A DNA stretch of 40,472 nt from positions 1-40,472 of the IMG/VR virus record IMGVR_UViG_3300027754_000196; one strand, 5' to 3'. Within the stretch, counting starts at the first letter, position 1, and each line of letters begins with the position of its first letter. The notes beneath the pieces are model-generated. The model was not told the origin of the DNA. It saw only the letters and a program-made list of their open reading frames with translations, and did no database searches. Both the position numbers and the translations under genes were made by a program. Positions 1-40,472 of the stretch are shown piece after piece. The stretch comes from a virus.

Positions 1-2768
1 TTTTCAATTTGATCTTGAACTCTACCTTGATTTGCTTGCAATGTATTTTGTGCAGTTGTAGGATCTTCTAAAGTATAACCAGTCATAGATGCATTAACAG
101 AACCTTTAACAGGTCTGAAATCAGCAGTCTTTTGTCCTAAAGCAGCACCAAAGTTTACAAGATCAGGTAAATACCATCCTGGAGTTCCAGGAGGCATTTT
201 TTCCAAAGGCTTTCCAGGTTCAATATCAGCTGCATCTTTAGATGGTTCTTCTTTTGGTTTTTCAATTATTGTTTCAGGTTTTTTATTACGATCAGGATCA
301 AGTCCAAAAAATTGTCTGTTAGCAGTATTACCATAAGTACCAGTTACTTTTGTAATATTTTGTCCTTTGTATGAATCATATGCATCAAGATTACCTGTAT
401 GTCCAACTTTAAAACCAGCATTTCTAAATTGATCTATGTATGCTGGATCATTTGCTACATCGTTTGCTCCCGTATACATTCCTTCAAATAGTTTTATTTG
501 ATCAGGATGCATAGGAGTTGTTATACCTGCACGTTTTGCATAGTCATTATATGTATTATTATATAAACCATTTTTACCTCTTTCATCCCAATCTTTTGTT
601 GAAAGTTCATCTTGTGTATACTTACTATTTAAGATAGTATTTTGTCTTTGTCCTTCCAGCAAAGTTTCAACAGCTTTTTCTTTTGTAGTTTTTTTTGCAA
701 GATCAGGATAATTTTGTTGAAACTTTTTCCACATTGCTTCTCCTAAAGCAGGATTGCTAGTTAACAATTTTTTTAGTTCTTCATAATCCTGTGTATAATC
801 TGGCATTGGTGCAGGTTTTGCAGCAGGTGTCGCAGAAGGTGCTACTGTTACAGTTGCAGGTGCTTTAGCAGCAGTCTCTGCCTGTTTGAAAGCATCGGCA
901 GGGTCTTTGTAAAATCCAGCTGGATTTTGTCCAATTAGATCACCTGTTGATTGGTCTGTCATTTTAGAAGAACCATCATCATAAATAATAAGAGTTCCTA
1001 CTCTACCTGTTTTAGGACTTGTTACTGTAGTTCTTCCTGTTTCTACAGGACCTAAACTTGTACCTGATGTTCCATTGTTTGTAATAATATTTTTAAATTC
1101 TGAAGAAGCTGCTGTAGAACTAACTTGTCCAGAATTTACATTAGATTGATAGTGTGGTAAATCACCACCATACATAAACTCAAAACCATAATCAAAAGAT
1201 GATTGTGCAGGTGCTGTTTGAACTGGCTGAACTTGTTGTACTTGTTTTTGTACTACAGGTCTTTGAGTTACAACTTGTTTTTGAATTACAGGTTCTTTTT
1301 TAACAACTGGTTTTTCTTCAAGTGAACTTTGCATATTTTGCAAACCTTGATCATACTTAGCATTTGTTCTATAGTCTTCTTCTTCTGCTTTATTATAAGT
1401 TTTAGTTCCTTTTTTTTCTGCAAAAGCCTTTACATATTTTATTTGTTGAGGTGTGTATATGTCATATAAACCTTGTTTTCCAGACTCATATCCTTCTACA
1501 TATTTTTTAGAACCAACTTCTTCTAATTTTTGCACCATGTCATATAATTTTTCAGCATGTGCTTTTGCTTTAGATTTTGTAGTTATGTCACCAACTGGAA
1601 TACTTTTATAATACTTATATGCTTGAAGTTGCATATCTTTTAAAGTTTGTGAAAACTCACCTTGTACTTTCTTTTTATAAACCTCTTGATATTTTGTTTT
1701 TTTATCCCATGCAATGTCTTCCCCTTTTTTACGCAAGTCTCCAGCCATGTCTTGAAGTCTATCTTGGTTTGTACCATGTATCCATCCTACACTGTATGGA
1801 ACATCTTCATTTTCTAACATAGAAGCTGCCTTTTCTAACTCTTTTGGATTTTTAGATTTATTAGCTTCTGTATAAGCGTTCCAATAATCAGGAAGTTCTT
1901 TCTTTATATCATTATATGGATATTTTTTTGTGTCTTTTGTCGTTTTAGCAACTGGTTTGGTTTCTGCTTTTGGTTTATTTGGTAATGCTTTAGGAACATC
2001 TTTTGCTGGTTCATCACTACTAAACATATCAGCAAGTTGATTAAAAGTTCCAATTGCAGGAAACATTGTTTCTGCAAATTTACCTGCAACAGGTGCAATC
2101 ACTGACTGACCCCATTGAGCTTTACGCATTGAACCACCACAAGCAGCCTCATTCATTGTTGGAGGAACATCTTGAACTTGTGCAGGAACATCAGGAACAC
2201 CTAAAACTTGTTTAGCAACTTCAGGTCTTCCACCAGGATAACCTTTAACTTCTTCTTGTTTGTCTGCTAATTTAGCAAGTGATTCAGTATTTTTTTGCAA
2301 CATTAATTGTGCTGTACGTTTAGCAAAAGGATCTGCTTCAGCATCCTTAAGTGTATTTACAAATGTATTAATGTCATATTTTTTTGCAACATCAGAAAAA
2401 GAGTAACCTTCTTTTTTAGGTTTCATACCAAAAGCTTCTTGATCTGCTTGTTCTTTCATTTTAAGTTTCTTTGAATAAACAAAAGAACCTTGAGGTATAT
2501 CAACAGGCATTCCACCTTCTGCGTGAGAAGGACCTTTAAATCTAAACTTTTGTAAATTATCTTTTCCAGCAAGTAAAACTTCTTCATCACCTTCAACTTC
2601 AATGGTAGGACGTTTGCCATTTTTCATATCCTCTTCAGTAAGAGAACCCATTGTTTGTTTTACTTTTTCTCTATCTGAAACAGTAGGTACAAATGTACTA
2701 TTTGTAATAAGACCATAATCTGCTTGAGATCCTGTCTTTGGTTTCTTTGTTAACTTAATCTTAAACAT
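1..2768 (-). CDS. Large virion (cargo-like) protein, 3' end outside window
   Basis: An open reading frame of at least 922 codons starts at the ATG at 2768-2766 and runs off the left edge; I read every codon and found no stop. Near the N-terminus (about residues 80-105) is the motif GPSHAEGGMPVDIPQGSFVY, of the SH(A/E)EGG...VFS type that I recall from structural proteins of Bacteroidota phages. The rest is rich in Lys, Gln, Pro and Thr, with coiled-coil-like charged stretches. A QKQV/VQKQ-rich linker (about residues 495-520) is followed by YGGDLPHYQS (about 533-542), which recurs in the next gene upstream. No enzyme motif was recognised. Its place after the muzzle gene and two other large proteins fits crAss-like internal cargo proteins. 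That role is inferred from gene order. Confidence 0.8.
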   Translation of the reverse strand, partial: MFKIKLTKKPKTGSQADYGLITNSTFVPTVSDREKVKQTMGSLTEEDMKNGKRPTIEVEGDEEVLLAGKDNLQKFRFKGPSHAEGGMPVDIPQGSFVYSKKLKMKEQADQEAFGMKPKKEGYSFSDVAKKYDINTFVNTLKDAEADPFAKRTAQLMLQKNTESLAKLADKQEEVKGYPGGRPEVAKQVLGVPDVPAQVQDVPPTMNEAACGGSMRKAQWGQSVIAPVAGKFAETMFPAIGTFNQLADMFSSDEPAKDVPKALPNKPKAETKPVAKTTKDTKKYPYNDIKKELPDYWNAYTEANKSKNPKELEKAASMLENEDVPYSVGWIHGTNQDRLQDMAGDLRKKGEDIAWDKKTKYQEVYKKKVQGEFSQTLKDMQLQAYKYYKSIPVGDITTKSKAKAHAEKLYDMVQKLEEVGSKKYVEGYESGKQGLYDIYTPQQIKYVKAFAEKKGTKTYNKAEEEDYRTNAKYDQGLQNMQSSLEEKPVVKKEPVIQKQVVTQRPVVQKQVQQVQPVQTAPAQSSFDYGFEFMYGGDLPHYQSNVNSGQVSSTAASSEFKNIITNNGTSGTSLGPVETGRTTVTSPKTGRVGTLIIYDDGSSKMTDQSTGDLIGQNPAGFYKDPADAFKQAETAAKAPATVTVAPSATPAAKPAPMPDYTQDYEELKKLLTSNPALGEAMWKKFQQNYPDLAKKTTKEKAVETLLEGQRQNTILNSKYTQDELSTKDWDERGKNGLYNNTYNDYAKRAGITTPMHPDQIKLFEGMYTGANDVANDPAYIDQFRNAGFKVGHTGNLDAYDSYKGQNITKVTGTYGNTANRQFFGLDPDRNKKPETIIEKPKEEPSKDAADIEPGKPLEKMPPGTPGWYLPDLVNFGAALGQKTADFRPVKGSVNASMTGYTLEDPTTAQNTLQANQGRVQDQIE

Positions 2769-2823
2769 AAACTTGAGGAGTTTAAACTTGTTAAAATGAT
2801 AAACTTTCTACATTTAGAATTTA

Positions 2824-2856
2824 CACATTTATTTTCATAAATCCTAAATATACAAA
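2824..2856 (-). promoter_or_regulatory. Possible Bacteroidota-type promoter for the 922+ codon gene
   Basis: On the minus strand TTTG (2856-2853) is followed after 21 nt by TAAATGTG (2831-2824), one mismatch from the Bacteroidota -7 box TAnnTTTG. A start near 2817 would leave a leader of about 50 nt before the ATG at 2768. The same spacer holds an 8-bp inverted repeat (2823-2830 with 2859-2866). This rests on consensus matching only; such boxes are frequent by chance in AT-rich DNA. Confidence 0.3.
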
Positions 2857-2871
2857 GCAAATGTGTTTGTT

Positions 2872-4458
2872 TTATAAAAATTCTATCTCACCACCATTGG
2901 CAAGTATGTGTCTGATCTGTGCTTCTGTCAATTCATATTCACCACCTTCAGCATATTCCTCCATGTCTCCACCGTGAGTATAGTGAGTAAGATATGCACC
3001 ATAATCATGTATATCACCACCATTTGCCGCTGTATCCATGTAAGTACCTATATCTTGTATTGCACCCATGTTTGGTGTACGTCCTAAAGCATTTTGATCA
3101 TTTACTGTATGCATACCAAAAGAGTTATATGAATTAGTAGATGCAAGTGAATCTGAGTTTCCTGCATCACGCATGTTTTGATTATAAATGTTTTGTTCTT
3201 TTTTTGCACCTATTGTAGAATTTAACATGTCTAATCCATTTAACATGTTCATTGCTACTTGTTTACCTGCAGGATCACCGTTAGTTGTTACGCTATTAGT
3301 TTGAGTTTTAGGTTTTTCCTTGACTACACCTTTGGCAGAACCATCTTGTGTTAAGTTTAAAGTTCTATTATCTAAACTTTTATTAAGATAATTCAACATT
3401 GGATTTGCTGCTGGTACTACTGGTGCTACAACTGTATTCATTCCTTCAGCCATTGGTCCTGCATTATTGTAAGGTATTCCTGAGAAACCACCACCAACAT
3501 TACCTGTACCAATATTACTCTGATGTTGTGGTAAATACATGTGATCAAAATCTACTTCTGCACCATACCCAAATTGTTGAGGTGGTTTAGGTTGTGTAAC
3601 AATAGGTTGTGTAAAAACTGGCATGCCAGGTTGTGGAAAAGGTGCTTGTTTTTGCCATGCAGTTGGATCATTTTGTTGTCCAAAACTTGCTATAGTTGCA
3701 GGTTGTCCAGTTGTAGTTTGTACAGTTTGTCTTCTTTTTGATTCTTCAGGTGAAATTGATGTTTGTTGTCCAGCTTTGTCTGTAGCTAACATTGTTCCTT
3801 TAGGAGCTGCTGCAGTATTTGTTACTTTATCATCAGAGAAAAGTTTTTTAGCACCTAATCCAAAACCACCAATAACTGAAGCCACACCCATTGCACCTTT
3901 TAAAAATCCTTGTGCTCCAGTATTTTTCAATGCCCAGCCCATAGTGTTAGGATTGCCCATAGCATTCATTCCTGCAAGTGTTTGATTAACAGGAGTATCT
4001 TCAAGGTTAGATATCAAGTGATGATCTGTTCTAACAGAATCATTAACATCTTTATAAGGATCACTTAATGTAGAACCATCTGCTAGATTAACATTTCCAG
4101 TAGTTACATCACTTTGATATTGATGAAGTTGACCACCGTAAGCAGCTTGCCCCATTTGTCCCACTTCTCCATCTGTAGTAGGTTGTTGAGACTGAGTAGC
4201 TAATTGTGATGCAGCAGTCATGATTTGTTCTACAACTCCTGCTGCCTGTTCTTGTTTCATACCCATTTTTTGCAATTGTACAAATACATCATGAGCATCA
4301 GCTTTACCTGAAGCAATTGCTTGTACAGCTTGTTGCATAAATGCTTGTTGTGATCCACCTCCATGTGCATCACCACCTGCTTGATATTGTCTTCTATCTG
4401 AGATGTAATGTTGGTAAGCATCTAAGAATTCTCCAAAGTTTTGTGGATCAAAGTTCAT
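2872..4458 (-). CDS. Probable internal virion protein, 528 aa
   Basis: A 528-residue protein, rich in Gln, Gly, Asn and Ala. An N-terminal helical part (about 1-95) is followed by low-complexity sequence, a hydrophobic Gly/Ala stretch (about residues 185-205) and a C-terminus with repeated GG(D/E) patterns ending in ANGGEIEFL. The motif YGGQLHQYQSDVTTGNV (about residue 105) and a relative ending LPQHQSNIGTGNV (about residue 305) resemble a segment of the 922+ codon neighbour. No catalytic motif was seen. It sits between two other large candidate cargo genes, 32 nt after the upstream stop, so co-expression is likely. The cargo role is inferred from context; a scaffold-like internal protein is an alternative. 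Confidence 0.75.
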   Translation of the reverse strand: MNFDPQNFGEFLDAYQHYISDRRQYQAGGDAHGGGSQQAFMQQAVQAIASGKADAHDVFVQLQKMGMKQEQAAGVVEQIMTAASQLATQSQQPTTDGEVGQMGQAAYGGQLHQYQSDVTTGNVNLADGSTLSDPYKDVNDSVRTDHHLISNLEDTPVNQTLAGMNAMGNPNTMGWALKNTGAQGFLKGAMGVASVIGGFGLGAKKLFSDDKVTNTAAAPKGTMLATDKAGQQTSISPEESKRRQTVQTTTGQPATIASFGQQNDPTAWQKQAPFPQPGMPVFTQPIVTQPKPPQQFGYGAEVDFDHMYLPQHQSNIGTGNVGGGFSGIPYNNAGPMAEGMNTVVAPVVPAANPMLNYLNKSLDNRTLNLTQDGSAKGVVKEKPKTQTNSVTTNGDPAGKQVAMNMLNGLDMLNSTIGAKKEQNIYNQNMRDAGNSDSLASTNSYNSFGMHTVNDQNALGRTPNMGAIQDIGTYMDTAANGGDIHDYGAYLTHYTHGGDMEEYAEGGEYELTEAQIRHILANGGEIEFL

Positions 4459-4490
4459 AATCTTTTGTATATAAAGTTAGTAAAGGTACA

Positions 4491-7214
4491 TTATCTAAAA
4501 AACTTAAACAAGTCTTCTGTTGAACCACCATTTTTAAATTTTTGCTTATCAAGACTTTCAATTATTTTAGCAGTACCTTTTTGTTTTCCTGAAGTAGTAC
4601 TTTCTAAAATTTGTTGTAACTTGTTTTTACGTTCTGCATAAGACTCAGGAAGCTTTCCATGTATTTGTGCAAATTTTAATTCTTCATCTGTAAAACCTGA
4701 ATATTTTTTTAAAATGTTATCTTGTAATGTTTTCATTTTTTCATCATAAACATCCATTAGTTTTTTCTCTAATATACTTTTATGATTTTTACCTAAGTCT
4801 GCAGCGTCATACATATAAGGATTTGTTTGACCTTGTACATTGAGATCCCACCAGTCACCTTTGACTTTACCTTTGTTTTGAGAAAAAGGTTCAAAATCAA
4901 AAACATTTACTTTTCCATCTGGTCTAACAGACATGTTACCATTACCAAAATAATCAAATGATAAACCTTGATCTCTTAATATTTTTTGTTTTTGAATAAG
5001 GTCTTCCATTGTTTGTGGATTGTCTACCCATTTTTCAAATTCTTTTCTTGACATATTTTCAAAACTTTTTCCTTCAAGTTTTGGCATTATTAAACCTCTA
5101 CTAGTGTCATTAAAATTAAGTTGATTATATGTTTTTGCAAAACCTTGATTGTCTGGTAAATACTTAGTAGCTTCAACAGCATCAAAATCCATGTACTCTG
5201 GTAAACCTGATCTTTTTGCTATCATGTCAGGATTTTCAAATTTTATAACATGATCAGGAAATTGTTTTAGTTGAAAGATTCCTTGATTAAAAGCACCGTT
5301 ATTTCCTGCAAGTTTTTGACCCATTAAGTAACCAGAAAAATTATCAGTGTTAATGTCCTCAACAGAATGTATTCCTTTATAAGGATTATACAATTCTTCA
5401 TGTCCTCTCCACCAATGTGGTTTTCCACCATACACTGTCATATCTGCAGCAGGAACATTGTTTACAATCATACCTGTTTCTGGATCTATGACTCTATGTG
5501 CATAATGTCTACCTTTAATTTGTCGACCTGTAACAGGATTAAGATCTCCTCTTTTAAATGTCGGCAAATCAGTTTGAAAAATTACACCTCCTTCTTCAGG
5601 CATGTATCTTAAGTCAGCATAACCTTTTTGAAAAGAAGGAAAACTTGTAGGTCTTGCCATGTTTAAACCTTCGCTTGATATGTTTTCTGGAATTTGAGAT
5701 CTAAGTACCGCAGATTCTAACATATCATCATAGTTATCTGTACCAGCTACTCTATATGACATTTCTGGATTGTCAAATTTACTTATTGCTTTTGGATTAA
5801 GATTGTGAGCTTTAGATAACAACCCTGTTTCTGTTCCTAATGCTTTCTTAATTGCACCAGAATATGGAACTTTTAGACCAGCTGCAGGATTAATAATGTT
5901 ATTTACAAATTGTCTGTTAGTTGCAGATCCTAAACCTGCTAATGCTCCCATAGCTAAAGGTGCACCAATACTTGTTAAGTAAGGCATATAAGAATCTGTT
6001 TCTTTAGCTTTCTTAGGAGCTTCTCCTAATGCTTTTGCCATACTACCAATCCATACTGCAGGATTAAGATAGTCATCAAAAAGATTGTCTTCTTGTGAAA
6101 CTCTAAACTTTGCATCCAGTGATTCTGCTTCTTTTGCTAAATGGTCTCTATAACTTTCACCTGGTAATCCAGTAAACTGATTGTATTTAGGATTGTCAAA
6201 GCGTTTTTCATAATCACTCAAAGATTTAACTCTTTGATCTTTACGAGCATCTGCTTCTTTTTGATTTCTTACTTTTCTTTCATCCCAGGACTCATAGTCT
6301 AATTCACCATTGTCCATCATTTGTTGAGCTTCACTCATATTTTTAGGAAGCTTTTGTTTTGGAATTGTTAATGTTTTACCCAACGCATCCCAACCTTTTT
6401 GTTGTTCTGGTGATATGTTATTACTGTTTAATGGTTTTGCTTGTTTGTTTAAAACTGCAGAACGTTTTCCAGTAGGATCTTTGATCTCTACAAAGTTACC
6501 ATGAGTGTCGTCATTTTGAATATGCCATTTACCATTTACATTTTTGTATTGTGAATCAGGTCTTCCAGAAAAGGTATACACCTGATCTCCACCATATTGT
6601 GCTTTTGGTAATGATTTTGTTTTTGCAAGTTTACCAAACATCTCATCATAGTCATACATCATTGATCCAGTTGTACCACCTTCTTGAAAAGTATGTCTTA
6701 CACCAACGCCAAAAGATGGATTAATGCTTTCACTGTTGCGTGATGCACCAACATTAAAATTTATACTTGTGTTATTAGATAAAGGTTTATCATATCCTAC
6801 TTTTACCTTTTGCATAGCAGGAAATTCATTGCCTTTAAATAAAGGTGTTTGACTTTCTAAACCAAGACTAAAGTTTTTATGATACATATCTGCCCCCATT
6901 CCTAAAACAGAAGTATCAGGTTGTGTCTGAAACTGATAAGCATATGGATGTAAACTATTCGATGATTCTTCTTCATCGTGTGGTAAAGGAATTTCTAAAA
7001 TAGGACCTTTGCCAAAATTGTAATTATTACCTGGTTTCATAACTACTTGACTACCATTTGGTTTAATAGCAAGAATTGATTGTTCCAATGGTGTACCATC
7101 GTCTTCCTTCATAGTGATCTTACCAGAAGGTATGATGTTCATAGGATTGTTTCTATCAGGGCTATTTTTCTTATAACCCATCATAGAAACATATTTTAAA
7201 AAGTCGTTTTCCAT
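4491..7214 (-). CDS. Large cargo-like protein with ART-like and kinase-like domains
   Basis: A 907-residue protein. The N-terminus (1-180) looks beta-rich and includes SFGVGVRHTF. It is followed by LPKAQYGG (202-209), a charged helical region (about 290-370) and a hydrophobic Ala/Gly segment (about 410-430). Residues 485-610 have features of an ADP-ribosyltransferase fold: R488 in YRVAG, S524 in TSFPSFQKG, and E606/E607 in WWRGHEEL. Residues 627-775 resemble a protein kinase: Gly-rich segment, K658 in VIKFEN, hinge-like LIMPKLEG (708-715), D754 and N760 in a catalytic-loop-like segment, and D773 in VFDFEP. N760 to D773 is 13 residues, as in protein kinases, but D754 is one residue off the usual D-to-N spacing. 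The start overlaps the muzzle stop (TAATG), implying coupled translation. Activities are inferred, not shown. Confidence 0.8.
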   Translation of the reverse strand: MENDFLKYVSMMGYKKNSPDRNNPMNIIPSGKITMKEDDGTPLEQSILAIKPNGSQVVMKPGNNYNFGKGPILEIPLPHDEEESSNSLHPYAYQFQTQPDTSVLGMGADMYHKNFSLGLESQTPLFKGNEFPAMQKVKVGYDKPLSNNTSINFNVGASRNSESINPSFGVGVRHTFQEGGTTGSMMYDYDEMFGKLAKTKSLPKAQYGGDQVYTFSGRPDSQYKNVNGKWHIQNDDTHGNFVEIKDPTGKRSAVLNKQAKPLNSNNISPEQQKGWDALGKTLTIPKQKLPKNMSEAQQMMDNGELDYESWDERKVRNQKEADARKDQRVKSLSDYEKRFDNPKYNQFTGLPGESYRDHLAKEAESLDAKFRVSQEDNLFDDYLNPAVWIGSMAKALGEAPKKAKETDSYMPYLTSIGAPLAMGALAGLGSATNRQFVNNIINPAAGLKVPYSGAIKKALGTETGLLSKAHNLNPKAISKFDNPEMSYRVAGTDNYDDMLESAVLRSQIPENISSEGLNMARPTSFPSFQKGYADLRYMPEEGGVIFQTDLPTFKRGDLNPVTGRQIKGRHYAHRVIDPETGMIVNNVPAADMTVYGGKPHWWRGHEELYNPYKGIHSVEDINTDNFSGYLMGQKLAGNNGAFNQGIFQLKQFPDHVIKFENPDMIAKRSGLPEYMDFDAVEATKYLPDNQGFAKTYNQLNFNDTSRGLIMPKLEGKSFENMSRKEFEKWVDNPQTMEDLIQKQKILRDQGLSFDYFGNGNMSVRPDGKVNVFDFEPFSQNKGKVKGDWWDLNVQGQTNPYMYDAADLGKNHKSILEKKLMDVYDEKMKTLQDNILKKYSGFTDEELKFAQIHGKLPESYAERKNKLQQILESTTSGKQKGTAKIIESLDKQKFKNGGSTEDLFKFFR

Positions 7215-10200
7215 TATCTTGTACTTGCTAAAAGTTTAACATTAACCAGTTTCAGAATCATCTTCTTGTCCCCACTAACTAATTTACGCAAAATTACTCT
7301 GTTAGCAAAATGTCTAAACTTTTTGCGTTCTACAGCAGGTTTTGTGTAATCAATTGCACTTGGATTTAAGACTCTTCTAAATCCAGCACAGTCTGTCATC
7401 CAAATAGGAATTTTTACTCCTGTAAATTCACCTCTATCTTTTGTAACGTCCCAGAACTGATTGAATCTATACTTTTGTTCTTCTTTAGAATATATGATAC
7501 CAATACCATTCAAACCTATTTGAGGATAGTTGACAACATGTAATGGTGAGTTTTTACCTTGTGTAATAAGTTTTAGAATACCTGATACTTGCTCTGAGTT
7601 AAATACAATTGCTCTATCAAAGTTTTCATCTAACAGGTGATGGAAGTCATCCCCATTGTTATAGTACTTCACAGTATCTAAAAAGTATTCAACGTTTCTT
7701 ATACTGTTTACAGCATTTGGAGTAACAACAGGAAACTCAACTTCCCAAGGATAATCAGTACCATAATAATTACAGTAACTATTCCAAGTACTATTGTGTC
7801 TCCATATACCTCTATTCTTCATTGTGAAGAAATGTTTATAAGAAGGCATTGCTAGTTGTGGTATCCATTCATGAAATGACACAAACATTTTTGTTTTTGG
7901 ATCATAACTAATAGTCCATGAACAATCTTGCCATGATGCTGTATCAGAAAATGGTACAAATCTTTTTACATGAGTATCAGTTATAAAATAAGGTATGCCT
8001 GATATGTCATCAAATAAAAATGCTTCAGGTCTTAAAGGCATGTAATCCTTTTTTGTAAAGTATATAATTTCATATTGGGCATCATATACTGCTTGACATC
8101 CAATACCAATAACAGGATTGTCATATAACTCGCAATCAGGAAAAGCTGTAAGAAGTTTTGACGGCAAGTGTTCCATGAACCAATACTTCATTCCATTTCT
8201 AGAAATCTCATCTAAACTTCCACCATTAGATTGTAATATTTTACCAGCTTTTTGTGAGATATAAAATAAACCAAATGGAGTATTGACAGCAGATCTTGAG
8301 CTTATACATGATCCATATTCTAAAACGTCATCTGCATTAGCAAGACTTTGCATGTTTTGTGCAAATAGACCACCATCTCCAATTGTAACTTTCACACCTC
8401 CAGTTGTTTGTAATTGATCTACACCAACAAAGTTAACAGGTTCAGCATCTTCAAAAAGGATTATAGCACCTGTTGCATTCATTGCTTTTATAGAACAAAT
8501 TTTACCCTTGAAGTCTTTATAGTTTAAAGGTAAAAAGTTTCTCCAGTTATCACGTTTTAAACCTGATTGTTGTTGTAAAGAATAAATAACTCTATCAGGA
8601 TAATACTCAAAACAAGAAGAATATATCTTTGGATCATAATCTTTTTGTAAAATAGCACCCCAAGTTGTAAAGTTGTTATATAACTTTGATGCACTTAATG
8701 ATAAGTCATACTTGAAGAATGTTGGTTTTATGATAAGATCTGATCTAAACATTAAGTTTGTATCATTAAAAGAGTTACCATAAGGATCATAAAACTTTTG
8801 AGTAGTATCTTCACCATAGTCTCTGTAAGCAAGATTGAATTCTGACTCACAAAAGAAATCTCGTACTCCATTTGCAGATAAATACATGTAAGCCCACTTA
8901 ACTGCAAGTACACCATGTTTACCGTTTCTATCAAATCTATGAAAATCACTTGGTGAAGTAAGCTTAAAACTTTTTAAAGTTTTGAAAAATCCCTTTTTTT
9001 CTTTTGCTTTTGCTGAGTTTCCATCGTCATCATCTTCAGCAGCATTATCTGTACCAGCATCACCTCCTCCGACAGCACCAAAACCTAAATCATCAAGATC
9101 AAACTTTTCAAAGTTAGCCCAGTATCTTGGCAATGGTCCATTAATGTAAGTTCTATAGTCAAATTCAGTAGCGTCAAGTTCTCCCATTAACCACGTATCA
9201 AAAAACATATATGCATTTTTTTCTGTATATCTGTTTATGTATGTGTCACCTCCAAAAATCACTGGTGATTCTGTTCCTGAATTTACACAAGATGCAACAG
9301 GAACTTGTATAATAGAACCTAACTGTCCATACTGATTATCATAGTCCATTTTGATAGCACCATAATAAGCAACACTTGTTGTTTGAAATTCTTTAGTTAC
9401 ATTACCTTCTTTATAACTCATACCCATGTTTGCTAAAGTAGCTTTTGAATTATCAGTTGTAGATACTGGGTTTGCTACATCAGCTTTAAGTTCTAAAGCA
9501 ACATACTTAGTTCTATAAAGATTATTGATTCTATAACTAGCATCAAAATCATGAATTCCAGAACCAATGTATTTTATTTTAGAAGGTTTAACTTCTCTTA
9601 TTATAGAAGGTGCACTTGTATAGGGAGCCGATGCAGCATTTGCAACACTTGCTGACTCTCTGTAAAAACCATGACTATTTAGTTGTAAAACATATTGACG
9701 TTTTTTACTAATTCTTCTTACTGTTTCTAAAACCTTATCTGTACCTTGTCCAGCAAAATACATAAAATTTGCAGCAAAAACTACAGCTCCCATTATTAAA
9801 CCAGCAATACCTTTAATGTTGGTAATGTTACCAGCAATAGTGTCCAGGATAGCACTACCTTCTCCAGCTCCACGACCACCTGTTTGCTGTGTACCAGCTA
9901 AACCAAAGAAAGAAACATCTTCAGTTGACTGCGTTGAAGAAGAACCAAGTGCTGCAACTAATCCAATACCAATACCACATACTGCTGCTGCAATAAATGC
10001 ACCGTCTGTAATCATAACATACTTTGGATGTCTATAAGGAAATTGAAATTGATTTGAAACCGTTGCTTGTTGTTCTTTGTATAGTTTTACAAAATTATTA
10101 CCAATGTATGGTTTTGCAAAAGTTGTTTCAGGAGAATGAAAAGAAAACATATCTTTTCTATATGTTGTCAAGTTTGCTCCTGCTGAATCATTTTCACCAC

Positions 10201-11962
10201 CCTGTAATATATGGGCATCATAATCTTCAGTTCTAACAAGAAATGGATCTGGTCTTAAATCATTATATGGGTAGTTTTGAAACAATCCTTTTTTGGTAAG
10301 ATTTGTTTTTCTTAGTTTGTATTCCCATATGTTATTAAACATTCCTTTTGCTACAATGCTTTTGTTACCTTCTCGTGAACCTCTAAGTATCTCATAACCA
10401 ATGATTTCAGATATAACAGCACCAGTTGAGTCTACAGGTTTGGCAATATTAGAAAACTTAACACCTAATATTTTTATACTATCAGTGTTTAAACCTGCTA
10501 CTTCATGAATGTGTGTAGTTTCATTTGACGGCATCTTATGGTGTCTAACATTTTTTCCACACAAATCTCCCCAGATTTCTGGTTTATCATTTGGATACTT
10601 TTCAGTAGACTCCCAATAAGCCATGTTACCTTTGTTTACAAACTGTCCAACACCGTCATCAGCAGTTCCAGATAGAAATCCAGATGTTGAAGTGTCATAA
10701 ACTTGCCATGCTTTGTTTTTTGAATAAACAACATCTGCAGTATTTACTATTACTAAGTCTGAAGCAACAGCAGCTCTACCAGGAATATGATATGATGCAG
10801 ATCTTGCACCAGTGTTGTATACCCATCTTATAAAAAAAGAATATACTTCATCTCTTAGATAACTCACATGATGTCCACCATTCCAATAGTAATCTGAATC
10901 ATATTTAACAGCAACCCATTCAGTTTTTATTTTGTTTGCTAATGGTTGATAGTTAATTACAGGCTCAGTTGTTAAACCAGATCTAATCAAGTAATTGTTA
11001 AGAGTAAACATTTTATCACTCTTGTCATAAATTACTGATTTCAAAGGTAAAATTCTCATGTCAACAGTAGTCAAACTTAGCAGTATAACATCTAAATTAA
11101 TCTTTGTACTATTTACACCAGCATTGTGTGTTATAGAGTAATTACCTATTTTTTTAGCAGACGCGTTTTGATTTACAGTTTGTACTATAACTAATTCAAA
11201 CTCATTAAAGTTTGTGTCTAAACCTGAAACAGTAATGTCTATAGAACCACCAACGCCAGTATGATCCCACAAAGGTTGTGGAGCACTTGGCATTGAATAA
11301 TCTGTAAGTTTTATACCATTTTCACTATATGCAATTAAAGCAACATAACTTCCATTTTGCAATTGACCAGCTCCTTGTGACCTTGTTACATTTACACATG
11401 GTTGTTTTACAATTGGATGAAGTCTTAATTTGTTACAATCAAGTTCGGTAGTATAATGTGGTTCATAGCAATCTGGATCTAAATTTGAGTCACCATCAAC
11501 TTTGTAATATTCTTGAGTCTTGTCAAGATTTAATGTTCTATCATAGTTTAAACCATCTTGAAAGTATACTGAAAAGGTACAATCGTAGTTTTCTTTTACA
11601 ATAGCCGTTATAAGATGTGAAAGTTTGAAGCCAAGACATTTATCATTTACAGATTTTGTATATGAACAATCCTTTTCATCAAAGATTCCAATTTCAGAGT
11701 TTACATTATCACCAGAAAACATAACGTACCTAGTGTCACGTATGTGAGCATACCCAAGTATTGTATAAGGTAGTGTTGTACAAAGTTGATTTGAAGGTTC
11801 ATTTCCTAATGTACCACCATCACCAATGTGAGAATTGTTTATAGCATTAATAGCATTATGCCACATACCATCAGTTAAGAACAATTCATTATTATCCTTA
11901 ACCATTCCTTTGCCAAAAGTACTTGTTTCAGCACTGGTTGTATTAGTAAATCCTGTTGCCAT
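7214..11962 (-). CDS. Muzzle-type giant tail protein
   Basis: A 1582-residue protein. Its N-terminus, with FGKGMVKDNN, an N/W-rich segment (about 30-40), GNEPSNQ and later NSEIGIFDE, matches my recollection of the conserved crAss-like muzzle protein (also called stabilization protein), which forms the distal tail tube. The body is mostly beta-rich with many aromatic residues. Two hydrophobic segments lie at about residues 648-675 and 716-740. They flank a Gly/Ser/Thr-rich loop and could be membrane-active or held inside the tail. A very acidic linker (about 985-1000, rich in D and E) follows. It begins 8 nt after the 387-aa ring-protein gene, consistent with a tail assembly operon, and its stop overlaps the next start. 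The family call rests on length, N-terminal pattern and gene order. Confidence 0.8.
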   Translation of the reverse strand: MATGFTNTTSAETSTFGKGMVKDNNELFLTDGMWHNAINAINNSHIGDGGTLGNEPSNQLCTTLPYTILGYAHIRDTRYVMFSGDNVNSEIGIFDEKDCSYTKSVNDKCLGFKLSHLITAIVKENYDCTFSVYFQDGLNYDRTLNLDKTQEYYKVDGDSNLDPDCYEPHYTTELDCNKLRLHPIVKQPCVNVTRSQGAGQLQNGSYVALIAYSENGIKLTDYSMPSAPQPLWDHTGVGGSIDITVSGLDTNFNEFELVIVQTVNQNASAKKIGNYSITHNAGVNSTKINLDVILLSLTTVDMRILPLKSVIYDKSDKMFTLNNYLIRSGLTTEPVINYQPLANKIKTEWVAVKYDSDYYWNGGHHVSYLRDEVYSFFIRWVYNTGARSASYHIPGRAAVASDLVIVNTADVVYSKNKAWQVYDTSTSGFLSGTADDGVGQFVNKGNMAYWESTEKYPNDKPEIWGDLCGKNVRHHKMPSNETTHIHEVAGLNTDSIKILGVKFSNIAKPVDSTGAVISEIIGYEILRGSREGNKSIVAKGMFNNIWEYKLRKTNLTKKGLFQNYPYNDLRPDPFLVRTEDYDAHILQGGENDSAGANLTTYRKDMFSFHSPETTFAKPYIGNNFVKLYKEQQATVSNQFQFPYRHPKYVMITDGAFIAAAVCGIGIGLVAALGSSSTQSTEDVSFFGLAGTQQTGGRGAGEGSAILDTIAGNITNIKGIAGLIMGAVVFAANFMYFAGQGTDKVLETVRRISKKRQYVLQLNSHGFYRESASVANAASAPYTSAPSIIREVKPSKIKYIGSGIHDFDASYRINNLYRTKYVALELKADVANPVSTTDNSKATLANMGMSYKEGNVTKEFQTTSVAYYGAIKMDYDNQYGQLGSIIQVPVASCVNSGTESPVIFGGDTYINRYTEKNAYMFFDTWLMGELDATEFDYRTYINGPLPRYWANFEKFDLDDLGFGAVGGGDAGTDNAAEDDDDGNSAKAKEKKGFFKTLKSFKLTSPSDFHRFDRNGKHGVLAVKWAYMYLSANGVRDFFCESEFNLAYRDYGEDTTQKFYDPYGNSFNDTNLMFRSDLIIKPTFFKYDLSLSASKLYNNFTTWGAILQKDYDPKIYSSCFEYYPDRVIYSLQQQSGLKRDNWRNFLPLNYKDFKGKICSIKAMNATGAIILFEDAEPVNFVGVDQLQTTGGVKVTIGDGGLFAQNMQSLANADDVLEYGSCISSRSAVNTPFGLFYISQKAGKILQSNGGSLDEISRNGMKYWFMEHLPSKLLTAFPDCELYDNPVIGIGCQAVYDAQYEIIYFTKKDYMPLRPEAFLFDDISGIPYFITDTHVKRFVPFSDTASWQDCSWTISYDPKTKMFVSFHEWIPQLAMPSYKHFFTMKNRGIWRHNSTWNSYCNYYGTDYPWEVEFPVVTPNAVNSIRNVEYFLDTVKYYNNGDDFHHLLDENFDRAIVFNSEQVSGILKLITQGKNSPLHVVNYPQIGLNGIGIIYSKEEQKYRFNQFWDVTKDRGEFTGVKIPIWMTDCAGFRRVLNPSAIDYTKPAVERKKFRHFANRVILRKLVSGDKKMILKLVNVKLLASTR

Positions 11963-11969
11963 AAGTTAT

Positions 11970-13133
11970 TTATTTAAACATTCTGTAGTAGTTAAGATAC
12001 TGAGCTTTTCTGTTCATTTCCCATGTTTGTTTTAATGTAGCAAAATCTGGTGTATTAACAAAAGTCAATGCATTGTTTCTTGCTGGTCTAAGTTGCTGAG
12101 TAACAAGTTGTAAGTGATTATTAACTGGTTCACCTGCCATGAAAAGATTCTCAAAAATTCTTTGTTTGATTGCATATTCATAATACTCATTAGCATATGG
12201 ATGATCCATAACCAATAAGTTTCCTTCATCGTCTTCCATTAATGATTGATAGTTTAGATAAACTTCTCCATCAGGAAAGTTGCAAACAAGAAAGCCATTC
12301 TTGATAACTACTGTATATTTTTCTGTTGTATTAATGTGAATGTTTGGAGAGTCAACAGATAGTGTTTTATTTTTTCCAATTCTCAAAGGAATCATTTTTT
12401 TAAACTCATATCTAAAACCTTCTTCATTACAACATGTCACACCACCTGTTGTGTTTAATTCTGTTGTTGCTGTACATCTTGTTGTAACCAATCCATCACT
12501 ACAACATGTAGAAATATCTCCTACTGCTAATCCACAACCTGCAGCAATATTACTACCACCAATTATTGTAACTTTTACATTTGCTAAATTACCTGGAAAA
12601 GCAGAGTTAAGATTAAAAGAATTCATATTATCAACTGTATTAAACACTATATCTAATGATATAAAGTTTCCAGTTGCGTCATAACACTGTACAATAAAGT
12701 CTCTTGTGTTAAGATTATGATTGATCAAGTTGTCACCTGGGACAATTGTCAAAGTTTGTGTATATAAGTTTATCATACCTCCATTTGCTCTTAGTACATC
12801 ATCAGCCATGTTTATACCGTCAAGTACACCTTGACAATACGTTTTGTAAGAATATGTTGTTTCTATTGGATAAGCCAAAATGTTTTTGTCATCACATAAC
12901 AATGCAAAATTCAAAACATCTATATCAGCAGGGAGTCTTCCCTTACCATTTACTATTTCTATAACCTTTGATCTTGCAGGATTAATTTTTAAACCAAGAT
13001 CATAATTGACTCTCATAGCCACTTTAAGAAGTTGTTGAGAGTCTATCATCCCTTCAAGATCAAATGTTCTTAAATCAATTCTAACACTGTCTAACAGGTC
13101 ATCAAAGGTTCTGTATTGTATTTCTTTTAACAT
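11970..13133 (-). CDS. crAss-type neck/ring protein, 387 aa
   Basis: A 387-residue protein opening with MLKEIQYRTFDDLLDSVRID and then DLEGMIDSQQLLKVAMRVNY, a pattern I recall from crAss-like tail/neck ring proteins. The N-terminal third looks helical, of the adaptor type. The middle (about 120-250) is beta-rich and carries a cysteine-dense loop (about 200-235) with CC pairs, unusual for an intracellular protein. The C-terminal part includes repeated tyrosine motifs and NYYRMFK at the end. It lies between a smaller neck gene (10-nt gap) and the muzzle gene (7-nt gap), fitting sequential assembly of the tail. The precise ring position cannot be told from sequence alone. Confidence 0.72.
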   Translation of the reverse strand: MLKEIQYRTFDDLLDSVRIDLRTFDLEGMIDSQQLLKVAMRVNYDLGLKINPARSKVIEIVNGKGRLPADIDVLNFALLCDDKNILAYPIETTYSYKTYCQGVLDGINMADDVLRANGGMINLYTQTLTIVPGDNLINHNLNTRDFIVQCYDATGNFISLDIVFNTVDNMNSFNLNSAFPGNLANVKVTIIGGSNIAAGCGLAVGDISTCCSDGLVTTRCTATTELNTTGGVTCCNEEGFRYEFKKMIPLRIGKNKTLSVDSPNIHINTTEKYTVVIKNGFLVCNFPDGEVYLNYQSLMEDDEGNLLVMDHPYANEYYEYAIKQRIFENLFMAGEPVNNHLQLVTQQLRPARNNALTFVNTPDFATLKQTWEMNRKAQYLNYYRMFK

Positions 13134-13143
13134 CTTATTTAGA

Positions 13144-13815
13144 TTATCTTGTTAAACTTCCCATATCGTGACCTGCATCACCAGGAATCTGCAGCATTAC
13201 ACCCATATCTCTTGCAACCAATTGCTCAATTTCAGAAAACAAAAATTCTGGAACATTGATACTCTTGTCTTGGATGTACGTACAGTCATCATCAGTATCA
13301 CAGTTGTATTTACTAATATCTCCTTCAAACACTCCTTCAACTCTTACAGCATCCCAATCAATATTAGGAAAGTATAAATAACCATCTAAATACCAATAGT
13401 ATTTTTTCTTATTATATTTGAATGTTTTTTGCTTAACCATTTTTTCAAATGTAGCTGGGTATGTTGGTGTTAAATCTTCTGTTATGTCTAATGATGAAAC
13501 AGTTCTGATTAAAGGACCAAAATAACCTTCTATCATTGCTGGAAGTTTTTCTTTACTTCTCTTTATTTTACAACCAGTGTAAATACAAATACAACCAGCA
13601 TCAGCTTTATCTACATCAATTAGTTCAACAAACTTTAACGGTTGAAATACTGAAGAAAACTTCATGATTTTATTTACATTGTCTTGTCTTCTCATAAGAA
13701 GCTTTGCATGCTTCATTATGACTGAATATAAAAAACGATCAGTCAGAAAGGCATCTTGCTTAACTGACTTAATCTGGTTTCTTACTCTTGATATTGATTC
13801 TCCTATTGTTGTCAT
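13144..13815 (-). CDS. Neck/tail ring-type structural protein, 223 aa
   Basis: A 223-residue protein beginning MTTIGESISRVRNQIKSVKQ and then DAFLTDRFLYSVIMKHAKLL, a helical N-terminus that recurs in crAss-like conserved structural proteins near the ring genes. The second half is beta-rich with YYWYLDGYLYFPNIDWDAVR, and the C-terminal helix ends with QLVARDMGVMLQIPGDAGHD. The start codon overlaps the stop of the 196-aa gene by 4 nt, so translation is probably coupled. The structural role is inferred from position between the metallophosphoesterase block and the larger ring and muzzle genes. Confidence 0.7.
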   Translation of the reverse strand: MTTIGESISRVRNQIKSVKQDAFLTDRFLYSVIMKHAKLLMRRQDNVNKIMKFSSVFQPLKFVELIDVDKADAGCICIYTGCKIKRSKEKLPAMIEGYFGPLIRTVSSLDITEDLTPTYPATFEKMVKQKTFKYNKKKYYWYLDGYLYFPNIDWDAVRVEGVFEGDISKYNCDTDDDCTYIQDKSINVPEFLFSEIEQLVARDMGVMLQIPGDAGHDMGSLTR

Positions 13816-14402
13816 AAATCAAACTCGTTATAAGTGTCTATTTTATTTTCTGCTCTTTCTTGTTTTCCAAGATAGTATTCATTCTTTTTGTAAACAGCAG
13901 AAATCTTTTTTGTTGAATCGACTTCTATATACTGTTTCCATCTTTTAGGATACTCCTGTCCAACAGTTCTTTTAAATTGTCTTACTGCAGTAAAGCCCCA
14001 CAATTCATGATTTTTAAATCTATACTTTGTTCCATAGTTTGTAAAAAAGATTTTAGCCAAATGCTGATCGCTTTCCCAGTTTCTATGTTGTATAGCTTTC
14101 ATGTGCTGTGTTGTAGCTTTGAAATCTACATTCTTACTTTTCTTAGCAGGACATGTTCCAATAAAGATATGCCCTAATTGTTCTGGTAATTCAACACCAT
14201 CTCTTTTTTCTACTACTGTTTTCCAAACATTTCCATTAAAAGAAAGTATGATATCTTTTATATCATCATCTGTAAGGTCTCTCACAGATGCTAACTCTTT
14301 TCTAATCAATGCAATGAACTCCTTGTTTAAAGTCCCTTCAGATTCTTTTCTAAATCTTGGAGCATTTAAGTCTGGTATCTTTACTTCTGTCATGGGTGTC
14401 AA
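13812..14402 (-). CDS. Conserved crAss-like protein of unknown function, 196 aa
   Basis: A 196-residue protein with no recognised domain. The N-terminus contains KIPDLNAPRFRKE and a helix-rich region (20-70). The centre (about 70-130) has IFIGTCPAKKSKNVDFKATT and paired aromatic residues, and the C-terminal part is highly basic and tyrosine-rich. It is compact and uninterrupted, follows the metallophosphoesterase by 34 nt and overlaps the following gene by 4 nt. It is therefore expressed with the tail ring genes and may be a minor structural or assembly protein. That is context only. Confidence 0.65.
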   Translation of the reverse strand: MTPMTEVKIPDLNAPRFRKESEGTLNKEFIALIRKELASVRDLTDDDIKDIILSFNGNVWKTVVEKRDGVELPEQLGHIFIGTCPAKKSKNVDFKATTQHMKAIQHRNWESDQHLAKIFFTNYGTKYRFKNHELWGFTAVRQFKRTVGQEYPKRWKQYIEVDSTKKISAVYKKNEYYLGKQERAENKIDTYNEFDL

Positions 14403-14436
14403 TAAGAAATTACTAAAAAATAAGGACTTTTCAAAG

Positions 14437-15735
14437 TTATATGCTATATGTAAACTCAGAAACTAATCCTTTTTGTGCATCATGTAAGTGAATTAACGCT
14501 GAACGTCTTGATCCTGTATACTTGTTATGATGATGATAATAATCACCAGCAGTCAATGCAGGTATGATTTTAGTAATAAAACCATTCTCTCCATTTTCTG
14601 TTATATACTCTTTGGTTTTACCATAATGGTAATGTCCAGTATATAATGTTCTGTATAAAGTTTGTCCCCATATTTCTGGAAACTCTGTTGCATAAACCAG
14701 TGGATTGTTTTTTGCAGTTACATCACCATGTTCAACTGCAAACATGTTAACACCAAATTGAATAACTTTTCTTTCTTCATACTTTACATTAAACTTGATA
14801 TTTCTTTCTTTATAGAAAGCTTGAGAAACAGCATGCAACAAATGAAATGATGAAAGTCTATCATGATTTCCTGGTATAAATACTATTTCTAAATCTTCTG
14901 TATATTGTTTAAACAAGTTGATTATTCTACATACTGTATCAAATGCTAACAAGTAAGCATCAGGTGCTGTCATACCATTTTCTACAACGGTACCTTTTGT
15001 TGTTGTACCATGAAATGTATCCATGTTTAAAATATCTCCTCCAATAACAAAAATGATCTTTTCTAAATGGTAGTTTAAATAAGCTTTTGATATAAGATAC
15101 TTAGCTGCTTTATAAACTTCTTCTGCGATATCATCATTGTCTAATTTTCCAAAATGTAAATCTTGAAAAGACATTACTCCACAAACGCGTTCATCTACAT
15201 CTCTATTAAGTTGTAAGTCTTCTGGTTTAACTGCTTCAAATTCAGGTATACCTCTTTCACTAAGAAGTTCATATAAATCAACTATTGCTCTTTCTTCTTC
15301 TTTTACTCTTGTTACCAATGCTGATACTAACCATTTATCATGTTTTTCTTTATTCCAATATTGACTAAGTTTCCACTTGGTAGTGTCCAGTTTTAGAATA
15401 CTGATGATTTCCTCAGCTGATTTTGGTTCTGTTGAAGATAATGCTGTAATCTTACTTGTGCCTTCTTCAACATTTTCATGAACTTCTATCACTCTACTTG
15501 CTAATAGTAATTCTTTAGTTGGACAGGACTTGTCTATGTCTGTCCTAGTCTTGTCAGAACCTGTGATTAAATCTGCAATGTAATCTGCAATGGCTTCTCT
15601 TTTCTCTCTAAGAACTTCACTTATCTGATCTTTAGCTGCAACATAGTCATCAATTGTGATTCCTAATCGTTCAGCTTCTACTTCAATAGATTTCTTTCTT
15701 TGAAGACTTTGATACACTTCTGCAATATTGTTCAT
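14437..15735 (-). CDS. Calcineurin-like metallophosphoesterase
   Basis: A 432-residue protein. The C-terminal two thirds hold all motifs of the calcineurin-like dimetal phosphoesterase fold: D192 and H194 (QDLHFG), GGD ending at D234, GNHD at 289-292, HGD at 336-338 and GHYH at 367-370. It should bind two metal ions and hydrolyse a phosphodiester or phosphomonoester, perhaps in DNA (SbcD/Mre11-like) or a nucleotide. The N-terminal 180 residues look helical and charged. A small segment (about 105-140, SAEEIISILKLDTTKW then KWLVSALV) resembles a prefix that I recall in phage metallophosphatases. It starts a new gene group after the terminator near 15790. It is odd in being placed among tail genes. 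The substrate is unknown. Confidence 0.9.
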   Translation of the reverse strand: MNNIAEVYQSLQRKKSIEVEAERLGITIDDYVAAKDQISEVLREKREAIADYIADLITGSDKTRTDIDKSCPTKELLLASRVIEVHENVEEGTSKITALSSTEPKSAEEIISILKLDTTKWKLSQYWNKEKHDKWLVSALVTRVKEEERAIVDLYELLSERGIPEFEAVKPEDLQLNRDVDERVCGVMSFQDLHFGKLDNDDIAEEVYKAAKYLISKAYLNYHLEKIIFVIGGDILNMDTFHGTTTKGTVVENGMTAPDAYLLAFDTVCRIINLFKQYTEDLEIVFIPGNHDRLSSFHLLHAVSQAFYKERNIKFNVKYEERKVIQFGVNMFAVEHGDVTAKNNPLVYATEFPEIWGQTLYRTLYTGHYHYGKTKEYITENGENGFITKIIPALTAGDYYHHHNKYTGSRRSALIHLHDAQKGLVSEFTYSI

Positions 15736-15756
15736 AAAATTGTTTTAGAATGTTTG

Positions 15757-15785
15757 TAAAGATAAGAATTTTTTTATAAAACAAA
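15757..15785 (-). promoter_or_regulatory. Weak candidate promoter before the metallophosphoesterase
   Basis: Minus-strand TTTG (15785-15782) and TATCTTTA (15764-15757), one mismatch from TAnnTTTG, are 17 nt apart, shorter than usual. A start near 15750 would place the first base about 15 nt before the ATG at 15735. The location directly after a terminator is sensible, but the match is weak. Confidence 0.25.
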
Positions 15786-15812
15786 CCCCCTTTAGCATCA
15801 CACCAAAAGGGG
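15776..15812 (-). terminator. Intrinsic terminator after the fibre cluster
   Basis: On the minus strand CCCCTTT (15812-15806) and AAAGGGG (15793-15787) form a 7-bp stem around a 12-nt loop, followed by GTTTGTTTTAT. It lies 30 nt past the stop of the 888-aa fibre gene and separates the fibre cluster from the metallophosphoesterase/ring/muzzle genes. Confidence 0.65.
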
Positions 15813-15841
15813 TAAGTTCATAGGTAAACCAACAAACCTAA

Positions 15842-18508
15842 TTAATCAAGTATAAAATGCAAACTGTCAATAGTAAATGAAAAACCACCTACTTGATTAT
15901 AATCACCTCCATCACATGTAATTAACCATTTTCCTAAAGATGAAGTATCAGCATCTAACGGTGAGTTAACATTTCCTGTACCTGCTCCATCAAAAGATGT
16001 TGTTGCAGCATTCCATTTAGTTACAAAATCACCTTCTCTTACATTACAAATTATTGGTCTCATTGTTGAACCACCATTTAATGTAGTACTTGTACCAAGA
16101 GGTTGTTCTACATCTTGAACAGTGCCAATGTATAGAGCACCATTTGACATAATGTATAAACTAAAAACTGTAGACAAAGATGCTCCGTAAGAAGTAGTAC
16201 CTGATATAAGTTTTGTTGTAGCATTTACAACAGCTCCACCAGAGAGTGAGTTAAGTCTAGTTTGACGTTGTGCTATGATGACACCACCAAAAGCTGTTCT
16301 GCTATTAAAACTTGGCTGAACACCATTACACCATAATGCTGTAGGTAAACATGTAGTATTGTTTTTAAAATACAGACCCCCATTTGGATTTAGAGTTACA
16401 CCTCCTGTTCCTGTATAAGGAGCAACTGCAGCAATATCAGCGTAGCCATTTGTACTAGCATATGAGCCAGCACCTAAAACTATAGCAGTGCTACCACCAG
16501 TTGTTGGATTTGCCAGAGGTATTGTAACGGCTCCTCTAAAAAATATTTGTTTACCAATTCTTCTAACTTGTGGCTTATTATTATCTAGAGTACCTAAATG
16601 AGTAAATCCTAAAAGATCTAACCATCCTGAATCATTGTTTGTTATTTCAACAGTAATACCTGTCGATGAAACTTCTGTTTCTGTATTAAATTCACAATTT
16701 CCTACTATGTCTACGTAACTTGGTCCATTACACACATAATTAGTAGAAAGTAATGCATTATTGCCACCATCAAATGTTTTAATTGCAAGACCTCCAAATG
16801 GACATGGTCCAGGCACAGGATGCTCCCCATCCCCAAAACTAGTAGTAGGTGCAGGTGATACAGTTACATAATCACCATTTTTTGGATTGCAAAGTTTTAA
16901 AGGTGTACCTACTAATTCATCATCTACACCAGAACGTGTTTCAACAAGAATTCCTCCATAAAGACAAATTGGATCTGAACCTGGTGCTATATAGTTTGTT
17001 ACAATATAGTTTCCATCTAAACCTGGATTAACATAGTTTATTGCAAAGTTTTGATCAGTAAGAGTGATGCTACCACTAGATGCAATTAACGCCATGTTAA
17101 ATGTGTGATAATTAGCAACATGTGTACTACTTATAACTCTGAAAATTGCAAAGACGTCAGAGTTATTTACATCTGTTATCTGTACTCTTGCATTTGTGTC
17201 AATAGAGCTTAACCATGTTGCTGCATTACCAATACTTGCTACAGCACCAGTATAACCCAACATTGATGTTTCATTTAAAATCAGAGTATTTACAAGAGCA
17301 AGATTACCATTGTTTAAAACGGCTTTACCTGGTGCTGTTACTGTACTAGAGTTGCATTCATAAACTAAAGTGTTTGGACCAACTGCTCCTTTTGCACCAT
17401 CAGTTCCATTGCTACCAGCAAAACCTCTATCACCTTTTAGGGTAAAAGAAACTGATATATCACTTCCAGTTATAAATGTTCCTGAACCTGCTACTAAATT
17501 TACTTCAAAAATATGTGATGTGTTTGTAGAGTTACTAAGAATTCTCCAAACCTCATAAATACCAAAAATAGTACTATTTAAAGAATTGTATAACTGTATT
17601 CTATCACCAACAACTACAGATTCTAACCAGGCATTTGCATTACTCAATATAGGATTAACCATACCATAATAACCAACTCTTGATGTATTACTTGCAGTTA
17701 CACGAGTTACTGATGTAGCTTGTAAAGCATTTACAACTACATTACCTGGTGCATCCACTCCCATTTTATAAATGATTGAGTTTGAACCTGGAGAACCTTG
17801 ACTTCCATCATCCCCTGGATCACCTGCTGGTCCTACTACATAACCTGCATCAAATACTGAAGCATCTGATTTAGTTATAATTAAGTGACCTGCTCCATTG
17901 ATAACACCAGATGTAATACCAACACCTTGATTACCTTGAAGTCCTACATCACCTCTTGGTATTGTAAAGTTAAAACGTTTTACACTTGGTGTACTTGACG
18001 GATCTAATGTGACAATGGCACTTGTTCCAGGTGCTCCTGTTGAAACATTAAAGGGTGTAACATTAGGTGAAACACCATCATTACCAGAAGGCAATCTAAA
18101 TTGAAGACTATATGTTCCTGGACTAACTAGTGTACTAGTAACAATAGGAGGTAAACTAGGTGTTGCAATTTGCACCGCTGGTGTTATTAGAAGTACAGGT
18201 GGTGGACCAGGAAGTCCTGGTGTACCTGGGGCTCCTACAAAACCTCCTGCACATATTTGAGCATATAAGTTTTGAATCAAGGGTGTTAAACCAAGCCCTG
18301 TATTAACAAGTGTTTGTGAACCACAAGTAATTGGTGCACCATTGTACACAACACAGTTTGTGTAAACCGTTTCTAAACAGGGTGTTCCTGTAGAACATGG
18401 TACTAATGCAGGTAATTCTGAAGGATTACACGATGCACATTGGGATAACCCATTGCATTCTGCACATCCTGTACCAGTTCCTGCTATTACAAAATCTTCT
18501 TGAGCCAT
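15842..18508 (-). CDS. Collagen-like tail fibre protein, 888 aa
   Basis: An 888-residue fibre. The Cys-rich N-terminus (1-95) has CxxC patterns and CVVYNGAPITCG, shared with the 660-aa fibre and probably the virion-docking end. Collagen-like Gly-X-Y runs occur around 94-105 (GAPGTPGLPGPP), 185-195, 226-240 and 362-382. Two copies of a beta module of about 115 residues follow the third and fourth runs (about 243-360 and 383-495), each with a phrase like (I/V)F(G/A)I(Y/F). The C-terminal half is Thr/Gly/Asn-rich beta sequence ending in FTIDSLHFILD, a likely host-contact tip. It is the last gene of the fibre cluster, followed by a terminator. Receptor binding is inferred. Confidence 0.88.
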   Translation of the reverse strand: MAQEDFVIAGTGTGCAECNGLSQCASCNPSELPALVPCSTGTPCLETVYTNCVVYNGAPITCGSQTLVNTGLGLTPLIQNLYAQICAGGFVGAPGTPGLPGPPPVLLITPAVQIATPSLPPIVTSTLVSPGTYSLQFRLPSGNDGVSPNVTPFNVSTGAPGTSAIVTLDPSSTPSVKRFNFTIPRGDVGLQGNQGVGITSGVINGAGHLIITKSDASVFDAGYVVGPAGDPGDDGSQGSPGSNSIIYKMGVDAPGNVVVNALQATSVTRVTASNTSRVGYYGMVNPILSNANAWLESVVVGDRIQLYNSLNSTIFGIYEVWRILSNSTNTSHIFEVNLVAGSGTFITGSDISVSFTLKGDRGFAGSNGTDGAKGAVGPNTLVYECNSSTVTAPGKAVLNNGNLALVNTLILNETSMLGYTGAVASIGNAATWLSSIDTNARVQITDVNNSDVFAIFRVISSTHVANYHTFNMALIASSGSITLTDQNFAINYVNPGLDGNYIVTNYIAPGSDPICLYGGILVETRSGVDDELVGTPLKLCNPKNGDYVTVSPAPTTSFGDGEHPVPGPCPFGGLAIKTFDGGNNALLSTNYVCNGPSYVDIVGNCEFNTETEVSSTGITVEITNNDSGWLDLLGFTHLGTLDNNKPQVRRIGKQIFFRGAVTIPLANPTTGGSTAIVLGAGSYASTNGYADIAAVAPYTGTGGVTLNPNGGLYFKNNTTCLPTALWCNGVQPSFNSRTAFGGVIIAQRQTRLNSLSGGAVVNATTKLISGTTSYGASLSTVFSLYIMSNGALYIGTVQDVEQPLGTSTTLNGGSTMRPIICNVREGDFVTKWNAATTSFDGAGTGNVNSPLDADTSSLGKWLITCDGGDYNQVGGFSFTIDSLHFILD

Positions 18509-18528
18509 AATATATTGTTTTTATTGTT

Positions 18529-19740
18529 TTAATAATTTTTTACAAGTCTAACAGATAAGCCATTTCCTATATAATCACTGTTACTGTAAAAAATACCAGA
18601 GTCATAGTTTAGGATACGGGCTGCACCAAGGTCTACACCGTCTTGTGTAGAACTCCACCAGCGACCTTGATTACCTATTTGGTAGAAACCTCCTACAAAG
18701 TTAACCCAACCACCTGGAAGTCCTGTAAAACATGAACTATTAGTAGCATCTGTGTTTGGAGCATTCCATAGCGTTGTTCCAACTTGTTTCATTTTACCTC
18801 CAGCAACACTTGCTCCACCTAACTCACCTTGAAGAGATGACCATTCAGGACTTGTTGGTACATGCCACCCTACAGGAGCTAGTCCTCTTGAATCATTTAC
18901 AGCATACCAATTGTACAATTTGCCATATATTGCCCCATTTGCTGGATCATTGTTATAATAACGCCATGCTCCTGTAGTCAATGCTTGCCATACGGCAGGA
19001 TCTGTTACTTGAGGAATTACCTCTCCATTTCTATAAGTAGATACGTTTAAATTTTGACAACTCCAAATTTGTGTACCAATTGACACTTCTCCAGCAACAC
19101 ATTGACAGTCTTCTATAAACCTAACAGACAACCCGTTTTTCTTAAGGTTGTAGTTTTTGTCTGCACCGCCACTGTTGTTGTTCAGGTAGCGGAGCCAAGC
19201 AAAGTTTGTATCTTTCTCCGTAGAACTCCACCAGTGACCGTAGTCACCAATGCCGATGCAATTTCCAATGCTGTTGCGGGCACCGCCTGGAAGACCTGTG
19301 AATAAAGATGTATTAGTTGCATCTGTATTAGGAGTATTCCAATGACATAATCCAACTTCTTTCATTTTTCCTCCAGCAATAGTTAAACCACCTAGATAAT
19401 TTGTTAAAACCGTCCATTCTTCATCTGTTGGAAGATGACAACTAACTGGAGCTAATCCACCATGCACTGTATCATTGATGGCATACCAGTTATAGAGTTT
19501 ACCATAAATCGGACCATTTGCTGGATCGTTGTTATACCAACACCATGCTCCTGTTGTAAGTGCAGCCCAAGTACTTGGATCTGTTACTTCAGGAATTGGC
19601 GTACCATCTCTATATGTTGTAACATTTGCGTTACATGTTTTCCACCGTTGCGTTCCTATTAAAACAGAAGTTTCTGTACAATTTGGACACAAATCTGAAA
19701 TAGTTGCTGTGCGATAAACGTTTTTCTTAAAATCTTTCAT
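18529..19740 (-). CDS. Tandem FISUMP-domain protein (adhesin-like fibre or tip)
   Basis: A 403-residue protein made of two copies of the Fibrobacter succinogenes major paralogous (FISUMP) domain at about 25-210 and 216-401. Both have IGTQ.W, T.YR.G..IP.VTDP, WY/YYNNDPANG, IYGKLYNWYA, AGGKMK.VG, NTDATN, FTGLPGG, WWSST and a closing GLSVR. No signal peptide is seen; residues 1-20 are a short lead with CPNC. It sits between two collagen-like fibre genes (6 nt after the upstream one, 20 nt before the next), so it probably decorates or forms a tip of the tail fibres. Part of the first copy is unusually GC-rich for this genome. Receptor or glycan binding is inferred; FISUMP function is not well established. 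Confidence 0.88.
   Translation of the reverse strand: MKDFKKNVYRTATISDLCPNCTETSVLIGTQRWKTCNANVTTYRDGTPIPEVTDPSTWAALTTGAWCWYNNDPANGPIYGKLYNWYAINDTVHGGLAPVSCHLPTDEEWTVLTNYLGGLTIAGGKMKEVGLCHWNTPNTDATNTSLFTGLPGGARNSIGNCIGIGDYGHWWSSTEKDTNFAWLRYLNNNSGGADKNYNLKKNGLSVRFIEDCQCVAGEVSIGTQIWSCQNLNVSTYRNGEVIPQVTDPAVWQALTTGAWRYYNNDPANGAIYGKLYNWYAVNDSRGLAPVGWHVPTSPEWSSLQGELGGASVAGGKMKQVGTTLWNAPNTDATNSSCFTGLPGGWVNFVGGFYQIGNQGRWWSSTQDGVDLGAARILNYDSGIFYSNSDYIGNGLSVRLVKNY
18540..19680 (-). repeat. Tandem duplication encoding two FISUMP domains
   Basis: The coding sequence holds a direct duplication of roughly 560 bases, seen most clearly as repeated protein blocks (NNDPANG, GKLYNWYA, AGGKMK, NTDATN, TGLPGG, WWSST). 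The copies have diverged in sequence and base composition, so the duplication is not recent or the copies have different sources. Boundaries are approximate. Confidence 0.75.
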
Positions 19741-19745
19741 ATATC

Positions 19746-21728
19746 TTATGCTTTGGTGTTACCTAATAAGTAATATGTAGAAGTAGCAAGTTTTCTTTCA
19801 ATAAAAGTTTGATATCCTTGACCTTTGCTTTTAAGTCCTATTGGATTTGATAACCCAGTACCTACAAAAGTTACATCTGCTGAACCTTCTTGTATAAAAC
19901 CTACACAAAAGTTTGCTTTTGTTATTGCTCCTAAAGTTATAGTAACAGGTGTTGCTCCATTGTTAATAAAAATTGTGTAATCATCATCAGCATTTGTTAA
20001 TGTATAATTAGTTGTTATTTCTTTTTGTAAAGTTACATCAACTAAATCACTTATTAATACTTTTGCATGTAAAGTTGTTGATGCATCATAAAACATTAAG
20101 TAATCACCAGAAGGATCTACTACCGCTTGTGATAAGTCATTAATAGTTCCCCAATCAGCCCTTCCATCATTCGCTTTAGCCATTAGTAATTTTGTATCAG
20201 CATCAGCTGCAGCAGCTACAATTCTCAAAGGATAATTGTACAAACCATTAAGTGCTTGAAATTCACCACCAAAATTTGTTGCTGTTGTTGATACAAAATC
20301 TGCAATACCTTGAGTACCAATGTTTAAAAGGGCATTATTAGAAGCATATCCTGATATACCAATATTTGAATTTACTGTACCAATTCCAGACGCTGTTCCT
20401 TTTACACCAACTGATGAAAATCCTGGTGTAGCATTTACAGCAGTTGTTCTAAACCAACCTGCTCCAATATGAGTACTACTTTCTACTTTGAAAAAATTAA
20501 ATGTTGAGAAAGCAGCAATACCTACTGTAACAGCATTACCATTATCTTTAATCAAACTGTCACCTAAATGCATTCCATCAGGTGTCCATTTTGCAACAGT
20601 ATTTAAAGTTCCTGAACCAAAGTCGTATAGTACACTTCCTGCATTATAAACAGTTGAGTTAGATAGTGTTATGATTAAATCACCAATACCATTTATAAGT
20701 GCCCCAGAAACATATGAACCATTACTCCCAGGTGTGCCAGCTAATCCATCTTTGCCCATCAAAAGATATGATGTAGCAAATTCCTTATATATAGCAGATA
20801 CACCATTTGTTGTAACTGGTACAACTGTAAACTTTATACCATGAATAGAAGGTTCTGCTAATTTTGCAGTAATTTTATAAATTCCAAAAATAGTTGGATC
20901 TGTTGTATCATATATTTGCAAGTAATCATTTATACCAGGTGTACTTACCCATGATAAAGCTTGACCAAGTGGAAACAATGTTGGAGAACCTTGTTGCATC
21001 GATGTGTCACTAATCTTTATTTGAGTTACTGCAGAAAGTGTTTGAGAATTTATTTCAAGTCTACCTCTTCCTAAAGTGCCAGATGTCAAAATACCATTTA
21101 CATAGTATAAACTGTTTGAACCAGCTCTTCCATCTATGCCATCTATACCATCAACTCCTGGAAGTCCTTGAGGACCAAGTACACTTCCTGCATCTATAAC
21201 GGTTGCATCTGTTTTAGTTATGATCAGATGTCCTGAACCATTTACTACAACACTTCCTATACCAATACCATTTGTACCATTTGTACCTGGATTTCCTCTA
21301 GGAATTGTAACATTTAAAAGTACATTTGTTAAAGTGCTACCAACTGCAAGAGCAACAAGAGCATTTGTACCTGGTGCACCATTGAAAGTATTAGCAATTG
21401 TAATACTTGGTGTTACACCATTTGTACCAGAAGGTCCTGTTGGACCTGTAGGTCCTGTAACACTTGGTCCTGGAGGTCCTGTGGGTCCTGTTGCTCCAGT
21501 AAATCCTCCAGCACATATTGCTGTTAATATTTTTGTTAAGATACTTGTAAGTATTTCACCTGTTGCAATTGTTATTGCTCCACAAGCAAAAGGTGCACCT
21601 TGATAAACAACACATGTTGTACCTATAAAATCTAAACATGGTGTTCCACCAGCACAGTTTACAGGTGTAATAACTGTTTGAGTAGGGGTGCAATCAGCAC
21701 AAGATCTACAATCAAAATTTGGATACAT
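19746..21728 (-). CDS. Collagen-like tail fibre protein, 660 aa
   Basis: A 660-residue fibre with a Cys-rich N-terminus (1-75: CRSCADC, CAGGTPCLDF, CVVYQGAPFACG, ICAGGF) closely parallel to the 888-aa fibre. Collagen-like Gly-X-Y runs follow (about 76-100, 145-155, 181-200, 322-333). One copy of the beta module present twice in the 888-aa protein lies at about 203-320. The middle (about 370-500) is beta-rich. The last 100 residues have a common phage tail-fibre C-terminal pattern: YTLTNADDDYTIFINNGATP, FIQEGSADVTFVG and a final YYLLGNTKA. It is 11 nt downstream of the FnIII-like fibre gene. Likely a trimeric, receptor-contacting fibre; this is inferred from composition. Confidence 0.88.
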   Translation of the reverse strand: MYPNFDCRSCADCTPTQTVITPVNCAGGTPCLDFIGTTCVVYQGAPFACGAITIATGEILTSILTKILTAICAGGFTGATGPTGPPGPSVTGPTGPTGPSGTNGVTPSITIANTFNGAPGTNALVALAVGSTLTNVLLNVTIPRGNPGTNGTNGIGIGSVVVNGSGHLIITKTDATVIDAGSVLGPQGLPGVDGIDGIDGRAGSNSLYYVNGILTSGTLGRGRLEINSQTLSAVTQIKISDTSMQQGSPTLFPLGQALSWVSTPGINDYLQIYDTTDPTIFGIYKITAKLAEPSIHGIKFTVVPVTTNGVSAIYKEFATSYLLMGKDGLAGTPGSNGSYVSGALINGIGDLIITLSNSTVYNAGSVLYDFGSGTLNTVAKWTPDGMHLGDSLIKDNGNAVTVGIAAFSTFNFFKVESSTHIGAGWFRTTAVNATPGFSSVGVKGTASGIGTVNSNIGISGYASNNALLNIGTQGIADFVSTTATNFGGEFQALNGLYNYPLRIVAAAADADTKLLMAKANDGRADWGTINDLSQAVVDPSGDYLMFYDASTTLHAKVLISDLVDVTLQKEITTNYTLTNADDDYTIFINNGATPVTITLGAITKANFCVGFIQEGSADVTFVGTGLSNPIGLKSKGQGYQTFIERKLATSTYYLLGNTKA

Positions 21729-21739
21729 ATATTAATGTT

Positions 21740-23365
21740 TTATAAGTAAGTAATTGGTCCATTTATCACATCACAATAAGATATGTTTTCTAATGCTATT
21801 CTTGCAATAGAATTTCCTCTTAGTATCGGTAAACAACTTCCTGTAGATGCACATACATGTGGAACTGATGATCCATATGTACCTGTCCAAGTATTTGCAC
21901 CAGGTGGTATTGTTATAGTTATGTATTCAAATACATCATTTGCAATATTACAATCAGTAACAGTAAGTTTTAAAGTAGCTGTAATTGCTATAGGTTTAGT
22001 ATTTGTAACAGTAGTACCTGCTGTATCAGTTAATGTTACAGCAATAGTTCTAGTAACTGTAGTAGCTGGTGAACCAAAACTTGCACAAGGTCCTGATGTA
22101 GTTATTGTGTTAACTGGATTTGATGATACAACTTTTAATTTAAAGTTGACAGGACAAGCATTTAATTTACCTACAACTTGAACTGTTTCAGATGTGCCAC
22201 AATCATATACAGATGCAATTTTTACTACATAGTTTTTTGTGTAGTCTAATGATACTGTGTTTAAAGAAGCAGATAATGTTCCAGGAGAAGTAAGAGTAGG
22301 TCCTGGGTATATACCACCTAATCCAGCAATTGCTGAACCAGTTGAAGAACCTGTTACAGGATCATAGTTATATACAGTTACTATAACACTTAAAGGTTTA
22401 TCAAATGCTGCTAAACCATGATGTGTCCAAGCTATTAAAGCAGTATTAGGAGAAATAGCCGTTATAGCTAATGTCTTTGAAGGAATAAGTACACAAGTTC
22501 CCTCATGACTTGCCAAATAATTAACAAATTTTGCTCTCATGTCACATATAGTCAACCAAGCATTTGTCAAGGATTGAGCCATTGTAGCAGGAGAACTTGA
22601 CCAATTGGTCAACTCATTCATTTGATCAACGTTATTAAACAATTGATCTAAACCACCTAAACCAAAACATTGAGATGCAACAGCAGTATTGATCTGTGTT
22701 GGACTTCCCAATAAAGATTTAAAGTTACAATAACTTGCTTCTAATGCTTCAAAGGCTGTGCCAATAGGTGTAGCAACACCAGGTGTTCCAGACACACATG
22801 AAGGACTAATTGTTATTGGTGTAGTTACTACAGTACCACCACCTCCAGATCCAGAACCAGCAAGTTCCAAAGCATCAACTCTTCCATCTAAAACATTTAT
22901 TTGAGATTGTAAACCAGTTACAGTAGTAGCCAGTTGACAAAAATCACCAGCAAGAATGGAAACAGCTTCATCTAATGGTGCAATGGTAATAAAATCACCA
23001 TCAATATCAGGATGCCATAAACAACTTGGTAAAGTAATGTTTGGTAATGTACCACTAGTACCACCTGTTATTGTTGATGTCTCACATGCTTTATAAATTA
23101 ATGCTTGAATTGTTTCTTGTAAATTATCAGGTGTTGTATTATCCCCTTCTTTTATACATGAAAAATTAATAGTTGACGCATCAATCTGTATTGCTGCAGC
23201 CATTAAACAAACTTTTTCAGCTAGTTTGTAAACTACATCTTGGATTGAATCACCCTTACACAAACTTATACAAGGTAAATCTGGACCTTCCCAGATTACA
23301 CATTGTGTAGACTGATATGTGCATGCAGTCTTTCCTAGTTTTAAACTATGATCTAATGGTTCCAT
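21740..23365 (-). CDS. Tail fibre/appendage protein with FnIII-like domain, 541 aa
   Basis: A 541-residue protein. The N-terminus (CTYQSTQCVIWEGPDLPC, then LCKGDSIQDVVYKLAEKVC) looks like a variant of the cysteine docking region of the two collagen-like fibres. Helical oligomerising segments (about 60-100 and 150-170) and a GSGSGGGG linker (about 168-176) follow. Residues about 300-405 resemble a fibronectin type III domain (SNTALIAW-like strand, VIVTVYNYDPVTG, YVVKIASVYDCGTSE). The C-terminal part (405-541) is Thr/Val-rich beta. It overlaps the preceding 75-aa gene (TAATG). Likely a short fibre or a connector for the longer fibres; the role is inferred. Confidence 0.8.
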   Translation of the reverse strand: MEPLDHSLKLGKTACTYQSTQCVIWEGPDLPCISLCKGDSIQDVVYKLAEKVCLMAAAIQIDASTINFSCIKEGDNTTPDNLQETIQALIYKACETSTITGGTSGTLPNITLPSCLWHPDIDGDFITIAPLDEAVSILAGDFCQLATTVTGLQSQINVLDGRVDALELAGSGSGGGGTVVTTPITISPSCVSGTPGVATPIGTAFEALEASYCNFKSLLGSPTQINTAVASQCFGLGGLDQLFNNVDQMNELTNWSSSPATMAQSLTNAWLTICDMRAKFVNYLASHEGTCVLIPSKTLAITAISPNTALIAWTHHGLAAFDKPLSVIVTVYNYDPVTGSSTGSAIAGLGGIYPGPTLTSPGTLSASLNTVSLDYTKNYVVKIASVYDCGTSETVQVVGKLNACPVNFKLKVVSSNPVNTITTSGPCASFGSPATTVTRTIAVTLTDTAGTTVTNTKPIAITATLKLTVTDCNIANDVFEYITITIPPGANTWTGTYGSSVPHVCASTGSCLPILRGNSIARIALENISYCDVINGPITYL

Positions 23366-23592
23366 TATAAAGTATTTATACGTTCTTCAATAACACAAAG
23401 TGGACAACAAGCAAGTTGTTCTTCAGGATTACAATCAACTAAACTATCTGTAACATTGTACAAATTTAGCAAATCATATGCAAGATCAACATCAACCTTG
23501 TTATTACAATTTTTCAAACCAAAACGTTGAGTTTGGTATTTGGCAAAAATTGCTTCAGCAAAAAGTTTATTAATTGTGGACTTTGTTGACAT
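23365..23592 (-). CDS. Small Cys-containing protein, 75 aa
   Basis: I chose the ATG at 23592, giving MSTKSTINKLFAEAIFAKYQ at the start. It lies 1 nt after the stop of the 49-aa zinc-ribbon gene. An upstream ATG at 23634 (89 aa) would overlap that gene by 41 nt. The protein is helical, with one Cys in the middle and a C-terminal ACCPLCVIEE cluster that could bind metal with the other cysteines. Its stop overlaps the fibre start (TAATG). Function unknown; perhaps a fibre assembly or minor virion protein because of its position. Confidence 0.65.
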   Translation of the reverse strand: MSTKSTINKLFAEAIFAKYQTQRFGLKNCNNKVDVDLAYDLLNLYNVTDSLVDCNPEEQLACCPLCVIEERINTL

Positions 23593-23593
23593 A

Positions 23594-23743
23594 TTAGTTG
23601 AGTTTATCTTTAGGCACGTGCTTAAGGTTTGCAATTTTTATCTCATAATCACTGATGCAATGTTGACAAACTTGAGCACCATCTGATGCAACACGTTTCT
23701 GACAACCGCATCCTAAGTTTCTTTGGCAATTTGGACAAAACAT
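23594..23743 (-). CDS. Tiny zinc-ribbon-like protein, 49 aa
   Basis: ATG at 23743 and TAA at 23596-23594 give a 49-residue protein with eight-residue-scale cysteine pairs: CPNC (3-6), CGC (12-14) and CQHC (26-29), followed by a basic helix ending in KHVPKDKLN. The pairs could hold one or two zinc ions. It fills the space between the 189-aa gene (26-nt gap) and the 75-aa gene (1-nt gap), giving an unbroken operon. That and the cysteine spacing are the evidence that it is real. Function unknown; a nucleic-acid or protein-binding ribbon is plausible. Confidence 0.65.
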   Translation of the reverse strand: MFCPNCQRNLGCGCQKRVASDGAQVCQHCISDYEIKIANLKHVPKDKLN

Positions 23744-23769
23744 AAATTGTTGGTTTTAAAGTGTTTGTA

Positions 23770-24339
23770 TTAATGGCATGTTAAACAACAACCATTTTGA
23801 TATTTATGTAATTGCTTTGCAGCAAAATCATACATTTCTTTTCCCTGTTTTGGAGAATGACAATACTCAGTTTTTGCCTTAGCACCATCAATCAGCATTT
23901 TGATATAACGCAAATCATTTAGTTTTTGTTTTACCTCTGCTGTTGGTTCACACTCTTCCAATCTTAACTTGCATAATTCTTTGTAGTATGCATTAGTTAA
24001 CTTAGTAGTTCTCAAGTGGTAGTATTCAACAAATGCTAAATTATTTGGTGATACACTATATCTTATGGTATAAATACCATCAGGTAATGTACTTGTTGCA
24101 CTAACTGCTAATCCTGGTACACATAATTGAGCAGGTGAAAGTCTTAAATCAAAGTTTGGTAAAAGACCTGTTGTTGGTGTATCAAAGTAATTTGGTTGTG
24201 CAAAACCAGGAACCCACACATCTAAACGTGGGCAATCTACACTAAGACCCAATGCATAAACTGATTGGTCTCTAATGTTTAATATGTTTTCACATGATGT
24301 TTCTATCACATCTAATGCTAATTCGTGTCTTGTTGCCAT
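23770..24339 (-). CDS. Conserved virion-type protein, 189 aa
   Basis: A 189-residue protein. The first 110 residues look beta-rich with a Pro/Phe-rich middle (VWVPGFAQPNYFDTP) and a clear strand pair around LPDGIYTIRYSVSP. The last 80 are helical and charged, ending in NGCCLTCH, a possible metal-binding tail. It resembles conserved proteins I recall encoded just before the fibre genes of crAss-like phages. It starts a new group after the terminator at 24395-24422. It may connect fibres to the tail, from context only. Confidence 0.65.
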   Translation of the reverse strand: MATRHELALDVIETSCENILNIRDQSVYALGLSVDCPRLDVWVPGFAQPNYFDTPTTGLLPNFDLRLSPAQLCVPGLAVSATSTLPDGIYTIRYSVSPNNLAFVEYYHLRTTKLTNAYYKELCKLRLEECEPTAEVKQKLNDLRYIKMLIDGAKAKTEYCHSPKQGKEMYDFAAKQLHKYQNGCCLTCH

Positions 24340-24394
24340 AAGTCAAATAAGTAAGTTCTACAATAAGAATTTAGTAATAAAAACTCACATAAAC

Positions 24395-24422
24395 AAAAAA
24401 AGGGAGAACTAATGCTCTCCCT
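24395..24422 (-). terminator. Strong intrinsic terminator after the 545-aa gene
   Basis: Minus-strand AGGGAGA (24422-24416) and TCTCCCT (24407-24401) form a 7-bp stem with an 8-nt loop, followed directly by seven T residues. It lies about 20 nt past the stop of the 545-aa gene. This is the clearest terminator in the window. Confidence 0.85.
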
Positions 24423-24442
24423 AATTTTTATAGTGTGTTAGA

Positions 24443-26080
24443 TTATGCTAAAATTTCTAACTGAACGTTGTTACCAGAACTTAATAACAATGTGTTCAAG
24501 TATGCTTCAAAGACTGTGTCTTCAGCTTTAGCTACAACTTTGATCAAGTATTGATCGTTGTCCATCATTCCACTTGGGTTAGATTTACGTGGTACACTAT
24601 GTAAGATATGGTATACAACAAATTTAGCACCTTTTTCAAGTTCTGCTAAAGATGTATCACCTAAAACCTCACGTAAACGTACATCTTCTTTCCAGTCTTC
24701 TTGCATGTAACGTTTAGCTAAGATTAACTCTCTAACTAAAGGCTCACGGAATCCTTTACCTTGGAATGTTTGTTGTGTTTCAGAAACAGCAAAACAAGAT
24801 GCACTACAAGCTAATCCAGAATCATCAACAATAGATGCATAGATTTGAATTGGTTGTAATTCAACGTGATCTCTTGGAGAGAAAGAACAATCTAAGAATT
24901 CAGTTTGAGTATATGCTCCAATTAACTCTAAGTAAGAAACAACGTTTGCAATAGCTGCACCAGTAACAGGAACGTATCCAGTAATAAGAGCACCAGTTGA
25001 ATCGTAGTAATCACTGATAATGTTTTCATTGAAAACAGGAGTGATTGAAGTTGTAGTGATATTTGCAGTAGCAGTTGCACTAGCTTCCCATGGAAGGTGA
25101 GCAGCAACTAAAGCAACAGCACCAGCACCTGTAGCAGCAACATAAGTTGAAGCAACAAAAAGTGTAAGAGCAGTAGCAGAAGCAATAGTTTGAGAACCAG
25201 TTGCACTGTATTTATCAACTCTAAATGTAGAACCTGTACCACCGTTACCAGTTAACAATTCAACAATTTTAGTTCCTGCAGCAACATTTGTTCCAGTAAG
25301 TACTTGACCTACAGAGAATACAGTATTAGTTGCAGTACCAACTGTGAAAGTAAATCCAGTAATGTTAGATGCAGTTGCAGATGAAGCAGTTGAAGGAGTA
25401 AAAGTTACTCTTTGACCAGCTTTGATACCTGTTCTGTCAGACATTGTTAAAGCAGCAGCAGCAGTAGCTGTAGCAGTTGCAACAGTAATTAATTTGTTCC
25501 AAACAATTGCTTTAACAAAATCTTTAACTAAAGGATAGTTATTGATTTGATCTTTCCATTGTAACAATACAATGTTAGCATCAACGTCAGGATTTCCAGT
25601 TGCACAACATCCAGTTGTAGCATCTAAAGTTCTGTACAAGTTGTGAGTTAAGAAACGTAATGCAGGAGAACCTTTTACGTCTAAACGCAATCTGTATGTT
25701 GTGTTGCATTTTAATGCACATCCAGGATTGGCAACTTTGATAATGTTTTGTACTGGTAATGCAGGTAAAGTTTTGTAAAACTTACTTACATACTTAGGAT
25801 TAATACCTTTTGATTTTACTGTTTCTTGATATCCACCATGTAAAGATGAACCAAGTTTATCAGAAACTCTAAAAGAACCTTGTGCTAAATACACCATTGG
25901 CGTAGCAGCATAAGTTGGTGTAGTTGTAGTGTCTAACAACAAATTTGTTTTTGCATCTACAACTCCAATTTGACCAGCCGTCAAATCTAAAGTGTTTAAT
26001 GTACCATTACCTACACGGAATGGTGTTGAAGCTGCCGTAGCAACGAGCATCTTTTCAAATGCATGTGGAAAATAACTCAT
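24443..26080 (-). CDS. Structural protein with inserted Ala/Thr-rich beta domain, 545 aa
   Basis: A 545-residue protein starting MSYFPHAFEKMLVATAASTP. The conserved-looking core covers about 1-195 and 370-545, ending in GNNVQLEILA. Between them, about residues 198-345 are almost entirely Ala, Thr, Val, Ser and Gly (TATATAAAALTM...). This part includes a repeat-like beta unit (FTFTVGTATNTVFSVGQVLT, then GTNVAAGTKIVELLTG, then STFRVDKYSATGSQTIAS) typical of surface-exposed phage domains. The core could be a capsid auxiliary or tail/neck protein; I cannot assign the family. Its gene ends the capsid-neck transcription unit, just before a strong terminator. The insertion looks like an added decoration domain. 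Confidence 0.78.
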   Translation of the reverse strand: MSYFPHAFEKMLVATAASTPFRVGNGTLNTLDLTAGQIGVVDAKTNLLLDTTTTPTYAATPMVYLAQGSFRVSDKLGSSLHGGYQETVKSKGINPKYVSKFYKTLPALPVQNIIKVANPGCALKCNTTYRLRLDVKGSPALRFLTHNLYRTLDATTGCCATGNPDVDANIVLLQWKDQINNYPLVKDFVKAIVWNKLITVATATATAAAALTMSDRTGIKAGQRVTFTPSTASSATASNITGFTFTVGTATNTVFSVGQVLTGTNVAAGTKIVELLTGNGGTGSTFRVDKYSATGSQTIASATALTLFVASTYVAATGAGAVALVAAHLPWEASATATANITTTSITPVFNENIISDYYDSTGALITGYVPVTGAAIANVVSYLELIGAYTQTEFLDCSFSPRDHVELQPIQIYASIVDDSGLACSASCFAVSETQQTFQGKGFREPLVRELILAKRYMQEDWKEDVRLREVLGDTSLAELEKGAKFVVYHILHSVPRKSNPSGMMDNDQYLIKVVAKAEDTVFEAYLNTLLLSSGNNVQLEILA

Positions 26081-26114
26081 AAGATAAAAGTTAAGGGTTA
26101 ATAATAAAAATTGT

Positions 26115-26591
26115 TTATTTCAAAAATAATAGTTTGTACTTGCCTGAGTTTAACGTGCTTTTTACTGTGTCTAAGTCATTGACTATCTCGCTGTAAGGCA
26201 TCTTTAACTGTAATTCACAGATTTCCATATCTAACTCTCTTAAATAAGATAACGCTTCCTCAACAGAATTCAAAACTTTTGGAGGAGTTTCTTCATAAAC
26301 CAATAGTTTTTCTGCTTTTCCTTGGAATCCTTCAGCTAAATCATCAGCATGTCCAGGTAAAGCGTCATATAATTCATTCAATGCTTTGTGTGCAGCAAAT
26401 GCACCTTGTCCAGAAACTCTCAAATGAAGTTTGTGAAATGAGGTAGCAGCATTCATTAAACATGACACTACTTCAGCAACACATTCTTCTAGTGGTTCAT
26501 CTCGTTCTTCACTTTCTTCTCTACTTACAGAACCTGCAGGTGAGAATGTTCTTCTTTTTAGTCTGTATTGACCACTGAAATCCATATCCAT
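26115..26591 (-). CDS. Dps/ferritin-like protein, 158 aa
   Basis: A 158-residue protein, the usual size for Dps. Residues 52-91 match the Dps/ferritin-like pattern: LHLRVSGQGAFAAHKAL, then DDLAEGFQG. H56, H68, D83 and E87 are spaced 12, 15 and 4, exactly as the ferroxidase residues of E. coli Dps (H51, H63, D78, E82). The rest is predicted helical, as expected for a four-helix bundle; the first 35 residues form a charged tail. In bacteria Dps oxidises and stores iron with peroxide and can coat DNA. Here the gene lies 2 nt after the 232-aa neck gene and before the 545-aa structural gene, so it is made with virion proteins. Whether it oligomerises or enters the virion is unknown. Confidence 0.8.
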   Translation of the reverse strand: MDMDFSGQYRLKRRTFSPAGSVSREESEERDEPLEECVAEVVSCLMNAATSFHKLHLRVSGQGAFAAHKALNELYDALPGHADDLAEGFQGKAEKLLVYEETPPKVLNSVEEALSYLRELDMEICELQLKMPYSEIVNDLDTVKSTLNSGKYKLLFLK

Positions 26592-26593
26592 AA

Positions 26594-27292
26594 TTAATCG
26601 TTTTCTTGAGCGTTACCTTTATTTCTTTGATACTGATTGAAAAGTTCTAAGTCTCCTGCAATAATTGCAACAGTAGAGTCAATGATCAACTCAGTAACGT
26701 CATCTTTAAATTCACATGTAACATTTGGTGAAGGTGTACCGTCTTCAAGACTAGCACAACCATCAAATGAAACATATCTTGGTTTTCTGTAATAATATAA
26801 GATAGGAGCTTCAATAGCAAACTTGTTGTTTGTATAGATTCTCAATCTATTACTTTGTAATGTAAAAAACGTTTCAGCCCATTCTACACTTGGTGACTTG
26901 TGAACATCTTCTAAAAGATTATCCACATCAGCTACAGCAGCTTGGTAAACTACCATCCTCCTTGGAGGACAGCAGTTAGACAAAGATCTTACTGAGATTC
27001 TTTTGAAATACAAGTAATTTGCTGGAAGCAAACCAGTTTCATAATAAGAATCCATAGCCGTTATAGTCATTGTAAATGGTGTAATCAAAGGCTGGATGTC
27101 ATCAATTTGCATCTTGCTAGATTCATCAGAAACAGTGTGCCCAGCACCAATATGTATTTGACGTCTGACCCATTCCAATTGAGCTTTGTTAAACGCTTCT
27201 GCTATATGCCAACACTCAATGTTGTCATAATCTTGAGAAGCTAGTTTGTTTAACCTTTCTCTTACCTTGATTTGTAACGTATTATTATCCAT
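26594..27292 (-). CDS. crAss-type neck/adaptor protein, 232 aa
   Basis: A 232-residue protein opening with MDNNTLQIKVRERLNKLASQ, then YDNIECWHIAEAFNKAQLEW, a helical start that I recall as conserved in crAss-like phages among capsid-neck genes. The middle holds beta strands with CCPPRRMVVYQ, and the C-terminal helix contains VTELIIDSTVAIIAGDLELF, a pattern typical of head-tail adaptors. The start overlaps the previous stop (TAATG) and the next gene follows after 2 nt. The adaptor role is inferred from pattern and position. Confidence 0.72.
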   Translation of the reverse strand: MDNNTLQIKVRERLNKLASQDYDNIECWHIAEAFNKAQLEWVRRQIHIGAGHTVSDESSKMQIDDIQPLITPFTMTITAMDSYYETGLLPANYLYFKRISVRSLSNCCPPRRMVVYQAAVADVDNLLEDVHKSPSVEWAETFFTLQSNRLRIYTNNKFAIEAPILYYYRKPRYVSFDGCASLEDGTPSPNVTCEFKDDVTELIIDSTVAIIAGDLELFNQYQRNKGNAQEND

Positions 27293-28314
27293 TAGCTATT
27301 CCAGTATTGTTCAGTTCCTTTTGTTACATCCATTAAGACATCCTCATTCAATGGGTTTTTCAAATACTCAACTACATCAGATGAGTTTTTACCTAACATT
27401 GCAGAAGATTTCATATGGTAAATATAACCATCACCTCTTACAGCAATCAATTTGTATAAGTTAGCATCTTTAACAATTGCTCTCAATTTCAATGTTTCCA
27501 TATCTAAAGCTGCAATATCTAAGAATCTTTGTGCAGTTTTCTTTTTGTCTTTCTCAACTGTTTCACCATTGATGTATGCATCCATGTTACCATAAATAAT
27601 ATCTAATGGTGTAGATTTTTTGTATTGAGAAGAGTTTGCATCTATAACTTTAGCAACTAAGAATAACTTGTTAAAGTTTTTATCAAATAATTTTTGTAAT
27701 TCAGCAGCTGCTTTGTTACGTAATTTTTTAACTTCAGTTTTAATAGAGGCAGTTTCTTCAAATTTATCTAAGTAAAACTTAGCTCCTGTTCCTTGTCCTC
27801 CATTTGCTCTTGCATCATTCAATGATTTAAACACCAATGAGAAACCTCCTGCTTCTATAGCCTTTAACTTGATCAAATCATAAGGGTCATTCGCTGGATC
27901 TAAGAACACAGGTTCATTTCCAAATCTCATTACAATCTTATCCCAGAACTCATCATTTGATGGGTTTAAAAGTTTTACTTTATCCCAAAAGTTTTCATCA
28001 TCAATCTTAACAACATTTGATGCTAAGTCTCTTTCTAATGAAGCAACAATAGTTCTGATCTCTTTAATAGCAGCTTCTCTTTCCTCATCAGGTAAGTTTT
28101 TTACTTCTGGAGCAAACTCATTTAATCCAGTTACATAACGTTTGATACCATTGTATTCTAAACACATCAAAGGTTCTTCATGAAAAACTGATTCAAATAG
28201 AACCATGTTATATTTTTCTAAACCCATGTTATCAATTTCGTCATTGATAAAAGGTCTGATTGCTAATGCACTGTTCTTTTTAAAGGCTTGGTGCTTTTCA
28301 ATAATTGTACTCAT
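27292..28314 (-). CDS. Conserved protein following the capsid gene, 340 aa
   Basis: I chose the ATG at 28314 (MSTIIEKHQAFKKNSALAIR). The longer frame needs a TTG at 28341 that overlaps the candidate -7 box. The 340-residue protein is helical, lysine-rich and contains no recognised domain. Visible parts are a YNGIKRYVTGLNEFAPEV segment (about 55-72), a charged helix (about 75-100), a long basic coiled-coil-like stretch (about 190-230) and a C-terminal beta part with YIYHMKSSAMLG. Its position, first after the major capsid gene and before neck genes, suggests a capsid-associated or head-completion protein. Function not recognised. Confidence 0.72.
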   Translation of the reverse strand: MSTIIEKHQAFKKNSALAIRPFINDEIDNMGLEKYNMVLFESVFHEEPLMCLEYNGIKRYVTGLNEFAPEVKNLPDEEREAAIKEIRTIVASLERDLASNVVKIDDENFWDKVKLLNPSNDEFWDKIVMRFGNEPVFLDPANDPYDLIKLKAIEAGGFSLVFKSLNDARANGGQGTGAKFYLDKFEETASIKTEVKKLRNKAAAELQKLFDKNFNKLFLVAKVIDANSSQYKKSTPLDIIYGNMDAYINGETVEKDKKKTAQRFLDIAALDMETLKLRAIVKDANLYKLIAVRGDGYIYHMKSSAMLGKNSSDVVEYLKNPLNEDVLMDVTKGTEQYWNS

Positions 28315-28338
28315 CTTTTTGTTTTTTGTTGGTTTATG

Positions 28339-28346
28339 CAAATTTA
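28339..28346 (-). promoter_or_regulatory. Candidate -7 box upstream of the 340-aa gene
   Basis: TAAATTTG on the minus strand matches the Bacteroidota -7 consensus TAnnTTTG at every fixed position. It lies about 25 nt before the ATG at 28314, just after the capsid-gene terminator. No good TTTG -33 box was found at the expected distance, so this is tentative. Confidence 0.35.
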
Positions 28347-28472
28347 CAACATTAGTTTCACATTACTGTTACTTATCTTCTAAACCACTTAAAGGTTGTT
28401 GTTACTTAGAAGTACCAGGATTTTATCCCTGGCGATCTATTGCTAGATATGTTTGAGGTGTGGAGTTTAAAG

Positions 28473-28502
28473 AAAAAAGAAGAGGGGGTTGCCTCCCTCT
28501 TC
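28473..28502 (-). terminator. Intrinsic terminator after the major capsid gene
   Basis: Minus-strand GAAGAGGG and CCCTCTTC (within 28502-28479) form an 8-bp stem around a short GC-rich loop, followed by six T residues and then CTTT. It starts 13 nt past the capsid stop codon and closes the terminase-to-capsid unit. Confidence 0.8.
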
Positions 28503-28514
28503 ATAATTCACATG

Positions 28515-30161
28515 TTAGAAAGAACCACCAGTGATAGGGTTTCTCATAACAATTTTAAGAACCTTAGTTGGATCTTTAACCCAGATAGCTGGCATAGTTT
28601 GAGACATCATTACACGGTATCCATTGAAGTTACCAGATGATGCAAAACCTTGAGAGCGACCCATGTAATCCATTGTTCCATTTTGGTAGAACCATTTCAA
28701 CTCATTGTCCCATTTTAATTTCAACAAGTAAATGTTGTCATTAGTGTTATCAGTGATATCAAAAACAATGAAGTTGTAAGAAGACAATGGGAAACCATCT
28801 ATGATTGGGTTTTCAATGTCATTTGTATGTACATTGTCAAATGCAGAGTTCAACACAAATTTCACATTCGCTAAGAAAGGAATTGTGTAAGAAGTAAATG
28901 CAAAACCAAAGTTTAAGTCCATTGAGTTGTTACCAGAGATAGCACCTAAACCAGATTTGTCCATACTAGCATAAAGCTGAGTACCACTACCTGCTGGGTT
29001 GAATGCTTCTTTTTTGATAGCCTCATTGATCATTTTCATACCAGCCATACCAGTTTGAACAATGATTTGACGAGATGGATCTGGACCTTTAAACTCAACT
29101 TTACCATTGTAGAAGTTGAAAATCTCAGAACGGAATAACTCCAAAGAGAAAGAAGATTTGTTGTAGATACGTTTGAAAGAGTTATCTAATTGACCCCATA
29201 AACCTACAGACAATCTCATATCATCTGGACCATCTTGTTTGATTCTACCACCTTGACCCCACATTAAGTAAGTCTCAATGTCATTTGCAATTTTTGATAA
29301 GTGAGCAGACTCTAACTTAGTTAAGAAAGAACGAGTTAAGTTACCATTGTCATATGCTTTTTTGATGTAATCTTTACCCATAGTTTTCACCATAGAATCG
29401 ATGTTTGTCAAAGAAGGATCAATGTTTTTATCAAATGATCTCCAGATCTCAGTTACAGGAACTGTACCATCTTGATTAATACCACCTTTCAACATTAACT
29501 CAGCACGAGAAGAAACTGAATAGTGAACGTGAGCTTCAGCACCACCAACAAAGTTGTAGTACTCTCTAAAGCCATTTGTTAATTCACCGATGTCAGAGAA
29601 TCTTTCTCCATATTCACCACGGGCAGAACCTTTTCTGAAGAACTTAGTCCCTGGTTTCAAATACTTAACTGCATCTAAATAAGCAGTGTTGTTGTTGTTC
29701 ACTAACTGTACTGTATAGATGTAACCATCTCCAGAAGGAAGAATGTCATCAGCAGTAACGTACATCTCCAAACCTTTGTATTTGTCATAAGTAACGATGT
29801 CACCATGTCCAAACGCACGTTTGTTAACTTTGATTTTGAAAGTTGTACCATCTTGTCCTAACTTAGCGTTAGCTGGTTCAACGTTTTCAGTGATGTAAGG
29901 TAAATCTTGTACAATTGGTGTTTGCCATTTGTACTCTCCACGTGGAGTGTCTACCATAATTGTGTTTTTACCACCAAAAGAAGCCATTTGGTATAAAGGC
30001 ATTTCTACTTTTTGTGTCATTGCCCACAAATCAACTGGTCCTAAATCCATAGGCTCAGCAGATTTAAGCATGTTCACCAAGTGGTAAGAATCCAAGTGAG
30101 AGCTAACTTTATAGTTCGTGTCTCTCAAGAACAATCCATTGTTCATTACAGGTGTACTCAT
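28515..30161 (-). CDS. Major capsid protein
   Basis: A 548-residue protein in the size range of crAss-like capsid proteins. The N-terminal arm (1-75: MNNGLFLRDTNYKVSSHLD, then VDLWAMTQKVEMPLYQMA), a helical and beta alternation through the middle, and a C-terminus with VPVTE-like and NGYRVMMSQTMPAIWVKD patterns agree with an HK97-fold capsid protein as I know it from this group. It lies after portal and scaffold-like genes and is followed by a terminator, as for a highly expressed structural gene. Base composition is a little less AT-rich than its neighbours, consistent with high expression. The call rests on position, length and pattern. Confidence 0.82.
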   Translation of the reverse strand: MSTPVMNNGLFLRDTNYKVSSHLDSYHLVNMLKSAEPMDLGPVDLWAMTQKVEMPLYQMASFGGKNTIMVDTPRGEYKWQTPIVQDLPYITENVEPANAKLGQDGTTFKIKVNKRAFGHGDIVTYDKYKGLEMYVTADDILPSGDGYIYTVQLVNNNNTAYLDAVKYLKPGTKFFRKGSARGEYGERFSDIGELTNGFREYYNFVGGAEAHVHYSVSSRAELMLKGGINQDGTVPVTEIWRSFDKNIDPSLTNIDSMVKTMGKDYIKKAYDNGNLTRSFLTKLESAHLSKIANDIETYLMWGQGGRIKQDGPDDMRLSVGLWGQLDNSFKRIYNKSSFSLELFRSEIFNFYNGKVEFKGPDPSRQIIVQTGMAGMKMINEAIKKEAFNPAGSGTQLYASMDKSGLGAISGNNSMDLNFGFAFTSYTIPFLANVKFVLNSAFDNVHTNDIENPIIDGFPLSSYNFIVFDITDNTNDNIYLLKLKWDNELKWFYQNGTMDYMGRSQGFASSGNFNGYRVMMSQTMPAIWVKDPTKVLKIVMRNPITGGSF

Positions 30162-30207
30162 GTTTAAAATTTAAGAGTTATTATTATATTTGTTTTTGTG
30201 TACTATG

Positions 30208-31455
30208 TTATCTTCTAGCAAAAATGTTAGAAGGCTTACTTATTTTTCTTTTTGGAGCTTTGTCATCTTCATCTTCACTAAAGTTAGATGATATTTTATG
30301 AGCTTGTTCCGTTTTAAGTTTTTTAACAGTGTCTTGAACTGCTTCATTTTTTGCTTGTTTTCTGATATGTTCCTTGTAATCTTCAGGATCAGAAAGTAAC
30401 CAAAGTGTTTCTGATATCAAATCATATCTTGGTTCTTTTCCAAATTGATAATCTTCTAACAGTTTTCCTAACAAGTTTGTAGGAGTTCCTTTTAAAGACT
30501 CATATTTAGCATTTGTCAATTCATCCCATAAGAACTTTTGACGTTTACCATCTATCTTGATACCATTTAATTCAGCTGGTTTTAAAGTGTTATATATGTT
30601 TTCCATATATTCATCTTTTTTTGCAGCTTGTTGTTTCTTGAAGTCTTCTTGCTGAGCAAGTTTTTGTTCAAGAATTTGTTCTTGCATATTATCTAGTTTT
30701 GGTTTAAACTGATTAGCTCTTTTTGCAATTGTGCCATTTTCATACCACTCTTGTATTTGTTCTTCAATCAATTCTCTATCACCTTCACCAAATTGTGTTG
30801 CATATAAGTATTGTCTTACAATCAACTCTTGATCTCCTTCATCAGAAGGATTCAAGTCTTTGTATTCTTGCACTTGAGCTAAACTTCTAAACAACCCTTT
30901 TAAATCTTTACCACCATCAGCAATATACTTTGCAGCTTTTTGCATTTCTTCTGGTAAAGCATTAAAGAATTCTTTTGGAGTCTTTGCTGCTACATCATCT
31001 TTTAAAGCTTTAACGTTCTCTTTCCAAAGTTCGTCAATGTCTTTGTCTGATAATTTACCTAAGTACTCATCAAGACTTTCTTTTGAATCATCAAAGTCAT
31101 CAAATGTAAACATTTCTTCTGACTCAATACGTTTTTTCAAAAACTCTACTAAGCCATTTTTATCTGTTCTTTTACGACCAGTTGACTTTTTTTGATCATC
31201 ATCATCTGAGCCTTTAGATAGTTCTTCATCAAGTTCATTTAGAACATTGTCAGTATCTGCTTTGCTCCCTGGAGCTGGCTCTTCGTCATCTTCATCTAAG
31301 AAAGCTAAATCAGAACTTGTTTGTTTGTTTGTAAACAAGTTTGGTTTTGGTTCTTCATCAGATGTGACAACAATTTCAGCACCTGGTAATGGAAGGAAAT
31401 CATCTATGTTATCCAATTCCATTGTTGCTTTGTTTTTGTCTTCTTCTAATTCCAT
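30208..31455 (-). CDS. Acidic, helical scaffold-like protein, 415 aa
   Basis: A 415-residue protein, very rich in Glu, Asp and Lys. The first 100 residues are acidic and disordered-looking (FLDEDDEEPAPGSKAD, then SKGSDDDDQKK), followed by helical segments including DELWKENVKALKDDVA. A long Gln/Lys-rich coiled coil lies at about 250-285, and the basic C-terminus reads KAPKRKISKPSNIFARR. Acidic coiled-coil protein with a basic tail, placed between portal and capsid genes, is the usual form of a scaffolding protein that binds the capsid shell by its C-terminus. No protease domain is seen. The role is inferred. Confidence 0.75.
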   Translation of the reverse strand: MELEEDKNKATMELDNIDDFLPLPGAEIVVTSDEEPKPNLFTNKQTSSDLAFLDEDDEEPAPGSKADTDNVLNELDEELSKGSDDDDQKKSTGRKRTDKNGLVEFLKKRIESEEMFTFDDFDDSKESLDEYLGKLSDKDIDELWKENVKALKDDVAAKTPKEFFNALPEEMQKAAKYIADGGKDLKGLFRSLAQVQEYKDLNPSDEGDQELIVRQYLYATQFGEGDRELIEEQIQEWYENGTIAKRANQFKPKLDNMQEQILEQKLAQQEDFKKQQAAKKDEYMENIYNTLKPAELNGIKIDGKRQKFLWDELTNAKYESLKGTPTNLLGKLLEDYQFGKEPRYDLISETLWLLSDPEDYKEHIRKQAKNEAVQDTVKKLKTEQAHKISSNFSEDEDDKAPKRKISKPSNIFARR

Positions 31456-31497
31456 TTTGTTTGTTGTTGGTTTGTCTTTGTCTTCATATATAAACTA

Positions 31498-31529
31498 CAA
31501 AATAAACTTGGAAGGTTTATTAATGCAAA
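31498..31529 (-). promoter_or_regulatory. Candidate promoter for the scaffold-capsid unit
   Basis: Minus-strand TTTG (31529-31526) and TTATTTTG (31505-31498), one mismatch from TAnnTTTG, are 20 nt apart. A start near 31490 gives a leader of about 35 nt before the ATG at 31455. The same spacer holds a 7-bp AT-rich stem-loop (31501-31507 with 31515-31521). It would allow capsid genes to be expressed above the portal. Confidence 0.4.
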
Positions 31530-31571
31530 AACTATTTTATAAAAGATTCTGCATTATAACGCTATCGTTGT

Positions 31572-34307
31572 TTACTTGTCATATTTATTCTTATTTCTTG
31601 CTGCAACTTGTAATTGTTTGTTAGCAATTCTCTCTCTTGTTTGAAGTTCTCTTTCTTTTAATGCTCTGTCTTTTTCAGTATTAATTTGCTGTCCTAAAGA
31701 TTGTTCTCTTTTAAAAGCATGATCTCTGTCAGATGCATTCTTTTTATCTAAGTACTCAAGAGTATCTATATAATCTGATTGTTGATTTTCATTTGTATCT
31801 GTTTGTCCTGTATTAACAGCAGCACGAATCTCAGCAACTTGAACCTCAGTATCTCTATTCATAGCATTTTGTTCAGCTTCAAATTTAAGTTTAGAATCTT
31901 GTCTTTCAGTCTCAGCTTGTTGTTGCATTTTAATTTGTTCAGATTGAGCATCTGTTTGTTCACGTCTTGTAGCATCAGATTTTTGTTCCATTGCTTTCAT
32001 AACATGAGTAATCTCAGCCAATGAATCAGCTTTCATTATGTTCCCTAGATCGTAGATAGATGCACCAGCAGTATTGTTAGATAAAGCAAGTTGTCTTATC
32101 TGTTCCATCAACTGACGTTGATTTACTTTAGTAGAAATATAGATGTTCAAATCTCTAGCCAAAAGATCAGTGCCATTCATCTCAAAGTTTACCTGTTCAT
32201 CCATCGTTGTAGTATACTGCAATCTTAGACTAGGAGTAGTTGAGTTATAGAACTGAGCTAAGTCTGTTCTCATCTGATGGATTCTTGGCATTAAGTATTC
32301 AGAGTGCTGTATGAAATACGTTTCTGTTTGACTATAACTCATATTGATTGCTTGTTCTACACCTGTAGCCGTTTCTTGTGCATTTGTTGCACCCATACGT
32401 TGAGGTGTAAGACCGATAGAATCAAAACATTGTTGTTTAAAGTAACCAGCTAACTGAATACGTGACATTAATCTTTCTGTTTGTTGCAAGTTCAATACTT
32501 GGTAATGATTAAAGTTTGTTGCACTTTCTGTGTTAGTTATAGTTGTGTCAAGTGGTAACATTTGAAAATCCTTCATTGCAACATATGCTTTCTGGAAATT
32601 GTTGTGTCCCCAATCTTCTCCCATTGAGTGTCTTGGTAAAGCATTCTGATCTAACATGATTACTGTACCTAACTCATCAATAAGAATATCAGCTATCTGA
32701 TTGTTAACCAGGTTGTAACCAATTTGATAAGGTTTCATTCTATCAACCATTGATCTTGACTTACTATTACGATCAGAAAAGATTGCTCCTTCTACAGGTA
32801 ATTTACAACCATATAATGTAAAGTCTCCTTTGAATTGAAACTTAACAGGTTTGGCATTTAGATAAATAGGATTCAAACCAAAGTTGTCAGCGTTACCATA
32901 AAATGCTGGTCTGTTTGGACCAATCTTAGTGCCACCCCAAACTTCATTAATCCAGATCCAGTCTATGTGTTCACCAAATACAACTGTTTCACGTGTTTTG
33001 TTTTTTATAACGGATGTGTCATAGATAGGTTTATCAGTAACCTTGTACGATTCATCAACAATAGTGTCAATCATTTCACCAGTCTCAAGAATTTTTGTTA
33101 AGTGACCTAACATCTTTTGTGACTTCCAGTAAACAGTTGACACACGCAAAAGTGTTGTATCACCAAACTCTTGCATATCTTCAGACTCATGTAAGATTTC
33201 TGCAATAACATCATAACTAGTACCACCAGTTCCTAAACCAAATGTATCATTAAAAGATAACATCTGTCTCATTCCTAAAGAAGGTCCTTGTGTATTCCAT
33301 TCATGTGATTTAGTTGCATCATAAAAAGAACCATCATTTTGTAAACCAGGTAAAATATAACCAGCAGATTTTACTGGATAGATTGCTTCTAAAGATCTCA
33401 ACTGATCATCATCCATCATCCATCCATATTTATCTATAACGTCTGCTAACGTCATCATGTCAACCTTACCAGCGTAATTTGATTGTGACACATAACGTGC
33501 ATCAGGAGATTTATGATAGAATGTAAGCAAAGGATTCCACAGTTCAATCTCATAATCTGTTTCATTCATTTTAAAATGCCAAAACTCTCTATCAGTGATA
33601 AGCATATCTCTGAATGCCATGTTTTCCATTTCTTTCATTTGGAACTTTTCTACATCAACTTGATGTTGGTGAGAAGCCCATTGTTCAACCATTGATCTGT
33701 AATCTTTTTTAAAGAATGATTCAATCTCTGGTAATGTTTTAATACTATCTGGAGTCATCATCTGTTCTGCTTGTTTAGCACCCTCTTCAGATTCAGTATC
33801 AATACCCATTTCTTCAATCTTTTTTCGCATGAGTTCTTCTCCTCTTGCAACAAGAGTTTGTTCAATCATCTTTCTTTTCTCATCAATCATTTCATTGTAA
33901 GAAAGATCATCAACAGCTCTGTATGTAATCTTGTCATTTCTTTTTGCAAACTCACCACATAATACATTGATTACGTTTGGTATAATAGGGAAGAACTTAA
34001 GGTCAAAAGCTGATTCATCTTGTGTTGTTAATATGTCGATCATTTCTGCAACCTCATTGTCTTCCTCAACAATATAGTCTGTCTTGTCTATAATACCATT
34101 TGCAAGTTTGTAGTTCTTTAACAAACGTCTTGCATTACGTCTTAATTGTTTAAGACCTTGCATTTCAAACCAATCAATATTCCAAGCTGCCCAGAGTTCA
34201 TCTTTTTCTACCTTAGGTAAAAATTGAATAGGTTGCGTCAATGTACCCATTCTATGGTACTCAGACTTTGCCCCATTCTTTAACTGCATTGCATTATATA
34301 CTTTCAT
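31572..34307 (-). CDS. Portal protein
   Basis: A 911-residue protein, in the range of the long crAss-like portals. The N-terminal segment (about 40-75) is helical and basic. IPNVINVLCGEFAKRNDKIT (about 108-127) is typical of crAss-like portals. The middle has a long beta/alpha body, including QLAGYFKQQCFDSIGLTPQR and ERLMSRIQ (about 620-650), expected around the clip and stem region. The last 170 residues are a very charged, Gln-rich coiled coil ending in QVAARNKNKYDK, matching a long barrel or helical crown. It follows the terminase by 11 nt, the canonical order. The twelve-subunit ring is known for the family, not seen here. Confidence 0.87.
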   Translation of the reverse strand: MKVYNAMQLKNGAKSEYHRMGTLTQPIQFLPKVEKDELWAAWNIDWFEMQGLKQLRRNARRLLKNYKLANGIIDKTDYIVEEDNEVAEMIDILTTQDESAFDLKFFPIIPNVINVLCGEFAKRNDKITYRAVDDLSYNEMIDEKRKMIEQTLVARGEELMRKKIEEMGIDTESEEGAKQAEQMMTPDSIKTLPEIESFFKKDYRSMVEQWASHQHQVDVEKFQMKEMENMAFRDMLITDREFWHFKMNETDYEIELWNPLLTFYHKSPDARYVSQSNYAGKVDMMTLADVIDKYGWMMDDDQLRSLEAIYPVKSAGYILPGLQNDGSFYDATKSHEWNTQGPSLGMRQMLSFNDTFGLGTGGTSYDVIAEILHESEDMQEFGDTTLLRVSTVYWKSQKMLGHLTKILETGEMIDTIVDESYKVTDKPIYDTSVIKNKTRETVVFGEHIDWIWINEVWGGTKIGPNRPAFYGNADNFGLNPIYLNAKPVKFQFKGDFTLYGCKLPVEGAIFSDRNSKSRSMVDRMKPYQIGYNLVNNQIADILIDELGTVIMLDQNALPRHSMGEDWGHNNFQKAYVAMKDFQMLPLDTTITNTESATNFNHYQVLNLQQTERLMSRIQLAGYFKQQCFDSIGLTPQRMGATNAQETATGVEQAINMSYSQTETYFIQHSEYLMPRIHQMRTDLAQFYNSTTPSLRLQYTTTMDEQVNFEMNGTDLLARDLNIYISTKVNQRQLMEQIRQLALSNNTAGASIYDLGNIMKADSLAEITHVMKAMEQKSDATRREQTDAQSEQIKMQQQAETERQDSKLKFEAEQNAMNRDTEVQVAEIRAAVNTGQTDTNENQQSDYIDTLEYLDKKNASDRDHAFKREQSLGQQINTEKDRALKERELQTRERIANKQLQVAARNKNKYDK

Positions 34308-34318
34308 ATGTTTCTTTT

Positions 34319-36529
34319 TTATCTCATGTTTTTAAATGCACTTCTGTTTCTTTGTTGCCCACTACCTAACTTTGAGTTGCCATTAGTGGTTCCAATGTGA
34401 CGAAATGGATTCATGAATAAGTTAGCATTTTTATTTGGTTTTTGCAAGTTATTACTTTCTTCTCGTTCAACACGTTTAGTATATCCTCTGTTTGATTCTT
34501 GAACCTTTGCAAAGGCAACCAACGAACAAAATGCTACAAGTCTATCCACGTTAAGCCCATCTCTGTAGGCAAGCATTTCTTTTAGTAACATTATATCAGG
34601 TATTCTCTCAATACCATGTCTTACTTTTGTAATGGTTCCATCTGGAGCACACTCAGTATCAATCTCTTCCACAATAAACTGTACACCATAAGATATAAGA
34701 TTTCCTTTAAACAACGTTCCAGTATTCTTCCAACCATATTCTTGGAATACATTGGCATTACTCTGTAGTTCTTTTAAGAAGAGAATTTGCGTTTTAGGTA
34801 CAAGGTACTTTTGCTTTCTTCTTTGAATCATGTGTTGGATAAATAAACTAACGTTGTTCTCAACAATAGTCCAAGCGTTGTATGCTTCAATGATCATTTC
34901 TAAACGCTCATGCGTTTTTGTTAAATCGTCAAACCTACCACACCATGCTGCAACTAAACCATCACGTTCAATATGCTGTTCAATTGAACCATCTTCTTTA
35001 TGTCTTGTTACCTCTTGAGAAGTCTTATAAACAAAAATACTACACAATGAATCTGATGTTGTTGTCTTTCCTTCTGCCACAGGGTCAATAGAGGCGTAAT
35101 ACATGCCGTGTGTTGGATTTGCATGTGGTCTTTCATAAATTACTACCACTCCTTCTTTTTCCTTCGTCTTAGGGGATATTGGGAATTCAGAGATGGGAAT
35201 TCTTGATGAAGGTTTAAACTCAATTTTACCTTCAGCGTTTCTTTCTAAATCTACAAACTCTCTAAAATATTCTTTATCTTCAATTCTTCTTATCTGTTGT
35301 GTGACAAGATATGCTGGAAACTTAGAATCTTTTCTTGAGGCAAATGCTTCTTCTATATTAGTTGGCTTTTGTGAAATACGCAATTGATAATCCTCAGGAT
35401 CAAGAGACTTTTTCCAAAGTTCTCTTTCTTCAAAGATCATTTTTAAAGCGTCTTCAACCAATGAATTTCCATACACATCTATGCAAGGTTGCATTGACCA
35501 TTGTTCTGGTATGAATAAACCACACTCAGCATGTTCTCCTTCAGCATTCAATAACTTTGTTGGCACAGCCAACACATCTTTACTGTCAGGATTAAGAACC
35601 ATTTTCTTTAATGGATCACATTGTTCTAAGTTACCTACTGATCCAGCAACTACAAACATACCTGTGTATATCATACCTGATTTCATTGCAGGTAATAAGT
35701 ACTCTACAGTCTCATTCATCTTTGGAGCAATTCCTGCTTCTTCATGAAAGAAGAACGTACAAGGACCCCCTACACCGTTTGTTGGATCTTTTTCTAATAC
35801 AAGACCCATGATTGTAGACTTTAAACCTTTATCACGTTTTCTTCCACCTTCATTTACTTCAATCTTTTGTTCCCAGTTTAAAACTTTATCAGGATTAGAT
35901 GGTCTATACCAAGCAGTGTTAACGTTGAGGAAGTTACGATACTCCTCAAGGAACCGCCAGGTTCCTTTTTCGCCTATGTAATCCTTTAAAGAACCTGCTA
36001 TCTTATTAACGGATCCTTCATCAAACCAGTAGTTTCCTATGAGGATAGCTCCATGAAAGTATGACGAAGCAATCTGTCTTTTCTTTAATATTGCAGCATG
36101 TTTAAAACTATACTTTGCAAGTTCTTCATACAGAGACATATGATACTGAGCGTCACGGATATCTACAAAGCCAAATTTGCTTATCTCTTTGTTATATATT
36201 GGTAAGAAGTTTAACCACATGTAGTAATACCGTGTTAAAAACCACGTCTTACCATTGTGTTTATAGATGGCACCTTTGGTGCATTTTATCTTTTGATCAT
36301 CCCAGTATGTGATGTAATCTTTAGATCTAAATGGAGCAACACAATACACTTTGTTTTTTGTAAACAATCTTGATTGTTCATTGAACATTGTAGAAGACTC
36401 ATCAAATTCATATTCTCCTGGTTCTTTAAAACAGGACCATAAGAAAGCCACGTACTCTTCTCTTGTTTCAAAATCTGTTGTTGACCATTCTTTTAAATCA
36501 TAGTCATATGTTGGGATTGTTAAGAACAT
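34319..36529 (-). CDS. terL: Terminase large subunit (packaging ATPase and nuclease)
   Basis: A 736-residue protein. The ATPase part has a Walker A-like ILKKRQIASSYF (147-158), where a Lys/Arg-rich loop replaces the classic GKS as in many terminases. It has a Walker B with catalytic Glu in CTFFFHEEAG (257-266). The RNase H-like nuclease part has acidic residues D482 in YYASIDPVAEG, E557 in WTIVENN, and a third Asp near D645 or D662 (GLNVDRLVAF). The N-terminal 130 residues include aromatic motifs common in crAss-like terminases. The C-terminal 60 residues are basic and Asn-rich. It overlaps the 64-aa gene by 10 nt. It pumps DNA into the prohead with the portal. Confidence is high from the paired motifs and the adjacent portal. 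Confidence 0.92.
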   Translation of the reverse strand: MFLTIPTYDYDLKEWSTTDFETREEYVAFLWSCFKEPGEYEFDESSTMFNEQSRLFTKNKVYCVAPFRSKDYITYWDDQKIKCTKGAIYKHNGKTWFLTRYYYMWLNFLPIYNKEISKFGFVDIRDAQYHMSLYEELAKYSFKHAAILKKRQIASSYFHGAILIGNYWFDEGSVNKIAGSLKDYIGEKGTWRFLEEYRNFLNVNTAWYRPSNPDKVLNWEQKIEVNEGGRKRDKGLKSTIMGLVLEKDPTNGVGGPCTFFFHEEAGIAPKMNETVEYLLPAMKSGMIYTGMFVVAGSVGNLEQCDPLKKMVLNPDSKDVLAVPTKLLNAEGEHAECGLFIPEQWSMQPCIDVYGNSLVEDALKMIFEERELWKKSLDPEDYQLRISQKPTNIEEAFASRKDSKFPAYLVTQQIRRIEDKEYFREFVDLERNAEGKIEFKPSSRIPISEFPISPKTKEKEGVVVIYERPHANPTHGMYYASIDPVAEGKTTTSDSLCSIFVYKTSQEVTRHKEDGSIEQHIERDGLVAAWCGRFDDLTKTHERLEMIIEAYNAWTIVENNVSLFIQHMIQRRKQKYLVPKTQILFLKELQSNANVFQEYGWKNTGTLFKGNLISYGVQFIVEEIDTECAPDGTITKVRHGIERIPDIMLLKEMLAYRDGLNVDRLVAFCSLVAFAKVQESNRGYTKRVEREESNNLQKPNKNANLFMNPFRHIGTTNGNSKLGSGQQRNRSAFKNMR

Positions 36530-36714
36530 ACTTCATCAATTATTAGTTGAATACTTGTTGTAGCCGTTATAGGAAACTTCCATATAATGTCCAGAACTAC
36601 ATACTGTTTATCATTGTAGTCAATTAAATCTTTTCTGTTTGGCACATAATGGCTACGCATAAAAGCAATAGTCCCATCACTAACATGCACAAATTCTAGT
36701 TGTATAGTGTTCAT
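36520..36714 (-). CDS. Small unknown protein before the terminase, 64 aa
   Basis: A 64-residue, beta-looking protein (VHVSDGTIAFMRSHYVPN, then YVVLDIIWKFPIT). The start overlaps the lipoprotein stop (ATGA) and the end overlaps the terminase start by 10 nt, so the gene is embedded in a coupled chain. No family recognised; it may be a small packaging accessory or a head-completion protein by location. Confidence 0.55.
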   Translation of the reverse strand: MNTIQLEFVHVSDGTIAFMRSHYVPNRKDLIDYNDKQYVVLDIIWKFPITATTSIQLIIDEVCS

Positions 36715-36935
36715 ATAAATTTTCTTTTTGAATGCCTCTTGTGTCTGTGTGGTTGCACAACTCTAGAAGCACGTCTTCTTGTTTTGTTCATTTGTGCCTT
36801 CATGATACTGTCTTGTTTCTTGACAATCTTAGTTCTATTTGCTGCATCTTCATTATGCGTTCTACCAACATTATAGTTAAGTCCACGTGCACATGATAAT
36901 ATACTGAGTATCAGAAAGGTATAAAATAGTTTCAT
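36711..36935 (-). CDS. Small lipoprotein, 74 aa
   Basis: The ATG at 36935, 1 nt after the preceding stop, gives MKLFYTFLILSILSCARG: a short basic start, a hydrophobic stretch and an LSILSC lipobox with Cys15. A longer form from ATG 36947 would add four residues before the signal. After processing a mature peptide of about 60 residues remains, increasingly basic, with KRHSKRKFI at the end. It should be exported and lipid-anchored in the host envelope. Phage lipoproteins are known for superinfection exclusion and for blocking receptors or lysis functions; which applies here cannot be told. It is embedded between a conserved gene and the terminase-side 64-aa gene. Confidence 0.68.
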   Translation of the reverse strand: MKLFYTFLILSILSCARGLNYNVGRTHNEDAANRTKIVKKQDSIMKAQMNKTRRRASRVVQPHRHKRHSKRKFI

Positions 36936-36936
36936 T

Positions 36937-37449
36937 TTACTGATCATATGCTAGGTTCTGTCCACCTCTTACTGTAGACTTTTGCTCCTCCATTAAATCC
37001 TTATATGCTCCTCTAAAAGACATTCTAATTCCTTCAAAGTTTTTAGCAGCATTAACAATAGCAGTAATGTTTCCATCTCTACCATCTGTAATGTTTGTCT
37101 TCTCCATGTAAGTTGCTAGTTTATCTAACACTCCTTTTATTCCCATGTACGCCCTGTAAGTTGGCGTTTGATATAACTTAGCACTAAGTGCAACTGCATT
37201 GATAATGTCATCGTCTTCCACAGAAAAGGAAGCATTAATTTGCATAAGTATTGTTTCTTCTCTTTCATATTCTTTGATGTCAAAAAACGGATTAAGTTCT
37301 GGGTTTGGGCAAGTCATGTAAAATACATACAAGAATACATCCATATAATTCTCTGGGTATTTATCAATGATCACCTTCAAATGTTTAAGGGTGTAGCAGT
37401 GCTCAGTTGGCACCACTACCCCATTGTTTAAGTCAAATAGTTTTATCAT
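36937..37449 (-). CDS. Conserved protein of unknown function, 170 aa
   Basis: A 170-residue protein, largely helical, with FDLNNGVVVPTEHCYTLKHL at the start. A hydrophobic segment (DVFLYVFYMTCPNPELNPFF, about 37-56) has a Pro/Asn cluster, followed by a helix with NAAKNFEGIRMSFRGAYKDL near the C-terminus. No catalytic motif seen. It lies two genes before the terminase, where a small terminase subunit would be expected, but I see no convincing DNA-binding motif and leave it unassigned. Tight spacing on both sides indicates one operon. Confidence 0.65.
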   Translation of the reverse strand: MIKLFDLNNGVVVPTEHCYTLKHLKVIIDKYPENYMDVFLYVFYMTCPNPELNPFFDIKEYEREETILMQINASFSVEDDDIINAVALSAKLYQTPTYRAYMGIKGVLDKLATYMEKTNITDGRDGNITAIVNAAKNFEGIRMSFRGAYKDLMEEQKSTVRGGQNLAYDQ

Positions 37450-37730
37450 AATTCTGCTTCTTTGTTTTCTAAGCCATGTAGAAAGTTATGAAATGCTAAT
37501 ACTGGCATTTTAACACACATGGTTATACCTGATTCTGTTTCTAGATAAGTAAATGGTTCAATTTCATTGTCAGCATTTACTGATGCTCTGTAATGAATCA
37601 CGTCTTCCTTTACAAGATAACCTGGTACAAAAATAATGTGCCCTTCCTTTGCCCCTGTAATTTCTAAAGTAGTTCTGTCCTCTAGAACTAATGTTACTTC
37701 TAAAAATGTTTTTGTAGTTTCCATAATCAT
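37446..37730 (-). CDS. Small beta-rich unknown protein, 94 aa
   Basis: A 94-residue protein starting within the nuclease stop (ATGA overlap at 37730-37727), which favours this ATG over the second one at codon 3. It is predicted mostly beta: FLEVTLVLEDRTTLEITG, then HIIFVPGYLVKEDVIHY, ending in a short helix. The phrase IFVPG is also seen in the GroES-like protein at the right edge of the window, but no wider similarity is clear. Function unknown. Confidence 0.6.
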   Translation of the reverse strand: MIMETTKTFLEVTLVLEDRTTLEITGAKEGHIIFVPGYLVKEDVIHYRASVNADNEIEPFTYLETESGITMCVKMPVLAFHNFLHGLENKEAEL

Positions 37731-38563
37731 TTCTTTTTAATTGTTTCTTTGTTTTCTTTATACCAAGCCATAATGTTGTGTACTTCTTCCTTAAGGTAAG
37801 GTAATTCATAAGCAACTATATCCTTAATGATAGGATTACCTTGATCATCTAACTTAGTGATTGGATACCCATAATCATCTTCTCCTGTGTTTTCAAATGT
37901 AATATGATGTATGATAACATTACCAGCAATTAAGTTTGGGTTATGTTTTAAGATCATATACATATAAATTGACAACTGCAATGTGTAATGGTTTAAGTTA
38001 CAGTCATCTAAGTGTGAAACAGGACCAGTCATTTTCTTTGAGATACCTTCCCAGTTTACATAAGACTCAGTCTCAATCTTCTTATTTGTCTTATAATCAA
38101 GTATATGCACTTGCCCATTGACAACCTCAACTAAATCTGATTGCCCACAGATACCTGCAGACTTTAAATACACCATATGTTCAGGATAAATTCCTTCACT
38201 TAGTATTTGATTAGATGCAATCTTTCTATCAAAAGCATCAGTCATAGGTTTTATAACAGGTAATCTTTTATCATAGCGTTCTATTGTTGCACAATCAAGG
38301 ATATCTTTCTCACGTTGATCGTGATACCAGTTACCTAGTGAACATGCTCTATCAGATTCTTTCTTCCAAATATCTTGAATTTCTTCACTAGAAAGTCCAT
38401 GCCATTTACTTTTTTTATTCTTAGAAGATTTACCTGCTATTGTCTTTGCGTCAAATGGTTGTTTCAGTGCACCAAGTAATGTAGTGACACTCAACCATTT
38501 AGTCTCATCAGCAACATCTAAAGATGTATATGTGTGAGTAATCGGTTCAAATGCTATTGCCAT
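37727..38563 (-). CDS. PD-(D/E)XK nuclease, RecB/Cas4-like
   Basis: A 278-residue protein with the nuclease motifs in order: G77xxxH81 (LGNWYH), D143 in CGQSDLVE, D156 and K158 in HILDYKTN, and Q196 in YTLQLSIYMYM. This set (GxxH, D, DxK, Q) is that of the RecB-like/Cas4-like PD-(D/E)XK exonuclease family. These cut single- or double-stranded DNA ends with Mg or Mn. No cysteine cluster for an iron-sulphur centre is seen, unlike Cas4 and AddB. The N-terminus carries TYTSLDVADETKWLSVTTLL, usual for phage members. Likely in DNA recombination, repair or host DNA degradation. It overlaps the 94-aa gene by 4 nt. Confidence 0.88.
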   Translation of the reverse strand: MAIAFEPITHTYTSLDVADETKWLSVTTLLGALKQPFDAKTIAGKSSKNKKSKWHGLSSEEIQDIWKKESDRACSLGNWYHDQREKDILDCATIERYDKRLPVIKPMTDAFDRKIASNQILSEGIYPEHMVYLKSAGICGQSDLVEVVNGQVHILDYKTNKKIETESYVNWEGISKKMTGPVSHLDDCNLNHYTLQLSIYMYMILKHNPNLIAGNVIIHHITFENTGEDDYGYPITKLDDQGNPIIKDIVAYELPYLKEEVHNIMAWYKENKETIKKK

Positions 38564-38565
38564 AA

Positions 38566-38877
38566 TTATTTGTTTTTAAGATTTTTATTAAGGAGGTCTT
38601 CTTCTTTCTGACTCATTTCAGCTTTCCAAAATCCACGTGAACATTCTGAAGATAGACTTCTCAATTTTAGTTTTAGGGAACATCCACAATCACCACAACA
38701 TGGACCTGTTCCAGGAATAGCACATTTGTTACCAAGAGCATCATGGTGTGTGCAAACATTACAAACAGCTTGACGTACTTTCATTATCTCTTCAACATGT
38801 TCAGTTTTGAAAATGTTATTTTTGATTCCTTCAAGAATCTTGCCCTTCTCTTTCCAGATCTGTATTGGATTTATCAT
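38566..38877 (-). CDS. Cys-rich zinc-binding protein, about 103 aa
   Basis: The ATG at 38877 (MINPIQIWKEKGKILEGIKN) is my choice. A longer start at 38943 would add 22 charged residues deep inside the preceding gene. The C-terminal half has nine or so cysteines in metal-binding spacing: CNVCTHHDALGNKC, then PCCGDCGC, then a final Cys near SSECSRGFW. This compact motif recurs in Bacteroidota phages, to my recollection. It probably binds zinc and contacts nucleic acid or protein. It overlaps the HU-like gene by 47 nt with either start, which suggests coupled expression. Confidence 0.7.
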   Translation of the reverse strand: MINPIQIWKEKGKILEGIKNNIFKTEHVEEIMKVRQAVCNVCTHHDALGNKCAIPGTGPCCGDCGCSLKLKLRSLSSECSRGFWKAEMSQKEEDLLNKNLKNK

Positions 38878-39256
38878 GTTTGTTGGTTTTAAATTGTTCC
38901 TTTGCCTCTTGTGTTTCTTGTCTTCTTGTAAACTGTTCCTCAAATTTAGTCAATAATATCTCATAATTTTCTAAATCTTTCTTATAAGTTTTTCTATTTG
39001 AGAAAGCTGCCATAGAAGTATCTTCTTCAGTCTTCTTTAAGTATCCTTTAAGTCTTTCTGACTTGTTAATCATGCGTTGTTTAACAACAGAAAACGTACC
39101 CAGATTGGGAACATTAACAGAAAGATACTCAGCAGAACTTAACTTCTTTTGTACAGACTTATAATAAAAAGAAACAACATCCTCAACTATATGTAGTGGG
39201 ATGTTGACTTCCTCAGAAGTCTGTTGTGCTATAACCTTTTTCTTAATTGGATTCAA
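38831..39256 (-). CDS. HU/IHF-like DNA-binding protein, 141 aa
   Basis: A 141-residue protein. The first 90 residues match the HU/IHF fold: an N-terminal helical pair (KVIAQQTSEEVNIPLHIVED, then VVSFYYKSVQKKL), then VNVPNLGTFSVVKQRM (about 48-63), the usual G-TF strand before the arm region. The C-terminal 50 residues are a charged helix not found in short HU proteins. IHF-like subunits are a known part of crAss-like genomes. It would bend or compact DNA, in replication or packaging. It overlaps the 127-aa gene upstream by 14 nt. Confidence 0.82.
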   Translation of the reverse strand: MNPIKKKVIAQQTSEEVNIPLHIVEDVVSFYYKSVQKKLSSAEYLSVNVPNLGTFSVVKQRMINKSERLKGYLKKTEEDTSMAAFSNRKTYKKDLENYEILLTKFEEQFTRRQETQEAKEQFKTNKHDKSNTDLEREGQDS

Positions 39257-39626
39257 CTGCTAAAAATTTATAATCTAGTAAAACATTTCCTTTACTTTGA
39301 ATGATAACTCCTGCAATAAGTATAGTTTTCTTGTCTAATGACTTAGATATGATACCACGCTTCTCTAACTTAGACATTCTGTTTCTTACATTTTGAGCTC
39401 TTGTAGAGAACTCTTCTGGCTCAATGTTAGGATGAAGTTTTTTTGCAGCTGCATTACAGAACTTACTCAACTCCATTGGACCCCATGTTCCTAACAATGT
39501 CAACAGTTCTATATCTGAAGGAATCAGATTCTCCTTTTTAAAGAAGATTAACTCAGTGATAATCTGATACTTGACCAGATCATGCTTACTAAGTCTGTAC
39601 TTTTTTTCTATTTTGTTTACTTCCAT
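39243..39626 (-). CDS. Winged-helix-like protein, 127 aa
   Basis: A 127-residue protein. The first 80 residues are helical with HDLVKYQIITELIFF. Residues about 75-120 (FSTRAQNVRNRMSKLEKRGI, then ISKSLDKKTILIAG and a strand pair) have the pattern of a winged helix-turn-helix. It sits next to the HU-like gene, a natural place for a regulator or a DNA-processing partner. It is preceded by about 185 bases of spacer that hold a tRNA-like gene. Regulation of phage genes is inferred, not shown. Confidence 0.65.
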   Translation of the reverse strand: MEVNKIEKKYRLSKHDLVKYQIITELIFFKKENLIPSDIELLTLLGTWGPMELSKFCNAAAKKLHPNIEPEEFSTRAQNVRNRMSKLEKRGIISKSLDKKTILIAGVIIQSKGNVLLDYKFLAVESN

Positions 39627-39728
39627 TACTCATATTGTTGGTTTAATGTGGAGCCCCCTTCTTGTACAGACTGTATATCTTTTGCAGTTTGTTGATATTT
39701 TGAAGGATACAATTAGCAGGGGCATTTG

Positions 39729-39804
39729 AGGCTGTGATGGGATTTGAACCCACGATCTCTGAGGTGCACTTCTCAGCGAGATAACCAGACTTCTCTACAC
39801 AGCA
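39729..39804 (-). tRNA. tRNA gene with 8-nt anticodon loop, identity undetermined
   Basis: Read on the minus strand. The acceptor is TGCTGTG with CACAGCC, six pairs plus a T-C mismatch at position 1:72. Position 8 is T. The D stem is GAGA/TCTC with GG and A21 in the loop. The anticodon stem is CTGAG/CTCAG, followed by a 5-nt variable loop and the T arm GTGGG-TTCAAAT-CCCAT. Every arm folds, but the anticodon loop is 8 nt (AAGTGCAC, 39771-39764) and lacks U33 in the usual place, so the identity is unsure; GTG (His), TGC (Ala) or GCA (Cys) can be read. The CCA end is not encoded. It may be a degenerate tRNA or a deliberately altered one. It lies between two small genes. Confidence 0.75.
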
Positions 39805-39811
39805 GGTGTTG

Positions 39812-40015
39812 TTAGGCAGTAGTTAATGCCTGCATTTTCTTATACATCTTCTTTGCGTGTTTTAAATCTTCACGCTCTTCATCAGTTTTTACAAATGCTT
39901 TTCTGTCGATATCAACCTTATGCAAGTTGATTTCTCTTTGGATAACATATTGATGTACCCTAACTGCATTGTTAATTGGGTTGTTATCTTTTTTCTTTTC
40001 AATTGTTGTGTTCAT
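39812..40015 (-). CDS. Small charged unknown protein, 67 aa
   Basis: A 67-residue protein, very lysine-rich, with a likely helix in the second half (KTDEEREDLKHAKKMYKKMQ). It starts 2 nt after the Acb2-like gene stop and ends 7 nt before the tRNA. No family recognised. The tight spacing supports it as a real gene, but it is too short for a firm statement. Confidence 0.5.
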   Translation of the reverse strand: MNTTIEKKKDNNPINNAVRVHQYVIQREINLHKVDIDRKAFVKTDEEREDLKHAKKMYKKMQALTTA

Positions 40016-40017
40016 CT

Positions 40018-40269
40018 TTATTTACTTAAAGTTAAAACTTTCACTACCATCATTTGTGCTTTCAAGATATCACCTAATGCAACATCAGTCAACATGCGTT
40101 CCATAGGATTTACTTCTCTTCCATCAAAACTGTCAATCAACAAATCTGTTGCTGCTGCAAATAAACGTTTTGCTTCTGTCACCTTGACATCAGCTGATGG
40201 GTTAAAACTAACTCCTACTAATTGTTCACCAAATGTAGGTTCTACTTGTGTTGTTGTTTCTGGACTCAT
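40018..40269 (-). CDS. Acb2/Tad1-like cyclic-nucleotide sponge (anti-CBASS/Thoeris)
   Basis: An 83-residue protein matching the small Acb2/Tad1 hairpin family as I recall it: TFGEQLVGVSFNPSADVKV (12-30), then KRLFAAATDLLIDSF, and a C-terminal helix with LGD-ILKAQMMVVKVLTL. Family members typically show FGE.(L/V)VG..FNPS near the start and AQM..VKA.T near the end, and form helical hairpin oligomers. Known members bind cyclic nucleotides (such as cGAMP or gcADPR) and so block CBASS or Thoeris defence. It sits just after the GroES-like gene in the early-type block. The ligand here is unknown. Some members of this family may have other roles. Confidence 0.75.
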   Translation of the reverse strand: MSPETTTQVEPTFGEQLVGVSFNPSADVKVTEAKRLFAAATDLLIDSFDGREVNPMERMLTDVALGDILKAQMMVVKVLTLSK

Positions 40270-40271
40270 AG

Positions 40272-40472
40272 TTATAGTAATAAAGATGATTTACTTGGTG
40301 TTTCTTCTGGTGCATGTTTCCATCTAAAAGCGATGTCATGTTCACCTACCATTATTTTAAGTGTTCCATCCATGTCTACTCCTTCAGCATGTTGTAATAC
40401 ATGACCAGGAACAAAGATGTACTCACCTACTTTCCATTCTTCTACATCATCACCTACTGCGTAGATTTGCAA
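40272..40472 (-). CDS. GroES-like co-chaperonin, cut by the window edge
   Basis: At least 66 codons are open to the right edge; the first codon in the window (TTG) need not be the start. The sequence contains WKVGEYIFVPGHVLQHAEGV and then GTLKIMVGEHDIAFRW, which parallels the C-terminal half of GroES (VGDxVxF..., then VLIMxESDILA). The last residues are Pro/Ser-rich. If full length it would be about 90-110 residues and act as a lid on the host or phage chaperonin, helping capsid proteins fold, as T4 gp31 does. The GroES mobile loop would lie outside the window, so this is a partial match. Confidence 0.6.
   Translation of the reverse strand: MQIYAVGDDVEEWKVGEYIFVPGHVLQHAEGVDMDGTLKIMVGEHDIAFRWKHAPEETPSKSSLLL

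What the first reader, a model, noticed from the sequence alone, without database searches (positions are those of the whole stretch)
4491..7214. Cargo-like protein with ART-like and kinase-like domains in tandem
After the muzzle gene lies a 907-aa protein with an R-S-E type layout (R488, S524, E606/E607) as in ADP-ribosyltransferases. It is followed by K658, a hinge-like segment, D754/N760 and D773, as in protein kinases; K658 to D773 spans 115 residues, near the kinase norm of about 112. Proteins encoded here in crAss-like phages are packaged and ejected. Two possible host-modifying enzymes in one ejected protein would be a way of controlling the cell from the first minute, like T4 Alt but with a kinase added. 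The D754 position is one residue off, so activity is uncertain.
Basis: partly seen in the sequence, partly recalled or inferred. Interest (0 to 1): 0.7.

Follow-up and report, generated by a model that had tools for sequence, protein, structure and literature searches.

The report
Swappable enzyme cassettes in phage cargo
Next to its tail-tip gene, a crAss-like water phage carries a large protein, probably shot into the host with its DNA, whose tail end joins a minimal protein kinase to an ADP-ribosyltransferase-shaped domain; sister phages carry quite different enzymes in the same slot, so the slot looks like a plug-in site for early weapons.

Summary
The 907-aa ORF is real, on the minus strand (7214..4491), right after the muzzle gene. 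The kinase half holds up: a profile of six related cargo proteins, built without this one, ranks it first (E 1.1e-5; next best 0.13), hhalign gives 89% probability with K658, D754, N760 and D773 in register, and the family's best PDB matches are the minimal effector kinases NleH1, OspG and NleH2. The 'one residue off' loop is a family trait.

The ADP-ribosyltransferase (ART) half is partly right. A 160-aa model (pLDDT 74) resembles ART folds (best Z 6.9) and R488 is invariant in seven homologues. S524 and E606/E607 are not conserved, and E606/E607 lie in an inter-module linker that also precedes kinases lacking an ART. An invariant RHxAHR motif sits nearby. Activity is unproven.

The larger finding: this gene slot is polymorphic. 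Sister phages almost identical up to a TPLKN junction carry different cassettes after it: this ART plus a peptidase, kinase plus another ART, SET plus peptidase. Best reading: a polyvalent-type ejected effector with exchangeable C-terminal cassettes. Packaging and catalysis are inferred. The kinase could not be modelled (tool switched off).

The parts
4491..7214 (-). 907-aa cargo-like protein P0001, whole gene
   Evidence: Intact ORF, ATG start, overlaps the muzzle stop
6975..7208 (-). conserved N-terminal domain, aa 3-80, shared by many muzzle-adjacent cargo proteins
   Evidence: phmmer to relatives, e.g. L106 E 2e-13 for the domain
5844..6326 (-). conserved pre-cassette segment, aa 297-457, mildly hydrophobic at aa 410-431
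   Evidence: 36-59% identity to relatives; hydropathy maximum 1.32 over 19 residues at aa 413
5415..5783 (-). ART-fold-like module, aa 478-600; invariant R488, S527, R569-H570, H573-R574
   Evidence: Alignment A4, model pLDDT 74, fold comparison
5379..5429 (-). inter-module linker, aa 596-612, with the KPHWWRGHEEL motif that holds E606/E607
   Evidence: Same motif in front of kinases without an ART in L148 and L191; stricter pattern in 16 of 96 cargo proteins and 1 of 813 other ORFs
4845..5327 (-). minimal kinase-like module, aa 630-790; K658, D754, N760, D773
   Evidence: Leave-one-out profile E 1.1e-5; hhalign 88.6%; PDB profile matches NleH1, OspG type, NleH2
4494..4844 (-). C-terminal tail, aa 791-907, ending in FKNGGSTEDLFKFFR; no relative found
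   Evidence: phmmer of aa 800-907 finds no relative
7214..11962 (-). muzzle gene (gp44-like), upstream neighbour
   Evidence: BLASTP to gp44 E 6e-8; PHROG 37948 E 2e-64
2872..4458 (-). next gene, 528 aa, in the position of gp46 (534 aa); GG-rich
   Evidence: Gene order and size; no detectable homology to gp46
3..2768 (-). third gene, at least 922 aa, runs off the window; in the position of gp47
   Evidence: Gene order only

Best explanation
The gene encodes a polyvalent-type virion cargo protein of a crAss-like phage. A conserved N-terminal part and pre-cassette segment would hold it in, or thread it through, the virion. Its C-terminal cassette, here an ART-fold domain followed by a minimal NleH/OspG-type kinase, would refold in the host at the start of infection. 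The kinase would phosphorylate host proteins. The ART-fold domain would bind NAD or a nucleotide and modify a host molecule, or be a degenerate relative. The cassette is exchangeable between sister phages at the junction before it. Shown here: modular architecture, cassette exchange, kinase-family membership, position after the muzzle. Moderately supported: ART fold. Inferred: packaging, ejection, catalysis, targets.
For: Cassette exchange: L143 and L148 share 596/600 residues at the muzzle end and 104/110 before the junction, then 26/136. Kinase family: leave-one-out E 1.1e-5, hhalign 88.6% with control at 0.5%, NleH1/OspG/NleH2 as best PDB profile matches. ART fold: model pLDDT 74 and a second-look list dominated by ART-superfamily chains; R488 invariant. 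Context: gene after the muzzle, as gp45 (PMC10172136); known enzyme classes in sister slots: PF03496 E 1.5e-12, SET, SLT, HExxH in 32/96 cargo proteins against 13/813 other ORFs.
Against: No virion proteomics; no sequence homology to gp45. ART Z values are below 8 and Foldseek has no hit below E 0.5; no conserved Glu at the proposed site. No kinase model. The leave-one-out set was partly collected with profiles that included P0001.
Confidence: 0.6

Rival explanations
1. It is mainly a channel or ejection protein in the gp45 role; the C-terminal domains are inactive relics or act only as folded plugs.
For: Same gene slot as gp45, for which channel formation is proposed; the ART-like module lacks a conserved Glu; a mildly hydrophobic segment lies at aa 410-431.
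Against: Kinase catalytic residues D754, N760 and D773 are invariant across very divergent relatives, and other cassettes in the slot are recognisable enzymes; plugs would not need this.
Confidence: 0.2
2. One reading: a canonical R-S-E ART (R488, S524, E606/E607), like T4 Alt, with a kinase added.
For: R488 invariant and ART-like fold; kinase-family membership.
Against: S524 and E606/E607 vary, and E606/E607 belong to a general linker.
Confidence: 0.05
3. The product is not packaged but made late and acts inside the cell, for instance against co-infecting phages or in lysis control.
For: No virion data exist for this phage; in polymorphic toxin systems cassettes act in other settings (own knowledge).
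Against: Gene order with virion cargo genes and a conserved carrier part shared by the whole slot family.
Confidence: 0.12

Closest known systems
Polyvalent proteins of phages and conjugative elements (Iyer et al. 2017, PMC5512222)
   Same: Large multidomain phage proteins with ART, kinase and peptidase domains, proposed to be injected; cassette recombination proposed for one locus.
   Different: The described Kinase-PolyVal family (PF18762) does not match; crAss phages are not mentioned; here the carrier is tied to the muzzle-adjacent slot.
phiCrAss001 cargo protein C1, gp45 (PMC10172136)
   Same: Gene directly after the muzzle, similar size (842 against 907 aa).
   Different: No detectable sequence homology; no enzyme domain is reported for gp45 in the passages read.
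NleH1/NleH2/OspG effector kinases
   Same: Best PDB profile matches of the kinase family; aligned at the catalytic Asp-Asn and final Asp, with no HRD His.
   Different: Those are type III secretion effectors; weak similarity (E about 1e-3); activity and activation untested here.
T4 Alt
   Same: Functional analogy: packaged, injected host-modifying enzyme (PMC5512222).
   Different: No sequence relation shown; the active site differs; a kinase is added; the protein is modular and polymorphic.
MuF-type polymorphic toxins of temperate phages (PMC5576092, listed; paper not read)
   Same: Constant carrier with variable C-terminal toxin domains on phages (own knowledge of the paper).
   Different: A crAss-like lytic lineage, a different carrier, a slot behind the muzzle gene, likely aimed at the phage's own host.

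Membership tests
Protein kinase superfamily (minimal, NleH/OspG-like) | Sequence-profile similarity to known kinases | tested here: met
   Six-member family profile: NleH1 2.1e-4, OspG type 1.1e-3, NleH2 1.2e-3; P0001 belongs to that family, E 1.1e-5
Protein kinase superfamily (minimal, NleH/OspG-like) | Conserved Lys, catalytic Asp-Asn and metal-binding Asp | tested here: met
   K658 is Lys in 5 of 7; D754, N760 and D773 invariant
Protein kinase superfamily (minimal, NleH/OspG-like) | Bilobal kinase fold | not tested
Protein kinase superfamily (minimal, NleH/OspG-like) | Kinase activity | not testable with these tools
   Needs a biochemical assay
Kinase-PolyVal (PF18762) | Match to the curated Pfam model | tested here: not met
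   No match at E <= 1 in the window or 16 related records; none by hmmscan of the seven members
ART superfamily | ART fold | tested here: inconclusive
   Model pLDDT 74; nearly all top second-look rows are ART chains, but Z is at most 6.9 and Foldseek E at least 0.58
ART superfamily | Conserved Arg (or His) on the first strand | tested here: met
   R488 invariant in seven homologues
ART superfamily (R-S-E clade) | Ser at 524 and Glu at 606/607 as proposed | tested here: not met
   Columns vary; E606/E607 lie in a linker
ART superfamily | Profile match to a curated ART family | tested here: not met
   No Pfam match; hhalign to the canonical ART of L141 0.2%
Polyvalent proteins | Phage multidomain protein with several catalytic domains of the described classes | tested here: met
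   ART-like plus kinase in P0001; ART-PolyVal-like domain (27.4 bits, below its cut-off of 31.2) in sister L148; peptidase motifs in sisters
Crassvirus virion cargo (gp45 slot) | Gene directly after the muzzle gene | tested here: met
Crassvirus virion cargo (gp45 slot) | Sequence homology to gp45 | tested here: not met
   phmmer E 0.25 at best
Crassvirus virion cargo (gp45 slot) | Present in the virion and ejected | not testable with these tools
   Needs virion proteomics of an isolate

The most novel reading that the evidence does not exclude
Environmental crAss-like phages keep a dedicated, recombining effector slot behind the muzzle gene: an ejected carrier with a constant front and exchangeable C-terminal enzyme cassettes (ART-like, minimal kinase, metallopeptidase, SET), a phage counterpart of polymorphic toxins used against the phage's own host in the first minutes. 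Within it, the ART-fold module with an invariant RHxAHR motif and no Glu at the expected site is a new ART-like family with unusual chemistry.
Probability: 0.45. Interest if true: 0.75.

Novelty: new variant of a known kind. Interest (0 to 1): 0.6.

Why it matters
Crassviruses are abundant, and their known cargo is read as channel parts or RNA polymerase. A fixed slot with exchangeable enzymes would show what they do to the host at entry, make host targets testable cassette by cassette, and provide a family of phage minimal kinases and an unusual ART-fold family.

Tried and rejected
E606/E607 as the ART Glu: rejected by homologues and by the linker's occurrence without an ART. S524 as the ART Ser: rejected; S527 is the invariant one. 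Kinase-PolyVal membership: no match. Link of the ART module to the canonical ART of sister L141 by hhalign: none, 0.2%. Link to the wider cargo 'YRxxG' group (A10): 96%, but only over the first 57 columns, half of it the shared pre-linker, so not used as proof. My iterated ART profile drifted through these linkers and pulled in kinase-only proteins, so its member count is not used. Direct searches with the whole protein or its C-terminal 312 aa in viral contigs and phages: no relatives; with the kinase region alone in phages: only chance-level hits, E 4 or more. Cellular genomes: no relatives of the pre-cassette segment or of the ART module. The first kinase alignments put the Lys at the wrong place; fixed once more relatives were found. 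Overall GG enrichment: weak (1.42-fold in cargo against 1.33-fold in controls); only the context-specific motif stands out. Cargo 3 against the gp45 portal-bound domain: no support.

Full report
Observation. The window is a 40,472-base virus record. Its major capsid protein matches phiCrAss001 gp32 (phmmer E 1e-8) and Leptolyngbya and Cellulophaga phages. The muzzle matches gp44 (E 6e-8). In phiCrAss001 the order is gp44 muzzle, gp45 cargo C1 (842 aa), gp46 cargo C2 (534 aa), gp47; here it is muzzle, 907 aa, 528 aa and a long open frame. gp45 and gp46 are virion cargo and gp45 is proposed to be ejected first (PMC10172136). P0001 itself has no sequence similarity to gp45, so 'cargo' rests on position and on the family described next.

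Finding relatives. The protein alone matches nothing in Pfam, PHROGs, PDB, INPHARED or by pattern in viral contigs. Via the capsid protein I reached 80 related IMG/VR contigs. Searching 48 of these records showed that aa 3-80 and aa 297-457 are shared with large cargo proteins, while the C-terminal half is not. Two further scans, with the pre-cassette segment and with the muzzle C-terminus, gave 96 distinct genes that directly follow a muzzle gene.

Cassette exchange. What follows the pre-cassette segment differs from phage to phage. L143 and L148 have muzzle C-termini identical at 596 of 600 positions and cargo proteins identical at 104 of 110 positions up to TTKTPLKN (94% at the DNA level over the last 300 bases), then 26 of 136. 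L143 continues with the same ART-like module as P0001 plus an HExxH domain; L148 continues with a kinase-like module plus an ART-PolyVal-like domain (27.4 bits, cut-off 31.2). L145 and L147 show the same pattern (107/110, then 31/129). Other slots hold a canonical exoenzyme ART (PF03496, E 1.5e-12), SLT transglycosylase and SET domains. HExxH occurs in 32 of 96 of these proteins and in 13 of 813 other ORFs. In P0001 the two modules that are alternatives in L143 and L148 sit in tandem.

Kinase module. L148 and L137/L139 showed kinase motifs; a profile then added L220, L191, L226/L227 and L244. A profile of the six others, without P0001, scores P0001 at E 1.1e-5 (23 bits for aa 648-788), against 0.13 for the best of 2,000 local shuffles and 0.4 for the best of 5,192 other ORFs; hhalign gives 88.6%, E 2.6e-6, against 0.5% for a control pair. 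The set was partly collected with profiles that included P0001, which inflates this somewhat; L148 was seen by eye before that. The same six-member profile has NleH1 (2.1e-4), an OspG-type effector kinase (1.1e-3) and NleH2 (1.2e-3) as its three best PDB matches; with P0001 included most matches are kinases.

ART-like module. Seven homologues align over about 160 residues, one a stand-alone 305-aa protein (L157). The AlphaFold2 model has mean pLDDT 73.9, with a core near 85. Foldseek has no significant hit (best E 0.58). The second-look aligner places LT-IIb A (Z 6.9), Tpt1 (6.5, rmsd 2.7 over 78 residues), cholera toxin A1, TreX/TreTu, pertussis S1, DarT1 and pierisin among the top rows, with CC0527 (a DUF952-type protein, own knowledge) as the main other entry. 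Z under 8 can be a common arrangement, so I rate the fold as likely, not proven. R488 is invariant and, judged only from the start of the aligned ranges, falls at Arg7 of the toxin A chains. S524, E606 and E607 vary. The motif around E606/E607 is a linker found before kinases with no ART in front (L148, L191). Invariant candidates for an active site are R488, S527 and R569-H570/H573-R574. No profile link to a canonical ART was found.

Interpretation. The best reading is a polyvalent-type, probably ejected carrier with an exchangeable C-terminal cassette. Its kinase is likely active by motif; its ART-like partner is either an unusual enzyme, perhaps Tpt1-like, or degenerate. Packaging, ejection, catalysis and targets are inferred. 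The kind is known in outline (polyvalent proteins, PMC5512222; packaged ARTs, PMC9503650), but the word crAss occurs in neither paper, and I found no paper in the held library that describes cassette exchange in crassvirus cargo. I therefore file it as a new variant of a known kind.

Noticed in passing
muzzle-adjacent cargo proteins of L082-L244; P0001 aa 176 and 893: A short motif [MYF][QKAE]xGG occurs 286 times in 96 cargo proteins against a shuffle mean of 21 (maximum 30), often between modules; 440 against 80 in other ORFs, where the richest appear to be neighbouring cargo genes. It could be a processing site or a packaging tag.
   Followed up: partly
L157:5845-6759, L158:5845-6759: A stand-alone 305-aa version of the ART-like module followed by a hydrophobic region, possibly a free cassette.
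   Followed up: no
L132, L134, L138, L152, L156 cargo C-termini: A small domain (ITMEGVPYDVLGISDTGDTKLMKPGKNYKFKGKKVTEFPMAKNG) resembling aa 27-80 of P0001 recurs at C-termini as well as N-termini of cargo proteins.
   Followed up: no
window 39728-39804 (-): ARAGORN reports a tRNA of unknown type with a four-base anticodon (gtgc).
   Followed up: no
window 18529-19740 (-): A 403-aa protein made of two tandem repeats (GTQ.W...N...TYR.G..IP.VTDP..W..LTTGAW..YNNDPANG.IYGKLYNWYA) with WWSST motifs, like FISUMP-type surface domains (own knowledge).
   Followed up: no
window 15842-18508 and 19746-21728 (-): Large proteins with collagen-like Gly-X-Y runs, probably tail or head fibres.
   Followed up: no

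Follow-up and report, generated by a model that had tools for sequence, protein, structure and literature searches.

The 40,472-nucleotide stretch of viral DNA analysed here (the window; IMG/VR record IMGVR_UViG_3300027754_000196) raises the question of why a phage should keep a gene for a Dps-like protein among the genes of its virion. A preliminary description had placed a Dps/ferritin-like gene at 26115-26591, beside a neck gene and within the structural operon. This open reading frame does exist, and it is read from the minus strand, as are the other genes of its block, which are arranged as follows.

24443..26080, minus strand: g545, a conserved late-block gene and the downstream edge of the slot (synteny)
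26115..26591, minus strand: Dps-like ferroxidase-type protein of 158 aa, DUF5856 / PHROG 858 (ORF, Pfam, PHROG, AlphaFold2 and Foldseek)
26594..27292, minus strand: neck232, a tail-barrel ring protein and the upstream edge of the slot, with a gap of 2 nt (AlphaFold2 fold)
27292..28341, minus strand: g349, the gene after the major capsid protein (MCP), at the place of PhicrAss001 gp33 by order (synteny and order)
28515..30161, minus strand: MCP of crassvirus type (Pfam Crass_capsid, E 6e-30; PHROG 11589)
31572..34307, minus strand: portal protein (PHROG 6547, E 1e-91)
34319..36529, minus strand: terminase large subunit (PHROG 6681, E 3e-66)

With its crassvirus MCP and ring-protein tail barrel, the window is from a crAss-like phage (order Crassvirales or close relatives). 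The upstream neighbour, earlier taken for a neck protein, is a tail-barrel ring protein by fold, the AlphaFold2 model of neck232 matching chains D/E/F of PDB 7qoj with E values of 6e-12 to 8e-10 and TM scores of 0.68-0.74, and the Dps-like gene thus lies inside the virion-gene block. neck232 also resembles gp062 of Cellulophaga phage phi4:1, which was annotated from MS proteomics; sequence-based PDB profile searches with neck232 and g545 returned nothing useful. In PhicrAss001, the MCP gp32 is followed by gp33, the ring proteins gp34 and gp35, and the auxiliary capsid protein gp36 (PMC10172136). By order only, g545 stands at the place of gp36; it was rejected as a gp36 homologue, with no detectable sequence similarity, and it has no detectable similarity to phi4:1 gp061 either. 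The N-terminal part of g545 resembles a protein of Leptolyngbya phage Lbo-JY46, in which the g545-like gene is the large gene directly after the neck232 relative. Among the 80 contigs found first, the Dps-like gene comes after neck232 wherever neck232 was seen, with one gene standing between the two in L042 and L045. Its co-directional operon and the 2-nt gap upstream suggest that the Dps-like gene would be expressed late.

Some further features were noted. A tail-region gene of the window (18529-19740, minus strand) encodes two Fib_succ_major domains (E 4e-73), which are common in Bacteroidota and give a hint of the host. Between g349 and neck232, L020-L081 and others hold 1-4 kb of small, very Lys-rich proteins, which the window does not have; several families of these end in a GGS(I/V)KxKK-type sequence, and they look like DNA-condensing proteins. 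A conserved AT-rich element (..ctatattata.atatat..), possibly a late promoter, is found after the slot gene and upstream of g545 in L056, L209, L037, L224, L101 and L213.

As to the identity of the protein, a search for phage families by profile, suggested beforehand, assigns it to Pfam DUF5856 (E 7e-12; 46.6 bits against a cut-off of 34.6) and to PHROG 858 (E 1e-15), whose name, 'starvation-inducible transcriptional regulator', is derived from Dps. The general profiles stay below their cut-offs, Ferritin PF00210 with E 2e-4 (21.5 against 24.5) and NCBIfam Dps with E 0.007 (16.1 against 300). By phmmer, the stretch from H56 to E87 aligns with the same region of solved Dps proteins, the best PDB chain having an E value of 0.004. 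The ligands of E. coli Dps, H51, H63, D78 and E82 with D67 as the fifth, have the following counterparts.

26424..26426, minus strand: H56, ferroxidase ligand (E. coli Dps H51), invariant in 62/62 and in the distant set
26388..26390, minus strand: H68, ferroxidase ligand (E. coli H63), invariant in 62/62 and in the distant set
26376..26378, minus strand: N72, a substitution at the place of the fifth ligand (E. coli D67), N in 61/62
26343..26345, minus strand: D83, ferroxidase ligand (E. coli D78), invariant in 62/62 and in the distant set
26331..26333, minus strand: E87, ferroxidase ligand (E. coli E82), invariant in 62/62 and in the distant set

The four ligands are present with the spacings of 12, 15 and 4 that had been read from the sequence, equal to those of E. 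coli Dps, and show no variation in 62 distinct sequences of the crAss-like clade, the window included. In a distant set of 12 sequences, which spans the jumbo phage phiR1-37, the T4-like CC31, podoviruses, the gut crAss phage cr108_1 and a Dependentiae MAG, the only invariant columns are H56, H68, D83, E87, G91, D141 and L154. The position of N72 is D, E or Q in some distant DUF5856 homologues, and is acidic only in some. The dN/dS of the gene is ~0.08-0.24. A chance match of the motif was rejected on the invariant ligands and the fold, and a recently acquired host-type Dps on the lack of a close cellular match. Of the two loci on genome contigs, L088 is a distant DUF5856 relative only, and L087 (RFPL01000035.1) belongs to a phage: neck, g349 and g545 are present, and this contig, a fragment of a crAss-like phage, was probably assigned wrongly to the Sphingomonadaceae MAG in which it is binned.

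The fold expected of such a protein, a four-helix bundle, was obtained with AlphaFold2 from 42 window-type sequences, with helices at residues 34-58, 64-93, 110-130 and 134-155 (pLDDT 80), preceded by a tail.

26493..26591, minus strand: disordered N-terminal tail, residues 1-33 (pLDDT <50 at 1-4 and 6-30; first helix from 34)

When the model was compared with the PDB by Foldseek, the matches were mostly Dps (E ~2e-3, probability 1.00, TM ~0.6-0.67), and in the viral BFVD they were further Dps-like proteins of phages, a DNA-binding protein from crAss phage cr108_1 among them. Three BFVD entries of uncultured phages named prohead protease (A0A6J7XDU5, A0A6J7WPK9 and A0A6J7WIS1) partially match the Dps fold and are possible Dps-protease fusions, a lead based on the name. 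In Dps the di-iron site sits between two subunits, so closeness of the four ligands is not a matter that a monomer model can decide. Such an inter-subunit site is described for Dps in the available text of PMC10002758. The Dps/ferritin-like reading of the gene is supported by its predicted four-helix fold, its retained ferroxidase ligands and its place in a virion-gene block.

How regularly the place is used was examined at 134 distinct junctions, counted as distinct ring-protein sequences: 100 hold a Dps-like gene, 26 a ferritin gene, two both and six neither. No gene family besides Dps-like and ferritin was found between neck232 and g545 among the junctions examined. The ferritins were recognised in L188, where a gene of 198 aa replaces the Dps-like gene, and in L045, where one of 208 aa accompanies it; both products are bacterial non-heme ferritins (PF00210, 7.6e-21 and 6e-23), and a slot ferritin matches H. 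pylori ferritin 3egm with an E value of 6.6e-23. A scan with a slot ferritin gave 66 loci, and those in crAss-like contigs are mostly in the same slot. Their ferroxidase residues E17/E50/H53/E94/E126/Q127/E130 are invariant (27/27). Relatives without the Dps-like gene came to light in a sample anchored on the MCP. In some close relatives (L163, L177 and L179) the neck gene adjoins g545 and the slot is empty; in phi4:1 and Lbo-JY46 the next large gene comes directly after the neck232 relative, without a Dps-like gene separating the two, and PhicrAss001 and phi14:2 have no Dps-like or ferritin gene at the corresponding junction. The slot gene is thus accessory.

The two kinds of gene have replaced each other in the slot about ten times or more. 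On the ring-protein tree, a quick tree that leaves the exact number of changes uncertain, 17-20 changes were counted, or 21 for all states taken together, and at least 10-12 Dps/ferritin gains or losses are forced by well-supported branches. One exchange can be followed at the nucleotide level: L056 (Dps) and L209 (ferritin) are ~95% identical in DNA through codon 9, the last of MLKR, are then unrelated, and become similar again after the stop codon of the slot gene. L101 and L213 show the same pattern, with homology ending at about codon 9. L001 repeats the window region in the opposite orientation.

These data bear on whether the protein is merely a part of the particle, with the ferritin fold serving as a building block of neck or tail and doing no iron chemistry. 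The position of the gene, with a ring protein on one side and a conserved late gene on the other, and the loss of the fifth Dps ligand (N72) would agree with such a recruitment, but none of the four Dps ligands and none of the ferritin ferroxidase residues varies. Moreover, some slots are vacant, and cages of two types, presumably unequal in size, replace each other there; a structural joint is unlikely to withstand such changes. As neither slot family shows variation in its catalytic residues, a purely structural, non-catalytic role is disfavoured, and we regard it as highly improbable.

What the exchanges leave in place is the beginning of the protein.

26553..26561, minus strand: LKR core of the tail motif, residues 11-13, common to the slot ferritins of relatives (motif, PSSM and pairwise comparison)

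In slot Dps-like proteins, a brief variable N-terminal segment precedes (M/T/L)LKR(P/D), and the same element is found on slot ferritins. The strict motif is present in 93 of the 104 slot Dps-like proteins and in 23/27 slot ferritins against 0/20 ferritins elsewhere (Fisher 1.3e-9, uncorrected for shared ancestry). With a PSSM made from the Dps tails alone, 17 ferritins, every one of them from the slot, outrank all 2747 other ORFs; in several slot ferritins the motif has a weak form only. The bare LKR triad was rejected as proof of a tag, being too loose, and the PSSM and the comparison inside and outside the slot were used instead; plain LKR near the N-terminus also occurs in g349 (24/118) and PPase432 (11/19). 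A second shared beginning is found in the portal-slot group (L236-L239 and L244), where ferritin and Dps genes lie directly after the portal gene or one gene further: both products start with (A)LDIN-type peptides, which occur in 0/2747 other ORFs. In L245, a related contig, the ferritin next to the portal gene lacks this peptide, and further crAss-like contigs (L207, L229 and L235) have ferritin genes upstream of terL without the LKR tail. The GTLLYG N-terminus of podovirus Dps was discarded as a general tag, being absent from other genes.

The shared peptide could be a mere seam, with no docking involved: the region of translation start, conserved and coupled to the gene before it, would be where recombination crosses over. 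In most loci the gene starts 2-5 nt past the stop codon of the ring protein, the homology in L056/L209 and L101/L213 extends across the start of the gene as far as about codon 9, and the LKR codons are mostly TTA AAA AGA. However, L, K and R are maintained with different codons (CTT, CTA, CTC and CTG; AAG; CGT and CGC), the distance of the motif from the start codon varies, and in the portal-slot group the tail is common to two neighbouring genes. Since the triad is written with several different codons, the coding sequences point to a constraint at the protein level, and a seam is an improbable explanation.

The reading that we favour, with about even confidence, is that the virion block holds a fixed slot for a ferroxidase-competent cage of the ferritin superfamily with an N-terminal docking tag, most likely to the virion. 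The slot would encode a Dps-like mini-ferritin, as in the window, a true bacterial non-heme ferritin, or both, and its product would assemble into a hollow cage that oxidises and stores Fe(II), using up H2O2 or O2. The hydrophobic-LKR-type peptide, on a disordered, outward-pointing tail, would be the docking tag; it would stay when the cage is exchanged and would fix the late-made cage to the virion, most likely at the tail barrel, the portal or a cargo zone of the capsid interior, so that particles would carry a cage for handling iron and peroxide. The N-termini of Dps and ferritin cages alike point outward, and the shared N-terminal peptide therefore looks like a docking tag. What favours the virion as docking site is that its gene block includes the slot and that crassvirus particles hold cargo in zones of capsid and tail (PMC10172136), and further that the Dps-like g280 of phiR1-37 is annotated in its record as 'phage structural protein' and the Dps-like gene of podovirus ctEw122 comes directly after the portal gene. 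The cage is thus probably associated with the virion.

The main rival to virion docking is docking to DNA by the basic tail. The cage would then be a late intracellular antioxidant, bound outside the particle to phage DNA under replication or packaging, removing Fe(II) and peroxide to the benefit of DNA and host, and the place in the virion block would only give high late expression. The invariance of the ferroxidase ligands in the Dps-like and ferritin families fits this role. The N-tails of Dps serve DNA binding, as in E. coli Dps, and the LKR tail, basic and similar to that role, could bind DNA rather than a virion protein. Some phage homologues, moreover, lie outside virion blocks, beside holin or rI. 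In the available text of the respective papers, the Dps that occurs together with catalase in Gratiaviridae/Flandersviridae gut phages (Benler 2021, PMC8008677) and the Dps of Lactobacillus phages (PMC6669764) are read as protection from oxidative stress. An antioxidant in the cell, however, leaves unexplained why the slot is used by the ferritin superfamily only (128/134 junctions) and why the portal-slot group has a different shared tail. It also does not account for the same tail on true ferritins, which are not known as DNA binders. We consider it distinctly possible, if doubtful.

Compared with bacterial Dps, the window protein is alike in its four-helix fold and in its H/H/D/E ferroxidase ligands with E. 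coli spacing, but it is only marginally similar in sequence, has N72 at the fifth ligand, is shorter between helices B and D, and has the LKR tail motif and a family-specific C-terminus (PYSEIVN...YKLLFLK). By profile score it is a member of the DUF5856 / PHROG 858 phage proteins; Pfam gives DUF5856 no function, whereas here the family is linked to the Dps ferroxidase site and to a slot among virion genes. The slot ferritins are clear members of the bacterial non-heme ferritins (FtnA), with all ferroxidase residues, but their N-terminal part is longer, with 24-57 aa ahead of the LNYR motif, and bears the Dps-like tail motif. Encapsulin systems place a ferritin-fold cargo with a short terminal targeting peptide beside an HK97-fold shell. 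The putative phage loading would resemble them in the peptide only, as a terminal peptide common to cargo proteins of different families; unlike in encapsulins, the tag stands at the N-terminus and has another sequence, and the shell would be that of an infectious virion. The Ferrojan horse hypothesis invokes iron in phage tails and siderophore receptors, without a ferritin cage; slot cages would likewise put iron into phage particles.

That phages can encode Dps-like proteins is already known (PHROG 858; PMC8008677; PMC6669764). For the Gratiaviridae/Flandersviridae and Lactobacillus phage Dps, the available text of these papers describes no ring-gene position, exchange with ferritin or shared tag (PMC8008677, PMC6669764), and no relevant paper on ferritin in Crassvirales was found in the open-access literature. 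To our knowledge, therefore, the dedicated slot, the repeated exchange of Dps and ferritin, and the shared tail are new.

Should the favoured reading be true, crAss-like phages of the environment would, as a large group, package or dock cages that oxidise iron. This would bear on the iron of viral particles, on oxidative defence in infection, and on how protein cargo finds its way to the crassvirus particle. Two cage types swapped behind one short peptide make a testable loading tag, and Pfam DUF5856 gains a likely chemistry. More tentatively, and with somewhat less than even confidence, crassvirus-type virions may load ferritin-superfamily cages, 12-mer mini-ferritins and 24-mer ferritins being freely exchangeable, by N-terminal tags whose type differs by phage group. 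Phage particles would then have a natural system for loading cargo, parallel to that of encapsulins, and would carry mineral iron.
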